DNA of 64,000 nucleotides from Pigmentiphaga litoralis (GTDB lineage Bacteria; Pseudomonadota; Gammaproteobacteria; Burkholderiales; Burkholderiaceae_B): positions 1,798,001 to 1,862,000 of the forward strand of contig NZ_JACCBP010000001.1 of assembly GCF_013408655.1 (NCBI RefSeq), given 5' to 3'. Below the pieces are notes generated by a model, which worked only from the letters and a program-made list of their open reading frames with translations, was not told the DNA's origin and did not search any database. This document shows positions 1 to 64,000 of this stretch, piece by piece (within the stretch, counting starts at the first letter, position 1; the number at the start of each line of letters is the position of its first letter). The position numbers and the translations under genes are program-made.

Positions 1-384
1 CGCCGCCTGCGGGTCTCGCGCCGCCTGCGCATGCACGAAGCCCTGATGGGCACGAGCTTCGCGCCGTCGTCCAGCGGCAAGCAGCTGGCCCAGGCCATCA
101 AGACCTTTGGTCTGGTGTCTGCCAGCACGTCGGGCGTTCGCCGTCTGGGTTCGTCGGTGCTGGACCTGGCCAACGTCGCCGCCGGCCGGCTGGATGCCTA
201 CTACGGCATCGGCCTGAAACAGTGGGACCTGGCCGCCGCCAGCCTGCTGGTGCTGGAAGCCGGTGGCCTGGTCAGCGATTTTGAAGGCGAGCAGAACTGG
301 ATGACGACCGGCAATGTCGTCGCCGCCACGCCAAAGATCTTCCCCCAGCTGCTGACTTTGCTCGACCCGCTAAAACAAGAGTAA
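1..384 (+). CDS. suhB: Inositol monophosphatase family protein, C-terminal part
   Basis: The reading frame is open from the window's first base to the stop at 382-384, so the 5' end lies outside the window. The visible part is the C-terminal half of an inositol-1-monophosphatase / SuhB type Mg2+-dependent sugar phosphatase. The family motif WDLAAASLLVLEAGG, which in these enzymes holds a metal-binding Asp, is present, as are VSRRLRMHEALMGTSFA and the GRLDAYYG segment. SuhB proteins hydrolyse inositol phosphates, and in E. coli SuhB also takes part in rRNA transcription complexes. The family is clear; the exact symbol is less certain because the N-terminal metal site is missing. An internal ATG at 31 is not the real start, because coding similarity continues upstream of it. 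Confidence 0.85.
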   Translation, partial: RRLRVSRRLRMHEALMGTSFAPSSSGKQLAQAIKTFGLVSASTSGVRRLGSSVLDLANVAAGRLDAYYGIGLKQWDLAAASLLVLEAGGLVSDFEGEQNWMTTGNVVAATPKIFPQLLTLLDPLKQE

Positions 385-386
385 AA

Positions 387-473
387 GCCCCCCCCTAGGC
401 GCTGCGCGCCTCCCCCCAGGGGGCGGCACGAGCGGACTGGCAAAGCCAGATCCGCCGTGCCCCTGATGGGGCA
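387..473. repeat. REP-like extragenic palindromic element, copy A
   Basis: A GC-rich element starts 2 bases after the suhB-like stop. It contains a short inverted repeat AGGCGCTGCGCGCCT, a run of C then G, the hairpin CTGGCAAAGCCAG, and ends with the dyad TGCCCCTGATGGGGCA. The same modules recur at 572-676, 789-893, 937-1043 and 9891-9974. It probably folds in RNA and may act as a transcription terminator for the upstream gene. Confidence 0.75.
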
Positions 474-571
474 CCGTGACTCGCTTGAGTTTCGCTCAGC
501 AGGATGACAGGCAGTTCCGTTATCATGCGCGTGCCCAAGCGACCTCCTGGGCGACGGTGTCGCCCAGGATC

Positions 572-676
572 CGGCAAGGCGCAAAGCGCCAAGCCGGACC
601 TCCAGAGCACAGCGGATCCGGCTTTGCCGGTCCGCCAGTGCTGCCCCTGGGGGAGGCGCGAAGCGCCTGGGGGGGC
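572..676. repeat. REP-like element, copy B (opposite orientation to copy A)
   Basis: This copy carries the same modules as copy A in reverse complement: GGCGCAAAGCGCC, then GGATCCGGCTTTGCCGGTCC, then CCCCTGGGGGAGGCGCGAAGCGCC. Together with copy A it forms a long-range inverted repeat around 480-570. No convincing gene lies between the two copies. Confidence 0.7.
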
Positions 677-754
677 CATATAGCTCGGTCCATTTGTATG
701 GTTTTGCGCAGTGCATCAATCGCCTTATGATGACGCCGCGCGTAAACCCTCGCG

Positions 755-1050
755 CCAACCACCGACAAAGGAACATGTCCCACCAAGAGGCAAGGCGCGC
801 AGCGCCGAACCGTCTCGCTCCAGGGCACGGCGGATCTGGCTTTGCCAGTCTGCCAGTGCCGCCCCTGGGGGTGGCGCGAAGCGCCTAAGGGGTCATATAC
901 CACCAACCACCGACAAAGGAACATGTCCCACCAAGAGGCAAAGCGCGCAGCGCCGAGCCGCCTCGCTCCAGGGCACCGCGGATCTGGCTTTGCCAGTCCG
1001 CCAGTGCCGCCCCTGGGGGAGGCGCAAAGCGCCTAGGGGGGGCCAGAACA
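755..1050. repeat. 148-bp tandem duplication carrying REP copies C and D
   Basis: Two direct repeats with a period of 148 bases occupy 755-902 and 903-1050. Each begins with the string CCAACCACCGACAAAGGAAC and ends in a REP-like element (789-893 and 937-1043) with the CTGGCTTTGCCAGTC hairpin and the GGCGC-(A)AA-GCGCC dyad. The second unit ends one base before the uppP start codon, so its G-rich arm lies in the uppP leader. The whole 385-1051 gap (667 bases) holds only these repeats; short open frames there follow the repeat and are not genes. Confidence 0.8.
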
Positions 1051-1051
1051 G

Positions 1052-1864
1052 ATGACTGAAAATACGCTGTACATGCTAAAGGCCTTCTTTCTCGGCTGTA
1101 TCGAGGGCCTGACGGAATTTTTGCCGGTATCGAGCACGGGTCACCTGATCCTGATCGGCAACTGGCTCAATTTCAATTCGGGCGAAGGCAAAGTCTTCGA
1201 AGTGGTCATCCAATTTGGCGCAATTCTTGCGGTGATCTGGATTTTTCGGGAAAAGGTCGCACATATCCTGGTAGGGATCGTGACGGGTGACAAATTTTCG
1301 TTGAGATTTGCCCGGAACATCATCATTGCCTTCCTGCCGTCGGCCATCATCGGGGTGCTTTTCCTGAAGCTGATCAAGCAGGTGCTGTTCCAGCCGGCGG
1401 TGGTTGCGGTGGCGTTGGTCATCGGCGGGTTTATCATCCTATGGGTGGAGCGCCGGCCCCAGACGTCCATCAAGACGCAAAACATCTCCGAAATCACCTG
1501 GAAACAGGCGTTGCTGGTGGGATGTGCGCAGTGTCTGGCGATGATTCCGGGAACCTCGCGCTCCGGTTCCACGATTATTGGTGGTATGGCTGTGGGCCTG
1601 AAACGGACCACCGCCACCGAATTTTCCTTTTTCCTTGCGATGCCCACGATGCTGGGCGCTTCGGTCTACGACGCATACAAGAACCACGCGTTGCTTACTG
1701 ACAGCGACCTGGCCGCGATTGCCGTCGGCTTCATGGCTGCCTTCTTTGCCGCGTTGCTGGTGGTCCGCGCGCTGATGCGGTTCGTCGCGACCCACACCTA
1801 CCGGGTGTTTGCCTGGTACCGGATCGCGCTTGGACTGGCCATCGTGGTGTGGATGCTGGTTTAA
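1052..1864 (+). CDS. uppP: Undecaprenyl-diphosphatase UppP/BacA
   Basis: This 270-residue integral membrane protein dephosphorylates undecaprenyl pyrophosphate to recycle the lipid carrier of peptidoglycan synthesis. High levels give bacitracin resistance. Both signature motifs are present: [15 protein letters not shown] near residues 19-33 and [14 protein letters not shown] near residues 167-180. Several hydrophobic helices follow and the length is normal for the family. The ATG at 1052 is used because the N-terminus [15 protein letters not shown] aligns with known BacA proteins; no clear Shine-Dalgarno is visible because a repeat arm ends just upstream. ribA follows 12 bases later and cls overlaps ribA, so the three may be co-transcribed. 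Confidence 0.95.
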
Positions 1865-1876
1865 CTCGAGCAATAC

Positions 1877-2461
1877 ATGGTCACGATCAAAAGCCGCGTT
1901 GTCATTCCTCTTGAGGGATCACAGGCGGCGCCGGAATTCCTGTCGTTCAGCGGTTTCACCAAAGAGCACATTGCCATCGTGTTCCCGAGCGTCACGCCCG
2001 GGGTGACGCCGCTGGTCCGGGTGCATTCCGAATGCCTGACGGGCGATGTGTTCGGCTCGCAACTGTGCGACTGCGGGCCGCAGCTGCAGGAAGCCATCGA
2101 CGTGTTTTCGCAGGAAGGCGGCGTGCTGCTGTACCTGCGCCAGGAAGGCCGCGGCATCGGCCTGTACGCCAAGCTGTCGGCGTATGCGCTGCAAAAGGAA
2201 GGCCTGGACACGTTCGAAGCCAACCGCCACCTGAACCTGCCCGAAGACGCGCGCAGCTTCGAGCCCGCGGCGCAGATGCTCAAGGCGATGGACATCAGCC
2301 GCATCCGGCTCCTGACCAATAATCCCGACAAGGCGTCGCAGCTGGGCGATCACGGGATCGAGATCGAAAGCACGATCCCCACCGGGGTCTATCTGAACCC
2401 CAACAACCGCCGCTATCTCGAAGCCAAGGTTCGCCACAAACACCACACGATTCCATTTTGA
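1877..2461 (+). CDS. ribA: GTP cyclohydrolase II
   Basis: This 194-residue protein catalyses the first step of riboflavin synthesis, conversion of GTP to 2,5-diamino-6-ribosylamino-4-pyrimidinone 5'-phosphate, formate and pyrophosphate. The zinc-binding region HSECLTGDVFGSQLCDCG holds the three conserved cysteines, YLRQEGRGIGL is the GTP-binding/catalytic segment, and LLTNNPDK is the conserved C-terminal motif. It is a stand-alone RibA, not fused to RibB, and its length matches E. coli RibA. The start ATG at 1877 has a weak CGAG upstream. The stop TGA shares bases with the TTG start proposed for the next gene. Confidence 0.93.
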   Translation: MVTIKSRVVIPLEGSQAAPEFLSFSGFTKEHIAIVFPSVTPGVTPLVRVHSECLTGDVFGSQLCDCGPQLQEAIDVFSQEGGVLLYLRQEGRGIGLYAKLSAYALQKEGLDTFEANRHLNLPEDARSFEPAAQMLKAMDISRIRLLTNNPDKASQLGDHGIEIESTIPTGVYLNPNNRRYLEAKVRHKHHTIPF

Positions 2462-3936
2462 TCCCAGAGCCGCTCGTCCTCCCCGACGTGACCGTCTGGG
2501 GTGTGACGATCACGCAGCACCAGGTGGTGACCACGCTGTCGCTGCTGTGGGCCATTTATCTGGGCGCGGTGGCCATCTGGATCATTCTGCAGAAGCGCTC
2601 GCCGGTGTCCACCTTGCTGTGGATCCTGACGCTGGCCCTGCTGCCCTACGCCGGCTTTGGCGTCTATTACTTCTTTGGCCCCCAGCGGTTGCGGCGCCGC
2701 CGGCTCAAGCGGCTGCGCAGCCGCATTGCCATCGCGGGCCAGACCGAAGTCGCACGGCTGAAGGAATCCCCCCACGACGTGCCGCTGCCGGTCGGACAGA
2801 TGATCCGGCTGGGCACCAGCACCAGCGATGTGCCCGTGTCCACCGCGACCGACATGCGCATGCTGGTGGGCGGCGGGCAGACCTACGACGCCTTTATTGA
2901 AGCGATCGACGGCGCGAAGAACCACATCCACATCGAGTTCTACATCTACAACCCGGACCGTATCGGCACCTTGATCCGGGACCGGCTGATCGCCAAGGCG
3001 CGTGAAGGCGTGACGGTGCGGTTCCTGGTCGATGCGCTGGGGTCGTCGTCGCTGGGCCGGCGTTTTCTGCGTCCGCTGCGCGACGCCGGCGTCCACGTGG
3101 CCTTTTTCCATGACGTGAAGATCGGCCGCCGCCTGCGCCCGGTCACCAACTTCCGCAACCACCGCAAGATCCTGGTGGTGGACGGCGTGATCGGCTTCAC
3201 GGGCGGCATCAACGTGACCGACGAGGAAGATGAACGCGTGCGGGACGACGCCTATCACGACATCCACCTGCGGATCGAAGGCGGCGCGGTGCGGTGGTTG
3301 CAGATGGTCTTTCTGGAAGATTGGGCGTATTCCACCAGTGAACGGATGGACCCGGCCGACGTCCCTTCTTTGCTGCCGGACACGCCGGCAGGCGAGCATT
3401 ACCTGCAGATCCTGTGTTCCGGCCCGGATGATCCACGCGAATCGATCCACCGCATGCAAGTGGCGGCCATCAACGCCGCGACCGAACGGGTGTGGCTGAC
3501 AACGGCCTACTTCGTGCCCACCGGCGCCGCGTTGATGAGCCTGACGCTGGCCGCGCTGCGCGGGGTGGATGTGCGGGTGCTGGTGCCCTGCGTGAGCGAT
3601 TCCCGCGTGGTGACGGCGGCGGCCCGGTCCTACTTTGACGAGCTGATCGATGCGGGCGTGAAGGTCTGGGAATACCAGGACCGCATGCTGCATTCCAAGA
3701 CGCTGGTCGTGGACGACACGTATTCCTTCATCGGCACCGCCAACTTCGACCAGCGCAGCTTCGTGCTGAATTTCGAGGTGACGGCGTTGATCTACGGGCC
3801 GGTCATGGCGTCGAACCTAAACCGTCAGTTCGAGGCCGACCTGCGCAAGTCGATGCGGGTGCAGGCACGCCGCAAGGTGTCGCCGCTGCGCCGCCTGGGG
3901 GATGCGACGGCACGGTTGTTTTCGCCCGTGCTGTAA
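2458..3936 (+). CDS. cls: Cardiolipin synthase (phospholipase D family)
   Basis: This protein of 492 residues has two N-terminal transmembrane segments (about residues 20-40 and 52-72) and two phospholipase D HKD motifs, NHRKILVVDG near residue 235 and LHSKTLVVDD near residue 411. It fits ClsA-type cardiolipin synthases, which join two phosphatidylglycerols to cardiolipin plus glycerol in the inner membrane. The proposed start is TTG at 2458, giving a TTGA overlap with the ribA stop; no good Shine-Dalgarno is seen, so a start a few codons later is possible. A second PLD-type protein with a different layout lies at 31006-33177. Confidence 0.9.
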   Translation: MIPEPLVLPDVTVWGVTITQHQVVTTLSLLWAIYLGAVAIWIILQKRSPVSTLLWILTLALLPYAGFGVYYFFGPQRLRRRRLKRLRSRIAIAGQTEVARLKESPHDVPLPVGQMIRLGTSTSDVPVSTATDMRMLVGGGQTYDAFIEAIDGAKNHIHIEFYIYNPDRIGTLIRDRLIAKAREGVTVRFLVDALGSSSLGRRFLRPLRDAGVHVAFFHDVKIGRRLRPVTNFRNHRKILVVDGVIGFTGGINVTDEEDERVRDDAYHDIHLRIEGGAVRWLQMVFLEDWAYSTSERMDPADVPSLLPDTPAGEHYLQILCSGPDDPRESIHRMQVAAINAATERVWLTTAYFVPTGAALMSLTLAALRGVDVRVLVPCVSDSRVVTAAARSYFDELIDAGVKVWEYQDRMLHSKTLVVDDTYSFIGTANFDQRSFVLNFEVTALIYGPVMASNLNRQFEADLRKSMRVQARRKVSPLRRLGDATARLFSPVL

Positions 3937-3993
3937 GGGCGGCAGGCTGGCGAGCCACGGCCCATGGCGAAGCGCCGGCCGCCACCCTCCCCC

Positions 3994-5658
3994 TCAGTGC
4001 TTGCTGACCAGCGGGCTCATCACCCAGTTTTCCGCCAGGTCCAGGTCACGCAGCAGTGCGCGAAAGGTCTCGTCATTGATCTGGAAGGTTTCGCGCAGCC
4101 GGTAGATTTCGTTGCGTTCGGCGGTGACCGCGGCCAGCCGCAATTCGCGTTCGAACTGGCGGTGGCGGTTGGCGCGCAGGTTGGTGTCGGCCAGTTCGCT
4201 TTCGGCATCCACCCGCGCCCGGTACACCGACAGCAGGCTGCCGGATACCTCTTCCAGCAGTTGGGCGTCGGCCTCGCTCAGGCCGTGCAGCATCTGGTCG
4301 TGCGCCTGTTCCACGGCCGCCACGGCGGACTTGGCCAGCAGCAGGCGGGCCCGGCGTTCTTCCTTTTCCTGCAGGTTTTCGGCCGGTTGCGGTAGCTTGG
4401 GCAGCACCATGGGCAGGAAAATGCTGGCAATGACCAGGGACGTCAGGATGACCCCGGTCGCCAGAAAGATCATGAGGTCGCGGGCCGGGAACGGCGTGCC
4501 GTCGTTCATGACCAGCGGCACCGCCATGACACCGGCCATGGTGATCGACCCGCGCACCCCTGCCAATGCGGTGGCCAGCACCAGCCACAGGTTGATTGGC
4601 CGATACGCGCTGCCGAGCACGATGCGGCGGAAAAATCGCAGATGCTGCGTGACCCATACCCAGAAGAAGCGCAGCACGATCAGCGTGAGCGTAATGGCGA
4701 CCACGTAGCCGAACAGATAGCCGACCGGGACGTTGCCCGCAGCGACCGCATCCGCATGCGCCAGGTCGATCACACTGGGCAGTTGCAGTCCCAACAGGAT
4801 GAAGGTCATCCCGTTGAAGATGAATTCCAGCATGGCCCAGACGCTATTGGTCTGCAGGCGCGTGGCTGAACTGCTGTTGTCTGCCGAATCCGTATAGGTC
4901 ATGGTGATGCCGGCCGCCACCGCCGACAGGATGCCCGACAGCTCGAAATGCTCGGCAAACAGGTAGGCCGCGAACGGGGTCAGCAGCAGCAAGGCGACCT
5001 GGATGGCAGGTTCATCGCCGCTCCATCGCAACACCTGGCGGCGCGCATAGCTGAACCCCCAGGCGGTGGCCGCGCCGACCATCAACCCGCCAATGGCGAT
5101 CACGAAAAAGCTGAAGCTGGCGTCCCAGATCGAGAAGACTCCGGTCAGTGCCGCCGCGATCGCAAACTTGAAGGCGACCAGGCCAGACGCGTCATTCATC
5201 AGCGCTTCGCCCTCCAGCAAGTGCTGCAGCTTGGGCGGCAGCTTGCCTTTGCCGGCAATCGCCGACACCGCCAGCGCATCGGTCGGCGACAGCACGGCGC
5301 CCAGTGCGAAGGCCAGCGGCAGCGAGATGGGGGGAATTAGCCAATGGATGAAATAGCCCACCCCCACCACGGTGAACAGCACGAGCCCGAGCGCCAGCGC
5401 CAGGATGGGCCGGCCCAGGCGGAAGAATTCACGCTTGGGGATCCGCCAGCCATCGGCAAACAGCAGCGGCGGGATGAACAGCAGCAGGAACACATCGGGA
5501 TCGAAGCGCACGTGCAGCCCGAACAGGGGCAAGGCCAGGACGGCGCCCAGCGCGATCTGGAAGATCGGCAACGGCAGCTTGACGGGGGACACGCGCGTGA
5601 CCACACCGGACAGCGCCACGGCAAGAATCAGGACAAGAACGGTAAAGACGATTTGCAT
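3994..5658 (-). CDS. Na+/H+ antiporter, CPA1 family
   Basis: This 554-residue membrane protein resembles bacterial NhaP/CPA1 monovalent cation/proton antiporters. About twelve hydrophobic segments fill residues 1-420. The conserved transport motifs SPTDALAV and EALMNDASGLVAF contain the ion-binding Asp and Asn-Asp pair. A hydrophilic C-terminal tail of about 130 residues, rich in charged helix, is typical of this branch and is probably cytoplasmic. The frame is open further upstream, but the ATG at 5658 (MQIVFTVLVLIL) begins exactly at the first membrane helix, so it was chosen. The gene is convergent with cls. Confidence 0.88.
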   Translation of the reverse strand: MQIVFTVLVLILAVALSGVVTRVSPVKLPLPIFQIALGAVLALPLFGLHVRFDPDVFLLLFIPPLLFADGWRIPKREFFRLGRPILALALGLVLFTVVGVGYFIHWLIPPISLPLAFALGAVLSPTDALAVSAIAGKGKLPPKLQHLLEGEALMNDASGLVAFKFAIAAALTGVFSIWDASFSFFVIAIGGLMVGAATAWGFSYARRQVLRWSGDEPAIQVALLLLTPFAAYLFAEHFELSGILSAVAAGITMTYTDSADNSSSATRLQTNSVWAMLEFIFNGMTFILLGLQLPSVIDLAHADAVAAGNVPVGYLFGYVVAITLTLIVLRFFWVWVTQHLRFFRRIVLGSAYRPINLWLVLATALAGVRGSITMAGVMAVPLVMNDGTPFPARDLMIFLATGVILTSLVIASIFLPMVLPKLPQPAENLQEKEERRARLLLAKSAVAAVEQAHDQMLHGLSEADAQLLEEVSGSLLSVYRARVDAESELADTNLRANRHRQFERELRLAAVTAERNEIYRLRETFQINDETFRALLRDLDLAENWVMSPLVSKH

Positions 5659-5830
5659 GGCGATCAGTGTGGGCTGACCCCGCCCCGCGGCGGGATCGAG
5701 TTGCCCGGCGGCGCCATCGTCGCCGGGCTGGGTCACCGGGGCAGCTGCCCGGTGACCTGGAAGGAATGGGAAGGCGCGGAGCAAGTTGTGCGCCTGTGCG
5801 GGCGCATCGGGCCGGCGCCACGCGCCCCGA

Positions 5831-7414
5831 TCAGTTCCCCAGCAGACCCGCCTGATAGGCTGCGACGAAGTCGTCGAAGTTGCCCATTTCCTTCTGTTCC
5901 AGCGCGTACTGTTCCGCCAGGGACTGGGCGGCCTGTTCGCGGAACTGCGCTTCCTGCTCGGCCGACGGCGGCTGGTTGCGCAGGGTCTGCGCGTGCTGCT
6001 GGCTCATCTTCAGGGTAAAGGCATGGAAGGACAGGCCTTCGTCTTGCAGGGTGGCCAGCACCTTGGCCGACGGCGTGTGCGCGGGGTCGTCCAGCTTGAT
6101 GGCCTGCGCGGCCACGATGTCCTGGTGCGCCGTGCCGCCATGCACGCGGTCGAGCAGCGCGGCACAGGCGCCGATGCGCTCCAGCAGATCGCGCCCCCAG
6201 GTCGCCAGCGGAATGGGCGTGCCTTCCTGGTTGAGCATCAGACCCGGCTTGCGGCCTTCCTTGACCACGGTCAGGAAGTTGTTGGTGCTGGCCTGGCAGT
6301 GGCCGGATTCGCCGAACGGCGGGCTGTCTTCCAGGGCGCAGAAGAGCAGGAAGGCGTCAAGGAAACGCGCGGTCGATTCGGACACGCCCACCGGCGAGAA
6401 CGGATCGATGTCCATGCAGCGCACTTCGATGTACTGCACGCCCCGCGTCGCCAGGGCGCGCAGGGGCCGTTCGCCGCGCCGCGCGACCCGCTTCGGGCGA
6501 ATGCTCGAGTAGTACTCGTTTTCGATCTGCAGGATGTTGGTGTTCAGCTGGATCCACTCGCCGTCGCGGATCGTGCCGTACTTTTCATACTCCGGCCAGG
6601 GCTGGCTGACGGCGTCGTACAGCTTGGCCACATAGGTGGCCAGGTCGTTGTAGCAGGGCTTCAGGCCGGCTTGCGCCTTGTTCTGGTAGCCCAGGTCGCT
6701 CATGCGCAGGCTGGTGGCGTACGGCAGGTACAGGGTGTCATCGTCCAGCTGCCGCAACTGGTGCGGCTTGCCCTGCAGAAAGTTGGCCGACAGCGCGGGC
6801 GATGCGCCGAACAGGTACATCAGCAGCCAGCTGACCCGGTTGAAGTTGCGGATCAGCGCAACGTACTTGGCCGACTGCAGGTCTTGCGCCGACAACGTCG
6901 CGGCTTCGTCGGGCGTGGCCAGCACCGGCCACAGCGCTTCCGAAAACGAAAAGTTGTAGTGGATCCCGGCAATGCACTGCATGGCCTTGCCGTAGCGATA
7001 GGCCAGGCCGCGGCGGTACACGTACTTGAGCATGCCGGTGTTGGACGAGCCGAACCAGGCGATCGGAATGTCGGCTTCGGCCGGCAGATGGGCCGGCATC
7101 GACTGGTTCCACAGGATCTCGTCACCCAGTTCGGAATACACGAAGCGGTGGATGTCGGTCAGCTCGCCCAGCAAGGCGCCATGGTCGGTATGGGTGCCGG
7201 TAATGAGCTCGATCAGCGACTCGGAATAATCCGTGGTGATCGTCGGGTGCGTCAGGGTGGCGCCCAGCGCACGCGGGTGGGGAGTCAGGGCGAGGTCGCC
7301 ATGGGGATCGACCCGCAGGCTCTCCCGTTCGATGCCATGCAGGCTCTGCGCCAGCAGGGCGCGATGCGCGGGCTGGTCGAGCAGAGCAAGGCGGCTTTCT
7401 AGCAGATCGCTCAC
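5831..7414 (-). CDS. gshA: Glutamate-cysteine ligase
   Basis: This 527-residue enzyme performs the ATP-dependent ligation of glutamate and cysteine, the first and limiting step of glutathione synthesis. It matches the gamma/beta-proteobacterial GshA type (E. coli GshA has 518 residues). Conserved stretches are [41 protein letters not shown] and the [18 protein letters not shown] segment. The frame is open to 7546, but the GTG at 7414 ([14 protein letters not shown]) has an AAGGA Shine-Dalgarno 6-7 bases upstream and fits the family's N-terminus. gshB is not in this window. Confidence 0.93.
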
Positions 7415-7568
7415 GTAAATCCTTGAAGGTGCAATGGCGCAGCGGCGGGGCAAGGCCACGGCGGCACGCACGGAATCGTGCGGCGTGGGCGGGGCCGTGC
7501 GCGGTGGCGGCTCATTATAGGTGCGCGCCTGGGCGGGCCGGGGCAAAGCCCTAGGCCGTTGCAGACAA

Positions 7569-9368
7569 TTACGGCATCGTACCCGAGGCTTCCCCGAACT
7601 GCAGCGCGGCCAGGCGGGCGTACAGCGGCGACGTCGCCATCAGATCGGCGTGGGTGCCTTCGGCCACAATGCGGCCGGCGTCCAGCACCAGGATCCGGTC
7701 CGCCTGCTTGACGGTGGCCAGGCGGTGAGCGATCACCAGCGTGGTCCGCGACTGGGTGGCGTTGTCCAGGGCTTGCTGCACCAGCCGCTCGCTTTCGGCG
7801 TCCAGCGCGCTGGTGGCTTCGTCCAGCAGCAGCACCGGCGGGTTCTTCAGGATGGCGCGGGCAATCGCGATGCGCTGGCGTTGACCGCCCGACAGGCGCA
7901 CGCCCCGTTCGCCCAGAAAGGTGTCGTATCCGTCGGGCAAGGCCGCAATGAAGCCGTCGGCCGCGGCCATGCGGGCGGCGGCCTTGACCTCATCGATGCT
8001 GGCGTTGGCCCGCCCGTACCGGATGTTGTCCAGCACCGAGCCCGAAAAGATCACGGTTTCCTGCAGCACGACGCCGATGTGCGCGCGCAGGTCGTCCAGC
8101 GCCAGGCGGCGGGTATCGACACCATTGATCGACACCGTGCCGGACTGCGGATCGTAAAAGCGCAGCAGCACCTGGAAGAGCGTGGTCTTGCCAGCGCCCG
8201 ACGGGCCGACCAGGGCGACATGCTCGCCCGGGCGCACATGCAGGGTCAGGTCATCAAGTGCCGGGACGCCCGGCCGCGAGGGGTAGTTGAACGCAATGTG
8301 GTCGAACCGCAAGCCTTCGCCGTGGCCGGGCAGCGGCACGGTGGTGGCCGCTTCGACCACGGGCGATTGCGCCCCACGCAATTGCAGCAGGCGGTCGGTG
8401 GCGCCTGCGGCACGCTGCAGGTCCCCCCACACTTCGGACACGGCACCGACCGCCCCTGCCGTCACGACGGCATACAGAATGAACTGGGACAGCAGGCCCG
8501 CCGTCATGTCGCCGGCCAGCACCGCGCGGGCGCCCAGCCAGAGCACGAACACGATCGCGCCGAATATGAGCACGATCACCATGGCCGTCAGCGCGGCGCG
8601 GGCGCGAATGCGTGACAGGGCCGCGTCGAACGCGTGTTCCACCGCCGCGCCGAAGCGCGACGATTCATAGGGCTGCTGGTTGTAGGACTGCACCGTGGGC
8701 ATGGCATTGAGCACCTCGCCCGCCAACGCACTGGCGCCAGCGACGCGGTCTTGCGTGAGGCCCGACAGCTTGCGGACACGACGGCCAAAAAAGATGATGG
8801 GGGCCACCACCACGACCAGGGTCACCAGGATGTAGGCCGACAGGGTCGGGCTGGTCACGGCCAGCATGACCAGGCCGCCCACCAGCAGGAACAGATTGCG
8901 CAGGCCCTGCGACAGGCTGGTGCCGACCACGGTCTGGATCAGGGTGGTGTCGGTGGTCAGGCGCGACAGCACTTCGCCGGTCTGGGTGGTTTCGAAGAAC
9001 TGGGGACTCATGCGCAGCACGCGGTCGTAGACGGCGCGGCGCAGGTCGGCCGTGACCCGTTCGCCCAGCCACGACACCATGTAGAAGCGCAGCGCGGTGG
9101 CTCCGGCCAGCACCAGCGACACGGCGAACAGGGCGACAAAGTAACGATCGATGTGCGCGCGATTGCCCGCTGAAAAGCCCAGGTCGATCAGGTAACGGAA
9201 GGCGACCGGCAAGGCCAGGGTCGCACCGGCGGCGACCAGCAGCGCCAGGAAAGCGATGGCCCAGCGCCCCGCGTAGGGCCGCAGGAACGGGAGCATGGCG
9301 AACAGGGACTGGGGCGACGCGCCATGCGGGAGCGGCGGCAGGGATGAAGATCGGACGGGGTCGGGCAT
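7569..9368 (-). CDS. MsbA/BmrA-type ABC exporter (half-transporter)
   Basis: This 599-residue fusion has a six-helix membrane domain (about residues 35-320) and a nucleotide-binding domain (about 353-590). The ATPase motifs are complete: Walker [10 protein letters not shown] at 388-396, Q-loop Gln436, signature LSGGQ at 492-496, Walker B VLLLDE at 512-517 and the switch His at 547. It should work as a homodimer that exports lipids or hydrophobic drugs; the substrate cannot be read from sequence. The family (TIGR-type ABC transporter near AtmA/LmrA-like exporters) is sure, whereas an MsbA role in lipopolysaccharide export is only one option. The start ATG at 9368 has a weak CAGG upstream. Confidence 0.9.
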
Positions 9369-9521
9369 GGGCCTGCCAATGAACGCTGAGCTTGCGATTG
9401 TGCCACTGGCAGGCTGACTGGCGCATGGCAGCGATGTAAAGCGTTACAGCGGCATGCCCGCCTGCGGGATACCCTGCACCTACCTTGCCCCCGCACCCCT
9501 TTTTTTCAGGAGCAAACCGCC

Positions 9522-9890
9522 ATGAAGCGATTCCTACTGGCCCTTGGCCTGGCCGGTGCCTGCACCGCCGCCCTCGCCCAACCCGCCCCTGTGGCCGCGC
9601 CCACGATCGATCAGGCGACCCAGGCGTTGCAGAACGCCATGCAGCGCGAGATCCAGGCCATGAATGCCGAACAGGGTCCCGGTTTCGATTCCAACGCCGC
9701 GACCGGCGTGGTCAAGACCCTGGAAGTGAAATCCATCGACAATTGCCGCACGCCGCCGGCGGGGCAAGGCGTAGCGTGCCAGGTCAGGACGACGGCCGAG
9801 TTGAAAGGCTCAAAGACCGAAGAGACCAATACCTATCACTTTTGGCAACAAGGCGGCCGCTGGGAAGCCCGGCTTCCTTCGGGCAGTTAA
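9522..9890 (+). CDS. Small secreted protein of unknown function
   Basis: This 122-residue protein has a clear Sec signal peptide (MKRFLLALGLAGACTAALAQ, cleavage expected after AQ near residue 20). The mature part has two cysteines (NCRTPP...VACQV) that could form a disulfide in the periplasm, and a C-terminal segment TYHFWQQGGRWEARLP. I do not recognise the family, although the pattern resembles small periplasmic proteins common in Burkholderiales. An AGGAG Shine-Dalgarno sits about 10 bases before the ATG. A REP-like element follows directly after the stop. Confidence 0.8.
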   Translation: MKRFLLALGLAGACTAALAQPAPVAAPTIDQATQALQNAMQREIQAMNAEQGPGFDSNAATGVVKTLEVKSIDNCRTPPAGQGVACQVRTTAELKGSKTEETNTYHFWQQGGRWEARLPSGS

Positions 9891-9974
9891 GCCCCCCCTA
9901 GGCGCTCCGCGCCTCCCCCAGGGGCGGCACTGGCGGACTGGCGGAGCCAGATCCGCTGTGCCCCAGAGGGGCGG
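9891..9974. repeat. REP-like element, copy E
   Basis: This copy has the same modules and orientation as copy A: CCCCCCTAGGCGC, the GGCGCTCCGCGCC dyad, a CTGGCGGAGCCAG hairpin, and a terminal TGCCCCAGAGGGGCG dyad. It fills the gap between the convergent genes ending at 9890 and 9981 and probably serves as a bidirectional terminator. Confidence 0.75.
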
Positions 9975-9980
9975 GGTTCT

Positions 9981-11267
9981 TTATCTGCGGGACAGCAGTG
10001 CGTTGAGGATGATCGCTCCAAAAGTGGCGGTGCCGATTCCGCCGAGGGCGAAGCCGCCGATGTTTAGTGTGAAGTCGCCGGCGCCTAGTACCAGTGTGAC
10101 GGCTGCGACGATCAGGTTGCGGTTGTCGGAGAAGTCGACGCGGTTTTCTACCCAGATTCGTGCGCCGGATACGGCGATGAGGCCGAAGACCACGATGGAG
10201 ACGCCGCCCAGCACGGCGGTGGGGATGGTCAGGATGACGGCGCCGAATTTGGGCGAGAAGCCCAGCAGGATCGCGAAGCATGCGGCGATCGCAAAGACCA
10301 GGGTCGAGTAGATCCGGGTCACGGCCATGACACCGATGTTCTCGGCATAGGTGGTCAGGCCGGTGCCGCCCACGCTGCCCGACACCACGGTGGCGATCCC
10401 ATCACCCACGAACGCGCGGCCCATGTAGCGGTCCAGGTTCTGGCCGGTCATGGCGCTGACGGCCTTGATGTGGCCCAGGTTTTCTGCCACCAGGATTACG
10501 GCCACGGGCGCGATCAGCGCCATGGCGTCCAGCCGGAACACCGGGGCCGTAAAGGCCGGCACGCCCAGCCACGCGGCATTGGCCACGGTGGAAAAGTCGA
10601 TCGGCTTGCCCAGTCCGGCGCCATTGGTCAGCACCGCGTACAGCACATAGGCCAGCAACAAACCGATCAGGATCAGCAGGCGCTGCACCATGCCGCGGGT
10701 GAACACCGCCACGATGCCGACGCACAGCACGGTCGCCAGGGCCATCCACGCATCGAAGGCATTGGCAGTAACGCTCTTGACCGCGATGGGCGCCAGGTTC
10801 AGCCCGATCACGGCCACCACCGCGCCGGTGACGACCGGCGGCATGAAGCGTTCGATCCAGCCCGTGCCGATGGCCATGACCAGGAAACCGATCAGGGTGT
10901 AGACCACCCCGCACGCAATGATGCCGCCAAGCGCCACGCCGATGTTGGCGTTCAGGCCCGGCCCGGCATATCCGCTGACGGCAATGACGAGGCCAATGAA
11001 GGCGAAGCTGGAACCGAGATAGCTCGGCACGCGGCCGCCCACGATCACGAAGAACAGCAGCGTGCCGATCCCCGACATGAAGATGGCAAGGTTAGGATCG
11101 AAGCCCATGAGCAGGGGCGCCAGTACGGTGGACCCGAACATCGCGACCACGTGCTGCAGCCCCATCGCGCCCATCTGCGGCCAAGGCAGCCGCTCGTCGG
11201 GCGCGATGACGCCCCCCGCCACCCCGTCGGTGCGCTCGCGCCACCTTGGAAAATACGATCCCGCCAT
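9981..11267 (-). CDS. Uracil/xanthine permease family transporter (UraA/RutG type)
   Basis: This protein of 428 residues belongs to the nucleobase:cation symporter-2 family, proton-linked carriers of uracil or related bases across the inner membrane. It is almost entirely hydrophobic, with about 14 predicted segments. The diagnostic motif VAENLGHIKAVSAMTG holds the substrate-binding Glu, and GTGLTTYAENIGVMAVTR is the second conserved half-motif. The AENLGH form recalls RutG as much as UraA. Its start ATG at 11267 has an AGGAG Shine-Dalgarno. No pyrimidine utilisation genes lie next to it, so uracil is the likely but unproven substrate. Confidence 0.87.
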   Translation of the reverse strand: MAGSYFPRWRERTDGVAGGVIAPDERLPWPQMGAMGLQHVVAMFGSTVLAPLLMGFDPNLAIFMSGIGTLLFFVIVGGRVPSYLGSSFAFIGLVIAVSGYAGPGLNANIGVALGGIIACGVVYTLIGFLVMAIGTGWIERFMPPVVTGAVVAVIGLNLAPIAVKSVTANAFDAWMALATVLCVGIVAVFTRGMVQRLLILIGLLLAYVLYAVLTNGAGLGKPIDFSTVANAAWLGVPAFTAPVFRLDAMALIAPVAVILVAENLGHIKAVSAMTGQNLDRYMGRAFVGDGIATVVSGSVGGTGLTTYAENIGVMAVTRIYSTLVFAIAACFAILLGFSPKFGAVILTIPTAVLGGVSIVVFGLIAVSGARIWVENRVDFSDNRNLIVAAVTLVLGAGDFTLNIGGFALGGIGTATFGAIILNALLSRR

Positions 11268-11320
11268 TGCCCTCTCCTGTTCTTGTGCCTATGACAAATC
11301 AGGCGCAAGTGTAAGGAGAG

Positions 11321-11344
11321 CGGCGCGGCAAGACCAGCGCCGCG
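11321..11344 (-). terminator. Putative terminator of the glg/tre operon
   Basis: A perfect 7-bp stem, GCGGCGC / GCGCCGC with a 10-base loop, lies 11 bases after the treY stop on the minus strand. It is followed on that strand by the pyrimidine-rich TCTCCTTACACTT. The T tract is poor, so intrinsic termination is plausible but not certain. Confidence 0.45.
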
Positions 11345-11355
11345 TCAGGACAATG

Positions 11356-14022
11356 TCAGGTGAGCAACGCCACCGGAAGATCGGCCAGGGCATCGGCCAC
11401 GCGGATCCGGCCACCGGCCACCGCGCACGTGCCGTCCGTCAGCACACTGCGCAACTGCGGCGTGCTGATGGCGGCCGTGATGGCCTCTGGCAGGCAGACC
11501 ACCGTGTCGCCCCACTTGTCGGCAGCGATACGCGGCTTGGGATCGTCGTTGGTTCCGAGCACCATCGTGGCGACGCGATGCGGCACGATCACGATCGCCA
11601 CGCTGTCCGCGTGTTTGCGGGCGTAGGCAAACACGCGCTGGCTTTCCGTCCCTTCCACGGTCAGCGGCAGATAGTCGCCTTCCAGGAACAGCGCTTCGTG
11701 CTGTTTGCGGAAGTTGAGCGTGCGCCGAACCACTTCGAACTTGATGCGGCCATCACGCCAGTGGTCCACCAGGGCGGCCGCATCGAACGGTTCGTCCAGC
11801 GCCTGCTTGCGCAGAGCGAAGTCGACCGGGCGGCGGTTGTCCGGATCCACCAGGCTGAAGTCCCACATTTCGGTGCCCTGGTACAGATCGGGCACGCCCG
11901 GGATCGTCATGCGCAGCAGGGTCTGCGACAGGCTGTTGACCGCGCCGGCCGGACCGATACGGTTGATGAACTCAACCAGTTCCAGCAGCGTATCGGCATT
12001 GGCTTGCGGATCCAGGATCTGGAACAGGAAGCCGTTGCAGGCCTTTTCGTAGCTGTCGTCGGGCGTGACCCAGCTCGATTGCTGCTTGGCTTCCCGCAGC
12101 GACTTGGTCTGCCAGTCGGACAAGCGGCCCGCCAATTCGCGAATGCCCTCTTCGTCGTTGATCGACAGGTCCAGCGGCCAGGCCCCGATCAGCGACTGGT
12201 ACAGCATGTATTCGTCGGCCGGCAGTGGCGATGGCGCCGGCTCTTCGCCCGCTTCGCGCTTGAACGCGGCATGGCGTTCGGACCAGCGTGTCACCAGCGC
12301 TTCCCATTCGGCGGCGCGTTCGCTCAGCACGGCCAACCGGGCGCGGCCGTCTTCACCGCGTTTGTGATCGTGCGTCGCGGTCGCAAGCATGGCCAGCGGG
12401 AACGACTCGGCGCGGCCCTGCACGCGTTGATGGAATTCGTCGCTTTCCATCGAAAAGATCGCCGGATCGGCGCCAACTTCATTACGCGACAACAAGCGGC
12501 CGTAGCGGTAGAAGCCGGTGTCTTCCACCGATTTGGCGGCCAGTGGCGAGGTCAGTTGCTGGAAGCGGCGAATGGCCTGCAGGCGCACCGCGCGCTGATC
12601 TTCCGGGTAGTCCTTCGGGGGTTCGCCGCCCAGCCAGCCGGCCATGGTGTCGAGCAGGTCGTAGTCGGCCGGGCGCAGGCTGGCATGCGCGCCTTCCCGG
12701 GCCTTGGAAAACGGGACTTCATCCTGCTCGGTGCGGCCCTGCACGTCGGCATAGGTGCGATACACCGGAAAGGACACCAGCAATTCCGTCAGTACACGGC
12801 GGATCGCGGACGGGCTCCAGTCGCGGGTCATCAGATCGAAGTGCGCGATGCGGTGCAGCAGGCGCACCAGGGCATCGAACTCGCCTGCAAAGTTCTGCTG
12901 GATCAACTGGCGGCGCGCCGTGCGCGACAGTTCGGTAAACGTCTTGGCGCTGCCCGAGATGGATTGCCACATCGTGGTCAGGGGGGCTTCGCCCTGCGGG
13001 TCATGCAGCCACTGCCCGACTTCGCTCATGAAGTCATAGCCCGTCGTGCCGTCGGTCTGCCATGACGTCGCCAACGGTTCGCCGGCGGCAAGGATCTTCT
13101 CGACCACCACATACGGCACGCGCTTGGGCGCATCGGCCGGGCGGCGATCGGCACGCTTTTCCAGCTCGGCGCGCAGGTACTGGCAATATGCCTTGGGGTC
13201 GGCCAGGCCATCCACGTGATCGACACGCAGGCCATCCACCAGGCCTTCTTCGTACAGGCGGAAAAATAGCGAATGGATGTCGTCGCGGACCGCATCGCGC
13301 TCGGCGCGCATGCCGGCCAGGTCGCTAATTTCAAAGAAACGGCGCCAGTTGATTTCTTCGGCCGCGGTGCGCCACCACGCCAGGCGATAGTGCTGGCGTT
13401 CCAGCAATTCGTGCAGACGCTGGCGGCCATCGGTACGAGCCGCATCGAACGCTTGCGGCGTTTCGTCCATCAGGCGCAGGACCTCGTCGTGGTGTTCCGG
13501 CGCAATCGGAAAGCGCGCATCGTAATAGGTGACGATGGGTTCGTGGGTTTTTTGATCACGCTCGATCTTGAGCTGCCCTTCGGACAACACCTTGCCATAC
13601 GGATCGCCCAGGTAAGGCGCCAGCAGCTTGCCCTTCAGGGAGGGATCCGGCGAATTCCAGTCGATGTCGAAGTATTCGGCATAGCGGCTGTTGGGGCCCT
13701 CGCGCAGCACGCTCCACCACCAGGCGTTGTCGGGGCTGACGCCCATGTGATTGGGCACGATGTCCAGGATCAGGCCCATGCCGAATTCGCGCAGGCGGGC
13801 AACCAGCTTGCGCAGGGCCTCTTCACCGCCCAGTTCCGGGCTGATGACGTGATAGTCGATCGTGTCGTAGCCGTGGGTCGATCCGGCCCGCGCGCGGGTC
13901 AGCGGCGAAGCATAGATGTCACTGATACCAAGCTTGTGGAAGTATTCGACCAGATCGATGGCGTCCGTAATCGGAAAGCCTTCGTGAAACTGCAGCCTGA
14001 CCGTGGCTCGCGGTGCACTCAT
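11356..14022 (-). CDS. treY: Malto-oligosyltrehalose synthase
   Basis: This 888-residue GH13 enzyme isomerises the reducing-end maltose of a linear alpha-1,4-glucan to trehalose, giving a maltooligosyl-trehalose that TreZ cleaves. The N-terminus SAPRATVRLQFHEGFPITDA and the motifs LDIVPNHMGV, VDGLRVDHVDGL (nucleophile Asp), VVVEKILA (acid Glu) and GVPDLYQGTEMWDF are typical of TreY. The open frame runs further upstream, but the ATG at 14022 gives a four-base ATGA overlap with the malQ stop and matches the family start. It is the last gene of the operon. Confidence 0.94.
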   Translation of the reverse strand: MSAPRATVRLQFHEGFPITDAIDLVEYFHKLGISDIYASPLTRARAGSTHGYDTIDYHVISPELGGEEALRKLVARLREFGMGLILDIVPNHMGVSPDNAWWWSVLREGPNSRYAEYFDIDWNSPDPSLKGKLLAPYLGDPYGKVLSEGQLKIERDQKTHEPIVTYYDARFPIAPEHHDEVLRLMDETPQAFDAARTDGRQRLHELLERQHYRLAWWRTAAEEINWRRFFEISDLAGMRAERDAVRDDIHSLFFRLYEEGLVDGLRVDHVDGLADPKAYCQYLRAELEKRADRRPADAPKRVPYVVVEKILAAGEPLATSWQTDGTTGYDFMSEVGQWLHDPQGEAPLTTMWQSISGSAKTFTELSRTARRQLIQQNFAGEFDALVRLLHRIAHFDLMTRDWSPSAIRRVLTELLVSFPVYRTYADVQGRTEQDEVPFSKAREGAHASLRPADYDLLDTMAGWLGGEPPKDYPEDQRAVRLQAIRRFQQLTSPLAAKSVEDTGFYRYGRLLSRNEVGADPAIFSMESDEFHQRVQGRAESFPLAMLATATHDHKRGEDGRARLAVLSERAAEWEALVTRWSERHAAFKREAGEEPAPSPLPADEYMLYQSLIGAWPLDLSINDEEGIRELAGRLSDWQTKSLREAKQQSSWVTPDDSYEKACNGFLFQILDPQANADTLLELVEFINRIGPAGAVNSLSQTLLRMTIPGVPDLYQGTEMWDFSLVDPDNRRPVDFALRKQALDEPFDAAALVDHWRDGRIKFEVVRRTLNFRKQHEALFLEGDYLPLTVEGTESQRVFAYARKHADSVAIVIVPHRVATMVLGTNDDPKPRIAADKWGDTVVCLPEAITAAISTPQLRSVLTDGTCAVAGGRIRVADALADLPVALLT

Positions 14023-16154
14023 GATGTTTGTCTGCTCTGTGAAAGGGCGTCCAGGCGTCGGCTGACGTCCTGATCGTCCAGCAAGGTATCGATCGTCGTC
14101 GCCATGCGGCGACGCCAGTTGGGATGGGTATCGGTGGTGCCGGGCAGATTCGGCGCTTCGGGGTCCCCCAGCACGTCTTCCAGCGGCACGACCGCGAGCG
14201 GGCACGGGGTGGCCCCGACGAAACGGAAGGTCTCTGCGATCGGTGGCGGAGCATCGGGATCAGTGTCTTGCGACACGTCGATTCCGGCCGCGGCCAGCGA
14301 ACGGACCAGTTGTTCCCGGTCGCGCGCGCGATTTTGCATCTGCGCGTCGAGCGAATCGCCATCGCCGAACAGACCCAGCCGGTCGCGCCACTGCAGGTCG
14401 GTACCCGTCCACCATCCTGCGATGGTCGGCAGGTCGTGCGTGGTGGTCATGGCCATGGCTTCGGCCGGCCAGTCGCGCGGCGACTTGATCGGCGCGTTGT
14501 CGCCATGGTGCTGGCGTTCGAACCACAGCACGTCCATGCCCAGCATGCCGGCGCGGGCGATCTGGTCATTGAACCCCTCGGGCACCGTACCCAGGTTTTC
14601 GCCCACAACGATCGCGCGGTGCCGCCAGGACTCCAGCGCGATCAGCCGCATGATGTCGTCGAAGGGGTAGTTGACGTAGGCGCCGTCGGTCGGCGGAGCG
14701 CCTTCGGGCACCAGCCACATCCGTTTCAGGCCAAGGGCGTGGTCGATGCGGATCCCGCCGGCATGACGCAGGCAGGCGCGCAGCATTTCGATGTACGCCC
14801 GATAGCCCGTGCGGCGCAGCGCAGACGGCGAGAACGCCGTCAGACCCCAGGCCTGCCCCTGCGCGTTATACAGGTCGGGCGGCGCGCCGGGCGATAGCTT
14901 GGCCAGGATTTCGCCCTGCCGGCTCCAGGCGTGACTGCCGCCCGGGTCGGTGCCCACGGCCAGGTCCGCGATCAGGCCGATGCCCATGCCGGCTTCGCGC
15001 GCGGCGGCTTGGGCGCGGGCCAGTCCCCGGTCGGCCAGCCATTGCAGGAAGGCATGGAAGGTGACTTCGGTGGCATGTTCCTGCGCAAAAGCAGCGACTT
15101 CCGGGCTGTCCGGATTCTGAAAGGCCTCGGGCCAGTCGCGCCAACCGCCGGTCTGGAACCCTTCGGCCAGGCGCCAGGCATGCAGCGCTTCGAATCGCGC
15201 ATGGTTTTCGAGCAGGCTGCCGCCCTCTTGCCGAAAGCGCGTAAACGCCTCGGACACCGAGCTGCCGACGTTGCCCGGAAAGCCATCGAACAGCCGGCGC
15301 AAGATGGCCAGCTTGGTCCGCGCCACGCCAGGCCAGTCGACCATGTCGAGCTGTTCCAGACGCGCCAGGTCCAGGTTCAGACCCAGCGCCGATGCCGCAC
15401 GCGCAACCGCGGGCTGACCGAACACTTCTGCCGGGTCAACGTACAGCACGTTCAGGAACAGGCGGCTCGATGGCGCGTACGGGCTGATGCGATGCGGATC
15501 GGCCGTGAACATCGCGTGGACCGGGCTGATCGCCAGGCCGGTGGCGCCCGCTTTTGCAGCCACGCCGGCCAAGGTCGCCAGCGCGGAAAAGTCGCCGACA
15601 CCGCCCGAGGCGCCGGGCGCCCCGAGCGACGCGCCCCGCCGGCGCAGTCCATACAGCTGCACCGCCAGCGCCCATTCGCGCGGCTGCGGCTTGCCGATGG
15701 CGTCGCTGACGCCAAAGCATCGCGCGGGCGCGATCGCCAGCGTGTAGACCTGGTCACCGATATGCAGCGTGTGATACCCCGGCAGGTTCATGCCAGGGAT
15801 GATCACGGTATGCGCGTCCTTGCGGCGCGCTTCGCCATCGACCACGCCGCCGTCGTCATCGAACTCGAGCCGAAAGCGCAGTGTGCTGACGGTGTCCGGC
15901 AGCGGGACTTCAATCGCCTGGCGGACCACGCCGATCGCGAAGTGGCTGGCGGTATCGTCGCTCGCATTTCGAAGCGTAGCCAGGCTGGCCTCGATCGCAT
16001 CCGGACTGCTGGCGTCGATGCCGAGCGCGTTCAGCACGTTCCTGAGCACGTCGGGCGACACGCGTTGCGGCTTGCCGGCGGCGTCCTGCCAATCGACCGA
16101 CACGCCCGCCGCGTCGGCCAGCGCATGAAGAGAAGTTACGTCGTCGTCACTCAT
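14019..16154 (-). CDS. malQ: 4-alpha-glucanotransferase (amylomaltase)
   Basis: This 711-residue GH77 enzyme transfers alpha-1,4-glucan segments between maltodextrins, lengthening or shortening chains for TreY, GlgB or phosphorylases. Family motifs are visible: GIRIDHALGLKRMWLVPEG (nucleophile Asp), VGENLGTVP (acid/base Glu) and TTHDLPTIAGWWTG (transition-state Asp). The roughly 200 residues before the catalytic part match the long form of bacterial MalQ. Its ATG overlaps the treZ stop by four bases (ATGA) and its own stop overlaps treY the same way, so translation of the three genes is probably coupled. Confidence 0.93.
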   Translation of the reverse strand: MSDDDVTSLHALADAAGVSVDWQDAAGKPQRVSPDVLRNVLNALGIDASSPDAIEASLATLRNASDDTASHFAIGVVRQAIEVPLPDTVSTLRFRLEFDDDGGVVDGEARRKDAHTVIIPGMNLPGYHTLHIGDQVYTLAIAPARCFGVSDAIGKPQPREWALAVQLYGLRRRGASLGAPGASGGVGDFSALATLAGVAAKAGATGLAISPVHAMFTADPHRISPYAPSSRLFLNVLYVDPAEVFGQPAVARAASALGLNLDLARLEQLDMVDWPGVARTKLAILRRLFDGFPGNVGSSVSEAFTRFRQEGGSLLENHARFEALHAWRLAEGFQTGGWRDWPEAFQNPDSPEVAAFAQEHATEVTFHAFLQWLADRGLARAQAAAREAGMGIGLIADLAVGTDPGGSHAWSRQGEILAKLSPGAPPDLYNAQGQAWGLTAFSPSALRRTGYRAYIEMLRACLRHAGGIRIDHALGLKRMWLVPEGAPPTDGAYVNYPFDDIMRLIALESWRHRAIVVGENLGTVPEGFNDQIARAGMLGMDVLWFERQHHGDNAPIKSPRDWPAEAMAMTTTHDLPTIAGWWTGTDLQWRDRLGLFGDGDSLDAQMQNRARDREQLVRSLAAAGIDVSQDTDPDAPPPIAETFRFVGATPCPLAVVPLEDVLGDPEAPNLPGTTDTHPNWRRRMATTIDTLLDDQDVSRRLDALSQSRQTS

Positions 16155-17983
16155 GCTGCGCTGTCCTGTGCAATGGCCTCCAACGCGTCCTCGAGCATGA
16201 CCAGCGTGGCGCCGGCCTTGAGCTTGCCGGTCGCGGCCAGGCGACCAGTGTCGGTCGCGCTTTCGAACACCAGCTGGCCTCCCACCACCGGCGTGATGTC
16301 AACGGCCTCGGGGCCGAAGTTCACGTACATGGCGTAAACCTGGCTATTGGCCAGACGCCACCGCGCGGCCACGGCAACCTCGCCGATGGCCTGGGCCCCG
16401 ATGGACACCGCACCTTCCAGATGCGGCACCAGCACTTCACGCCGCAAGCGCAGCAGCGCGCGGTAATAGTCCCACCACAGCATGCCTTCGCGGCCAGGCG
16501 ATTGCGTCAGCGGCGGCACCGAGGCCTCGAATGTATCGGCGGCATTGGGATCGGGAATGTTGTCGCGCACGGCCGGGTCGGCAAACGCCGGGAACTTGGC
16601 GAACTCCTTGCGGCGTCCTTCGCGTACGGCTTCGGCCAGTTCATCGTTGTGGCTGGTGAAGTACAGGAAGGGCGTGCGGGTGCCCCACTCTTCGCCCATG
16701 AAGATCATGGGGATCTGCGGCGACAGCATGCAGAGGGCAACGCCTGCCCGCAGCGCTTCCATGCCGGCGCCCTTCTCGGCCAGGGTGATCAGTCGATCAC
16801 CCAGCGCACGGTTGCCGATCTGATCGTGGTTCTGCAGGAACAGCACGAACGCCGTGGGCGGCAGGTCGCCCGACGGTTCGCCGCGCAGTTCGCCGTCGCG
16901 ATGGGGCGACGGCTGGCCTTGATAGATGAAGCCTTCGGACAGGCAACGCGCCAGCTGTTCGGCGGGCTTGTCGGCATAGTCCGTGTAGTAGCCATCGGTC
17001 TCGCCAGCAATGATCCGATGCAGGATGTGGTGGCCGTCGTCATTCCACTGCGCATCGAAGTCCTTGGCCAGGTGACTGGCGATGTTGCCGTCATGCTCGA
17101 GCACCAGATGCACGTGCCGGTCGGAAGCTACCGACTCGCGTACGGCCGCCGCCATCTCGTCAAGCCAGTCCGGTTCCGAGATCGCATGCACCGCATCGAA
17201 ACGCAGACCGTCAAAGCGGTATTCGTTGACCCAATACATGGCGTTGCGCGTAAAGAAGTCGCGCACCTGCGGCCGGCGGAAATCGATGGCCGGACCCCAC
17301 GGCGTGTGCAAGTCTTCGCGGAAAAAATCCGACGCATAGGCATGCAGGTAATTGCCATCAGGACCGAAGTGGTTGTAGACCACGTCCAGGAAGATCATCA
17401 GGCCCTGTTCATGGGCCGCATCCACCAGCGCCTTCAGGTCGTCGGGCGTGCCGTAGGCGGTATCCGGGGCATAGGGCAAGACGCCGTCATAGCCCCAATT
17501 GCGCTCGCCCGGAAAGTCCGCGATCGGCATCAGTTCCACCGCGGTCACGCCCAGCTCGGCCAGTTTCGGCAGCGCTGCCTGAATGCCCTTGAAGCCGCCG
17601 AAGGCCTTGGGGTGCAATTCGTACAGCACGACTTCGGACCAGGGGCGGCCCTTCCAGTCGGTCGTGCGCCAGGCGTAGGCGTCCGGGTCCACGACGACAC
17701 TGTCGTCGTGCACGTCGCCTGCCTGCAGGCGCGAGTGGGGATCGGGAAACTTCAGGTCGTCGCCGATCTGATAGCGGTAGCGCGTGCCCGCGCCGACCGG
17801 CGCTTCCACGACGTACCCGCCCTGCCCGTCGGCCTGCATGTCGAGGGTCATCGGCTCGCCTTGCGGCGGCGTCAGATGCACCTTGACCGCGGCAGCCGCA
17901 TTCGGCGCCCAGACGGCAAATCGTGTTTGACCGGGGCGCGTCAAGGTCGCGCCGTATCCTGTCGGTAATAGCCCTTTCGTCAT
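16151..17983 (-). CDS. treZ: Malto-oligosyltrehalose trehalohydrolase
   Basis: This 610-residue GH13 enzyme cuts the alpha-1,4 bond next to the trehalose end made by TreY and releases trehalose. An N-terminal CBM48-like beta domain ([16 protein letters not shown]) precedes the barrel. Catalytic motifs are GLRFDAVHAI (Asp near residue 262), LVLEHDGNIASHL (Glu) and FLQNHDQIGNRALGDRL (Asp). The C-terminal beta domain is complete. A GAGAG Shine-Dalgarno lies about 6 bases before the ATG at 17983. The gene begins 10 bases after glgX and overlaps malQ. Confidence 0.93.
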   Translation of the reverse strand: MTKGLLPTGYGATLTRPGQTRFAVWAPNAAAAVKVHLTPPQGEPMTLDMQADGQGGYVVEAPVGAGTRYRYQIGDDLKFPDPHSRLQAGDVHDDSVVVDPDAYAWRTTDWKGRPWSEVVLYELHPKAFGGFKGIQAALPKLAELGVTAVELMPIADFPGERNWGYDGVLPYAPDTAYGTPDDLKALVDAAHEQGLMIFLDVVYNHFGPDGNYLHAYASDFFREDLHTPWGPAIDFRRPQVRDFFTRNAMYWVNEYRFDGLRFDAVHAISEPDWLDEMAAAVRESVASDRHVHLVLEHDGNIASHLAKDFDAQWNDDGHHILHRIIAGETDGYYTDYADKPAEQLARCLSEGFIYQGQPSPHRDGELRGEPSGDLPPTAFVLFLQNHDQIGNRALGDRLITLAEKGAGMEALRAGVALCMLSPQIPMIFMGEEWGTRTPFLYFTSHNDELAEAVREGRRKEFAKFPAFADPAVRDNIPDPNAADTFEASVPPLTQSPGREGMLWWDYYRALLRLRREVLVPHLEGAVSIGAQAIGEVAVAARWRLANSQVYAMYVNFGPEAVDITPVVGGQLVFESATDTGRLAATGKLKAGATLVMLEDALEAIAQDSAA

Positions 17984-17993
17984 GCTGCTCTCG

Positions 17994-20096
17994 TTAATTC
18001 GACACCAATCGACAACCCAGCACCACCACGCTCCGGTCCGACACGTCCACCTCGTTGTTCTCGAGGGGCCACTCGTCCTTCGCGGGATCAGCCGTGTCTA
18101 CCAATACCCGCCAGCTGAAATGCGGCGCCGGCATCACGAAACGCACGTTCTCGGCGCTTCCGTTGATGAGTACCAGCGTCGCCTCGATCCCTTCCGCACC
18201 GCGCGTCGCGCGTCGCAGCGCGAGCGTCCGGCACTCGGGATCGTTCCAGGCTTCGTCCCACACGTAGTCACCCCGGACGTCGAACCAGGCAATCTCGGCC
18301 ATATCGGGCAGGATCATCTGGTCGTTGACCATGAAGCGGTCGCTGCGCAAAGACGGGTGGGCATGCCGGATTGCTGTCAGCCGCGCAAGGAACGCCGTCA
18401 TGGCTTCCCCCTCTTCCGAATGCGCCTGGCCCCAATCGAACCAGGACGTTTTATTGTCCTGGCAGTAGGCATTGTTGTTCCCGTTCTGCGTGCGTCCGAA
18501 CTCGTCACCGCCCAACAGCATGGGCGTTCCGTGTGAACACATCAGGGTAGCCAGCAAGGCGCGTGCCACGCGTTGCCGGATGGCCTCGATGGCGGGATCG
18601 TCGCTCGGTCCTTCGACGCCCCAATTGCAGCTGTGGTTATCGTTGGTGCCGTCGCGGCCGTCTTCTTTGTTGGCGTCGTTGTGCTTGGCGTTGTAGCTGA
18701 CCACGTCACGCAGCGTGAATCCGTCATGCGCCGTGACGAAGTTGACGGATGCCCACGGACGCCGCGCACGGCGGTTGAACAGATCGCCCGATCCGGCAAG
18801 GCGGGTGGCCAGGTCGGGCCGCTGGCCGGAATCCCCGCGCCAGAAACGGCGGGCGCCATCGCGAAACTTGTCGTTCCATTCGGCCCAACCGGGCGGGTGG
18901 TTGCCGACCTGGTAGCCGCCCGGGCCGATGTCCCACGGTTCGGAAATCAGCTTGAGGCGGGATAGCAGCGGATCCTGCCTGACGGCATCGAAAAAGCCCG
19001 CGCCCGGATCGAAGCCGTGCGCCTCGCGTCCCAGGGTCACGCCCAGGTCGAAGCGGTAACCATCGATACGGAAGTGCGTGGCCCAGTAACGCAGTGAGTC
19101 CATGACCATCTGCAGCACGCGCGGATGGGCCAGGTTCAAGGTGTTGCCCGTGCCCGTGTCGTTCACGTAGTAGCGTTCATCGCCCGGCACCAGGCGGTAG
19201 TAGCTCTTGTTATCCAGGCCGCGCCAGGACAGCGTCGGGCCCATCTCGTTGCCTTCCGCGGTGTGGTTGTAGACCACATCCAGAAAGACTTCGATGCCGG
19301 CCGCATGCAGGCGGCGGATCGCCACCCGCATTTCATTGAGCATGCCCTTGGACAGATAGCTCGGCTCGGGCGCAAAGAAGGCCATCGTGCTGTAGCCCCA
19401 ATAGTTGCGCAAACCCCGCTGAACCAGGAAACGATCCTGCGCGAAGGCGTGCACGGGCAACAGTTCGATCGCGGTCACGCCCAGGCGCAACAGGTGTTCG
19501 ATGAAGGCCGGATCGGCCAGCGCAAAGAAGCTGCCGCGTTCATTGGGGCGCAGGTCTTGCCGGCAGGCAGACACGCCCTTCAGATGCGCTTCGTAGATGA
19601 CGGTGTCGGACCACGGCCGGTCCGGACGCGTGTCGTCGCCCCAGTTGAAGGCGTCATCGATCACGACGGCCTTCGGCATGGCTGCCGCGCTGTCACGGCG
19701 GTCGAAGCTCAGGTCGGCCTTGCCGTGACCGACCCGGTAACCGGCGAGCGCGTCCGTCCAGTGCAGGGGCCGGACCAGCTTGCGGGCGTAAGGGTCGAGC
19801 AGAAGCTTGTGGGGATTGAAGCGATGGCCGTTTTGCGGCTCGTAGGGCCCGTAGGCCCGATAGCCGTAGACCAGGCCGGCGCCGGCATGGGGCAGATACC
19901 CATGCCAGACTTCGTCGGTGCATTCCGGCAGCGTGAAGCGGGACAGCTCCTTGCGGCCGGTGGGATCGAACACACACAGTTCGATCTTGGTGGCGTGGGC
20001 GGAAAAGACGGCAAAGTTGATGCCCAGTCCGTCCCACGTGGCGCCGAGCGGATAAGCACGCCCCGGCAACAATTTGTCCGAAAGCGTACTGGCCAT
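17994..20096 (-). CDS. glgX: Glycogen debranching enzyme GlgX
   Basis: This 700-residue isoamylase-type GH13 enzyme hydrolyses alpha-1,6 branch points of glycogen limit dextrins, supplying linear chains to TreY and MalQ. The CBM48 domain is at the N-terminus (GLGINFAVFSAHATKIELCVFD). Catalytic motifs are GYRFDLGVTLGRE, LISEPWDIGPGGYQVG and VTAHDGFTLRDVVSYN. The NHSCNWGVEG segment is a GlgX/TreX hallmark. The ATG at 20096 has AAGGA about 8 bases upstream, inside the end of glgB, and only 4 bases separate the two genes. Confidence 0.94.
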   Translation of the reverse strand: MASTLSDKLLPGRAYPLGATWDGLGINFAVFSAHATKIELCVFDPTGRKELSRFTLPECTDEVWHGYLPHAGAGLVYGYRAYGPYEPQNGHRFNPHKLLLDPYARKLVRPLHWTDALAGYRVGHGKADLSFDRRDSAAAMPKAVVIDDAFNWGDDTRPDRPWSDTVIYEAHLKGVSACRQDLRPNERGSFFALADPAFIEHLLRLGVTAIELLPVHAFAQDRFLVQRGLRNYWGYSTMAFFAPEPSYLSKGMLNEMRVAIRRLHAAGIEVFLDVVYNHTAEGNEMGPTLSWRGLDNKSYYRLVPGDERYYVNDTGTGNTLNLAHPRVLQMVMDSLRYWATHFRIDGYRFDLGVTLGREAHGFDPGAGFFDAVRQDPLLSRLKLISEPWDIGPGGYQVGNHPPGWAEWNDKFRDGARRFWRGDSGQRPDLATRLAGSGDLFNRRARRPWASVNFVTAHDGFTLRDVVSYNAKHNDANKEDGRDGTNDNHSCNWGVEGPSDDPAIEAIRQRVARALLATLMCSHGTPMLLGGDEFGRTQNGNNNAYCQDNKTSWFDWGQAHSEEGEAMTAFLARLTAIRHAHPSLRSDRFMVNDQMILPDMAEIAWFDVRGDYVWDEAWNDPECRTLALRRATRGAEGIEATLVLINGSAENVRFVMPAPHFSWRVLVDTADPAKDEWPLENNEVDVSDRSVVVLGCRLVSN

Positions 20097-20100
20097 CCGC

Positions 20101-22294
<2,194 letters not shown>

Positions 22295-22308
<14 letters not shown>

Positions 22309-25300
22309 GGCGATCCTCGGAAGCAGTCGGGGTGAGGCGTTGCGCCAATTGGTCAAGGCCTCGCAGCGGGATGCAGATCCAGGTCGGACGGTTGGCCGCT
22401 TCGTAGCAGATCTCGTAGGCCGCCTTTTCGATCAGGAACAGATCGAGCAGTGCGGATTCTGCGCTGCCTTCATACCACTTGTTCTCGGCCAGCACCGCAA
22501 CCTGGCGGTAGCCGTCCAGGAAAGCGGCGGACGCCTGCTCGCGGAAGCGGGCCAGCAGCAGGTCTTTCTTCTGCTTGCCACTGGTGGCCTGCACCGACGG
22601 GGCCGTCCCCAGCACCTGCGCTTCGGGCGCGGTGCTCATGGCGGCGGCGGCATAGTCGAACGATCGCAGCAGGCCGGCCACGTCACGCAGCGGGCTGGTC
22701 TTGCGGCGGCGTTCTTCCAGCGACCGGGCCGGTTCGCCTTCAAAGTCGATCAGGTAGGCATCGCTTTGCGCGACCAGCACCTGACCCAGGTGGAAGTCAC
22801 CATGGGTGCGGGTGCGCAGCGCGCCCAGGCCACGTTTGGCCAGACCGGCCACGCCGGCCAGCACTTCCTTGCGGCGGGCGACCAGGGCCTTGGCCGTGCC
22901 TTCGGTGGCGCCGTCGGTCCACTGGGTGTTGGCGGCCAGCTGATCGAAGGCGCGATTCAACATCGCGGTGACTTCGTCGGTCCACTGCGCCACGTCGGCT
23001 TCGGAAGCGGGCTCGGGCGAGAACGCTTCGTCGTCGGTGGGGCGCGAGAACGCGGCATGCAATTCGGCCAGACGCTTGCCCATGATGCCGGCAAAGGCCG
23101 CATAGCCCAGCAGTTCCTGGTCGTAGTCTTCCAGGCTTTCGTCGGTCAGCACGGCGTTGTCCAGCGCCTTCGATAGATAGGCCATGGTCCAGGCCCAGGC
23201 ATCACCCTGGTTGGTCACGTACTTCTGCAGCAGACCCAGGGTATGCGGCGTGCCGTCTTCGTCCACGCGCACCACTTCGCCCATCAGCGACGCAATGTTC
23301 TCGAAGCCCAGCGACGTCAGGTAGCGCGTGATTTCCGCTTCGGGATGGATGCCCGGCGTAACACGGCGGACCAGCTTGAACACCGCCGTCGAATCAATGA
23401 TCAGCGAGCTGTTCGACTGTTCGGCCGACAGCCAGCGCACTTGCGTGTCGGCATTGACGGTCAGGTCTTCCAGGCCGGCCTGACGCACGAACTTGATCGT
23501 GGTCTTGCCGCCGTTGTCGGCGCCTACCGGGCTGGCCAGCTCGGCGCTGCCCATGATGCCTTCGACCATGGCGAGTGCAAATTCGCGCTGGCTGAACGCG
23601 TCGGTGACCATGCCCACCAGCGACGTGCGGCGGACGCGGGCCAGGGCCAGTTGCAGCGGCAGGCCTTCCAGGTTTTCGACCCACAGCAGCGCCAGCGGCA
23701 AGGCGTAGCGTTCCTTGCGCGAGCCCAGATCGACTTCGATCTCGGCCATGTACAGTTCCTGCTCGCGGTTGGGCAGGCGCGCACCGTAGACGATAGTTGC
23801 GGATTGCACCTTTTCGTCTTTCGAGGCGAACCAGCGGCGGCGGCGCAGATACGTGGGCAGCGCTTCGTGGTCCAGCGTGCGGCGCGAGCTTTCCATCAGC
23901 TGGTAGCCCGTCTTGCCGCGGATCACCAGCGTGTGGAATTCCATCTGCTGTTCGGCCGCAGCCGCATGCCACGACGGCGGCGATGCGGTGGCGCTGAGCG
24001 AGAACCAGTAGAAGCCGTAAGGCGGCAGGGTCAGCAGATAGGTCAGCTTGCCGATGGCCGGGAAGGTGTTGCCACCCGTCAGTTCGACCGGCACGCGGCC
24101 TTCGAATTCGGCCAGGTCCAGCTCGACGGCCTGCGGGGCATGCGACAGGTTTGCCACGCACAGCAGTGTGTCGTCATTGTGCTCGCGCAGGTAGGCCAGG
24201 ATCTGGCGGTTGCCCGGATAGATGAAGCGCAACTTGCCGCGGCCAAACGCGTTGTACTCGCGGCGCTTGGCCAGCATGCGGCGCATCCAGTTCAACAGCG
24301 AATGCGGATCGCGCGCCTGGGATTCGACGTTGACGGCTTCGTAGCCGTACAAGGTGTCGCGCAGCGGCGGCAGCACCAGGCTTTGCGGGTCGGCGCGTGA
24401 AAAGCCGCCGTTGCGGTCGGGGGACCATTGCATTGGCGTACGCACCCCGTCCCGGTCGCCCAGGTGGATGTTGTCGCCCATGCCGATTTCATCGCCGTAG
24501 TAGATGACGGGGGTGCCCGGCATCGTCAGCAGCAGACTGTTCATCAGTTCGATACGGCGGCGGTCGCGTTCCAGCAACGGAGCCAGGCGGCGGCGGATAC
24601 CCAGGTTGATCCGCGCACGGCGGTCGGCCGCATACACGTTCCACAGGTAGTCACGCTCGCTGCTGGTCACCATTTCGAGCGTCAGCTCATCATGGTTGCG
24701 CAGGAAAATCGCCCACTGGCAGCCTTCCGGAATTTCCGGGGTCTGCCGCATGATGTCGGTGATCGGGAAGCGGTCTTCCCGCGCGATCGCCATGTACATG
24801 CGCGGCATCAGCGGGAAGTGGAAAGACATGTGGCATTCGTCGCCGGTGCCGAAGTATTCCTGCGCATCTTCCGGCCACTGATTGGCCTCGGCCAGCAGCA
24901 GCTTGCCTTCGTAGTGCTCGTCCAGGTCTTCGCGGATCTTGCGCAGAATGTCGTGCGTTTCAGGCAGGTTTTCGTTGTTCGTGCCTTCGCGTTCCACCAG
25001 GTAGGGCACGGCATCCAGACGCAGGCCGTCCACCCCCAGGTCCAGCCAGAAGTGCATGACCGACAGCACGGCCTTGAGCACTTGCGGGTTGTCGTAGTTC
25101 AAATCGGGCTGGTGCGAATAGAAGCGGTGCCAGAAGTAGGCGCCGGCCACCGGGTCCCACGTCCAGTTGGACTTTTCGGTGTCCAGGAAAATGATCCGGG
25201 TGCCCGAGTAGGCCTGGTCGGTATCCGACCACACGTAGAAGTTGCGGGCGGCCGATCCGGGCTTGGCGGCACGGGCGCGCTGGAACCAGGGATGCTGGTC

Positions 25301-25654
25301 CGACGTATGGTTCACCACCAGTTCGGTAATGATGCGCAGCCCGCGCTCGTGGGCAGCTGCAATGAACCGCCGGACGTCGGCCAGGGAACCGTAGTCTTCG
25401 TGCACATCGCGGTATTCGGCGATGTCGTAGCCGTCGTCACGCCGCGGCGACGGATAGAACGGCAGCAGCCAGATGGTGTCGACACCGAGTTCGACAATGT
25501 AGTCGAGCTTGGCCATCACCCCGGCAAAGTCCCCCACCCCGTCATTGTTCGCGTCAAAGAACGACTTGATGTGGAGCTGATAGATCACGGCGTCCTTGTA
25601 CCAGGACGGATCGCCCTGGTTGGCCGCGTGGATGAAACTTGAGCGCTTGTTCAT
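22295..25654 (-). CDS. treS: Fused trehalose synthase / maltokinase (TreS-Mak)
   Basis: This 1119-residue bifunctional protein joins two steps of the GlgE pathway. Residues 1-about 560 are a GH13 trehalose synthase that interconverts trehalose and maltose, with catalytic Asp214 ([10 protein letters not shown]), Glu256 ([12 protein letters not shown]) and Asp322 ([11 protein letters not shown]). Residues from about 590 to the end are a maltokinase of the Mak/Pep2 type, with [10 protein letters not shown] near residue 952 and the metal-binding LIDFEGEP near 970. The fused product should channel maltose straight to maltose-1-phosphate for GlgE, encoded just upstream. TreS-Pep2 fusions are known in other bacteria. 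A 66-base gap from glgE is the widest in the operon. Confidence 0.95.
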
Positions 25655-25720
25655 AGTTGTTTTCTCGTCGGTTGTCCGGGGCGTCGCGGGGGTGTCGCTC
25701 GGTGGGGCTTTACGGTTGCG

Positions 25721-28700
25721 TCAGCTCCTGACCGAGATACGCCACATCGCGAACGGCTGGCCCGGTTCCAATTGCACATATTGCCGCTTGCCATGCCAGG
25801 TGAAACGGTGCCCATGGAACAGGTCTTCCGCCTGCAGGGCGCCGTCATCGGGCTGGCCGAATTCCCACAGCGGCAGTTCGATCCATGCACCCTGGCTGGC
25901 GTACGGATCGAGGTTGATCACCACCAGCACGACGTTGTCGCGCTCGGGTGTCGCCTTGGTATAGGCGATCACCCTGTCGTTGCTGGCGGACTGAAAGGTA
26001 ATGCCCTTCTGGGTCTGCAAGGCCGGGTTGCTGCGGCGGATCTGATTCAGCTTGGTGATCTCGCCGATGATGTTGCCCGGACGGTTCCAGTCCCACGCAC
26101 GGATCTCGTATTTTTCCGAGTCCAGGTAGTCTTCCTTGCCCGGCACCGGCGTGGCTTCGCACAATTCGAACCCGCTATACATGCCCCACAGACCCGACAT
26201 GGTCGTGGCCAGTGCGGCGCGGATCAGATGCGCCGGCCGGCCGCCGGTCTGCAGGAAGCGCGGGTTGATATCTGGCGTGTTCACGAAGAAGTTCGGTCGG
26301 AACAGGTCGGACACGGGCGGTTGCGAAATCTCGACCAGGTAGTCGGTCAGTTCCTGCTTTTCATTGCGCCACGTGAAGTAGGTGTACGACTGCGAGAAGC
26401 CCAGCTTGGCAAGCCGATACATGACCTTCGGACGCGTGAACGCTTCCGATAGGAACAGGGCGTCGGGATAGCGGCCCTGCACTTCGGCAATCATCCATTC
26501 CCAGAAAGGCAAGGGCTTGGTGTGCGGGTTGTCGACACGGAAGGTGCGAACGCCCTCCTTGCACCAGAACAGCACCGCATCACGCAGCGCCATCCACAGA
26601 CCGGTCGATGCCGACTCGCGCGACCCGCGTGGGCCCGGCGCATAGAAGTCGACATTGACGATGTCTTCGTATTTCTTGGGGGGATTTTCGGCGTAACGGA
26701 TCGACCCGTCGGCACGGTAGGCGAACCATTCCGGATGATCGCGCAGCCACGGATGGTCGGGCGAGCACTGGATGGCAAAGTCCAGCGCCAGTTCCAGGCC
26801 GTGATCCTTGGCGGCCGACACCAGCTTGCGGAAGTCTTCCAGCGTGCCCAGTTCCGGATGGATGGCGTCGTGGCCACCTGCATCCGCACCGATGGCATAC
26901 GGGCTGCCCGGATCGTTGTCAGTAGCAACCAGGCTGTTGTTGCGGCCCTTGCGGTTCTTCTTGCCGATCGGATGGATGGGCGGGAAGTACAGCACGTCAA
27001 AGCCCATGTCGCGGATCGCGGGCAGGCGCTCGATCACGTCGTCAAACGTGCCATGGCGGTTCACGTCGCCGCTTTGCGAACGCGGGAACAGTTCGTACCA
27101 GCTGGCAAATGCCGCCGCCGGACGTTCCACGTTCACCGGCACTTCAAACTCGCCGCGCGACGCAAAGTGGCGAATGCCCAGCTTGCCGACCAGTTCACCG
27201 GTGCTGGCAGCAAGCAGATGCTGCAGTGCTTCGGTATCGGCGTCGTGCGTGATCGTGTCGACCAGCTGGCGCGCCTGCGTCAGCACATCGGCGTCCACCG
27301 CGCGTTCCGCTTCGGCTTCGGCCAGCATGGCGGCCAGCAGCTGACGGCCTTCGCGCAGTTCCAGCGACACGTCGATGCCGGCCGCGTGTTTCTTGGACAG
27401 CTCGTTGTAATAAGTCGCGAAGGTGTCGTACCAGGCTTCGATCACGAACACATGGCGCCCCACCCGTTCGGGGGTGAAGTCGGCCTGCCAGCGGTCATTG
27501 ACGATGAACGTCATGGGCACCCGCTGCCACACTTCGGTATCGGCCGCGCGCCACAGCAATGCGGCGGCCAGCTTGTCGTGGCCGTCCATGAAGATGTCGG
27601 CTTCGACATGGATGGGTTCGCCCAACGCGCGCTTCAGCGCAAAACGGCCCCCATCAATGACCGGGGTGACGCCTTCGATTGCAACACGCGGCGCTTCCAT
27701 GGCGGCTCCCAACACTTTCTTTTGTGAAAATCGCGTCGGCCGGTTCAGGGTGACGACCGGCGCCGTGCGGCGCGCGCGAAAGACAGCCACGCCTGCGGGT
27801 GGCAACGTGATGTCGGCGCCCGACAGCGGCGCGGAAATCGGCAGGCCGTCCACGGCCACCAGTTCGCTGTAGCCGCCTGGCAGGCGCGCGCGCAGCGTGG
27901 ACCACGACAACGTCGACGGGAAGGCGGTATCCGCATTGATCAGGACAGCCAGCCCCCCCGCGTCCTTGCGTTTGGGATCTTCAGGCGGACCCGGGCGCCA
28001 CAGCACGGTCACGGCCGCATCGGCGCCGGTCAGCACGCGCAGATCGGACGCCAGGGCGCCGCCCTGCTTGGCGATGAAGGCATTGGCGGCCTTGATCTCG
28101 CCGGCGATGTCGCCAGCGGTCTCGAGTTCGGTGTCTTCCATCGCGACCATCCAGCCCTCGCCCGCCATCGCGGCGGCCCACAGGGCGCGGCGGTACAGCG
28201 CCGGATCGGCGCCGGGGCTGACGGCTTCGTCGAAGGGGCTGCGCGGGAACGCGATCAACTGACCCAGGCCGGCCAGGCGGTCTCGCTCGGCGGCAAACCA
28301 GCCGGCGCGAAAATCCCACCAGGCCAGCGAGGTAAAGGCGGCATTGAAACCCGCGTCGCGCAGGCTGCCGACGCGGTCGGCCGGCACGCCCGGCGTCCAG
28401 GCCGCGAGGCGCACACCTGGTGCGCCCTGCGACAGACGCGCAAACAGCGTGCGCCAGTCGTCGGCCGGAAGACGGTGCGGAAGGTGGAAGCGCAGTCCGG
28501 TCACACCCGCTGCGGTCCAGGCGCCCAGCATGTCGGCCCAGCACTCAAGGCACGCCGCCGGCACACGGCCGTTCACGATCTGCACGTCGACCAGATTGCG
28601 CAGCGCGGGGGCCAGGCGGGGGTCCAGCGGACGATCGGCCAACGCCGAGCGATACCACTCGGGATGGGCGACGGCTAACGGGGATGTGGCGGGAAGTTCG

Positions 28701-28963
28701 CCAATGGACACATCGAGCCAAACCTGGAGACGCAACCGCTTGGCGGCAGACACCAGTTGTTCGATGGCCTGTTGCTGCTCGGCCTGGGGAGACAGGGTGT
28801 CCTCAGGCAGACCCAAGAGGACCTGCGAAAAGCCGAGACGCGCAGCGCGATCCAGTGCGCTCTTCCAGGCCGCTGTCAGCGACCCGTCCGATTGGGACAG
28901 CGGACCAATCCGCCGAGAGTGCACATAAAAAATCCTCGGCGGATCCATCCGTTGTTCCATCAT
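25721..28963 (-). CDS. glgE: Alpha-1,4-glucan:maltose-1-phosphate maltosyltransferase, long form
   Basis: This 1080-residue protein is the key enzyme of the GlgE pathway, adding maltosyl units from maltose-1-phosphate to the non-reducing end of glucan. The canonical enzyme occupies residues about 415-1080, with [13 protein letters not shown] (726-740), the nucleophile Asp811 in [10 protein letters not shown] and the acid Glu840 in [10 protein letters not shown]. Canonical GlgE proteins are about 650-700 residues. Here a 400-residue N-terminal extension precedes it, and residues about 35-240 read as a decayed copy of the catalytic barrel: LVSAAK at 70 and 715, HPEW at 100 and 743, LRFHLPH against FRVDNPH. 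In the copy His160 stands for Asp811 and Trp189 for Glu840, so it should be inactive. The ATG at 28963 shares one base with the glgA stop (TGATG) and has GGAAA upstream. Confidence 0.94.
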
Positions 28964-30525
28964 CAGGCGCGTTTCCTTTCAGAGACCAGGGCGGGTGCAA
29001 TCACAGGCGCTTCGCCAATCGCGGCTTCGGTGGTACGTCGCGTCACGATAGGCGCGGTCACCGGAGCGACCGGGGCCAGCGAGCGGTAGAGTTCAATGTA
29101 TTTGGCCGCGGACGATTCCCAACCGAAGTTGGTCGTCATGCCGTTCTTCTGCATGGCGGTCCAGGCCTGCGGATTGCGGTACAGCGACACGGCGCGTTCC
29201 ACTGCGGCCACCATCGCGTCCACGGTATCGCCATCGAACAGCACGCCGGTGGCGTCACCAATCGATGCGCCTTCGGCCAGCGGCGCGTCCTTGATCGTGT
29301 CGGCCAGCCCGCCGATGCGCGAGGCAACCGGGATCGTGCCGTACAGGATCGAGTAGATCGGCGTCAGGCCAAACGGTTCGAAACGGCTGCCATGCAGCAG
29401 GATGTCGGCGCCGGCGTGCAGCAGGTGGGCGCTGCGTTCGTCGTAGCCCACATTGATCGCAAAGCGGAACGGATAACGTTCCTGCAGGGCGCGCAACCCG
29501 TCTTCAATGTGCTTTTCACCGCAGCCCAGCACCGCGATCTGCATGCGGGGATGGGCGTCCAGCAGGCGCGGGAAGGCGTCGATCGTCAGATCGGCCATCT
29601 TTTGCGAGGTCAGGCGGCTGCCCATGACCATCAGCGGCGCTTCGGGATCGGTCGTCAGGCCGAACATCTGCTGCAGTTCGAGCTTGTTGCGGATCTTGCC
29701 GCGCATGTCCATTGCCGAGAAATGCGAGGTCAGGAAAGGATCGGTCGCCGGATCCCAGATATCGGAATCAATCCCGTTAGGAATGGCCGACAGGTCGTCC
29801 TTGCGGTGATTCAGGAGGCCATCGAGACCGTTGCCAAATTCCGGCGTCAGGATTTCCTTGGCGTAGGTGTCGCTGACCGTGGTGATACGGTCGGCGTAAC
29901 GCAGCCCTGCCTTCAGGAAACTCAGCTGACCCCAGAATTCCGCGCCATCGCTGCCACGATAGGAATGCGGAACGCCCAGGGCATCGGCGGTTTCCATGGG
30001 AAACACGCCCTGGAATGCCAGGTTATGAATGGTGATGATGCTTTTTGGACGCTTGATGCCGGCGGCATGCAGGAACAGCGGCGTCATGCCGGCGTGCCAG
30101 TCATGGGCGTGCACGATGTGCGGCACGCGGATGGGCGTCTCGCCGGTCGAAATACGCGTGGCAGCCTGGGCCAATGCGGCAAACCGCAGGGCGTTGTCGC
30201 CCCATTCGCGGCCGTCGGCGTCCAGATACGGGCTACCGTCGCGCACGTATAGCGCGTCGTTGCGCAGCAGCAGCACGGGCACTTCAAATTCAGTGATCCA
30301 TCCGGACATCACCGTTGCATCGCCGCCAATCAGTCCGGGCAGGCTAGCCACTTCCTTGAGATCGGTGGCGTGATCCAGCGCGCTTTGGTAGGCAGGCATC
30401 AGGATCGTTGCGTCAACCTGCGCTTCGCGCAGCGCACGGGCCAGGCCACTCACGGCATCGCCCAGACCACCGGTCTTGGCGAGAGGCAGCGCCTCGGAAG
30501 TTACTAGCAGGACTCTAGGCAACAA
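28963..30525 (-). CDS. glgA: Glycogen synthase GlgA
   Basis: This GT5-family enzyme of 520 residues elongates alpha-1,4-glucan from ADP-glucose. The ADP-glucose site motif [13 protein letters not shown] is at the N-terminus, HAHDWHAGM is in the N-domain and the [21 protein letters not shown] motif marks the C-domain. It is first in the operon. No ATG fits: the proposed start is TTG at 30525, with GGAG eight bases upstream (GGAGAAACATCTTG), giving [13 protein letters not shown] second TTG follows directly. No glgC is present in this window, so ADP-glucose would have to come from a gene elsewhere. A GlgM-like role making maltose-1-phosphate, as known in mycobacteria, cannot be excluded by sequence alone. 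Confidence 0.92.
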
Positions 30526-30649
30526 GATGTTTCTCCGGAAAATCGCCTGACGATGGCAGCGTAGGGACAGCATTCGGTCTTCGAGGCCGTGCGTTCCTGC
30601 GCGTGTCGTGGTGCACCTGCACCATTTGCGTCGACTCCCCGGTCAAAAG

Positions 30650-30665
30650 TTACCCTGCAAGGTAA
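30650..30665. promoter_or_regulatory. Putative operator dyad upstream of glgA
   Basis: The sequence TTACCCTGCAAGGTAA is palindromic except for one mismatched pair (TTACC-C-TGCA-A-GGTAA). It lies 125 bases upstream of the glgA start. The core CTGCAA recurs at 30811 and 30846 on the plus strand and at 30793 on the minus strand. It is a good candidate for a repressor or activator site controlling the glucan operon; the protein is not known. Confidence 0.45.
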
Positions 30666-30968
30666 GACTTACACAGCCCGGGAAGGCTTTATGCGAGAAC
30701 GTCCGGCTTTCCAACTTCAATTGCAATATACGTGCCAGGTTTTCCCGTAGATATCATTCTTCCGGTTTAGGCCGTTTGATAAACCCTTGAATTTGCAGGG
30801 ATTGCTGCGCTGCAAAAGGATTTAGACCCCCACCATTTGTTGATCTGCAAGGGTTTCGCGCTCATCCACGAATGCAACCGGATGCGTCACGAATCTCACG
30901 CACCTTGGTCGTGAGAAACGCACGCGACCGTGAATGTGCGACGCGATGTTGCAGCGCAGCAAATTCAC

Positions 30969-30992
30969 GGATGAGCTGCCTGCTGCTCATCC
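30969..30992 (-). terminator. Hairpin after the PLD-VTT gene
   Basis: A perfect 8-bp stem GGATGAGC / GCTCATCC with an 8-base loop lies 13 bases after the stop of the minus-strand gene ending at 31006. On the minus strand it is followed by GTGAATTT, so the U tract is short. It probably limits read-through into the glgA promoter region. Confidence 0.45.
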
Positions 30993-31005
30993 ATGACGCC
31001 GCTTT

Positions 31006-33177
31006 TTACGACGCTGCCCGCAGCTTGCCAGCGCCCTTATTGTCCCGTGCCATGAACACCCGCTGCAGCACGATCGACACCACCACCAAGGCAACGGCAA
31101 CACCAGCCACCATGGCGAACGATTCCGGACTCGGGTCACGCATGGCCGACGCCACGTTATGGGCAAAGATGACGGTAATGACGATGCCGGGACCCATGCC
31201 GATCAGCGTGCCCAGCATGTAGTCCTTCACTTTGATCTGTGACGCCCCGGCAATCACATTCACCAGGGTGAAAGGCGCCACCGGCAAGAGGCGCAAGATG
31301 ATCATCGCCACCAATCCGCGCTTGGCGATCTGCTTGCTCATATTGTTGATGCGCGTGCCAGCCAGCTTGCGCACGGTGTCCCGGCCTAGCCAGCGGCCGA
31401 TCCAGTAGGTCACGATGGCGCTTAGCAGCGTTCCACCCAGGGCATACAGCCCGCCCATGGTGGCGCCAAAGACCACCCCGGTCACCACGATCAGTATCGT
31501 GATCGGGATCGAAAACAGCCCCGCCAGCACATAGCCGCCCATCACCACCAGCGGCGCACTGGGCAGATTGCTGAAACCGCGCGCCAACCGGGTCAGCGCA
31601 TTGACTTCCAGGTAGTCGGCCAGTGGCGTCCATTTCCAGATGACGGTCAGGGCGATGAAGAACAGCGCCAGGCCGCCCACGGCCAGGTAGCGTTTGCGTT
31701 TGGACGCGGCAGGTTCGACCGGGACGAACTGGCGAACCAGCGCGTCCGGCTCCAGCGGCTGTTCCGGCTCCAGCTGCGCAGAAGGCGGAATGCTCGCGTC
31801 CAGGGTTGCATCCACGGTGGGATCCAGCACGGCCAGCGTCCGGCCTTCACCCAGCAAGCTGTCGATCGTTTCCAGCAGGCGTTCGGGTGCCGCTTCGGCC
31901 AGCCGCGCTTCCGGACACCCCAGGTGTTCGGCCAGCAGGCAATTGCGCATGCGGGCAATCGCCTGGCGCACACGGGGCTCGCCACGTGACTCCAGGATGA
32001 TGCTGCACTCGCTGTCCAGCGACATCGACCGGTTGCTCAGGTTGGCCGAACCGACACAGAGCAGGTCGTCGTCAAAAATGGTCAGTTTGCTGTGGATGTT
32101 CAGGCTCTGGCCATTCGCGCCAGGCAGCTCGGCGCTGAACAGCCGGTAATGCCCGCCGCGGTCGGCCGCCATCATGCGGTGGTGCAGCCGGGCCCGCAGC
32201 ACCGACACGTTGGCCTCTTCCAGCCAGCCGCTGCCCGCCTTGCGCGACACGACCACGGTCTGGGGCGCGTCACCCGCGCCCAGCCGGTCGATCAGCGCCT
32301 GCCCCACCATATTGGATGTGAAGTATTGGCTTTCGATATAGATCGACCGCCGCGCCGCGGCAATCGCATCCAGGTGGAACTGCAGCAATTCCTGCACGCC
32401 CGGCCGCCCGGCGTGGGCCGGTTCCGTCCGCGCGATGCCCACGTGGACCTTTTCGATATCCGGCGGGTACGAATCGGGCCAGGGGTCCAGCGGCTGGCGC
32501 GGCGACGCGCGGCGCCGGCTGATGGTACGGCCGGTCGCCCGTCGCCACCGTTCGCGCACCAGTTCGCCCATCGCGCGCGCGGCCTTGCCATCAAACATGG
32601 CCTGCACGTCGTGCAGCGGGGCGTACTGGGTACCGTGCGAATCCTGGCGCAGCGGGGATTCCGGAATATGGTCGGACGTATCCCACCGGCCGCGCGTCAG
32701 GTCCATGCCGCCTACAAATGCCAGCGCGTCATCGACCACAATGATTTTCTGGTGATGCGCGCCGCCCAGCGGATGACGTCCATCCATGCCGAAGATGATC
32801 CGGCGATGCGCCTTCCAGCCCAGCTTGAATACCGGCCGCCATTCCCGCTCCATGGCATAGAGCATGGAAAAGTCCCAGCTCAGCACATAGATATGCAGCT
32901 GCGGATTCTGGTTCGCCGCCGCGTGCAGCAGCGCATTCAGCGATTCCGGATACCCGTCCCCTGCCCCGCCCGGCCGCAACCGCAGCTCGCTGTCGATATC
33001 CCAGCCAATGATGAACAGGGAGTGGCGCGCATTGATGATCGCTTCCCGCACTGCATGAAAAAAGGCATCGCCGTCAACGAGCAGGCGGAAGCGGTCGGCC
33101 TCTTCCACGCGCCAGCAATTGCGGTCGGGAATCAGCATCCGGGGTGCACTGTCGGAGACGGGAGGGGTGGCGGACAT
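31006..33177 (-). CDS. Phospholipase D family protein fused to a VTT (DedA-like) membrane domain
   Basis: This 723-residue fusion has a soluble N-terminal half with two PLD motifs (HHQKIIVVDDALAFVGG and IHSKLTIFDDDLLCVGSAN) and a C-terminal membrane half of about 220 residues. The membrane part carries the VTT/SNARE-associated signature GATMGGLYALGGTLLSAIVTYWIGRWLGRD, followed by RLLPVAPFTLVNVIAGAS, as in DedA/TMEM41 lipid scramblase-like proteins. It may make or remodel phospholipids such as cardiolipin at the membrane. Fusions of this layout occur in proteobacteria, but no precise reaction can be assigned. The frame is open to 33267; ATG 33177 was preferred because the residues before it look non-conserved, but no Shine-Dalgarno supports either. 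Confidence 0.82.
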   Translation of the reverse strand: MSATPPVSDSAPRMLIPDRNCWRVEEADRFRLLVDGDAFFHAVREAIINARHSLFIIGWDIDSELRLRPGGAGDGYPESLNALLHAAANQNPQLHIYVLSWDFSMLYAMEREWRPVFKLGWKAHRRIIFGMDGRHPLGGAHHQKIIVVDDALAFVGGMDLTRGRWDTSDHIPESPLRQDSHGTQYAPLHDVQAMFDGKAARAMGELVRERWRRATGRTISRRRASPRQPLDPWPDSYPPDIEKVHVGIARTEPAHAGRPGVQELLQFHLDAIAAARRSIYIESQYFTSNMVGQALIDRLGAGDAPQTVVVSRKAGSGWLEEANVSVLRARLHHRMMAADRGGHYRLFSAELPGANGQSLNIHSKLTIFDDDLLCVGSANLSNRSMSLDSECSIILESRGEPRVRQAIARMRNCLLAEHLGCPEARLAEAAPERLLETIDSLLGEGRTLAVLDPTVDATLDASIPPSAQLEPEQPLEPDALVRQFVPVEPAASKRKRYLAVGGLALFFIALTVIWKWTPLADYLEVNALTRLARGFSNLPSAPLVVMGGYVLAGLFSIPITILIVVTGVVFGATMGGLYALGGTLLSAIVTYWIGRWLGRDTVRKLAGTRINNMSKQIAKRGLVAMIILRLLPVAPFTLVNVIAGASQIKVKDYMLGTLIGMGPGIVITVIFAHNVASAMRDPSPESFAMVAGVAVALVVVSIVLQRVFMARDNKGAGKLRAAS

Positions 33178-33457
33178 ACGGGGCTCGATGGGATGGCGGC
33201 GAGGGCCAGAGGCCTTCTGACCACCTACTTTACGCGCTGCAACGGTCCAGCACCCCGAAACGCTCACCTTATGTCACAGCCCTAACAGAATTAGGCCTTG
33301 CGACACATCCCGGCCCGAATCCGCGGTTTTTGTGCGACGCCGCACCCTGGCCGCGCAAGGCGTCGGCGCGGACCTTCGGGTACATTGGCGCAAAGACGCC
33401 GCGCCCCTGGCGCGGTCCGAATCGACATGGCGCGGCTTTGTGCCGCGCACCGCCTGA

Positions 33458-33868
33458 ATGAGTGTTTCCATGACGTCTTCCAGCCATCAGCCCAGCGACG
33501 CGCTTCTGGCGCTTGCCTCGAAATTGTTCGACCTGGCTCGCCAGGGCGACACCGCCACCCTGACCGCCTACCTGGACGCTGGCGCGCCGGCCGACCTGAC
33601 CAATGACAAGGGCGACAGCCTGGTCATGCTGGCCGCGTATCACGGCCATGCCAGCACGGTAAAGGCCTTGCTGGATCACGGTGGCGATCCGAACCGGATC
33701 AACGACCGGGGCCAGAGCCCCCTGGCCGGCGCCGTGTTCAAGAATGCCGCCGACGTGGTGCGCGTGCTGTTGGACGCGGGCGCGGACCCGACGTTCGGGC
33801 ATCCGTCGGCACTGGAGACGGCGCGCATGTTCGCGCGGACCGACATGCTGAACACGACGTCCCACTGA
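33458..33868 (+). CDS. Ankyrin repeat protein
   Basis: This 136-residue soluble protein is made of about three ankyrin repeats. The consensus DKGDSLVMLAAYHGHASTVKALLDHGGDPN is clear, followed by DRGQSPLAGAVFKNAADVVRVLLDAGADPT. No signal peptide is seen, so it is probably cytosolic and acts in protein-protein contact. Two starts are possible, ATG 33458 and ATG 33470 (MTSSSHQ); neither has a strong Shine-Dalgarno. Similar short ankyrin proteins are common beside catalase or other genes in this bacterial group, but no partner can be named here. A strong hairpin follows the stop. Confidence 0.8.
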   Translation: MSVSMTSSSHQPSDALLALASKLFDLARQGDTATLTAYLDAGAPADLTNDKGDSLVMLAAYHGHASTVKALLDHGGDPNRINDRGQSPLAGAVFKNAADVVRVLLDAGADPTFGHPSALETARMFARTDMLNTTSH

Positions 33869-33916
33869 ATACCGGTAAAAACTGCTGAGGCATGACAATG
33901 CCTGCACGAATTACAA

Positions 33917-33953
33917 AATGACAATGCCCGGTGAGAAACCGGGCATTGTCATT
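33917..33953. terminator. Strong bidirectional hairpin between the ankyrin gene and the DUF3309 gene
   Basis: A perfect 15-bp inverted repeat, AATGACAATGCCCGG / CCGGGCATTGTCATT, encloses the 7-base loop TGAGAAA. It separates two convergent genes and should terminate both, with A- and T-ended arms. A smaller dyad AGGCATGACAATGCCT just before it (around 33889-33904) shares part of its sequence. Confidence 0.8.
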
Positions 33954-34002
33954 CAGTGCTTCAGCAACCGCTGACGGCGGGTGTTCCGTCAGCCGTTCGG
34001 GG

Positions 34003-34158
34003 TCATATGCGACCCATGAGCACCAGGATCAGAACGATCACCAGGACCAGACCAATACCACCGCTCGGGCCGTAGCCCCAGCTACGGCTATGGCCCCAGC
34101 TGGGAATGGCGCCGATCAACAACAGTACGAGGATGACCAGAAGGATGGTGCCGAGCAT
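34003..34158 (-). CDS. DUF3309 small membrane protein
   Basis: This 51-residue peptide reads MLGTILLVILVLLLIGAIPS, then WGHSRSWGYGPSGG, then a second hydrophobic stretch ending LILVLMGRI. It matches the DUF3309 pattern of two short transmembrane segments around a Trp/Gly/Ser-rich turn, common in Burkholderiales and often linked with stress-induced genes. An AGGAG Shine-Dalgarno lies 8 bases before the ATG at 34158. Its function is not known. The 295-base gap upstream (34159-34453) holds its promoter and that of atzG; I see nothing else there apart from the GTATAC motif described separately. Confidence 0.85.
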   Translation of the reverse strand: MLGTILLVILVLLLIGAIPSWGHSRSWGYGPSGGIGLVLVIVLILVLMGRI

Positions 34159-34411
34159 TTTTGTTCTCCTTGGGCGCCGCCCCGTGTGGGACGGAAGCGG
34201 CAGTGGCGTGTGGGTACAGCTGCCTGTTGCTCAGCATTAATCGTTCCCGGGTGCTTTCCGTGCGTATCGGGTGATGGTTCCGACGCGCTCCGCGGCGGGG
34301 CATCTGCCTCTGCCGTGGTGCCGGTTGCACCAAGTCGGACGCTTCAGGCCAGGGCCAACCCCAGGCTTGCCGGGGGCGCGGTGTTTTGGCACGCTTACTG
34401 CTTGAACGTAG

Positions 34412-34422
34412 CGGTATACAAG
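34412..34422. promoter_or_regulatory. Putative GntR/FCD operator before the amidase operon
   Basis: The sequence CGGTATACAAG (reverse TTGTATACCG) lies 32 bases before the atzG-like start. FCD-type GntR regulators often bind short palindromes of the TTGTATACAA kind. Since such a regulator is the third gene of this operon, autoregulation through this site is plausible. Confidence 0.4.
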
Positions 34423-34453
34423 ATGGTTCCTTTATCTCTCTCGGAGTACGTGC

Positions 34454-34633
34454 ATGGATGATGCCCTCAAGGCGTATGTCGACGCGGGTCTGGCCCTTCA
34501 GGGGTTCCGACTCGACGCCGCGACCACCGACGAAATCGCGTTGCAGTTTTCGCGTATCCAGGCGATCGCGTCTACCTTCATCGACAAGGAACTGCCCGTG
34601 TCGCTCGAATCCGCGGCGGTGTTCCGCCCATGA
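34454..34633 (+). CDS. AtzG-like (DUF4089) small subunit of an amidase
   Basis: This 59-residue peptide (MDDALKAYVDAGLALQGFRL...) resembles DUF4089/AtzG proteins, small GatC-like chains that wrap round and stabilise the AtzE-type amidase encoded next. AtzG-AtzE together form 1-carboxybiuret hydrolase in cyanuric acid degradation; the related HpxX-HpxY pair is linked to oxalurate. GGAG lies 8 bases before the ATG. Its stop overlaps the amidase start in an ATGA, as expected for subunits made in equal amounts. The LQGFRLDAATTDEIALQFSRI segment is the recognisable core. Confidence 0.82.
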   Translation: MDDALKAYVDAGLALQGFRLDAATTDEIALQFSRIQAIASTFIDKELPVSLESAAVFRP

Positions 34634-36021
34634 CGATGTCCGCACTTGCCATCGCCGCCCAGGTCCGTGACGGATCCCGCACGGCCGCTTCCTTTCTTGA
34701 AGAAACCATTGCCCGCATCGAAGCGCGCGATGGCGACTTCAACGCCTTTACCGAACTGACCTTGGCCCGCGCCCGGCGCGACGCTGCCGACATTGACGCC
34801 CGGCGTGCGCGGGGCGAGACCTTGCCGCCGCTGGCCGGCGTACCGTTTGCCGTCAAGAATCTGTTCGACATCGACCAGGTCGTGACCACGGCGGGCGCCA
34901 AGGTCAACCAGGGCAACCCGCCTGCCGACGCCGACGCCGTGCTGGTGGCGCGCCTGAAAGACGCCGGCGCCGTGCTGCTGGGCGCCCTGAACATGGACGA
35001 ACACGCCTACGGCTTTACTACCGAAAACACGCATTACGGCGCGGCGCATAACCCGCACGACCTGACCCGGATCGCCGGCGGATCGTCGGGTGGCAGCGGC
35101 GCGGCGGTGGCGGGCGGCCTGGTGCCGATCACGCTGGGGTCCGACACCAACGGGTCGATCCGGGTGCCGGCATCCTTGTGCGGCGTGTTCGGTCTCAAGC
35201 CGACCTTTGGCCGCCTGTCGCGCCGGGGCAGCTTCCCCTTCGTGGGCAGCCTGGATCACCTGGGCTGCTTTGCCGGCAACGTGGCCGACCTGGCCGCTGC
35301 CTACGACGCCATGCAGGGTCCCGATCCTGCCGATCACGCCTGCGCGCAGCGCCCGGCTGAAGCCGTGTCCGCCACAGTGGCGAATGGACTGAAGGCCGGC
35401 GCCCGGGTGGCGGTGCTGGGCGGCTACTTCCATGACTGGGCCAACGCGCCCGCACGCGAAGCCGTCCGACTGGCCGCCGAAGCCTTGGGCGCCACCACCG
35501 TGGTGGAACTGCCCGGCGCCGAACAGGCCCGCGCCGCGGCCTTCATCATTACCGGGGCCGAAGGCGGCGCGCTGCATCGCCAGCGCCTGCTGACCCATTA
35601 CGCCGACTACGAACCCGCGTCGCGCGACCGCCTGGTCGCCGGCACGCTGATCCCGGCCAACTGGGTGGTCCAGGCCCAGCGCATCCGCCAGAAGTTCTAT
35701 GAAGAAGCCAGCCGCCTGCTGCAGGACTACGACGTCCTGATCGCCCCCGCAACGCCCGTGGCCGCCACCACCATCGGCGCCGAATGGGTGACGATCAATG
35801 GCCAGAAGCTGCCGTGCCGCGCCAGCATGGGCCTGCTGACGCAGCCGATTTCGTGCATCGGCCTGCCCGTCTGCACCGCGCCGCTGTGGCCCGGCATCGG
35901 CGAGGACCCGCACCTGCCGCTGGGCGTGCAGCTGATCTCGGGCGCCTGGCGTGAAGCGGATGCCCTGGCGGCGGCGCGGACCCTGGAACTCGCGGGTATT
36001 TCTGCCGTGCGGGACGTGTGA
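34630..36021 (+). CDS. AtzE-family amidohydrolase (amidase signature)
   Basis: This 463-residue enzyme belongs to the amidase-signature family. The catalytic triad is visible: Lys in PFAVKNLFDI, the cis-Ser in GGSSGGSGAAVA, and the nucleophile Ser in LGSDTNGSIRVPAS. The GSLDHLG motif and the preceding DUF4089 gene place it with AtzE, 1-carboxybiuret hydrolase, or with related oxalurate/ureido-acid amidases, rather than GatA. The substrate cannot be fixed because no other cyanurate or allantoin genes are in view. It overlaps atzG by four bases and the GntR gene by four bases (GTGA), so the three form one transcription unit. Confidence 0.85.
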   Translation: MTMSALAIAAQVRDGSRTAASFLEETIARIEARDGDFNAFTELTLARARRDAADIDARRARGETLPPLAGVPFAVKNLFDIDQVVTTAGAKVNQGNPPADADAVLVARLKDAGAVLLGALNMDEHAYGFTTENTHYGAAHNPHDLTRIAGGSSGGSGAAVAGGLVPITLGSDTNGSIRVPASLCGVFGLKPTFGRLSRRGSFPFVGSLDHLGCFAGNVADLAAAYDAMQGPDPADHACAQRPAEAVSATVANGLKAGARVAVLGGYFHDWANAPAREAVRLAAEALGATTVVELPGAEQARAAAFIITGAEGGALHRQRLLTHYADYEPASRDRLVAGTLIPANWVVQAQRIRQKFYEEASRLLQDYDVLIAPATPVAATTIGAEWVTINGQKLPCRASMGLLTQPISCIGLPVCTAPLWPGIGEDPHLPLGVQLISGAWREADALAAARTLELAGISAVRDV

Positions 36022-36746
36022 TCCCGGTGCGCGCAGTCGCCGCCGGCCGCCGCAAGGCGTCGCCCGCCACGCTGGCGGACGGCGTCTACGCCCGCCTGAA
36101 AGAAGAGCTGTTCGACTTCCGGCTGATCCCGGGCGACCGGTTTTCGGAAACCGAAGTGGCCGAGCGCCTGGGGGTCAGCCGCACTCCGGTGCGCGAAGCG
36201 CTGTTCCGGCTTCAGCACGAAGGCTATCTGGACGTGCACTTTCGCAGCGGGTGGTCGGTCCGGCCGTTCGACTTCGAACTGTTCGACTACCTGTATGACC
36301 TGCGGACCGTGCTGGAAGGCGCGGCCATCGACCGGCTATGCAACAAGGATTTGCCGCAAGGCCGGTTGGACAGCCCTGCCCTGCTCGCGCTCAAGGATAT
36401 CTGGCTGGTGAACAAATCCGCCAGGCTGAGCGATGGCAAGCGGCTGGCCGAACTGGACGAAGCGTTTCATCGTGAGCTTGTGCTGGCCGCTGGCAATCCG
36501 GAAATGGCGCGGGTGCATCTGGAAGTGACCGAGCGCATCCGGATCGTGCGGCAACTGGATTTCACGCAGCCCTTGCGAGTCGAGAAGACCTACGACGAAC
36601 ATGCCCAGGTGCTGCGGGCGATCCTGAAACGCAAGCCGGAAGAAGCCCGGGCATTGATGGGGACCCACATTGCCGCCAGCGCGGCCGAAGTGCGCAAGAT
36701 CACCCTGCACCGCCTGTACGCGGCGCGGCGGGAACACCCGGCCTGA
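36018..36746 (+). CDS. GntR family transcriptional regulator (FCD type)
   Basis: This protein of 242 residues has an N-terminal winged helix (LADGVYARLKEELFDF..., with SETEVAERLGVSRTPVREALFRLQ as the helix-turn-helix) and a C-terminal all-helical FCD domain (LYDLRTVLEGAAIDRLC, LDEAFHRELVLAAGNPEM, HAQVLRAILKRKPEEARALMGTHI), which carries the metal/ligand-binding Asp and His. It starts with GTG at 36018, overlapping the amidase stop, and probably controls the amidase operon in response to its substrate or product. Confidence 0.9.
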   Translation: MIPVRAVAAGRRKASPATLADGVYARLKEELFDFRLIPGDRFSETEVAERLGVSRTPVREALFRLQHEGYLDVHFRSGWSVRPFDFELFDYLYDLRTVLEGAAIDRLCNKDLPQGRLDSPALLALKDIWLVNKSARLSDGKRLAELDEAFHRELVLAAGNPEMARVHLEVTERIRIVRQLDFTQPLRVEKTYDEHAQVLRAILKRKPEEARALMGTHIAASAAEVRKITLHRLYAARREHPA

Positions 36747-36848
36747 GATGCAAAGCGTAACGTGGCATCCGCCGGGTTGGCCTATGCTCGGACTACCCCT
36801 TGCAGGTTGATCTCACGTTCATCTCACTCTTTGCGTGGAGCACTCACG

Positions 36849-37298
36849 ATGTCCGTCCAGACCGGCACGCCCGCGGCCGACCTGAAAGCCGCCGCCGCGG
36901 AAATCCACCACTTGCTTTCCGACCTGTGCACAGGCCTTCCCCATGATCTCGTCGACGTCACGCAAGACGATCGGGGCATGTACAGCCTGTTGCTGTATGG
37001 CCTGGAGCAGGCGTATGAACCCAGCATCGAGCAATTGAAAGCCGACGTGCGGCAGCACTGCGCCACCTTCACGCCGCGCTACGCCACCGAGCAGCGACAG
37101 ACGCTGAACGACGCGTTCAGAATCATCGCCCGACAGGCAGGGGTGCCGGAACAGGACCTGCAGCCGCTGCAGACGTCCGAACTGCTGAATGGGATGCTGA
37201 TCATCATGTCGGACTCGACCCCCGTGGCCGCGTCGGATGACCCGATCCATCTGTATGCGGAAGCGTTGACGCGGCTCAAGCGCCGCCCAGCCTCCTGA
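36849..37298 (+). CDS. Conserved hypothetical protein
   Basis: This 149-residue soluble, mostly helical protein has no family I recognise. It has no signal peptide or membrane segment. Notable features are an acidic pI, a CTGLPHDLVDVTQDDRGMYSLLLYGLEQAYEPSIEQL core and a Met/Leu-rich stretch LLNGMLIIMSDS. The frame is open to 36762, but the ATG at 36849 has TGGAG 9 bases upstream and marks the start of balanced composition, so it was chosen. It runs tail to tail with the flavoprotein gene; the two stops abut at 37298/37299. Confidence 0.7.
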   Translation: MSVQTGTPAADLKAAAAEIHHLLSDLCTGLPHDLVDVTQDDRGMYSLLLYGLEQAYEPSIEQLKADVRQHCATFTPRYATEQRQTLNDAFRIIARQAGVPEQDLQPLQTSELLNGMLIIMSDSTPVAASDDPIHLYAEALTRLKRRPAS

Positions 37299-39401
37299 TC
37301 AATACACGTCGCGCCGGTAGCGGCCCGCTTCGGTCAGCGTGTCGAGCCGATCTTCTCCCAGTGTGCGAGTGAGGACCTCGGCAACGCCGCTTGCCATGCC
37401 CTGCAGACTGCCGCACACATAGATTGCAGCACCGTCGTCGACCCACTGGCGGATGTCGTCCGCGACTTCGGCCAGGCGGTCCTGAACATACCGTGCGCGG
37501 GCATTGCTGCCGCCGTCTCTGGAGAACACGAGGTCCAGGCGCGTCAGCACCCCTGCCTGTTGCCACGCGGCGATTTCCTCGGCAAAGAACTGGTCGTGGG
37601 CAGCGGTGCGTTCGCCGAACAGCAGCCAGTTGCGATGCTGCCCGGCGCGCGCGCGGGCCTTCAGGTGGGCGCGCAGGCCGGCCAGCCCCGTGCCGTTGCC
37701 GATCAGGATCATCGGGCCGTCGTCGGCGGGCGGATGGAAGCCGCGATTCTCTCGGATGCGCAGTGCGACCGTGGCGCCGACGGGGGCGTGTTGGGTCAAC
37801 CAGCCGGATCCCAGGCCCAGGCGGCCGTCGGGATATCGCGTCTGGCGCACCAGCAATTGCAGCACGCCGTCGTCAGGCAACGAGGCGATGGAATATTCGC
37901 GATGCGGCAGCGGGGGCAAGTGGTCGAGCAGGGTTTGCAGGGTTTGCAGGGTGATGGGGGTGATGGGGGTGATGGGGGTGATGGGGGCGTGGGCGTGGGC
38001 GTGGGCGGCTGCGGCTGCGGCGGCGGCGTTTGGGGCACGGGCGGCGCTGGCGTCGCTACGCAGTCTTAGGGCCAGCGCGGCCACGGCCTCGTCGTCGTGA
38101 GGCAGCAGGCGCCCAGCCAGGATGTCGGCGATTCGCTCGCCAGAGGGAGTGGACACGGGCAAGGCGGTGGCCGTCGGCAAGGACGGGACTGGCGCCGTCG
38201 GCAGGGACGCGACTGGCGCCGTCGGCAAGGGCGTGGCCGGCGCCTTCGGCACGGGCGTGGCCGCGTCCATCTGCAAGGAAGCTTCGGGCGCCGAAGGCAT
38301 GGCAAAGGTGATCGCTCCGCCCTTGTCCGAGCCCGCGCGCGCTTCCGGAGCCCACCCCAGCGCCGCCATCACCCGCTGCACTTCCGCGTCGGACTGCCGC
38401 GGACCGATTTCGGCAATGTCCCCGGCCTGCCAGGACGGCATGCCTTCAGTCGCCACCAGGCTGACCAGGAACGCCGGGCCGCCCGGACTGCCCGGGTTCA
38501 GATGTTCGCGCGCCAACAGCCGCCAGGGCGCGTAGACAGGCGTCGTCCAGTCGGCCATCTCGGCATTGCCGCTCAACACGCCCAGGTACTGCTGCCAATG
38601 GCGCAAGTCGTCTGCGCTACCGTTGTCCACCTGGACGGTGTCGAACAGCGGCTGCGCGCCGTGCCGATGCAGCCACCCATCCAGCGCGCTGCCAAAGGCG
38701 CAGTAATGCGCATAGCTGCGATCGCCCAACGACAGCACGCCATACGACAAGCCGTGCAGGTCCACGGCGCCCCGCATCACGCGGCGAGCAAAGCCCACGG
38801 CGGTGTCCGGGGCATCGCCCTCGCCCGTCGTGCTGACGACGAACAAGGCCCGCTTCGTGGCCGACAGCTGCGCCGCATCCAGCGCAGACAGGGGCAGCAC
38901 CGTCACCGCCATACCGGCGGAGTGCAGCGTGTCGGCGGTCTGCCAGGCAAGCTGTTCCGCAAAGCCGGTCTGGCTGGCGTACGCGATCAGCAAGGGCGAA
39001 CCGGCGATTTGGTCCCGTGAATCCGCTGGATGCTGTGAATCCGCGGGGTCCTGTAAATCCGCGGGGCCCTGTGCGTCCTGTGAATCTGCTGGGTTCTGAA
39101 AATTCTGCGGGCCTTGCATCCGGCCGCCCGAGGCAGCGGGCGACCGACGCCGCCCATCCTGTCCCTTGCCAGGCAAAGCCTGCCCGGCCCGCCCTTGCCT
39201 CGCGATTCCCACCCGCCCATGCGCCTGCGCGGCCGCGCGGCGGCGCAGCGCCACCACGCCGCAAAAGGCCACGTAGGCCAGCACGACCAGAACCGCCGCC
39301 ACCCAACGCCGCGCCGGGTCGGCCAGCGGCGCCATCCCCGCCGCCACGCCCCACGCCCCCGCGATCAATACCGCAAGCACTCCATAAGCAAGGCGCGTCA
39401 T
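37299..39401 (-). CDS. Membrane-anchored flavodoxin/FAD reductase (CysJ-like)
   Basis: This protein of 700 residues starts with two membrane helices (about 5-25 and 33-50) and a linker with repeats. A flavodoxin domain follows (137-275, LLIAYASQTGFAEQLAWQTA and VSTTGEGDAPDTA), then an FAD/NADPH reductase module with REYSIAS (501-507), GNGTGLAGLRAHL (568-580) and YVCGSLQGM (661-669). The order equals sulfite-reductase flavoprotein or cytochrome P450 reductase, but anchored in the membrane. It should pass electrons from NADPH via FAD and FMN to the PepSY/DUF2271 proteins of the same operon. Three in-frame minisatellites lengthen its linkers. The ATG at 39401 overlaps the apbE stop (ATGA). Confidence 0.88.
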   Translation of the reverse strand: MTRLAYGVLAVLIAGAWGVAAGMAPLADPARRWVAAVLVVLAYVAFCGVVALRRRAAAQAHGRVGIARQGRAGQALPGKGQDGRRRSPAASGGRMQGPQNFQNPADSQDAQGPADLQDPADSQHPADSRDQIAGSPLLIAYASQTGFAEQLAWQTADTLHSAGMAVTVLPLSALDAAQLSATKRALFVVSTTGEGDAPDTAVGFARRVMRGAVDLHGLSYGVLSLGDRSYAHYCAFGSALDGWLHRHGAQPLFDTVQVDNGSADDLRHWQQYLGVLSGNAEMADWTTPVYAPWRLLAREHLNPGSPGGPAFLVSLVATEGMPSWQAGDIAEIGPRQSDAEVQRVMAALGWAPEARAGSDKGGAITFAMPSAPEASLQMDAATPVPKAPATPLPTAPVASLPTAPVPSLPTATALPVSTPSGERIADILAGRLLPHDDEAVAALALRLRSDASAARAPNAAAAAAAAHAHAHAPITPITPITPITLQTLQTLLDHLPPLPHREYSIASLPDDGVLQLLVRQTRYPDGRLGLGSGWLTQHAPVGATVALRIRENRGFHPPADDGPMILIGNGTGLAGLRAHLKARARAGQHRNWLLFGERTAAHDQFFAEEIAAWQQAGVLTRLDLVFSRDGGSNARARYVQDRLAEVADDIRQWVDDGAAIYVCGSLQGMASGVAEVLTRTLGEDRLDTLTEAGRYRRDVY
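37950..37987. repeat. 9-bp coding minisatellite (ITP repeat) in the flavoprotein gene
   Basis: Four tandem copies of a 9-base unit (GTGATGGGG on the plus strand) encode Pro-Ile-Thr repeats at residues 473-484, next to an Ala/His-rich run. The copy number is likely to vary between strains without changing the frame. Confidence 0.85.
38157..38261. repeat. 18-bp coding repeat (PTAPVxSL) in the flavoprotein gene
   Basis: Imperfect tandem units built on CGTCGGCAAGGACGGGAC-like words encode PLPTAPVASLPTAPVPSLPT at residues about 381-415. The segment is a proline-rich linker between an FAD-domain insertion and the rest of the reductase. Confidence 0.75.
39009..39113. repeat. Coding repeat (NPADSQD) in the flavoprotein gene
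   Basis: Imperfect 12- to 21-base units encode FQNPADSQDA, LQDPADSQHPADSRD and similar words at residues 97-131, in the linker between the membrane anchor and the flavodoxin domain. Confidence 0.75.
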
Positions 39402-40612
39402 GACGCCATCGCCAGGAACGCCGGCGTCAGCACTTCGCGCCATCCCTTGCCCTCGCGCACCACGAACCGCGCGGCCAGTCCGTTGCGTCCGGCCCAGGCA
39501 GGGCCATCCTGCTCGCCCAGCACAGTCAGCGCCGTGGCCAGCGCGTCGGCCACCATACATTCCGGGTGCAGGACAGTGACCGATGCCACGCGCGACGCCA
39601 CGGGGTAGCCAGTGCGCGGGTCAATGGTGTGGCTGAAGCGTTCGCCGTTCACTTCGAAGTAGCGCCGATAGTCGCCGGACGTGGCCACGGCCAGGCCGTG
39701 CAGCGCCACCAGTGTCCGGGGCAGATGAGCCGATACGCCGCCACGGGCATCGAGCACCAGGCCGCTGTCATCCTCGGGATCCACTCTCTGCTCCAAGGAA
39801 TCCGCTGCGCCAGCAGAGCCGTCCGCACCCACCCCGGCACCCACCCCGGCACCCGCCCCTGCATTCAGCGTCACCAAGCCCACCCCTGCATTCAGCATCC
39901 CCAAGCCCACCTCGGCACCTGAGCCTCCGTCGTCGGCGGGCGCTTCCAGTTCCACCCACCAGGGTTCGCCGCTGGGCTTGGCGCCCACGCCGCGCAGTTC
40001 GCCGCCGACTTCAACCAGCGCATGCGCATGTCCCAGCCGCCGCAGCAGCTTGACCAGATGGTCCACGCCATACCCTTTCGCCACGCCGGACAGGTCCACG
40101 CTTACCCCACCGGGCTGCCAGGCGCGCCGCGTGGCGGGGTCCAGCTTGATCGCGGCCCAGCCCTGCTGGCGCCGCGCCGCGTCGATCGCCACGTTGGCCG
40201 GCGGCGCCGACACGGCGCCCAGCGGGCCGAAGCCCCACAGGTCCACCAGCGGCCCCACGGTCGGGTCGAACGCGCCGCCACTGTTGCGCGCCACGGTCAG
40301 GGCGTAGTCCAGCACCGTATAGAACGGTTCGGGCAGGGTGTGCCAGGTGCCGGCCGGTGCCGCGTTGAAGCGGCTCAGGTCGGACTCCGGGTCCCAGGTG
40401 CTCATTTGCAGGACCACCTCGTCCAGGGCGGCCTGGATGGCTCCCCACAGAACGGCCCGGGCGCCGGGCAGCGCGTCAGCCAGCGGCAGCACGACGGTGA
40501 CCGACCAGGTGGTCCCCATGGTGTCGCCCGACAGCACCACCGGCGCGGCATCGGCCGCCGGCGGGGGCAGATCGGCGGGGGAAATGGCCAGGGGAATCAG
40601 AATTCGCGTCAT
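39398..40612 (-). CDS. apbE: FAD:protein FMN transferase ApbE
   Basis: This protein of 404 residues is an ApbE-type flavinyltransferase, which attaches FMN from FAD to a Thr/Ser in a target protein. Motifs: GDTMGTTWSV (29-38), VDLSGVAKGYGVD (172-184), ALVEVGGELRG, and the Mg2+-binding HTIDPRTGYP (328-337). The target is probably the DUF2271 protein of the same operon. Residues 229-288 are an inserted Gly/Ala/Val-rich repeat absent from ordinary ApbE. The chosen ATG has no Shine-Dalgarno and lies 8 bases after a strong hairpin; the N-terminus does not look like a signal peptide, which is odd for an enzyme with an exported substrate. Confidence 0.9.
   Translation of the reverse strand: MTRILIPLAISPADLPPPAADAAPVVLSGDTMGTTWSVTVVLPLADALPGARAVLWGAIQAALDEVVLQMSTWDPESDLSRFNAAPAGTWHTLPEPFYTVLDYALTVARNSGGAFDPTVGPLVDLWGFGPLGAVSAPPANVAIDAARRQQGWAAIKLDPATRRAWQPGGVSVDLSGVAKGYGVDHLVKLLRRLGHAHALVEVGGELRGVGAKPSGEPWWVELEAPADDGGSGAEVGLGMLNAGVGLVTLNAGAGAGVGAGVGADGSAGAADSLEQRVDPEDDSGLVLDARGGVSAHLPRTLVALHGLAVATSGDYRRYFEVNGERFSHTIDPRTGYPVASRVASVTVLHPECMVADALATALTVLGEQDGPAWAGRNGLAARFVVREGKGWREVLTPAFLAMAS
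39749..39928. repeat. Coding repeat insertion in apbE
   Basis: This segment encodes residues 229-288 of ApbE, with tandem 27-base units (LGMLNAGVG / LVTLNAGAG) and 12-base GAGVGAGVGADG units. It interrupts the protein between two conserved strands and is probably a surface loop. Confidence 0.75.
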
Positions 40613-40620
40613 TGATACGA

Positions 40621-40658
40621 CGACGCCCGCTGCCGCAGGAACGGGGCAGCGGGCGTCG
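40621..40658. promoter_or_regulatory. Strong hairpin directly before apbE
   Basis: A perfect 14-bp inverted repeat CGACGCCCGCTGCC / GGCAGCGGGCGTCG with a 10-base loop lies between the DUF4198 stop (40698) and the apbE ATG (40612), ending 8 bases before the latter on the minus strand. It lacks a following U run on that strand. It could act as an attenuator, an RNA-processing site or a block on ribosome entry that sets apbE below the upstream genes. Confidence 0.6.
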
Positions 40659-40697
40659 GTTTTCCTACCGGCAGATGAATCAGGATTTACAGGCCGA

Positions 40698-41522
40698 TCA
40701 CTCGGGCAGCACTTCGAACGTCGCGGCATAGGTCGCGCGGCGTTCCTTGGCCGGGGGGGCGGCCTTGTCATCCTTGACCGACGCTTCGATCCAGTACATG
40801 CCCGGGCCCGGCCACTTGATCGAGAACTTGCCTTCAGCATCCGTGGTCGTCTTGGTGTCCTTGAGCTGGTCGCGATAGCGCACGCCGCCCGGAACAATCT
40901 CGACTTCCAGATTGGACGCCGGCTTGCCATCCAGCATGAAGCGGAAGTTGGCGGTGTCGCCCGACACCAGGTCGTTCGGATGCGTGATCGGCGCCAGTTC
41001 CAGGCCCTTGCCCGTGATGGCAAGCGCCTTGTCGGACGGTTTGCCTGCCGTCACGAAGACTTCGGTGCGGCCCGACGTCTGCGTCACGACCAGGCCCTCG
41101 GCGTTGGCCGGCACTTCCTTGGCGAACGCTTCGGGCGTGCCGCGCCACCGCTTCTGCTTGCCGTCTTCCTTGTAGCTGGCGAACATGCCGTTGTTGGCCA
41201 CGGCCAGCTTGTAGGTGCCGGGCTGGGTCAGGTGCACGTCGAAGGTGCTGCGATAACGGCCGGTCGACGGGTTCTCGGCCTTGACGGGCGAGCCGTCCGG
41301 ACCGGTCACCGACAGATTCGTCAGCTGCATCGGAAAGTGTTCGAAGTAGAACAGGTCATTCGAGATGGCGGCGTCGACCGTCACCCACGGGTCCTGGCCC
41401 GACAGCACGGTGGCCGAGGGCAGCATCCACGCGCGGTGGGCCTGGGCGGCCGAGAACGGCAGGCAGACGGCAAGCGCAAGCGCGGCCCATGTCATCGAAG
41501 TCTTGGCGGAGTGTTTGATCAT
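40698..41522 (-). CDS. DUF4198 periplasmic protein
   Basis: This 274-residue exported protein has a signal peptide ending AQA (about residue 28) followed by AHRAWMLPSATVLSG, the standard start of mature DUF4198 proteins. DUF4198 members are beta-rich periplasmic proteins of the carboxypeptidase-regulatory/Ig-like fold, often found beside TonB receptors, nickel/cobalt or iron uptake genes; here the C-terminus ends in such a domain (DGKPASNLEVEIVPGGVRYRD, TDAEGKFSIKWPGPGMYWIEAS). AAAGGA lies before the ATG at 41522. It probably supports metal or electron handling with its operon partners; no enzyme activity is known. Confidence 0.85.
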   Translation of the reverse strand: MIKHSAKTSMTWAALALAVCLPFSAAQAHRAWMLPSATVLSGQDPWVTVDAAISNDLFYFEHFPMQLTNLSVTGPDGSPVKAENPSTGRYRSTFDVHLTQPGTYKLAVANNGMFASYKEDGKQKRWRGTPEAFAKEVPANAEGLVVTQTSGRTEVFVTAGKPSDKALAITGKGLELAPITHPNDLVSGDTANFRFMLDGKPASNLEVEIVPGGVRYRDQLKDTKTTTDAEGKFSIKWPGPGMYWIEASVKDDKAAPPAKERRATYAATFEVLPE

Positions 41523-41590
41523 CGTGAGTCCTTTAAGGAAAGACGCGGCAAAGGTGGTTACGGGGACGGGTCGTTGCAAGCGTGTCGAAA

Positions 41591-42103
41591 TCAGGGTTTG
41601 AGGTCGAGCGCGATCGCGCCCAGTTCATGCTCGCCCTTGACGGCAAGCGTCTCGGCCGACTTGGGCGGCCACTGGAAAGGCAGCCGCAGCAATTCACGCC
41701 CGCCGACTTCGCGCGCGGCTTCCACCACCAGCTGGTACTGCCCCGCCGGCAACCTGGCCATCGGCGCCTTGCCTTCCGTGAATGTCAGCCGATGTTCGCC
41801 AGCAGCCCGGGTAGCGCCACTGACGCCGTCGACCGGCATCGTCAGTTCCCGGCCGGTGCGGCGCCACCACTGGCGCATATCCTTGAGCCACTTGGTGCCT
41901 TCGTTCTCTTTCAACTTCATGTCGTACCAGACCGCCAGATTGCTTGCGACGGTCTGGTCCGGACCTTCGATCCACACGGCCACATAGGGGCGGTGGTATT
42001 CGGCCACATTCAGGCGAGGGATCTCGACCTTCACGGTCAGATCGGCCGCCTGCGCATGGCCAACAAGCAGTGTGGTCACGGCGGCGGGGATCAGAATACG
42101 CAT
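41591..42103 (-). CDS. DUF2271 periplasmic protein with flavinylation motif
   Basis: This 170-residue exported protein has a signal peptide cut after AQA (residue 19). The mature part is a DUF2271 domain (VEIPRLNVAEYHRPYVAVWIEGPDQ, AVWYDMKLKENEGTKWLKDMRQWWR). Residues 92-98, DGVSGAT, match the ApbE target pattern D-x-x-(S/T)-G-A-(T/S), so Thr98 is the expected site of covalent FMN attachment. With apbE two genes downstream this suggests a periplasmic flavin electron carrier. The ATG at 42103 has GAGG close upstream and sits 10 bases after the PepSY stop. Confidence 0.87.
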   Translation of the reverse strand: MRILIPAAVTTLLVGHAQAADLTVKVEIPRLNVAEYHRPYVAVWIEGPDQTVASNLAVWYDMKLKENEGTKWLKDMRQWWRRTGRELTMPVDGVSGATRAAGEHRLTFTEGKAPMARLPAGQYQLVVEAAREVGGRELLRLPFQWPPKSAETLAVKGEHELGAIALDLKP

Positions 42104-42113
42104 GCAAACCTCG

Positions 42114-42752
42114 TCAATGGATGAAAACGATCGCCAGCACCACCGGTATCGCCACACCCAGCGCCACCATGGGCCAGGTGACGGGGCGATTGCGCGCGTG
42201 GAGCTGAAGCAGGAAGAGTCCGGTCACGCAAAAGACCAGACAGGCGACCGCGAAAATGTCGATGAACCATTTCCAGGCTTCGCCCGTACTGCGTCCCTTG
42301 TGCAGGTCATTGAAATACGAGACCCACCCGCGGTCGGTCTTTTCGAAGCTGTAGGCACCGTCGGTTCGATCGATGCTGACCCAGGCGTCGCCCCCCGGCC
42401 GCGGCAGCGCGACATACACCTCGTCATCGGTCCACTCGCCCACCTGGACATCGACGGATGCCGGCAACTGCCCGCTGAGCCACTGGGCCACGGCGTCGGG
42501 CAACGGCGCCTTGGCGGGCGACGGCGCAGTCGGCAACAAGGCCAGCAAGGGACCGGGCAGCTGCCCTTCTTTGGTCGTGACCTTGGGACGGGCTTCGATC
42601 TGCGCGGCATGATTCAGCGTGATGCCCGTGACCGAAAACGCGATCATGGCGACCAGGCAGATGGCCGAACTGATCCAGTGCCATTGATGCAGATGCTTGA
42701 GCCAGAACGACCGGCGTTGTTGTCCGGCAAATCGGTCAGACGGTGTGTCCAT
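42114..42752 (-). CDS. PepSY-associated transmembrane protein
   Basis: This 212-residue inner-membrane protein starts with the PepSY-TM motif WLKHLHQWHWISSAICLVAMIAFSVTGITLNH. A periplasmic PepSY domain follows (about residues 85-150, with EVYVALPRPGGDAWVSIDRTDGAYSFEKTDRGW), then a second helix with DLHKGRSTGEAWKWFIDIFAVACLVFCVTGL and a third near the C-terminus. The paired His residues in the helices could bind heme, as in PepSY-TM ferric reductases. It is the first gene of the five-gene operon and lies 37 bases behind a Fur-box-like site. A role in moving electrons across the membrane is inferred. Confidence 0.86.
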   Translation of the reverse strand: MDTPSDRFAGQQRRSFWLKHLHQWHWISSAICLVAMIAFSVTGITLNHAAQIEARPKVTTKEGQLPGPLLALLPTAPSPAKAPLPDAVAQWLSGQLPASVDVQVGEWTDDEVYVALPRPGGDAWVSIDRTDGAYSFEKTDRGWVSYFNDLHKGRSTGEAWKWFIDIFAVACLVFCVTGLFLLQLHARNRPVTWPMVALGVAIPVVLAIVFIH

Positions 42753-42788
42753 GAACGCCGGAAAGCACGTAAGAGTCAGAAGGCCGTC

Positions 42789-42807
42789 ATGATAACAATT
42801 CTCAATC
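42789..42807. promoter_or_regulatory. Fur-box-like site before the PepSY operon
   Basis: The 19-base sequence ATGATAACAATTCTCAATC (reverse GATTGAGAATTGTTATCAT) resembles the Fur box core GATAATGATAATCATTATC and the GAGAATNNTTATC words seen in related bacteria. It lies 37-55 bases before the PepSY start codon in an otherwise GC-rich gap, where a promoter is expected. It suggests iron repression of the operon. Confidence 0.55.
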
Positions 42808-42915
42808 ACCTTTGCCATGTTTGCCTGGAGCGAGCGCCCACAAACAAAAGCGCCCGTTGCGTGGATCCATACAGGACGCGGCGGGCGCAATCAGTACTTG
42901 CAGTTCAGGGGGCTG

Positions 42916-43335
42916 TCAGCCTGCGGGAAGAAGCTTCCCGATGACATCCAGCAGGTGATCGAACAACACCGGCTTGGCCAGATGGGCGTCGAAACCTTTG
43001 GCGCCGGCGCGCAGGTTCTCTTCCTTGCCCCAGCCGTAGCCCGACAACGCGATCGCCGGAATATCGGCGGTGCGCGGATCATCGCGCAAATGGGTCAGCA
43101 ACTCATAGCCGTCCATGCCCGGCATGGCGATGTCTGAAATCAGCAGGTCGAAGTGTTGGCGCTCGACCTGTGCCAATGCCTGGTCGCCGCTGGAAGCGGT
43201 GACGACATCAGCGCCTTCGAGTTCGAGGAGTTCCGAAAAAGCGTCGAGTGCATCGACGGAATCATCCACGAGCAGGACACGCAGGCCGGACAGCGCCTCT
43301 GGCGTGCCAACGCCGGGGCCCGAGCTTGTTGTCAT
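42916..43335 (-). CDS. Single-domain response regulator (CheY-like)
   Basis: This 139-residue protein is a lone receiver domain. Phosphoacceptor Asp68 (LLISDIAMPGMDG), the acidic pair Asp24-Asp25 (LLVDDSVDAL), Ser98 (ALSGYG) and Lys121 (LAKPV) are all in place. There is no DNA-binding or enzyme output domain, and no histidine kinase gene lies in the window, so it may act in a phosphorelay or by protein contact; hybrid-kinase receiver domains have this same sequence style. AGGA lies before the ATG at 43335. The longer frame upstream looks non-coding. Confidence 0.85.
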   Translation of the reverse strand: MTTSSGPGVGTPEALSGLRVLLVDDSVDALDAFSELLELEGADVVTASSGDQALAQVERQHFDLLISDIAMPGMDGYELLTHLRDDPRTADIPAIALSGYGWGKEENLRAGAKGFDAHLAKPVLFDHLLDVIGKLLPAG

Positions 43336-43468
43336 GGCAAATCCTGGAAAATCGTGCCGTGCGTAAGCACGGGGTGCGTCTCGGGGCCAGTTCATCGGAC
43401 TCGCGGCGCGTGCTGCAAAGTCCGACGCCTTCCAAAGCGCCGTGCGGGCCGGCGCAGCGGAAGCAGGT

Positions 43469-43684
43469 TTATTCATCGCCTTCTAGACGAATACCTACCT
43501 TGAGACTCACCTGGTAGTGCGCGACTTTGCCGTCTTCGATGTGGCCACGCGTCTCCGTCACTTCGAACCAGGCCAGGTGGCGCAGTGTCTGCGAAGCGCG
43601 ATTGATGGCGTTCTTGATGGCGTCTTCGATGGATTCGGTGGACGACCCGACGAGTTCGATCTGCTTGTAGACGTGCTCTGACAT
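43469..43684 (-). CDS. Dodecin
   Basis: This 71-residue dodecin is a flavin-binding/storage protein that forms hollow dodecamers. The flavin-stacking Trp39 ([12 protein letters not shown]) and the ligand-contacting Gln58 ([13 protein letters not shown]) are conserved. GGAGGT directly precedes the ATG at 43684, one of the best ribosome sites in the window. Bacterial dodecins bind FMN or riboflavin derivatives and buffer free flavin. Its closeness to the FMN-transfer operon (about 700 bases away, same strand) is suggestive but may be chance. Confidence 0.93.
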
Positions 43685-43955
43685 AACCACCTCCATTGTT
43701 GTATGTAAGGTCAGCACAGCAAGCGTCGTGCCCAACAGCATCCTGCAGCGCAGCGCAAGGCCTGGCGCTGACAACACGCACGCCAACGTCGCGAACATCG
43801 GCAGTTTGGGGTTATCTCACGCAAGAATTACCGATAGTCTGACACTCGCCTGAACCGATTGCGCACATCGCCCAGTTGAGTTGACGCACGGCCCAGGCAT
43901 TGGTTAAGGTGGACCCATGTTGCGGCGCACCATGACGCCGCAGGAGCCATCTACC

Positions 43956-45056
43956 ATGCCCAGAGGTCTTTTTGCTGCACTGCGCACCACACTCGATCAC
44001 GCGGGAAAACGCGTGAAGGCCGTCGTCCAGGACGTGACCCTGCCCATCGTTCCGAAGATCACCCGCCCTTCAGCTGTCAAACGCGTCCCATCGGGATCGG
44101 CCGACGGCAAGGCCGACACCAGGTCGTCCCTCAGGTCCGCGAACAAATCCACGGCCGCGCCGGTTGCGCCGCGCCCGGTGCATGCACCCGAAGAACACGT
44201 GTTTGCTAACACGTCAGGGCGCCGCCGCTACCTGCTCTATGTGCCAAGCAGCTACCACGGGCAGTCGGTGCCGCTGATCGTCATGCTGCATGGCTGTACC
44301 CAGCTGTCGTCCGACTTCGGCATGGGTACCCGGATGAATGCGGCCGCCGAACGCGAAGGCTTTATCGTGGCCTACCCCGAGCAGCCTCGCGTGGCCAACA
44401 TGTCCAAGTGCTGGAACTGGTTCAACCCGGAAGACCAGCAACGCGAGTCGGGCGAACCGTCGCTGATTGCCGGCATCACGCGCGAGGTGATGACATCGCA
44501 CGCGATCGACCCGTCACGCGTGTTCATTGCCGGGCTGTCCGCCGGGGGGGCCATGGCAGCCATCATGGGTCACGCCTATCCCGATCTGTACGCTGCGGTC
44601 GGCGTGCATTCCGGATTGGCCTATGCGTCGGCCAACAGCGTGTCCTCGGCGCTGTCGGTCATGCGCGGCCATAGCGATGCGCAGCGTCCCGTGGCGACGG
44701 TGCCTGCGGCACCCCGTCTTCCGATCATCGCCTTTCAGGGGGATGCCGACGAAACGGTGCACCCGCAGAATGTCGAATGGTTGCTGTCCGACGTGACCGC
44801 CGCGGTGGGCAAGCCCGACCACATCGTGAGCGAAACCGGACAGGTCACCGGTGGGCACGCCTACACCCGCACCGTCTACCGAGACGGCCGGCGCGGCGTG
44901 CTGGCCGAACGCTGGGTGGTCCACGGCGGCGGGCATGCCTGGTTCGGCGGCGATCCGGGCGGCACCTATACCGATGATCTGGGCCCGGATGCCACACGCG
45001 AGATGATCCGGTTCTTCCTGGCTCATCCGAAAAAAGTCGAAAAAGCAGCAGCTTGA
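43956..45056 (+). CDS. PHB depolymerase-family esterase
   Basis: This 366-residue alpha/beta-hydrolase belongs to the LpqC/PHB-depolymerase esterase group. It has the oxyanion segment LIVMLHGCTQLSSDF, the nucleophile box AGLSAGGAMAA, the acid in FQGDADETVHPQN and the catalytic His in HGGGHAWFGG. The C-terminal DATREMIRFFLAHPKK closes the fold. The N-terminal 70 residues are basic and of low complexity, without a clear signal peptide. Substrates may be short polyhydroxybutyrate chains or feruloyl/acetyl esters. The frame is open to ATG 43917; ATG 43956 was preferred because AGGAG lies 9 bases before it. Confidence 0.85.
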   Translation: MPRGLFAALRTTLDHAGKRVKAVVQDVTLPIVPKITRPSAVKRVPSGSADGKADTRSSLRSANKSTAAPVAPRPVHAPEEHVFANTSGRRRYLLYVPSSYHGQSVPLIVMLHGCTQLSSDFGMGTRMNAAAEREGFIVAYPEQPRVANMSKCWNWFNPEDQQRESGEPSLIAGITREVMTSHAIDPSRVFIAGLSAGGAMAAIMGHAYPDLYAAVGVHSGLAYASANSVSSALSVMRGHSDAQRPVATVPAAPRLPIIAFQGDADETVHPQNVEWLLSDVTAAVGKPDHIVSETGQVTGGHAYTRTVYRDGRRGVLAERWVVHGGGHAWFGGDPGGTYTDDLGPDATREMIRFFLAHPKKVEKAAA

Positions 45057-45195
45057 CGGGAGTTGCCGCAACTTAGGCTGATGTTGCGGGCACTCTCACG
45101 TAAACGATGTAGTCCTCGCGGCGGATCGCCAGATCATCCAAATCCCCGCACGATACGGCCTCAGCGTCACAGTCCTTCAAAGGCGGCCCGTATCA

Positions 45196-46080
45196 ATGAC
45201 TACGCGACCCTCTTCGCGGCGACCTGCGCCAGTCCGGCTCGTTGCCGGATTCGCTCTCACTGTCGTAACACTCGCACTCTGGTCCCCGGCCGTATTGGCC
45301 ACCGGCCCTTCGGCCGCGACCGAAACCTACAAGTATCAGGATCCTTACGGTAACTGGCGGACCATGACGGTCCCGGCCGGCATGGCCAAGTACTACTACT
45401 CGGCCCAGGGCCGCAAACCGCCGGAAGAGGCCAAGCCCAAGGTGGCGGTGGTCGTGCCGGCAACGGCTTGCCCACCGTGCAGCAGCACACCGGTCAAGGC
45501 GGAAGCCAAGACGACCGACGCTCCCAAAGTGGCGCGGCTGCAGGATCATCCGGGTCTGCATACCCTGAAAGACGTGATCGGCCAGGCCGCGAGCGTCACC
45601 GGGGTCGACCGCTTCCTGATCAGCGCCGTGATCGCCATCGAATCCGGCTTCCAGAAAGACGCTCGTTCGCCCAAGGGCGCGCTGGGCCTGATGCAATTGA
45701 TGCCGCAGACCGCGATTTCGCTGGTCAGCGTCAAGAATATCGAAACGGCTCTGGTGGATCCCGCGACCAATGTGGGCGCCGGCGCGCGCCATCTGAAGCG
45801 CCTGATCGACATGTATCCCGGCCGGCTGGACCTGGCGCTGGCCGCCTATAACGCGGGCGAAGGGTCGGTTGCCAAGTACGCGGGCATTCCGCCATTTGCC
45901 GAAACGCAGGCCTATGTGCGCAACGTGATGGCGCTGTACCAGCTGTACGAAGCGGCCTACGCAGCAACCCATCCGCCCGCGCAGAAGCCTGGCCGCGCGA
46001 CCGCCGTGCGTGCGTCGGCAACGCCCACGACAGCGTGGGCGCGGTCGATGCAGGTGGTGACGTCGGCGGAAGTGCGCTAG
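45196..46080 (+). CDS. Lytic transglycosylase (SLT domain)
   Basis: This 294-residue exported protein has a signal peptide (about residues 12-36) followed by a DUF4124-like stretch (YKYQDPYGNWRTMTVPA) and an SLT domain from about residue 125. The catalytic Glu is in AVIAIESGFQKDARSPKGALGLMQLMP, and the family motifs DPATNVGAGARHLKRLID and LALAAYNAGEGSV follow. It should cleave peptidoglycan between MurNAc and GlcNAc with 1,6-anhydro ends, in wall turnover or assembly of envelope machines. The C-terminal 40 residues are Ala/Thr/Pro-rich. It runs tail to tail with the metal importer operon. Confidence 0.9.
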   Translation: MTTRPSSRRPAPVRLVAGFALTVVTLALWSPAVLATGPSAATETYKYQDPYGNWRTMTVPAGMAKYYYSAQGRKPPEEAKPKVAVVVPATACPPCSSTPVKAEAKTTDAPKVARLQDHPGLHTLKDVIGQAASVTGVDRFLISAVIAIESGFQKDARSPKGALGLMQLMPQTAISLVSVKNIETALVDPATNVGAGARHLKRLIDMYPGRLDLALAAYNAGEGSVAKYAGIPPFAETQAYVRNVMALYQLYEAAYAATHPPAQKPGRATAVRASATPTTAWARSMQVVTSAEVR

Positions 46081-46086
46081 GCGCAG

Positions 46087-47139
46087 TCAGTTGCGCTGCA
46101 TGCCTGCCACCAGCATGTCGACGTTATGTCGCATCATCGCCAGATAGGTGGACGCAGGTCCGCCGATGGCTGACAAGGCATCCGAGTACAACCTGCCGCC
46201 CACCTGCGCGCCCGTTTCGCGAGAAATCTGGTCCACCAGGCGGGGGTTGGCAATGTTCTCCAGGAACAATGCCTTGATCTTGTCCCGCCGCATCAGCCGG
46301 ATGATGTCCGCCATATCACGCGCGCCCGCGTCCGCGTTGGTGCTGACGCCTGCCGCGGCCACCATCGTCACGCCATACCGGGCCGCGAAATACCCGAACG
46401 CGTCATGCGACGTAATGACCTTGCGTTGGGCGGCCGGCACCTGGGCGATGCGCTGCGTGATCCAGCCATCCAGCTCCGCCAACCGCGCCGTGTAGGCCGT
46501 GGCTCGCTCCGCGTAATAGCCGGCGCCGGCCGGGTCGGCGCGGGTCAGGCCGGAAGCAATGTTTCGTACATAGGTGACGACGTTGCGGGGATCCTGCCAG
46601 GCGTGGGGATCGATGGGACCGTGGTTGTGGTCACGGGCTTGATTGCGATCCCGGGCTTGGTTGTGATCGTGCTCGTGGTCGTCGTCCGGATCATGACTGT
46701 GGCCCGGATGCGCCTTGGCCGCTTTAGGTGCCGGCTGCGGCCGGGCCGGCAAGCCCTGCGACGCCTCGACAACAATCCGCCCTGCCGCGGCGCCGCCCGT
46801 GCTGACCAGCCGGTTCATCCAGCCATCGAACCCCAGGCCATGGATCACCAGCACGCGCGCCGACGCCACTGTCTTCACATCCTTGGGAGCCGGCTGGAAC
46901 ACGTGCGCGTCGCTGTCGCGGCCTACCAAGGTGGTCACGGCAACGCGGTCGCCCCCCACTTCATTCACAAGGTCACCCAGGATGCTGAAGCTGGCGACCA
47001 CGGGAAGTCGGGACGATGGCGGGGCCGGCGGCGTGCTTTGGTCCGGAGCCTTCGCGGCGGGTTGCGCATACACGTCATTTGCCGATGCCATCACCGGCAG
47101 CATCGTTACGACGGCCAACGCCATCCATTTCTTGAACAT
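46087..47139 (-). CDS. Metal ABC transporter substrate-binding protein (zinc/manganese type)
   Basis: This 350-residue cluster A-I solute-binding protein has a signal peptide (MFKKWMALAVVTMLPVMASA). Likely metal ligands are the His in DSDAHVFQPAPKD, the His in IDPHAWQDPRNV, and later SHDAFGYFAARY and LYSDALS. A flexible loop at about residues 145-180 is rich in His and Asp (HSHDPDDDHEHDHN), with a short NQARDRNQARDHN repeat, typical of zinc-specific ZnuA/AztC proteins. The ATG at 47139 lies inside the permease gene (65-base overlap) with AAGGA upstream. It probably captures Zn2+ in the periplasm. Confidence 0.9.
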   Translation of the reverse strand: MFKKWMALAVVTMLPVMASANDVYAQPAAKAPDQSTPPAPPSSRLPVVASFSILGDLVNEVGGDRVAVTTLVGRDSDAHVFQPAPKDVKTVASARVLVIHGLGFDGWMNRLVSTGGAAAGRIVVEASQGLPARPQPAPKAAKAHPGHSHDPDDDHEHDHNQARDRNQARDHNHGPIDPHAWQDPRNVVTYVRNIASGLTRADPAGAGYYAERATAYTARLAELDGWITQRIAQVPAAQRKVITSHDAFGYFAARYGVTMVAAAGVSTNADAGARDMADIIRLMRRDKIKALFLENIANPRLVDQISRETGAQVGGRLYSDALSAIGGPASTYLAMMRHNVDMLVAGMQRN

Positions 47140-47977
47140 AGGTTTTCCTTGTAAACATCGACGCCAGCAGCGACAGCAGGTACACCGATCCGGCCGTCAG
47201 CACGATTGCCGGACCCGACGGCAGATTGCCGTGGTACGACACCAGCAGTCCCACGTACGCCGACACCGCGGCGATCGCCATGGCAGCGCCGATCTGCCCG
47301 GGCAGGCTGCGCGCCCACAGCCGGGCGCTGACGGCCGGCAACATCATCAGTCCCACGGCCATCAGGGTGCCTAGCGCCTGGAAGCCCGCCACCAGGTTCA
47401 GCACGACCAGGCCCAGGAACACCCCGTGGCCCACCGCGCCGCTCTTGCCCAGGCTGCGCAGATAATCCGGGTCGAAACTGTCCACCACCCACATCCGGTA
47501 GAACAGGGCCAGCATCAACAGAGTCAGGCTCGTGACGCCGGCCAGGAACAGCAAGGCCCCGTCGTCAACGGCCAGCACCGATCCGAACAGGATGTGCATC
47601 AGGTCCAGATTGCTGCCCCATTTGGACACCAGCAGCACGCCCAGCGACAAGGAAATCAGATAGAAGGCGGCAAAGCTGGCGTCTTCCCGCAAGGCCCCGG
47701 CGCGCGTCACCGCGCCCGCGCCTATCATCACGGCCAGCCCCACCACCAGCCCGCCCAGGCTCATGGCCGTCAGCGACAGGCCAAACAGAATGAAGCCCAG
47801 CGCCGCGCCGGGCAGGATGGCGTGGCTTAGCGCGTCGCCGACCAGGCTCATGCGCCGCAGCACCAGGAACACGCCCACCGGCGCGCAGCCGATCGCCAAC
47901 GCCAGACACGCCGCCAGGGCGTGCCGCATGAAGGCGAATTCGCTGAATGGCTGCCAGAGCAGTTCCGCAGCGGTCAT
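47075..47977 (-). CDS. Metal ABC transporter permease (ZnuB/AztB type)
   Basis: This 300-residue membrane protein has eight or nine hydrophobic segments and the family markers RRMSLVGDALSHAILPGAALGF and GTLMAVGLMMLPAVSARLWAR, as in ABC-3 permeases of zinc, manganese or iron importers. The C-terminal 30 residues (TYVQEMDGVGRRNDAAGDGIGK) are hydrophilic and arise from the long overlap with the binding-protein gene. It starts with ATG at 47977, overlapping the ATPase stop by 4 bases, so the ATPase, permease and binding protein are one unit. Confidence 0.92.
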   Translation of the reverse strand: MTAAELLWQPFSEFAFMRHALAACLALAIGCAPVGVFLVLRRMSLVGDALSHAILPGAALGFILFGLSLTAMSLGGLVVGLAVMIGAGAVTRAGALREDASFAAFYLISLSLGVLLVSKWGSNLDLMHILFGSVLAVDDGALLFLAGVTSLTLLMLALFYRMWVVDSFDPDYLRSLGKSGAVGHGVFLGLVVLNLVAGFQALGTLMAVGLMMLPAVSARLWARSLPGQIGAAMAIAAVSAYVGLLVSYHGNLPSGPAIVLTAGSVYLLSLLASMFTRKTYVQEMDGVGRRNDAAGDGIGK

Positions 47978-48684
47978 GGCGCGGACCGGGGCGTAACAGG
48001 CGTCGTGGCAGCTATCGGCATGCGCTCAGCCGGCAGCACGTCGGCCGTCGCGCCCCAGGCCACCGGACCGCCCGCCAACAGCAGGGTCTGCGAAAAGTGC
48101 GCACGCACCATCCCCAGGTCGTGCAACACCGCGATCACCGTCCGGCCGTCCCGGCCCCAGGCCAGCACGAGGTCCAGCAGGACTTGTGTGGTGGACGCAT
48201 CCACCGAGGCAAAGGGCTCGTCCAGCAGGAGCACGGGCGCGTCCTGCAGGCACACCCGCGCGAACAGCACACGCTGGAACTGCCCGACCGACAACGCGGC
48301 GATCGACCGCCCCGCCATCCCGGCCATGCCGACCGACGCCAGCGCCGCGTCGATCCGCCCGCGCAGACGCGGAAAGAACGCGCCGGCCCAGCCGCTATGG
48401 GCCCAGTCCCCCATGCCGACCAAATCGCCCACCGACAGGGGAAACGTGCGGTCCAACGCGGCCTGTTGCGGCAGATAGCCGACCTGGGCCGGGCCCAACC
48501 CGCCCCGGTCGACATGGCCCGACGCGCACGGCACCAGCCCGACCATCGCCTTGAGCAGCGAACTTTTGCCCGCGCCGTTGGCGCCGACAATCGCGGTCAG
48601 CGTGCCGGGCAGGAACGCGCCGGATACGGGCGCCAACGCCAGGTGCGGCCCGTACTCGACCGACACGTCATGCAATCGCAGCAT
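47974..48684 (-). CDS. Metal ABC transporter ATPase (ZnuC/AztA type)
   Basis: This 236-residue ABC ATPase has Walker A GANGAGKSSL (about 34-43), Q-loop GYLPQQAALD, signature ALSVGQFQRVLFAR and Walker B APVLLLDEPFASVD, followed by the switch His in AVLHDLGMV. The signature reads LSVGQ instead of the usual LSGGQ, a conservative change compatible with activity. The FQRVLFAR wording is typical of Zn/Mn importers. The gene starts at 48684, directly after a small putative membrane peptide gene, and is probably expressed from the promoter at about 48860-48900. Confidence 0.92.
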   Translation of the reverse strand: MLRLHDVSVEYGPHLALAPVSGAFLPGTLTAIVGANGAGKSSLLKAMVGLVPCASGHVDRGGLGPAQVGYLPQQAALDRTFPLSVGDLVGMGDWAHSGWAGAFFPRLRGRIDAALASVGMAGMAGRSIAALSVGQFQRVLFARVCLQDAPVLLLDEPFASVDASTTQVLLDLVLAWGRDGRTVIAVLHDLGMVRAHFSQTLLLAGGPVAWGATADVLPAERMPIAATTPVTPRSAP

Positions 48685-48690
48685 GGGCGA

Positions 48691-48858
48691 TCAGTCCGCC
48701 ATCGCCCAACCCACCGCGGCCCATAGCAGCAGCAGGACAGGCAGGATGGCCAGCAGACGGGACGTGGCCGACAATGCGAGCATGCTGGGACGCGTGGACG
48801 GGAAGGTGGTGCGCGGCTGGCCGCGGCCCTGCCTTGCACCGGAAGAAAAAGACGCCAT
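48691..48858 (-). CDS. Possible small membrane peptide ahead of the metal importer
   Basis: A 55-codon frame on the minus strand encodes a basic N-terminal half (MASFSSGARQGRGQPRTTFP...) and one C-terminal membrane helix (RLLAILPVLLLLWAAVGWAM). It ends 6 bases before the ATPase start, so it could be the first gene of the metal importer operon. No good Shine-Dalgarno precedes the ATG at 48858, and no family is recognised, so it is only a candidate. Confidence 0.45.
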   Translation of the reverse strand: MASFSSGARQGRGQPRTTFPSTRPSMLALSATSRLLAILPVLLLLWAAVGWAMAD

Positions 48859-48877
48859 GACCGGGTTTCAAATCGCT

Positions 48878-48896
48878 AATGCAACAGAGTATCATT
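48878..48896. promoter_or_regulatory. Zur/Fur-type operator candidate between divergent metal genes
   Basis: The 19-base dyad AATGCAACAGAGTATCATT has the symmetrical frame AATG-N2-AC-N3-GT-N2-CATT. It lies midway between the metal importer operon (minus) and the DUF1007 gene (plus), 20-40 bases from both starts, in a short AT-richer gap. Position and shape suit a Zur or related Fur-family site controlling both directions. Confidence 0.45.
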
Positions 48897-48917
48897 AATC
48901 GAATGACAGGAGAAACG

Positions 48918-49835
48918 ATGGCCCTACCCGGTCCGCATGCCCCAGCTGGCTTGGACGCCTGCACTGCCCACGCTGCTTTTGCGATGCCCCGTGCTTTTGC
49001 GGTGCCTGCTGCTTTTGCGGTGCCTGCTGCTTTTGCGGTGCCTGCTGCTTTTGCGGTGCCCCCTGCTTTTGCGGTGCCCGCTGCTTTTGCCGTACCCGCT
49101 GCCTCCGCCGTGCCCGCTGCTTTTGCCGTGCCCGCCGCCTCTGCCCGTGCAGCCGTGCCGCGGCGCGCTGCACTCGCGACCCGACACGTCCAGGTCATCC
49201 GCGCGTTTGCCCTTGCCCTGCTGGCCGCCCTGCTCGCCGCCCTCCTCCCAAGCGCCGCCCAGGCCCACCCGCACTCCTGGATCGACGTGCGCAGCGCCGT
49301 CCTGTTTGCCGACGACGGCCGAATCACCGGGATCGAACAGCAATGGACCTTTGACGAGCTCTACACCACCTACATCGTCGAAGAAATGGGCGGCGGCAAG
49401 AAGCCATCGCCCAAAGTCGCAGGCCAATTTGCCTCCAAGGTGATCGCCAATCTCGAGCCTTTCCGTTATTTTGTCGACGTGACCGTCGACGGCAAGCCTG
49501 TCAAGCCCGCACGGGTCACGCAATACGCCAGCGAGATGCGCGGCCAGCGGCTATGGCTGCGCTTTGTGGTGCCCCTCGCTACCCCGATCGACCCCCGGCG
49601 GCTGTCCACCGCCTTCAGCGTCTACGACCCGACCTACTACATCGCCATGGAACATGCCGACTTGCGCGCCGTCAGCCTGACAGGCGCCCCGCCCGCCGCC
49701 TGCCAACCCGCCCTTGAACGGACGACGCCGTCACCCAGCGTGCTGGCGCGCGCCTTTTCCATGGACGCCGGCGCGCCGGCCGACGACACCCTGGGCCGGC
49801 AGTTCGCCCAGAAGGTGGTGCTGACATGCCGGTAG
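48918..49835 (+). CDS. DUF1007 exported protein with N-terminal AFAVPA repeats
   Basis: This 305-residue protein has a typical DUF1007 domain from about residue 115, after a signal peptide RAFALALLAALLAALLPSAA ending at AQAHPHSWID. DUF1007 proteins are periplasmic or membrane-facing partners of NicO-type metal permeases. Before the signal peptide there are about 95 extra residues, including ten tandem six-residue units (AFAVPA and variants, residues 20-79) encoded by an 18-base minisatellite. The ATG at 48918 has a strong AGGAG five bases upstream, so translation appears to begin before the repeats, leaving the signal peptide internal. The NicO gene overlaps its end by 10 bases. Confidence 0.82.
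   Translation: MALPGPHAPAGLDACTAHAAFAMPRAFAVPAAFAVPAAFAVPAAFAVPPAFAVPAAFAVPAASAVPAAFAVPAASARAAVPRRAALATRHVQVIRAFALALLAALLAALLPSAAQAHPHSWIDVRSAVLFADDGRITGIEQQWTFDELYTTYIVEEMGGGKKPSPKVAGQFASKVIANLEPFRYFVDVTVDGKPVKPARVTQYASEMRGQRLWLRFVVPLATPIDPRRLSTAFSVYDPTYYIAMEHADLRAVSLTGAPPAACQPALERTTPSPSVLARAFSMDAGAPADDTLGRQFAQKVVLTCR
48975..49154. repeat. 18-bp minisatellite encoding AFAVPA units
   Basis: About ten tandem copies of an 18-base unit (GCTTTTGCGGTGCCTGCT and close variants) run in frame through the start of the DUF1007 gene. Central copies are nearly identical; outer copies carry substitutions such as AFAMPR and ASAVPA. It is not a CRISPR array, since there are no spacers. Confidence 0.9.
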
Positions 49836-50884
49836 CGGTGGCGCGATGGACCCGTCCAGGCATCGGCCTGGCGGCGGTGAGCCTGCTGATGCTGGCGTGC
49901 GCAGCGTCCATCCTGCTGTCGGATCCGGCGGGCGTGACGACCGTCACGACCGGCACCCGTCTGCAGGACTGGCTGATCGGCATCCAGGGCATGCAGCGCG
50001 ACCTGCACCGTGACCTGGCATCGGCCTTGCGCGAGGTCTCCCGCGCGGGCATCACGGCGGCGTGGCCCCTGGTGGTGCTGAGCGCGCTGTACGGGGTGTT
50101 CCATGCCGCCGGGCCCGGTCATGGCAAGGCGGTGATGGCCACCTACCTGACCACGCAGGACGCCCATCTGGGCCGAGGCATCGTGCTGTCGGTGGTGTCG
50201 TCTTTGTTCCAGGGCGCGGTCGCCATCGTGCTGATCGAAACCGTGCTGGGCGTGGTGGGCATGTCGATGCGCCGCGCCCAGGCCACCAGTGTGCAGTTCG
50301 AAGCCGTCAGCTTCGGCCTGCTGGTGTTGCTGGGCCTGATGCTGATGGTGACGCACGGCCGCCGCCTCCTGCGTCAGCGCCGGGCGAGCAAGACGGCGGG
50401 CGCCTCGCAGGCGGGCGCTTCGACCCCGCCCACCTCCCTGACGCCGCCTTCCTTGTTCGCTTCGGGCGGCCAGTGGAAAGCGGTGTGCGACGACTGCGGA
50501 TCCTTCCATGCGCCCAGCGCGGATCACCTGCGGCAACCCCTCACGGCCCGGCACCTGATCGGCGTCGTGCTGGCCATCGGCCTGCGGCCCTGCTCGGGCG
50601 CGGTGCTGGTGCTGCTGGTCGCGCATGCGCTGGACCTGCGGTGGGCGGGCATCGCGGCGGTCGTCGCCATGTCGGTAGGCACCGCGCTGACCGTCTCGGT
50701 CCTGGCCGCGGTGTCGGTCCTGGCGCGCCGCGTCGCGCTGCGGCTCATCGGCGGCACGGCCCGCGCGGCCTGGGCCAATATGGCGCTGTCGGGCGTCGGG
50801 GTGCTCGGCGGGGCGGCGATCTGTATGATGGGCCTCGCCCTGCTGGGCGCCACCCTGGCCACGCCTGCCCACCCCCTCTTCTGA
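49826..50884 (+). CDS. NicO-family nickel/cobalt (metal) transporter, RcnA-like
   Basis: This 352-residue membrane protein has about six or seven helices. The family motif FHAAGPGHGKAVMATYL is near residues 91-107, GLRPCSGAVLVLLVAHAL is in the second half, and a hydrophilic cytoplasmic loop carries CDDCGSFHAPSADH, a possible metal-binding Cys/His cluster. NicO proteins include RcnA nickel/cobalt exporters and uptake proteins; here the DUF1007 partner and the zinc importer across the divergent promoter suggest zinc, nickel or cobalt handling. The ATG at 49826 overlaps the DUF1007 stop and has AGGTGG upstream. Confidence 0.87.
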   Translation: MPVAVARWTRPGIGLAAVSLLMLACAASILLSDPAGVTTVTTGTRLQDWLIGIQGMQRDLHRDLASALREVSRAGITAAWPLVVLSALYGVFHAAGPGHGKAVMATYLTTQDAHLGRGIVLSVVSSLFQGAVAIVLIETVLGVVGMSMRRAQATSVQFEAVSFGLLVLLGLMLMVTHGRRLLRQRRASKTAGASQAGASTPPTSLTPPSLFASGGQWKAVCDDCGSFHAPSADHLRQPLTARHLIGVVLAIGLRPCSGAVLVLLVAHALDLRWAGIAAVVAMSVGTALTVSVLAAVSVLARRVALRLIGGTARAAWANMALSGVGVLGGAAICMMGLALLGATLATPAHPLF

Positions 50885-50885
50885 C

Positions 50886-52310
50886 ATGGCCGCGACCCCG
50901 ACGTCCGAACGATCCCTCAAGCTGACCCTGTGGCTGGTGGCCATCGGGTTCTTCATGCAGACGCTGGACACGACGGTCGTCAACACCGCCCTGCCCGCCA
51001 TGGCCGCCAGCCTGGGCGAAAGCCCGCTGCGCATGCAGTCGGTCGTGATTGCCTACACGTTGACCATGGCCGTGCTGATCCCGGCGTCGGGCTGGATGGC
51101 CGACCGCTTCGGCACCCGCATCGTGTTTTTTTCGGCCATCGTGCTGTTCACGGCCGGATCGGCACTGTGCGCCAGCGCCCAGTCGCTCAACCAGCTGGTG
51201 GCGTGGCGCGTGCTGCAGGGCGCCGGCGGCGCCATGCTGCTGCCGGTGGGCAGGCTGGCGATCCTGCGCACCTTTCCGCGTGAACGGTTGCTGCCCGCCA
51301 TGAGCTTCGTCGCCATTCCCGGCCTGGTCGGTCCGCTGGTGGGGCCGACCGTGGGCGGCTGGCTGTCCGAATGGGCGTCGTGGCACTGGGTGTTCCTGAT
51401 CAACATCCCGGTCGGCATAGTCGGTGGCATCGCCACCTGGCTGCACCTGGCCGACAGCCGCGAAGACCACCCCCACCGCTTCGACCTGGGCGGCTACCTG
51501 ATGCTGGCGTTCGGCATGGCCGCGATTTCGCTGGCGCTGGACGGCCTGTCGGGTTCCGGCATGCGGCATGCGCCCGCCTTCGTGCTGCTGATCTTCGGCA
51601 TCGTGGCGGTGGTGGCCTACTGGCTGCACGCGCACCGCAAGCCCGACCCCATCTTTCCACCCGACCTGTTTGCCATCCATACCTTTACCGTGGGCATGCT
51701 GGGCAGTCTGTTCGCGCGAATCGGCGCCGGCGCCATGCCCTTTCTGCTGCCGCTGTTGCTGCAGGTCAGCCTGGGCTATTCGCCGTCCCACGCGGGGATG
51801 ATGATGCTGCCCGTGGCGGCGGCCGGCATGCTCAGCAAGCGGATCGCCACCCCCTTGATCACCCGGCTGGGCTACCGCAGCGTGCTGGTCTGGAACACCC
51901 TGCTGGTCGGCTCCTTGATGGCCGTGTTCGCGCTGATCGGGCCCACGCAGCCCATCGGCGTCCACCTGCTGCTGCTCGCCGTATTCGGCGCCGTCAATTC
52001 GCTGCAGTTCACCGCCATGAACACGCTTTGCATCAAGGACCTGCAACCGCACAACGCCAGTTCGGGCAACAGCCTGTTTTCCATGATCCAGATGCTGTCG
52101 ATGAGCCTGGCCGTGACGACGGCGGGCGCCGTGCTGAGCGCCTTCACCCGCGCCACCGACCATGGCAACCCCGGCGACACGCTGGCCGCCTTTCACGCGA
52201 CCTTCTTGTGCGTCGGCCTGATCACCGCGGCGTCGGCATGGATCTTCTGGCAGCTATCGCCCGACGTGACGCCCACGAAACGCAAGGAAGTCGAGATCGA
52301 CGTGGCCTGA
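50886..52310 (+). CDS. DHA2 family MFS drug transporter (EmrB/QacA type)
   Basis: This 474-residue membrane protein has fourteen predicted helices. The DHA2 signature LDTTVVNTALPAMAASL is near residues 27-43, GWMADRFGTRIVFF is the loop 2-3 motif, and GPLVGPTVGGWLSEWASWHWVFLINIPVG is motif C of exporters. It probably expels drugs or toxic organics with proton uptake. It starts one base after the NicO stop, so it may be read with the DUF1007-NicO unit, but its function is not clearly metal-related. Confidence 0.9.
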   Translation: MAATPTSERSLKLTLWLVAIGFFMQTLDTTVVNTALPAMAASLGESPLRMQSVVIAYTLTMAVLIPASGWMADRFGTRIVFFSAIVLFTAGSALCASAQSLNQLVAWRVLQGAGGAMLLPVGRLAILRTFPRERLLPAMSFVAIPGLVGPLVGPTVGGWLSEWASWHWVFLINIPVGIVGGIATWLHLADSREDHPHRFDLGGYLMLAFGMAAISLALDGLSGSGMRHAPAFVLLIFGIVAVVAYWLHAHRKPDPIFPPDLFAIHTFTVGMLGSLFARIGAGAMPFLLPLLLQVSLGYSPSHAGMMMLPVAAAGMLSKRIATPLITRLGYRSVLVWNTLLVGSLMAVFALIGPTQPIGVHLLLLAVFGAVNSLQFTAMNTLCIKDLQPHNASSGNSLFSMIQMLSMSLAVTTAGAVLSAFTRATDHGNPGDTLAAFHATFLCVGLITAASAWIFWQLSPDVTPTKRKEVEIDVA

Positions 52311-52469
52311 AGGGTGGCGGGTGGCGTGGCTGCCGGACCCCATCGTGCCGGAGCCTGCAGCGACTTGCCGGAACGCCGCCAGGCCGCATGGACAAAGGCG
52401 TCCAGCCTGCCCGACGCATCCGGCGGCATGGTCGGGTAAAATCGATCCTTTGCCTGCGACCAAGACGCC

Positions 52470-53369
52470 ATGTGGTTCAAGAACCTGCTGATTTACCGCC
52501 TTCCCGCCCCCTGGGCCATGACGTCCGAACAACTCGAGGAACTGCTGGCCGAACAAGCCTTTACGTCGGGCTCGAGCCAGGAAATGCAAACCCAGGGCTG
52601 GGCGCCGCCCCGTGAAAACGGCGGCCTGGTGTATGGCCTCGGCAACAACCTGCTGCTGAACCTGCGCACCGAAAAGAAACTGCTGCCTGCCAGCGTCGTG
52701 AACCAGGTCGCCAAGGCCAAGGCGCAAGAAATCGAAGAGCAGCAGGGCTTCAAGCCCGGCCGCAAGCAGATGAAGGAAATCAAGGAAAACGTGACGGAAA
52801 CCTTGATGCCGCGCGCCTTCAGCATCCAGCGCGACACCCGCGCCTGGATCGACACCAAGAACGGCTGGCTGGTGCTGGACGCGTCGTCGCCCACCAAGGC
52901 CGACGAATTCCTGCAGTTGCTGAACAAGTCGGTGGAACGCATGCCGATGGCCAATCTGCATGTCGAGATGTCGCCCGCCGCCGCAATGACTGACTGGCTG
53001 TCCCGTGACGAAGCGCCCGTCAACTTCACGATCGACCAGGATACCGAACTGCGCTCGTCCGGCGAAGGCCGTGCCACCGTGCGCTATGTGCGCCAGTCGA
53101 TCGAAGCCGACGACGTGCGCCGCCACATCGAAGCTGGCAAGCAGGTCACCCGCCTGGCCATGACCTGGACCGACCGCGTGTCGTTCGTGTTGACGGAATC
53201 CCTGGCGATCAAGCGCGTTGCACCGCTGGACGTCATCAAGGAAAACACCGACTCGACCGGCGTGAATGACGACGAACGTTTCGACAGCGACTTCACGATG
53301 ATGACCGGCGAAATCGGCAAGCTGCTGGCCGACGTGGTCGAAGCGCTGGGCGGCGAAAAGAAGGACTGA
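52470..53369 (+). CDS. rdgC: Recombination-associated protein RdgC
   Basis: This 299-residue protein is a DNA-binding ring dimer that coats double-stranded DNA and can restrain RecA. The N-terminus [12 protein letters not shown] and the segment [31 protein letters not shown] are diagnostic, as are [19 protein letters not shown] and the C-terminal [22 protein letters not shown]. In Neisseria, RdgC aids pilin variation; in E. coli it is needed when certain recombination functions are lost. The 159-base gap upstream holds its promoter. It stands alone. Confidence 0.95.
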
Positions 53370-53435
53370 CCGGACTGCCGTCCGCCACGCAACGGACCGC
53401 ATCACTGACCATCGGGAAAGGGATCGCGACCGCCG

Positions 53436-54851
53436 TTATCCCTGGCGCGGCCGCATCGCGGCGCGCGCCGTCATGATCCCCAGCGCCGGGAACACCGCAA
53501 ACAGCGCAAAAAGCGCAATCGCGGCATGTTTCGCGCCGTCGACCCCGCCCGGCGTCGTCAGCCCGGCCGCGTTCGCCACCCACCCGGCCAGCGCCGCACC
53601 AATCGCCATCGCGTACAGCTGCACGGTCGTGACGGCGGACGAGGCCAGGTTGGCCTCTTCCGGCCGCGCCGACCGGAACACCCGCGTCACCAGGTGCGGC
53701 CAGCACAGGCCAACCCCAAAGCCCACCCCACCCAGCGCGATGCATAGCACCACGAAGCCGGCCAGGGTATCGACCCAGGTCGGCTGCGGCAGCAACACGG
53801 CCAGCGCCAGCAGCGCCGCCGTCATCACGATCGGCCCCAGGCCCACCAGACGCACGGCAGACGGCCCGGTCCGCCCCGAAAACAGCAACGCCGCCACCGT
53901 CCAGCCGCCCGCCATCACCGCCGTCAGGTAGCCGGCTTCGAGCGGGCTGCGGTCGTGGATGACCTGCAAAAAGTAGGGCGCAAAAATCTCTGTCGTCACG
54001 CCCAGCATCAGCAAGGCCATCGTCGCGTAGCAGGCGCCCAGCACCGTGCGGACCGAATACGCGCCGGTGGGCAGCAGGCGCACCGCGCTGCGGCCATCCA
54101 GCCAGGCAATCATGCCGCCCATCACCACGCCCAGGGCCACGCAGGCGATGCGAGCCGCATTGTCTTCAAACAGGCTGCCGACCGAGAACGCCAGGACCGA
54201 TCCGGCCAGCAAGCCCAGCCGGCCCCAGGCGACCGTGACCTTGGTCGGGCCGCGCGCGTCTTGTGCCGGCACCAGCGAACTGACAATGACCGCCAGCAAG
54301 GCGGCTACCGGCAGCAGCGCCCAGAACGCCAGCCGCCAGTGGCCGGACTGGGCAAACATGCCGCCAATCGCCGGCCCCGACAAGGTCGCCACGCCCCACA
54401 TGGCCGACACGAAAGCCAGCGCCCGCGCCCACAGTCGGGATTCATACACCAGCCGGATCAATGCGTAGGACAACGCCAGCAGCAGCCCGCCCGCCAGGCC
54501 CTGCAGCGTACGGCCCGCCAGCAACACCGCCATGGCCGGGGCGATGGCGCACACCACCGTGCCCAGACAGAACACCACCAGCGCCGACAGATAGGCCTTG
54601 CGCGGGCCCAGCCGGCCAATCAGCCGGGACGACAGCGCCGAGCCCAGGATGGAGGCAATCACGAACAGCGTCGTGCTCCACGCGTAGACTTCCAGCCCGC
54701 CAATGTCCTTCACGATCGACGGCATGACGGTCGTCACGACATAGACATTGATGGCGTGGAGCGCCACCCCACCGGCCAGCGCGAGCGAGCGCAGTCCGTT
54801 GCGGCCGGTCATCAGTTCCAGCAGCGAAGAAGATTCGTGTTCAGAAGCCAT
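53436..54851 (-). CDS. MFS transporter (14-TM, DHA2-like)
   Basis: This 471-residue membrane protein has 12-14 predicted helices. Motif A-like SRLIGRLGPRKAYLSAL and motif C-like ALAFVSAMWGVATLSGPAIGGMFAQSGHWRLAFW are present. The subfamily is less clear than for the gene at 50886: NVYVVTTVMPSIVKDIGG resembles EmrB/DHA2 starts, whereas the rest is divergent. The substrate is unknown. It begins with ATG 54851 and runs convergently towards rdgC. Its promoter should lie in 54852-55030, downstream of the terminator at 55032-55110. Confidence 0.85.
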   Translation of the reverse strand: MASEHESSSLLELMTGRNGLRSLALAGGVALHAINVYVVTTVMPSIVKDIGGLEVYAWSTTLFVIASILGSALSSRLIGRLGPRKAYLSALVVFCLGTVVCAIAPAMAVLLAGRTLQGLAGGLLLALSYALIRLVYESRLWARALAFVSAMWGVATLSGPAIGGMFAQSGHWRLAFWALLPVAALLAVIVSSLVPAQDARGPTKVTVAWGRLGLLAGSVLAFSVGSLFEDNAARIACVALGVVMGGMIAWLDGRSAVRLLPTGAYSVRTVLGACYATMALLMLGVTTEIFAPYFLQVIHDRSPLEAGYLTAVMAGGWTVAALLFSGRTGPSAVRLVGLGPIVMTAALLALAVLLPQPTWVDTLAGFVVLCIALGGVGFGVGLCWPHLVTRVFRSARPEEANLASSAVTTVQLYAMAIGAALAGWVANAAGLTTPGGVDGAKHAAIALFALFAVFPALGIMTARAAMRPRQG

Positions 54852-55031
54852 TGCGAGAAGCGGGCAGCGTCCGATCGGCAGGACCGGCCACGTCCGGGGT
54901 CCGCAGGCTGGGCCTGGGAAAGGAGGAAGCCGGCGCGTCGGCGCCGCGTGTCATTGTGAGCGAGGCGCCACAATACCTGAAAGGCCAGGTACGCACCTGA
55001 AAGGTGCATCGATCCGTAGGGGGATTGAGGG

Positions 55032-55110
55032 AAATAAAAATCGGGTCCGTTGCCCGGTTCGACAGCCGGCGTGAGCCGGAGGGGGAGTCGAACGGGGCAG
55101 CGGACCCGAT
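55032..55110 (-). terminator. Long nested stem-loop terminator
   Basis: On the minus strand ATCGGGTCCG pairs with CGGACCCGAT (10 bp, perfect), GCCCCGTTCGAC pairs with GTCGAACCGGGC (12 bp, one mismatch) and CCGGC pairs with GCCGG around a 4-base loop. The stem is followed by TTTTTATTT. This is a strong intrinsic terminator, unusually long, about 190 bases after the terC stop. Confidence 0.8.
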
Positions 55111-55266
55111 GCAGGTTCGCCAGACGATCCCGAGCGTGCCAGCTGCGGGGAGGTGGTCGGGCGGGGAATCCGCCGCGCCACCAGAAGGCACATTCGGGAG
55201 CCGGATCATCGCGCAGACTTGATGCTGCGTTGCTCCCGCAGGAGGAGATGACCCGGCCCTACCGGT

Positions 55267-55294
55267 CGGCGCCGCCCGTCCGGGCGCGGCGCCG
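55267..55294. terminator. GC-rich hairpin just after terC
   Basis: CGGCGCCGC pairs with GCGGCGCCG (9 bp) around a GC-rich 10-base loop, 5 bases after the terC stop. There is no U run on the minus strand. It may protect the 3' end of the terC mRNA, with real termination at the stem-loop at 55032-55110. Confidence 0.45.
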
Positions 55295-55299
55295 GCCGT

Positions 55300-56028
55300 T
55301 CAGACCGCCTCGGAAGGCGAATGCGAAAGCGGTTTGGCGGTACGCGCCTGGTTCACCATGCGGGCGCCGCCCAGCACGCCAATCAGCGCAAGGGGATAGG
55401 CCACCCAGACGATCCAGGGGTTGGCCGCCACATACGGGGCAACCAGAGGTTCACCCGACACCATCTTGACCGAGGTAATGACGAGCACGCCGGCGCCGAT
55501 GTACATGATTTGCGGATACTTGCCGAGCAGCGCCAGGATCAGGCGGCTACCCCAGACCATGATCGGCACGCTGATCAGCAGGCCCAGGATCACGAGCAGG
55601 AAGTTGCCGTGCGCGGCGCCGGCCACTGCCAGCACGTTGTCCACGCCCATGACGGCGTCGGCAATGATGATGGTCTTGAGCGCAGCAGCGAACGTGACGG
55701 TGCCGCCATGTTCGTCGTGACCGCCCTCACCCGCCGTCAGCAGGCGGTAGGCAATCCACAGCAGCGCGAGTCCACCCACCAGCAGCAGGCCCGGGATCTT
55801 GAGCAGCCAGACGACGACCAGGGTCATCAGGGTACGGACGACGATGGCGCCCACCGTGCCCCAGACGACGGCTTTTTTCTGCAGGTGTTTCGGTAGATTG
55901 CGTGCTGCAAGCGCGATGACGATCGCGTTGTCGCCGGCCAGCACGATGTCGATCACGATGATCGCGCCGAGGGCCATAAGGAACTGCATGGTGAAAGTTT
56001 CGGCGGCAAGCGCACTGAGCCATTCCAT
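55300..56028 (-). CDS. TerC family membrane protein
   Basis: This 242-residue TerC-family protein has about seven helices. The acidic metal-site motifs IVIDIVLAGDNAIVIALAARNLP (first half) and IIIADAVMGVDNVLAVAGAA (second half) are both present. TerC proteins under Mn riboswitches, such as Alx or MeeF/YkoY, export manganese or help load it onto exported proteins. The ATG at 56028 has GGAG eight bases upstream; an upstream TTG at 56046 lies before this Shine-Dalgarno and is less likely. A yybP-ykoY riboswitch precedes the gene, supporting the manganese role. Confidence 0.92.
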   Translation of the reverse strand: MEWLSALAAETFTMQFLMALGAIIVIDIVLAGDNAIVIALAARNLPKHLQKKAVVWGTVGAIVVRTLMTLVVVWLLKIPGLLLVGGLALLWIAYRLLTAGEGGHDEHGGTVTFAAALKTIIIADAVMGVDNVLAVAGAAHGNFLLVILGLLISVPIMVWGSRLILALLGKYPQIMYIGAGVLVITSVKMVSGEPLVAPYVAANPWIVWVAYPLALIGVLGGARMVNQARTAKPLSHSPSEAV

Positions 56029-56120
56029 GAACGGATCTCCAGACAAGGTTGAGTGACCTCAGCTGGCGCAGGAACGACAAAGGAAGGGTGGGAATCCTAT
56101 GCATACCTTGACACCAGGCT

Positions 56121-56232
56121 GCAAAGGTCTTGTCCAGTCACCGTGAGTGACCTGTACGACCGGAAGGAGGCGAGCCCCTACGTATTGACGATCGTACAAA
56201 AGAGCTTGCGCTCTCGAACTACTCCCCTTTGG
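56121..56232 (-). ncRNA. yybP-ykoY manganese riboswitch upstream of terC
   Basis: The minus-strand leader contains the hallmark CAAAGGGGAGTAG at the 5' side, CGTCAATACG in the middle and GACCTTTGCA at the 3' side. CAAAGG (56231-56226) pairs with CCTTTG (56127-56122) as helix P1. These are the conserved features of the yybP-ykoY aptamer, which binds Mn2+ and turns on efflux genes, and terC is its most common target. The about 90 bases between the aptamer and the ATG would be the expression platform. Confidence 0.85.
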
Positions 56233-56383
56233 AGGGGCAGCGATTTCCGCTGCTGGAATGCATTTTCCGGATCCGCCGCACAATGTCAACCAGAACAGGC
56301 GGATTGTTACGGTTCGGGCATACAGGGAAATACCCTGAGCCACCCTGCCCGGCCGGTGTCGGCGCCCGGGGTGACCGGACGGC

Positions 56384-56439
56384 GGCTGCGGCATGCCGGC
56401 TGTTGTTTGCAGGCTGCGGCATGCCGGCTGCTGTACGCC
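56384..56439. repeat. 28-bp tandem duplication
   Basis: The word GGCTGCGGCATGCCGGCTG occurs at 56384 and 56412, followed by similar TTGTTTGCA/CTGTACGCC ends, giving a tandem repeat with period 28. Each unit contains the dyad CGGCATGCCG. Its role is unknown; it may fold into two short hairpins. Confidence 0.65.
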
Positions 56440-56456
56440 GGCGGCCGAAGTCCAAG

Positions 56457-56484
56457 GCCAGACGTCACACATTGGACGTCTGGC
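56457..56484 (-). terminator. Hairpin after the Bug gene
   Basis: GCCAGACGTC pairs perfectly with GACGTCTGGC (10 bp) around the 8-base loop ACACATTG, 36 bases after the stop of the minus-strand Bug gene. No U run follows, so termination may be weak. Confidence 0.5.
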
Positions 56485-56520
56485 ATGGCATTCAACACGG
56501 CCACGCTATGGCGCCTTGGC

Positions 56521-57492
56521 TTACTCCGGATTGACGCCGGCAGCCTTCATGACCGGGCCCCACTTTTCGACCTCGGCCTTCAGGTGCGTACGCAGCCCTT
56601 CGGTCGATGCCTTTTCAGGCGTGGCGATGATGGCGCCGAGCTTGGCCATGGCGTCCTTGAACTTCGGATCCGCCAGGCCAGCCAGCAGCGCGGCGTTCAG
56701 GCGGTCGACCACCGGCTTGGGGGTGCCCTTGGGCAGGTAGATGCCGTGCCAGACCACCATCTCGAAGTTGTCCAGGCCCTGCTCGGCCAGGGTGGGCAGA
56801 TCCGGCAACACGGCCAGGCGCTGCTTGGTGGTCGCGCCGTAGGCTTTCACACGGCCCGACTGGATCAACTGCGTGGTTTGTGTGGTCTGGTCGCACAGCA
56901 GGTCTACCTGGCCGCCCTGCAGGTCGGTCATGGCCGGACCCGTACCGCTGTACGGAATCGTGGTCACGTCCATCATGTTGATGCGGCTCAGGAACAGCAC
57001 GCCGCACAGTTGCGACACGGCGCCCATACCGGCATTGGCCAGGTTCACCTTGCCGCGATTGGCCTGCAGGTAGGCGTACAGCTCTTTGTAGTTGTTCGGC
57101 GGCAGGTCCTTGCGGCCCACCAGCGTCATGGGCACATCAACGACCTGGCCGACGTATTCGAAGTCGGTCAGCGGATTGAAGCGCAGCTTTTTGTACAGCG
57201 CCGGCGCGGTCGACATGCCGGTGTGATGGATCAGCGCAGTATAGCCGTCGGGTGCAGCGCGGGCCACGGTATCCGCAGCGATGGTGCCGCCCGCGCCGGT
57301 CTTGTTTTCGGCAACGACCGTGACGCCCAGGTTCTGCCCCATGGCTTCGGCCAGGCGCCGCGCGACCACGTCGGTCGGGCCGCCCGCGGCGAACGGGATG
57401 ATCAGCTGGATGGGACGGGCGGGATAGTTCTGGGCAAAGGCGCTCAGCGACGCGGCGCTCAGGACGGTGGCCAGGATCAGGCGATGCAGCAT
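56521..57492 (-). CDS. Bug-family (TctC-like) substrate-binding protein
   Basis: This 323-residue periplasmic protein has a signal peptide ending SAFAQ (residue 21) and the mature start NYPARPIQLIIPFAAGGPTDVVARRLAEAM, the classic Bug motif. GAGGTIAADTVARAAPDGYT and the C-terminal VVDRLNAALLAGLADPKFKDAMAKLGA are also standard. Bug proteins are very abundant in Bordetella-related genomes and bind carboxylates or similar small anions, sometimes for TctAB permeases, which are absent here. Its place at the end of the catabolic operon suggests it captures that pathway's substrate. Confidence 0.93.
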   Translation of the reverse strand: MLHRLILATVLSAASLSAFAQNYPARPIQLIIPFAAGGPTDVVARRLAEAMGQNLGVTVVAENKTGAGGTIAADTVARAAPDGYTALIHHTGMSTAPALYKKLRFNPLTDFEYVGQVVDVPMTLVGRKDLPPNNYKELYAYLQANRGKVNLANAGMGAVSQLCGVLFLSRINMMDVTTIPYSGTGPAMTDLQGGQVDLLCDQTTQTTQLIQSGRVKAYGATTKQRLAVLPDLPTLAEQGLDNFEMVVWHGIYLPKGTPKPVVDRLNAALLAGLADPKFKDAMAKLGAIIATPEKASTEGLRTHLKAEVEKWGPVMKAAGVNPE

Positions 57493-57689
57493 GAGTAAGT
57501 CTCCTCAAGGTGGACAGGAACGCACCGGTCAGGCTCTGGCCTTCTTGTTGTTGCCGGGCGGTAGAACAGATCATGGTGTGCGGCCTTGCGCAGTCCCGCC
57601 ATTGGGCGAAGCACTGACAGACCGGTACCGCAAAAGAACGAGATGAAGCCGGAAATTTCAGGTAAGGGGCGCAAAGTCAGGTCGCCAAA

Positions 57690-58604
57690 TCAGTTCGCAT
57701 TCGCCTGAGCGCCGCGCTGCGCCAGTCGTTGCGCCCGCTTGATCACAGGCGCGTCAACCATCTTGCCGTCCAGCTGGAAAGCGCCGCTTTCCGACGCGGC
57801 GCGCTCCAGCACCCGACGGGCCCACTCACGCTGCGCGGGCGTCGGCAGGAAGCTGTCGTTCAATACCCGCACGTGGGTCGGATGGATGCACAGCGCGCCC
57901 CCAAATCCCATATCGCGCGCGCGCCCCGCCGATACCGCCAGACCTTCCAGGTCGCGGATCGCCGGGTGGACGCCATCCAGCGGCGCGGCCAGACCGGCCA
58001 CGCGGCCGTGCAACAGCACCGCGTACCGGCCTTGATCCAGGATCGTGGCCGCCGCGGCGCTGTCGGGGTCCAGATCCAGGTCCAGCCCCAGATCCAGGCT
58101 GCCAAACGCCAGGCGGCGCACGCCGGGCGACGCCGCCACGGCGGCCAGGTTCACCAGCGCCGCCGCGCTTTCAATGATCGGCCACAGCGGCTTGCCGAAG
58201 CCCGCCGCGTGCGCCACGATCTCGGCGCTGTCGGCCTTGGGCAGCAGCACGGCCGCCACGTTGGCATGCCGCCGGCACATGGCCAGGTCCGCCTCGGCCC
58301 AGTCGGTGTCGACGGCATTCACGCGCACCACCACCTGGTGGCCAGGCGACGCGGCGAGCCATGCGGACAGGGCCTCGCGCGCGGTGGCCTTGTCATCGGG
58401 CAGGACCGCGTCTTCCAGATCGATGATGACGGCGTCCGCACCGGTGGCGAGCGCCTTGTCGAAACGGTCCGGCCGGGATGCTGGCACGAATAAAGCGGAA
58501 CGGGCCAGGTCCAGGGACGTGGCGGCGGGTTCCATCGCGTGGGCGTTGCCCACCGCATTCGGGTGATTCAGCGAGCCGCCGCGCGTCGTGGATGCATTAT
58601 TCAT
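57690..58604 (-). CDS. HpcH/HpaI aldolase / CitE-like CoA lyase
   Basis: This 304-residue protein belongs to the citrate lyase beta-subunit-like (CitE) group of TIM-barrel lyases. It has RSALFVPASRPDRFDKAL, AVIIDLEDAVLPDDKATAREAL (metal-binding acid), RVNAVDTDWAEADL, PLWPIIESAAAL (catalytic/metal Glu) and CIHPTHVRVLND. Stand-alone CitE-like enzymes cleave citramalyl-CoA, malyl-CoA or HMG-CoA-like substrates into acetyl-CoA plus a keto acid. Next to a class III CoA-transferase and a MaoC-like hydratase, a citramalyl-CoA or malyl-CoA lyase role is likely. AAGGA lies 8 bases before the ATG at 58604, just after the CoA-transferase stop. Confidence 0.88.
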   Translation of the reverse strand: MNNASTTRGGSLNHPNAVGNAHAMEPAATSLDLARSALFVPASRPDRFDKALATGADAVIIDLEDAVLPDDKATAREALSAWLAASPGHQVVVRVNAVDTDWAEADLAMCRRHANVAAVLLPKADSAEIVAHAAGFGKPLWPIIESAAALVNLAAVAASPGVRRLAFGSLDLGLDLDLDPDSAAAATILDQGRYAVLLHGRVAGLAAPLDGVHPAIRDLEGLAVSAGRARDMGFGGALCIHPTHVRVLNDSFLPTPAQREWARRVLERAASESGAFQLDGKMVDAPVIKRAQRLAQRGAQANAN

Positions 58605-58607
58605 GGC

Positions 58608-59876
58608 TCAATCCTTGCCGCCGTGCACGGCCGACGCAGGGGACGCCGACGCGGACCGCCCGGAATCCGCCAGCCCCGGTTCCCCCAGCCCCAGTTCCCC
58701 CAGCCCCAGTTCCGCCAGGATCGCGTCCGTATGCTGCCCCACCGCCGGAATCGCATCCATCCGCGCCGTATAGGCTTCGTTCGATCCGGGTGGCAGCAGC
58801 GCGGGCAGGCGTCCCACCGGGCTGTCCACTTCGGTCCACCGGGCGCGGGCCTGCAGCTGCGCGTGGTTCCACACGCCCTGCATGTCGTTCACGCTGGCAT
58901 TGGCGATCTGCGCGCTTTCCAGCAGGTCGATGATGCGATCGCGGGTCAGGCCGCCAAAGATCTCGACGATCAGGGCGCGCAATTCCGTGCGATGCGCGGT
59001 GCGCGCGCCGTTGCTGGAAAAGCGTTCGTCTTGTGCAAGCTCCGGCCGGCCCAGGACCTTGTCGCAGAACACCGTCCATTCACGATCGTTCTGCAGGCCC
59101 AGCATGACCGTGCCGCCGTCGCCCGACGGGAATGGGCCGTAAGGATAGATCGTGGCGTGGGCCGCGCCTGAACGCGCTGGCGGCGTCGCGCCGTCGAACG
59201 CGTAGTACATCGGGTACCCCATCCACTCGACCATGCTTTCCAGCATGGACACATCGATGCGGCTGCCCTTCCCTGTCGTCGCGCGCAGCAGCAGCGCCGA
59301 CAGGATGCTCGAGTACGCGTACATGCCTGCCGAAATATCGGCGATCGACGCCCCCGCCTTGGACGGTTCGTCGGGCGTGCCGGTGACCGACAGAAAGCCG
59401 CTTTCACTCTGGATCAACAGGTCGTAGGCTTTCTTGTCCTGGAACGGACCGCCCATGCCATAGCCTGAAATGTCGCACACGATCAGGCGCGGATACTTTT
59501 CGTGCAGGGCGTCAAACGACAGTCCCAGCCGGGCCGCCGCGCCGGGCGCCAGGTTCTGCACCAGCACGTCGGTGCGGGACAGGAGGCGGTCCAGCACCTC
59601 GGCCGATTCGGGCGCCTTGACGTCCAGCGCCAGGCTTTCCTTGGATCGGTTGGTCCACACGAAGTGGGACGACATGCCCTTGACCCGGCTGTCGTAGCCG
59701 CGGGCAAAGTCGCCCGAGCCGGGCCGTTCGATCTTGATGACGCGGGCGCCCTGGTCCGCCAGCTGGCGGGTGCAGAACGGCGCGGCGATCGCATGTTCCA
59801 GACTGACGACGGTGATGCCATCCAGCGGCCGCGGTGCGCCCGACGCGGCCTTGCCGATGGGATGCGCGGCGCTCAT
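58608..59876 (-). CDS. CaiB/BaiF class III CoA-transferase
   Basis: This 422-residue CoA-transferase of family III moves CoA from a donor thioester to a carboxylic acid. Recognisable stretches are LDGITVVSLEHAIAAPFCTRQLADQGARVIKIERP, WTNRSKESLALDVK, the catalytic Asp region KAYDLLIQSESGFLSVTG and GKGSRIDVSMLESMVEWMGYP. The acid could be a C5 dicarboxylate such as mesaconate or itaconate, given the neighbours. The C-terminal tail contains a 15-base tandem repeat (LGLGE). The ATG at 59876 overlaps the MmgE/PrpD stop by four bases. Confidence 0.92.
   Translation of the reverse strand: MSAAHPIGKAASGAPRPLDGITVVSLEHAIAAPFCTRQLADQGARVIKIERPGSGDFARGYDSRVKGMSSHFVWTNRSKESLALDVKAPESAEVLDRLLSRTDVLVQNLAPGAAARLGLSFDALHEKYPRLIVCDISGYGMGGPFQDKKAYDLLIQSESGFLSVTGTPDEPSKAGASIADISAGMYAYSSILSALLLRATTGKGSRIDVSMLESMVEWMGYPMYYAFDGATPPARSGAAHATIYPYGPFPSGDGGTVMLGLQNDREWTVFCDKVLGRPELAQDERFSSNGARTAHRTELRALIVEIFGGLTRDRIIDLLESAQIANASVNDMQGVWNHAQLQARARWTEVDSPVGRLPALLPPGSNEAYTARMDAIPAVGQHTDAILAELGLGELGLGEPGLADSGRSASASPASAVHGGKD
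58671..58715. repeat. 15-bp coding repeat at the end of the CoA-transferase gene
   Basis: Three tandem 15-base units (CAGCCCCAGTTCCCC and variants) encode LGLGELGLGEPGLA near the C-terminus. The protein core ends before this tail, so copy-number change should be tolerated. Confidence 0.75.
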
Positions 59877-61273
59877 CGCGCCACCTTGTCGAACAGACCG
59901 GTCACGGACGCCCGGTCCCGCAGCGACCACACGCGCGAGATCAGTTCGGTGGCTTCGGTGTCGTCGGTCGCCTTCGAAAACTGCGTCAGGCGACGGAACT
60001 TGTCTTCAAGTTCCGGACGGGTCAGTGTGTTATCGGGATCGCCCTTGGGGGCATCCACGGCGCAGCTGAAATGGCGGCCATCCTGCGTGTCCAGTTCGAT
60101 GCGGCCCAACCAGCGTTTCGGATAGGCGGCATCGACTTCGGGGTCCAGCACCATCTGCACCTTCTCGCGCAGCGCGGACACCCTCGGATCGGTCAGCGCA
60201 TGGGCTTCCACCCCCGCAATGCTGGCGTCGCCATGCACCGCGATCAGGCCCAGCACGGTACCCATCGAAAACTTGGCCTGGTGCACCGTGGTGGGCGTGG
60301 TCACGCCACCCAGCACGTCGATCGCAGCCTGATGCACTTTTGCGGTGATCGCGCCGATGTCTTCGTGGCGGAGCCCTTCGCGCTGCATCAGCACGTGAAG
60401 CGCATCGGCCGCCGGGTGCGTGTGGCGGCATGACGCGTGGAATTTGAAGGACGTTTCGAGCAGCGCCCAGCGCGTACCCAGACGGTCTGTCAGGAAAGCG
60501 GGATCGGCGTCGGTCGACATGCCGGCCGCCATGCCCTTCTCGCCGTCCAGGATGCGGCGTGCGCCCGTCAGGCCGTCGGCTGCCATGTAGGCCGCCAGCA
60601 AGCCGTCGGCGGCCGCCTTGGCCGTGTGCAGCTGTTTGGAATCGGCGGCATCCCGCAAGAATTCCCACAGGCCCGATGCCTGCGTGCCGGCCGAACCCAC
60701 TGCATGCAGCATGGTGTCGGCATCCAGGCCCAGCAGCTTGGCCACGCCCACCGCCGCCGCCAACGTGCCGACGGTGCCGGTGGTATGGAACACCTTGTAG
60801 TGCGAGCGGCCCATGAATTCGCCGATCCGCACGCCCGCCTCGTATCCCGCTGCCGACGCCAGCAGCAGGTCGGCGCCCGACTTGCCCAGGTCCTGCGCCG
60901 CGGCAAACACGGCCGGGAACACGACCGTGGCCGGATGCAGCACCGAGCTGTTGTGCAGGTCGTCCTGTTCCACCAGATGCGACGACGCGCCGTTCACGAA
61001 AGCCGCGAAGTACGGCGAGGTACGCGTACGGTTGACCAGCACCGTGCACGGCCCGTCGGACGGCCCCATCTTGCTTGCATACCGCTCGAACACCGGAATC
61101 GGATGCGCGCCCTTCGCGGCCAGGGCCGAGGCTACCCAGTCAAGGAACAGTTCCTCGGTCCGGGCGACCACTTCGTCGGGCAGGTCGGAAAATTCGAGCG
61201 TGCTCAGGAATGCACACAACTCGGCGGTCGGATGGCTGGCCTGCGGGCTCAGGTCGGAACGGGGATCGGTCAT
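59873..61273 (-). CDS. MmgE/PrpD family protein
   Basis: This 466-residue protein belongs to the family of 2-methylcitrate dehydratase (PrpD), iminodisuccinate epimerase and cis-aconitate decarboxylase. Typical segments are ELFLDWVASALAAKGAHPI, NGASSHLVEQDDLHNSSVLHPATVVFPA, AAAGYEAGVRIGEFMGRSHYKVFHTTGTVGTLAAAV and KFHASCRHTHPAADAL. The last contains the His pair used in substrate binding. The exact reaction cannot be read. In an operon with CoA-transferase, hydratase and CitE-like lyase it could form or isomerise a tricarboxylate or C5 acid. GAGG lies before the ATG at 61273. Confidence 0.9.
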   Translation of the reverse strand: MTDPRSDLSPQASHPTAELCAFLSTLEFSDLPDEVVARTEELFLDWVASALAAKGAHPIPVFERYASKMGPSDGPCTVLVNRTRTSPYFAAFVNGASSHLVEQDDLHNSSVLHPATVVFPAVFAAAQDLGKSGADLLLASAAGYEAGVRIGEFMGRSHYKVFHTTGTVGTLAAAVGVAKLLGLDADTMLHAVGSAGTQASGLWEFLRDAADSKQLHTAKAAADGLLAAYMAADGLTGARRILDGEKGMAAGMSTDADPAFLTDRLGTRWALLETSFKFHASCRHTHPAADALHVLMQREGLRHEDIGAITAKVHQAAIDVLGGVTTPTTVHQAKFSMGTVLGLIAVHGDASIAGVEAHALTDPRVSALREKVQMVLDPEVDAAYPKRWLGRIELDTQDGRHFSCAVDAPKGDPDNTLTRPELEDKFRRLTQFSKATDDTEATELISRVWSLRDRASVTGLFDKVAR

Positions 61274-61288
61274 GGGCTGCCTCGATAC

Positions 61289-62452
61289 TCAGTAGGAACG
61301 CGGAAGGTCCAGCAGGTGCTCGGCCACGTAAGCCAGGATCAGGTTGGTCGAGATCGGCGCGACCTGATACAGGCGGGTCTCGCGGAACTTGCGTTCGACA
61401 TCGTATTCGCACGCAAAGCCGAAACCGCCATGCGTCTGCAGGCAGGCATTCGCGGCTTCCCACGACGCCTTGGCGGCCAGGTACTTGGCCATGTTCGCGC
61501 TCGCGCCGGCAGGTTCGCCCGCGTCGTATTGCTGGCAGGCGCGCCACCGCATCAGGTCGGCCGCTTCCACTTCGATATGCGCTTCGGCGATCGGGAACTG
61601 CACGCCCTGGTTCTTGCCGATCGGGCGATCGAACACGATCCGTTCGTTGGCATAGTTGCGCGCCTTTTCGACGAACCAGCGGCCGTCGCCGATACATTCG
61701 GCGGCGATCAGCGTGCGTTCGGCATTCAGGCCATCCAGGATGTACTTGAAGCCCTTGCCTTCTTCCCCGATCAGGCTGTCCAGCGGCAGTTCCAGGTTGT
61801 CGAAGAACAGTTCGTTGGTCTCGTGATTGACCATGTTCAGGATCGGCCGGACGCTCATGCCGTTGCCGATCGCCTTTTCCAGGTCGACCAGGAAGATCGA
61901 CAGGCCTTCGGACTTCTTCTTGACCTCGGACAGCGGGGTCGTGCGGGCCAGCAGGATCATGTAGTCCGAGTGCTGCACGCGCGAGATCCACACCTTCTGG
62001 CCATTGATGACGTACTTGTCGCCCTTCTTGACGGCGGTGGTCTTGAGCTTGGTCGTGTCGGTGCCGGTCGTCGGCTCGGTCACGCCCATGGCCTGCAGGC
62101 GGGTCTGGCCCGATGCCAGGCGCGGGAGCAGGTCGCGCTTTTGCGCTTCGGAACCGTGACGCACCAGCGTGAACATGTTGTACATCTGGCCATGGACACT
62201 GCCGGAGTTGCCGCCGCAGCGGTTGATTTCTTCCAGGATCACCGACGCTTCGGACAGGCCCAGGCCTGACCCGCCGTATTCCGACGGGATCATGGCGGCC
62301 AGCCAGCCGGCTTCGGTCAGCGCGTTCACGAAGGTCTCGGGAAACCCGCGGCGTTCGTCCACTTCGCGCCAGTAGGCCGCGTCATAGGACGCACACAAGG
62401 CGCGCACGCCTTCACGGATGTCCTGGAAATCTTCGGTGGTTTGCAACGGCAT
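61289..62452 (-). CDS. Acyl-CoA dehydrogenase
   Basis: This 387-residue FAD-dependent enzyme desaturates an acyl-CoA at the alpha-beta position. Its motifs are GWLAAMIPSEYGGSGLGLSEASVILEEI, QAMGVTEPTTGTDTTKLKTTAVKKGD (FAD contact), NGQKVWIS, and the C-terminal AANACLQTHGGFGFACEYDVERKFRETRLYQVAPIS. The last is similar to short/branched-chain or dicarboxyl-CoA dehydrogenases. The true start is ATG 62452 with GAGGA five bases upstream, although the frame is open further. It follows the MaoC-like gene by 10 bases. Confidence 0.92.
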   Translation of the reverse strand: MPLQTTEDFQDIREGVRALCASYDAAYWREVDERRGFPETFVNALTEAGWLAAMIPSEYGGSGLGLSEASVILEEINRCGGNSGSVHGQMYNMFTLVRHGSEAQKRDLLPRLASGQTRLQAMGVTEPTTGTDTTKLKTTAVKKGDKYVINGQKVWISRVQHSDYMILLARTTPLSEVKKKSEGLSIFLVDLEKAIGNGMSVRPILNMVNHETNELFFDNLELPLDSLIGEEGKGFKYILDGLNAERTLIAAECIGDGRWFVEKARNYANERIVFDRPIGKNQGVQFPIAEAHIEVEAADLMRWRACQQYDAGEPAGASANMAKYLAAKASWEAANACLQTHGGFGFACEYDVERKFRETRLYQVAPISTNLILAYVAEHLLDLPRSY

Positions 62453-62462
62453 ACAGTCCTCG

Positions 62463-63326
62463 TCAGTCGAATTCGATGTCGGCGCGCTGAGCGGCGCCCT
62501 GTTGGTTGGCGGCCCACACCTGTGCATGGCCCGGTTCGGTGATACGACCGCCGACGTAGAACGCGTCGGGTACGGTCAGCGGACGGACGCCGCGAAAAGC
62601 AAAAGTCTTGACCCGGGCTTCGGGATTGGCGCGCATAAAGGATCGGAGCGCAAGCGTCGCGATCAGCGGACCGTGCACCACCAGTCCCGCGTAGCCTTCC
62701 ACCTCGGTCACGTACGGAAAGTCGTAATGGATGCGGTGTCCGTTGAAGGTCACTGCCGAATACCGGAACAGCAGCGTCGGCGTCGGCGTCACGTCTTCAC
62801 GCCATTGCGGGGCGTCAACCGGCGTGTCGTCCTTCAACTTGGGCGGCGTGGCTTCGCGATACACGATGTCGTGGTCGTCGCGCAGGGCCAGTTGCCCCTG
62901 CTGCGAGATTTCGTGGCGCACGGTCACGAACAGGAGCGATCCGGTGCGGCCGTGCTTTTCTTCGATCCGCGTGATGGTCGACACGCGGTGCGCATCGACA
63001 CCGACGCGCAGCGGTGCGTGAAATTCGAGCCGGCTGCCCGCCCACATGCGGTTGCGGCCTTCGGCAGGCGGCAGGAAACCGCCACGCGCCGGGTGACCGT
63101 CCTGGCCGATGCCATCAGGCTGCACGGGTTGCTGGAAATAGGCCCAATGCCACAGCAGCGGCAAGGCACTGCCGGGGGCCGGCGTGGGCTCGCCCAGGGT
63201 GGCGGCAATACGGACGGCCAGGTTATGGCTGATCTGATCGGTGCAGGTTTCGGTGCGCCCAAGCCAGGGGTTGGTGTCCAGGCCCTTGGCCGCGTCGGCG
63301 GGATCGTTCGTGGTCGCTGCACCCAT
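62463..63326 (-). CDS. MaoC/FAS1-like CoA hydratase (mesaconyl-C4-CoA hydratase type)
   Basis: This 287-residue protein has two hot-dog folds: an N-terminal FAS1-like dehydratase domain (residues about 20-150, ISHNLAVRIAATLG, LLWHWAYFQQP, GRNRMWAGSRLEFHAPLRVG) and a C-terminal MaoC-like domain (about 170-280, LLFRYSAVTFNGHRIHYDFPYVTEVEGYAGLVVHGPL). The C-terminal FNGHRIHYD motif holds the hydratase catalytic pair Asp-His. The layout is that of HTD2-like and mesaconyl-C4-CoA hydratases. It is the first gene of the catabolic operon, divergent from the LysR gene. AGGA lies about 10 bases before its ATG. Confidence 0.87.
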   Translation of the reverse strand: MGAATTNDPADAAKGLDTNPWLGRTETCTDQISHNLAVRIAATLGEPTPAPGSALPLLWHWAYFQQPVQPDGIGQDGHPARGGFLPPAEGRNRMWAGSRLEFHAPLRVGVDAHRVSTITRIEEKHGRTGSLLFVTVRHEISQQGQLALRDDHDIVYREATPPKLKDDTPVDAPQWREDVTPTPTLLFRYSAVTFNGHRIHYDFPYVTEVEGYAGLVVHGPLIATLALRSFMRANPEARVKTFAFRGVRPLTVPDAFYVGGRITEPGHAQVWAANQQGAAQRADIEFD

Positions 63327-63406
63327 GTCGCTGCATTCCTGTCGTCTATCTGGAGCGTAAGGATGCGGAAAGGGGTACCCTTCTGTAAATTCACATTTTT
63401 CTTACC

Positions 63407-63431
63407 CGGCGTTCGCCTGCCACGAACGCCG
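63407..63431. promoter_or_regulatory. Hairpin in the lysR leader
   Basis: CGGCGTTCG pairs perfectly with CGAACGCCG (9 bp) around a 7-base loop, ending 24 bases before the lysR start codon. Just upstream, GTAA and TTAC half-sites spaced by 13 bases (63384-63404) could be part of a LysR binding region between the divergent genes. Both are proposals from sequence only. Confidence 0.4.
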
Positions 63432-63455
63432 AGCCAGCCCGCTCCCCAGGATTCC

Positions 63456-64000
63456 ATGCATTTCGATCTGGCCGACCTTCGGCTTTTCATCCAGGTAGCG
63501 CAGGGCCCCAGCCTGACCCAGGGCGCGCGCCGCGCCAGCCTGTCGCTGGCCGCGGCCAGCGCGCGCATCAAAGCGCTGGAAGGCCAGCTCAACACCCGAC
63601 TGCTGTATCGGGACAGCCGCGGCGTGGAATTGACGCCCGCCGGCCAGCGCCTGCTGCAGCATGCGCGGCTGGTCATGCGCCAGGTCGATTATCTGAAGAA
63701 TGAATTCACGGACTACGGCGGCGATGGCGCCGGCCACATCCGCATCTTTGCCAACACCACGGCAACGACCGAATTCCTGCCCGAAATTCTGGCAGGCTTT
63801 CTATCGACCCGGCCGGGCGTCACGATCGATCTGCAGGAACGCCTGACGCGCGACATCGTGCGCGGCGTGGTCGACGGTTCCACGGATCTCGGCATTACCG
63901 CCGGCCCCATCGTCGCCCCCGAATTGCAGATGATTCATTTCAGCACCGACCGCCTCGTGCTGGTCGTGGCCAGCGATCATGCGCTGGCCGCCCGCGACAC
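63456..64000 (+). CDS. LysR-family transcriptional regulator, N-terminal part
   Basis: The frame starts at ATG 63456, preceded by AGGA 5 bases upstream, and runs past the window end, so about 181 residues are visible. The winged helix (DLADLRLFIQVAQGPSLTQGARRASLSLAAASARIKALEGQL, then NTRLLYRDSRGVELTPAGQRLL) is typical LysR, followed by the beginning of the effector domain (IRIFANTTATTEFLPEILAGF). It is divergent from the hydratase/dehydrogenase/CoA-transferase operon and probably senses that pathway's substrate. Confidence 0.93.
   Translation, partial: MHFDLADLRLFIQVAQGPSLTQGARRASLSLAAASARIKALEGQLNTRLLYRDSRGVELTPAGQRLLQHARLVMRQVDYLKNEFTDYGGDGAGHIRIFANTTATTEFLPEILAGFLSTRPGVTIDLQERLTRDIVRGVVDGSTDLGITAGPIVAPELQMIHFSTDRLVLVVASDHALAARD

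Follow-up and report, generated by a model that had tools for sequence, protein, structure and literature searches.

Genes at the locus and their relatives

Five genes lie in a row on the minus strand at positions 37299-42752 of the window (the whole 64-kb stretch of DNA that was analysed), and Pfam matches place all of them where the original prediction had put them. The first codes for a PepSY_TM_like_2 membrane protein of 212 residues with three hydrophobic helices (42114..42752; PF16357, E 3.4e-87; start choice and alignment), a putative heme-type electron conduit. It is followed by a DUF2271 precursor of 170 residues with a Sec-type signal peptide (41591..42103; PF10029, E 2.8e-53; start choice and signal score), the proposed carrier of FMN, and by a DUF4198 protein with a signal peptide, the mature chain of which is predicted to begin at a His residue (41438) (40698..41522; PF10670, E 1.4e-59; start choice). 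The fourth gene codes for an ApbE flavin transferase of 404 residues without a recognisable export signal, as judged by signal scoring (39398..40612; PF02424, E 1.6e-80; 270.9 bits, the cut-off being 25.6), and the fifth for a membrane-anchored diflavin reductase of 700 residues (37299..39401; Pfam and structure-sequence alignment). The likeliest start positions are 42752 (PepSY), 42103 (DUF2271), 41522 (DUF4198), 40612 (ApbE) and 39401 (reductase); the ORFs listed earlier start further upstream. The reductase start overlaps the end of apbE through the sequence ATGA.

The reductase had been described as an NADPH/FAD/flavodoxin enzyme. It has two N-terminal helices, a flavodoxin domain (Flavodoxin_1, E 6.7e-27), an NADP-type domain (NAD_binding_1, E 1.4e-9) and low-complexity inserts. 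A FAD-binding domain, however, was not found by Pfam, but an alignment with the sulfite-reductase flavoprotein 6efv, over residues 136-264 and 460-684, runs through the would-be FAD part. In some relatives, including all four of those scanned with Pfam, the PepSY protein and the diflavin reductase form one polypeptide encoded beside DUF2271 and ApbE. A second architecture (e.g., L070, L090, L040 and L277) has the same domains and partners, and an ApbE that likewise lacks a signal, but differs in that conduit and reductase are fused, DUF4198 was not detected and the flavin acceptor is a Ser.

The order PepSY-DUF2271-DUF4198-ApbE-reductase recurs in 116 of 200 relative loci (37/60 in the same-family sample, 57/80 among the named loci and 22/60 in the phylum-wide sample). 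This gene set is already known as the "PepSY-like" flavinylation system (Meheust et al., 2021, eLife). According to the passages of that study found, such systems have PF03929 or PF16357 clustered with ApbE, FMN_bind, DUF3570 or DUF2271, with a signal peptide on at least one of these four; 3220 clusters were reported, 2833 of them with DUF2271 and 1500 with DUF4198. The window has PF16357, PF10029 and PF02424, and a signal peptide on DUF2271. It shares with the published system the presence of PF16357, DUF2271, DUF4198 and ApbE in one cluster, and differs in that the diflavin reductase is encoded by a fifth gene of its own and in that ApbE has no recognisable export signal, a feature not discussed in the same passages. 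The operon itself is a further instance of a system already in print, and its possible interest lies in the site of flavin attachment.

A Fur-box-like site upstream of the operon

The claim of a Fur-box-like site before the first gene withstood tests against chance. With a Fur-box consensus that we take to be GATAATGATAATCATTATC, two overlapping 19-mers at 42785 and 42791 (42785..42809, no strand assigned) each match 13 of 19 positions, and these are the two best 19-mers in the 64-kb window. The site precedes the PepSY start codon by about 33-57 nt and is overlapped by a promoter-like match at 42818-42789. A site of at least 13/19 within 260 nt was found in 66 of 115 relatives; dinucleotide shuffles gave one in 27 of 1150 cases, and control stretches from inside the operons in 6 of 327. 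The 115 were drawn from 123 PepSY-bearing loci, seven having been dropped as identical duplicates and one for want of a start motif or of sufficient upstream DNA. The operon is thus probably controlled by Fur through a conserved putative Fur box.

The operon CC3059-3063 (CCNA_03155-03159) of Caulobacter crescentus, a member of another class of the Pseudomonadota, agrees with the window operon in all five kinds of gene and in their order. In the published accounts, as far as covered, it is repressed by Fur and derepressed in a fur mutant, and transposon insertions in it lower fitness in EDTA, so that the operon is needed for full fitness under that condition.

A candidate electron path to a periplasmic flavin

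The motif DGVSGAT (41810..41830) in DUF2271 ends, as predicted, with Thr98 of the precursor (codon 41810-41812). In an alignment of 201 relatives the acceptor position is Thr in 175 and Ser in the remaining 26. Among the other operon proteins, the strict motif D..[ST]GA[ST] was found in none of 158 reductases, 2 of 187 PepSY proteins and none of 173 DUF4198 proteins. The genome holds a single DUF2271 gene, and a search of it for an FMN_bind protein was negative. A DUF2271 profile gave only chance-like matches to PDB sequences. In the passages of Meheust et al. (2021) found, ApbE-dependent flavinylation of a DUF2271 protein was demonstrated for one species and was abolished by a Thr-to-Ala substitution. 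Thr98 probably carries covalent FMN, a reading drawn from motif and alignment. It had been suggested that this chain was not functionally established; that is only partly true, since DUF2271 flavinylation, the Thr-to-Ala effect, Fur control and the EDTA effect are all published.

Histidines near both membrane faces of the PepSY protein are almost always kept: among 161 aligned stand-alone relatives, His25 is found in 161, His151 in 161, His185 in 151 and His212 in 160, the rows having been picked by a W[HQ]W motif that affects the His25 count, with 10 motif-less relatives left out. The protein is probably a membrane cytochrome in which histidines at both faces bind two b-type hemes. A PepSY profile gave only chance-like matches to PDB sequences and found no solved structure, so the heme reading rests on the histidine positions and on the family literature. 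FoxB of Pseudomonas aeruginosa, a siderophore reductase (PDB 7ABW), is a PepSY-type membrane cytochrome with His-bound hemes, as proposed here; the profile of the window protein does not match it or any other solved structure by sequence, and in the literature covered FoxB is not tied to flavinylation.

Electrons from NADPH would enter the membrane-anchored reductase, pass from FAD to the flavodoxin FMN and cross the inner membrane via the two b-type hemes of the PepSY protein, with the FMN on Thr98 of periplasmic DUF2271 as the next acceptor. Reduced FMN-DUF2271 could then reduce ferric iron or a ferric chelate, and the Fe(II) product could enter through FeoB; the genome has FeoB_C, and FTR1 is absent. 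The predicted chain agrees with the published model, with the PepSY-reductase fusions and with the retained histidines. Iron as the probable substrate rests on the regulation and gene context; the literature covered contains no ferric-reductase assay of a DUF2271 system.

The DUF4198 protein bears on the identity of the metal. In 123 of 124 loci the first residue after its AxA-type cleavage site is a His, and His34 and His153 are conserved within the operon-linked family. By its sequence it is possibly a metal-binding or metal-carrying partner, which may hold the metal or pass it on. The DUF4198 protein of Ideonella sakaiensis (PDB 9GCB) is likewise exported with an N-terminal His after cleavage, and according to the parts of the source covered it has been demonstrated to bind Ni2+, by that His and His18. 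The N-terminal His kept in nearly all loci would also suit a reduced metal other than iron, such as nickel, cobalt or copper, handled via DUF4198. We regard this as rather improbable, since Fur-like sites precede the operon and its Caulobacter counterpart is under Fur and iron regulation. Moreover, neither the window DUF4198 nor its profile gave a convincing solved-structure match in the PDB at E 1 or better, and 9GCB was not recovered; the protein is thus remote in sequence from the Ni-binding structure.

ApbE and the site of flavin attachment

The genome has no second ApbE gene, the two matching stretches belonging to a single ORF. Its product has a Gly/Ala-rich insert at residues ~229-297, and its best solved relative is 5MGY (E 7.4e-65). 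The Ser/His/Asp triad is spaced by 16 and 28 residues, the same as in V. cholerae ApbE, where the catalytic residues are Ser241, His257 and Asp285; the strict Ser-His-Asp pattern was matched by 129 of 172 operon ApbEs (165 distinct ORFs). ApbE recognises a linear seven-residue motif, with best activity at chain ends. A possible control element, a hairpin that immediately precedes the apbE start (z -3.3), was rejected, as it is not evidently conserved: the region has a mean z of -0.73 in 141 relatives, with 29 below -2, and a stem of at least 10 pairs is present in 59/141 relatives and 505/1410 shuffles, so that a long stem here, being common in shuffles too, is no evidence of a conserved element.

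Export signals were assessed with two versions of a home-made scorer. The first, laxer one detected signals in 105/127 DUF2271 proteins, 106/124 DUF4198 proteins, 10/131 operon ApbEs (the window's included, as weakly Sec-like) and 0/14 negative controls. With the second scorer, at thresholds of 1.2, 1.65 and 2.0, signals were found in 198, 186 and 112 of 201 DUF2271 proteins, in 168, 168 and 149 of 173 DUF4198 proteins, in 20, 20 and 12 of 20 ApbE paralogues encoded outside the operons, and in 36, 13 and 7 of the 172 operon ApbEs. By eye, the seven at 2.0 were accepted; the 29 others among the 36 were taken as false positives, in most cases owing to GTG/TTG starts or short Pro-rich stretches. 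Three of the seven are ApbE-DUF2271 fusions and four are stand-alone (L044, L062, L156 and L239). In eight Caulobacteraceae loci examined (e.g., L139 and L152) the ApbEs are without a signal by eye, although one of the eight, L135, passes the lenient score via a TTG start. The window DUF2271 has a signal peptide by the second scorer, whereas for the window ApbE the same scorer found neither signal peptide nor lipobox over the starts within 70 codons. The missing signal had not been noted in the original prediction. All 20 of the fetched paralogues, from the same operon-bearing genomes, carry an export signal. That the operon ApbE lacks a recognisable signal while DUF2271 nearly always has one was found in none of the papers searched.

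Could the FMN nevertheless be attached in the periplasm, with the same electron chain, by an ApbE exported non-classically or through a weak hydrophobic N-terminus of the RVLIP type? An exported arrangement works, as in the four standalone cases and the three fusions, and Salmonella ApbE is functional only if exported. The ApbE tested by Meheust et al. (2021, passages found), from Amantichitinum ursilacus, is described as signal-peptide-truncated, which means that some ApbEs partnered with DUF2271 do bear an export signal. Among genomes with no ApbE at their DUF2271 locus, all 19 have a signal or lipobox on the best ApbE encoded at another place, and DUF2271 can thus presumably be served in the periplasm. 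The N-terminus of the window ApbE that the first scorer called weakly Sec-like is MTRILIPLAISPADLPPPAADA, and 77 of 146 type A ApbEs have a pentapeptide resembling RVLIP. In many relatives, however, the hydrophobic stretch is broken by charged residues after 6-8 residues. N-termini of the Achromobacter type lack hydrophobic character, and most ApbEs of the second architecture have just a short leader ahead of the conserved TMGTxW motif. In the window ApbE, no accepted start within 70 codons yields a 12-residue charge-free hydrophobic stretch. We consider periplasmic attachment unlikely here.

A reading in which the substrate of the operon ApbE is some cytosolic protein and not DUF2271 is very improbable here. 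A signal-less ApbE does serve the cytosolic fumarate reductase of Klebsiella, as published, but this genome is without an FMN_bind protein, the acceptor motif is near-absent from the other operon proteins scanned while invariant as Thr or Ser in DUF2271, and DUF2271 is already a proven ApbE substrate in the parts of Meheust et al. (2021) covered.

Since ApbE lacks a recognisable export signal and is the only one in the genome, the FMN is most likely attached in the cytosol. That DUF2271 was flavinylated by ApbE in E. coli with the signals removed from both (Meheust et al., 2021, passages found) shows that cytosolic flavinylation is feasible. ApbE would then modify the DUF2271 precursor ahead of Sec export. 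Export of the flavinylated protein by Tat was considered and rejected, a Tat-like pattern being present in just 4 of 201 DUF2271 proteins; without a Tat motif, the modified protein would need Sec. On balance, we favour a Fur-controlled PepSY-type flavinylation operon acting as an NADPH-to-periplasm metal reductase, with DUF2271 probably flavinylated before export. If so, a bulky cofactor ester crosses Sec on an unfolded chain, delivery of FAD to the periplasm is unneeded for the PepSY-DUF2271 pathway, and surveys keyed on signal-bearing ApbE would overlook such systems.

We give about even chances to a broader version, in which an old, separate ApbE clade lost its export signal and puts FMN on the DUF2271 precursor in the FAD-rich cytosol before Sec, as the normal route for PepSY-DUF2271 iron systems of alpha- and betaproteobacteria and contrary to the current view of periplasmic attachment.

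The operon, its upstream region and its relatives

All five predicted genes are present in the window on the minus strand (37299-42752), each with a Pfam match. Start-codon assessment places the likely starts of the PepSY gene at 42752, of the DUF2271 gene at 42103, of the DUF4198 gene (40698-41522) at 41522, of apbE (39398-40612) at 40612 and of the diflavin reductase gene (37299-39401) at 39401, in that order. The last product had been described as a membrane-anchored NADPH/FAD/flavodoxin reductase; its flavodoxin and NADP-binding domains and two N-terminal helices were found, and an FAD-binding domain was not reported by Pfam. Its sequence resembles a sulfite reductase flavoprotein (6efv, E 1.3e-42), and it carries low-complexity repeats of the QDPADS, APxPSLPT, AHAHAH and PITPIT types. 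A Gly/Ala-rich insert (residues about 229-297) breaks the Pfam match of ApbE into two. The operon is flanked by a GntR/FCD regulator (36018-36746, plus strand) and a lone response-regulator receiver protein (42916-43476, minus strand), both assigned by Pfam; no iron transporter or TonB receptor was found among the eight proteins scanned around it.

The Fur-box-like site expected ahead of the first gene was recovered as two overlapping 19-mers, at 42785 and 42791, which are the window's top matches and are overlapped by a promoter-like match. Fur-like sites with at least 13 of 19 matches recur in 66 of the 115 scored upstream regions of relatives, as compared to 27/1150 shuffles and 6/327 control stretches. 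The predicted site thus supports Fur control of the operon. In the DUF4198-apbE gap (40613-40697), a GC-rich perfect hairpin of about 14 pairs (z -3.3) ends right before the apbE start; as a conserved element it was rejected, since long stems (59/141 relatives against 505/1410 shuffles) were not convincingly commoner.

DUF2271 (PF10029) was detected in 78 of 200 same-family genomes (76 above the cut-off) and in 70 of 398 phylum-sampled genomes (65 above). The nearest named relatives are Pigmentiphaga, the P. humi DUF2271 being 77% identical. The complete five-gene order was found in 37 of the 60 family loci fetched, 57 of 80 named loci (the best 80 of 510) and 22 of 60 phylum loci. The operon is a further case of an already known system. 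PepSY-like clusters with links to iron have been described (Meheust et al., 2021), the Caulobacter genes CC3059-3063 are under iron and Fur regulation (da Silva Neto et al., 2013), and a 2025 Caulobacter paper reports fitness effects in EDTA.

The flavin acceptor and a possible electron path

The DUF2271 precursor contains DGVSGAT, with Thr98 as the final residue of the motif, as predicted. An alignment of 201 DUF2271 domains shows Thr at the acceptor position in 175 of them and Ser in the other 26; the full [ST]GA[ST] pattern is present in 157. Flavinylation of a DUF2271 has been reported with a Thr-to-Ala control (Meheust et al., 2021), and according to a 2025 ApbE review the seven-residue motif is enough.

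Three hydrophobic helices are predicted for PepSY. In stand-alone PepSY proteins, selected for a W[HQ]W motif of which His25 is part (10 motif-less relatives were excluded), His25 and His151 are kept in 161/161, His185 in 151/161 and His212 in 160/161. In the topology we infer, His25 and His185 would sit close to the cytosolic side of the membrane, with His151 and His212 close to its periplasmic side, a placement that would fit the needs of a two-heme conduit. A PDB sequence search with the PepSY profile gave no match. The genome encodes eight PepSY_TM proteins besides that of the operon (9 matches), with open frames of 432-676 aa. In a second architecture, DUF2271 is followed by a single PepSY-flavodoxin-FAD-NAD protein and then ApbE; the domains were confirmed in 4/4 fusion proteins scanned. 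Because reductase and PepSY are fused there, this arrangement lends support to electrons passing straight from the reductase to PepSY.

In 123 of 124 loci the first residue after the predicted DUF4198 cleavage site is His, and His34 and His153 of the mature protein are each kept in 119/123; DUF4198 is a candidate metal holder. The N-terminal His recalls that of metal-binding exported proteins, and another DUF4198 binds Ni2+ via its N-terminal His and His18 (Nat Commun, 2025).

In the favoured model, electrons would pass from NADPH through the diflavin reductase and PepSY, which would carry heme, to FMN on DUF2271 and then to ferric iron, the probable metal, with DUF4198 as candidate holder. 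Since the genome encodes FeoB and FTR1 is absent from it, the Fe(II) formed could be taken up via FeoB.

Export signals and ancestry of ApbE

At a score of 1.65, Sec-type signals were found in 186 of 201 DUF2271 and 168 of 173 DUF4198 proteins; 13 of 172 operon ApbEs passed. By eye only seven are convincing, those of loci L044, L062, L156 and L239 and the ApbE-DUF2271 fusions L271, L272 and L274. The window's own ApbE is less clear-cut, being weakly Sec-like by the first, laxer scorer and not by the second. The control set consisted of 20 ApbE matches that scored lower and lay outside the operon in the same family genomes (L215 was scored from a later start); all 20 passed, each with a twin-arginine-like pattern. 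Where DUF2271 loci have no ApbE, the best ApbE elsewhere has a signal or lipobox in 19/19 genomes, and over all 30 loci of that fetch in 25.

Export is the rule for most ApbEs in the 2025 review, in which the Salmonella enzyme requires export and a cytosolic Klebsiella ApbE serves a cytosolic target. Meheust et al. (2021) produced their DUF2271/ApbE pair signal-free in E. coli; both are called signal-peptide-truncated, and we therefore take their ApbE to have a signal. No discussion of a signal-less ApbE with an exported DUF2271 was found in the open-licence PMC papers searched. In the favoured model, DUF2271 would be flavinylated first and exported afterwards. The missing export signal of the operon ApbE is the part of the system that merits testing.

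A single ApbE gene (one ORF, matched as two stretches) and a single DUF2271 gene are present in the window's genome, in which no FMN_bind match was found. Exactly one ApbE match was found in 36 of 57 family genomes, two of which (G013 and G080) have the signal-bearing operon ApbEs of L044 and L062. So, in most single-ApbE family genomes, the exported DUF2271 has no known candidate for its flavinylation other than a signal-less ApbE. A quick tree was built from 195 ApbEs, and some long branches in it are flagged. On it, the 144 operon ApbEs fall on one side of a branch that lacks strong support (SH-aLRT 87, against a mark of 95), adjoining 18 lipoprotein ApbEs whose genomes have no operon ApbE. 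Signal state requires at least four changes on this tree, which fits a putative early loss with a few regains. The paralogues at L203-L220 form a separate ApbE group with an N-terminal RRRF[LI]GI, a Tat-like signal and no TMGTxW motif.
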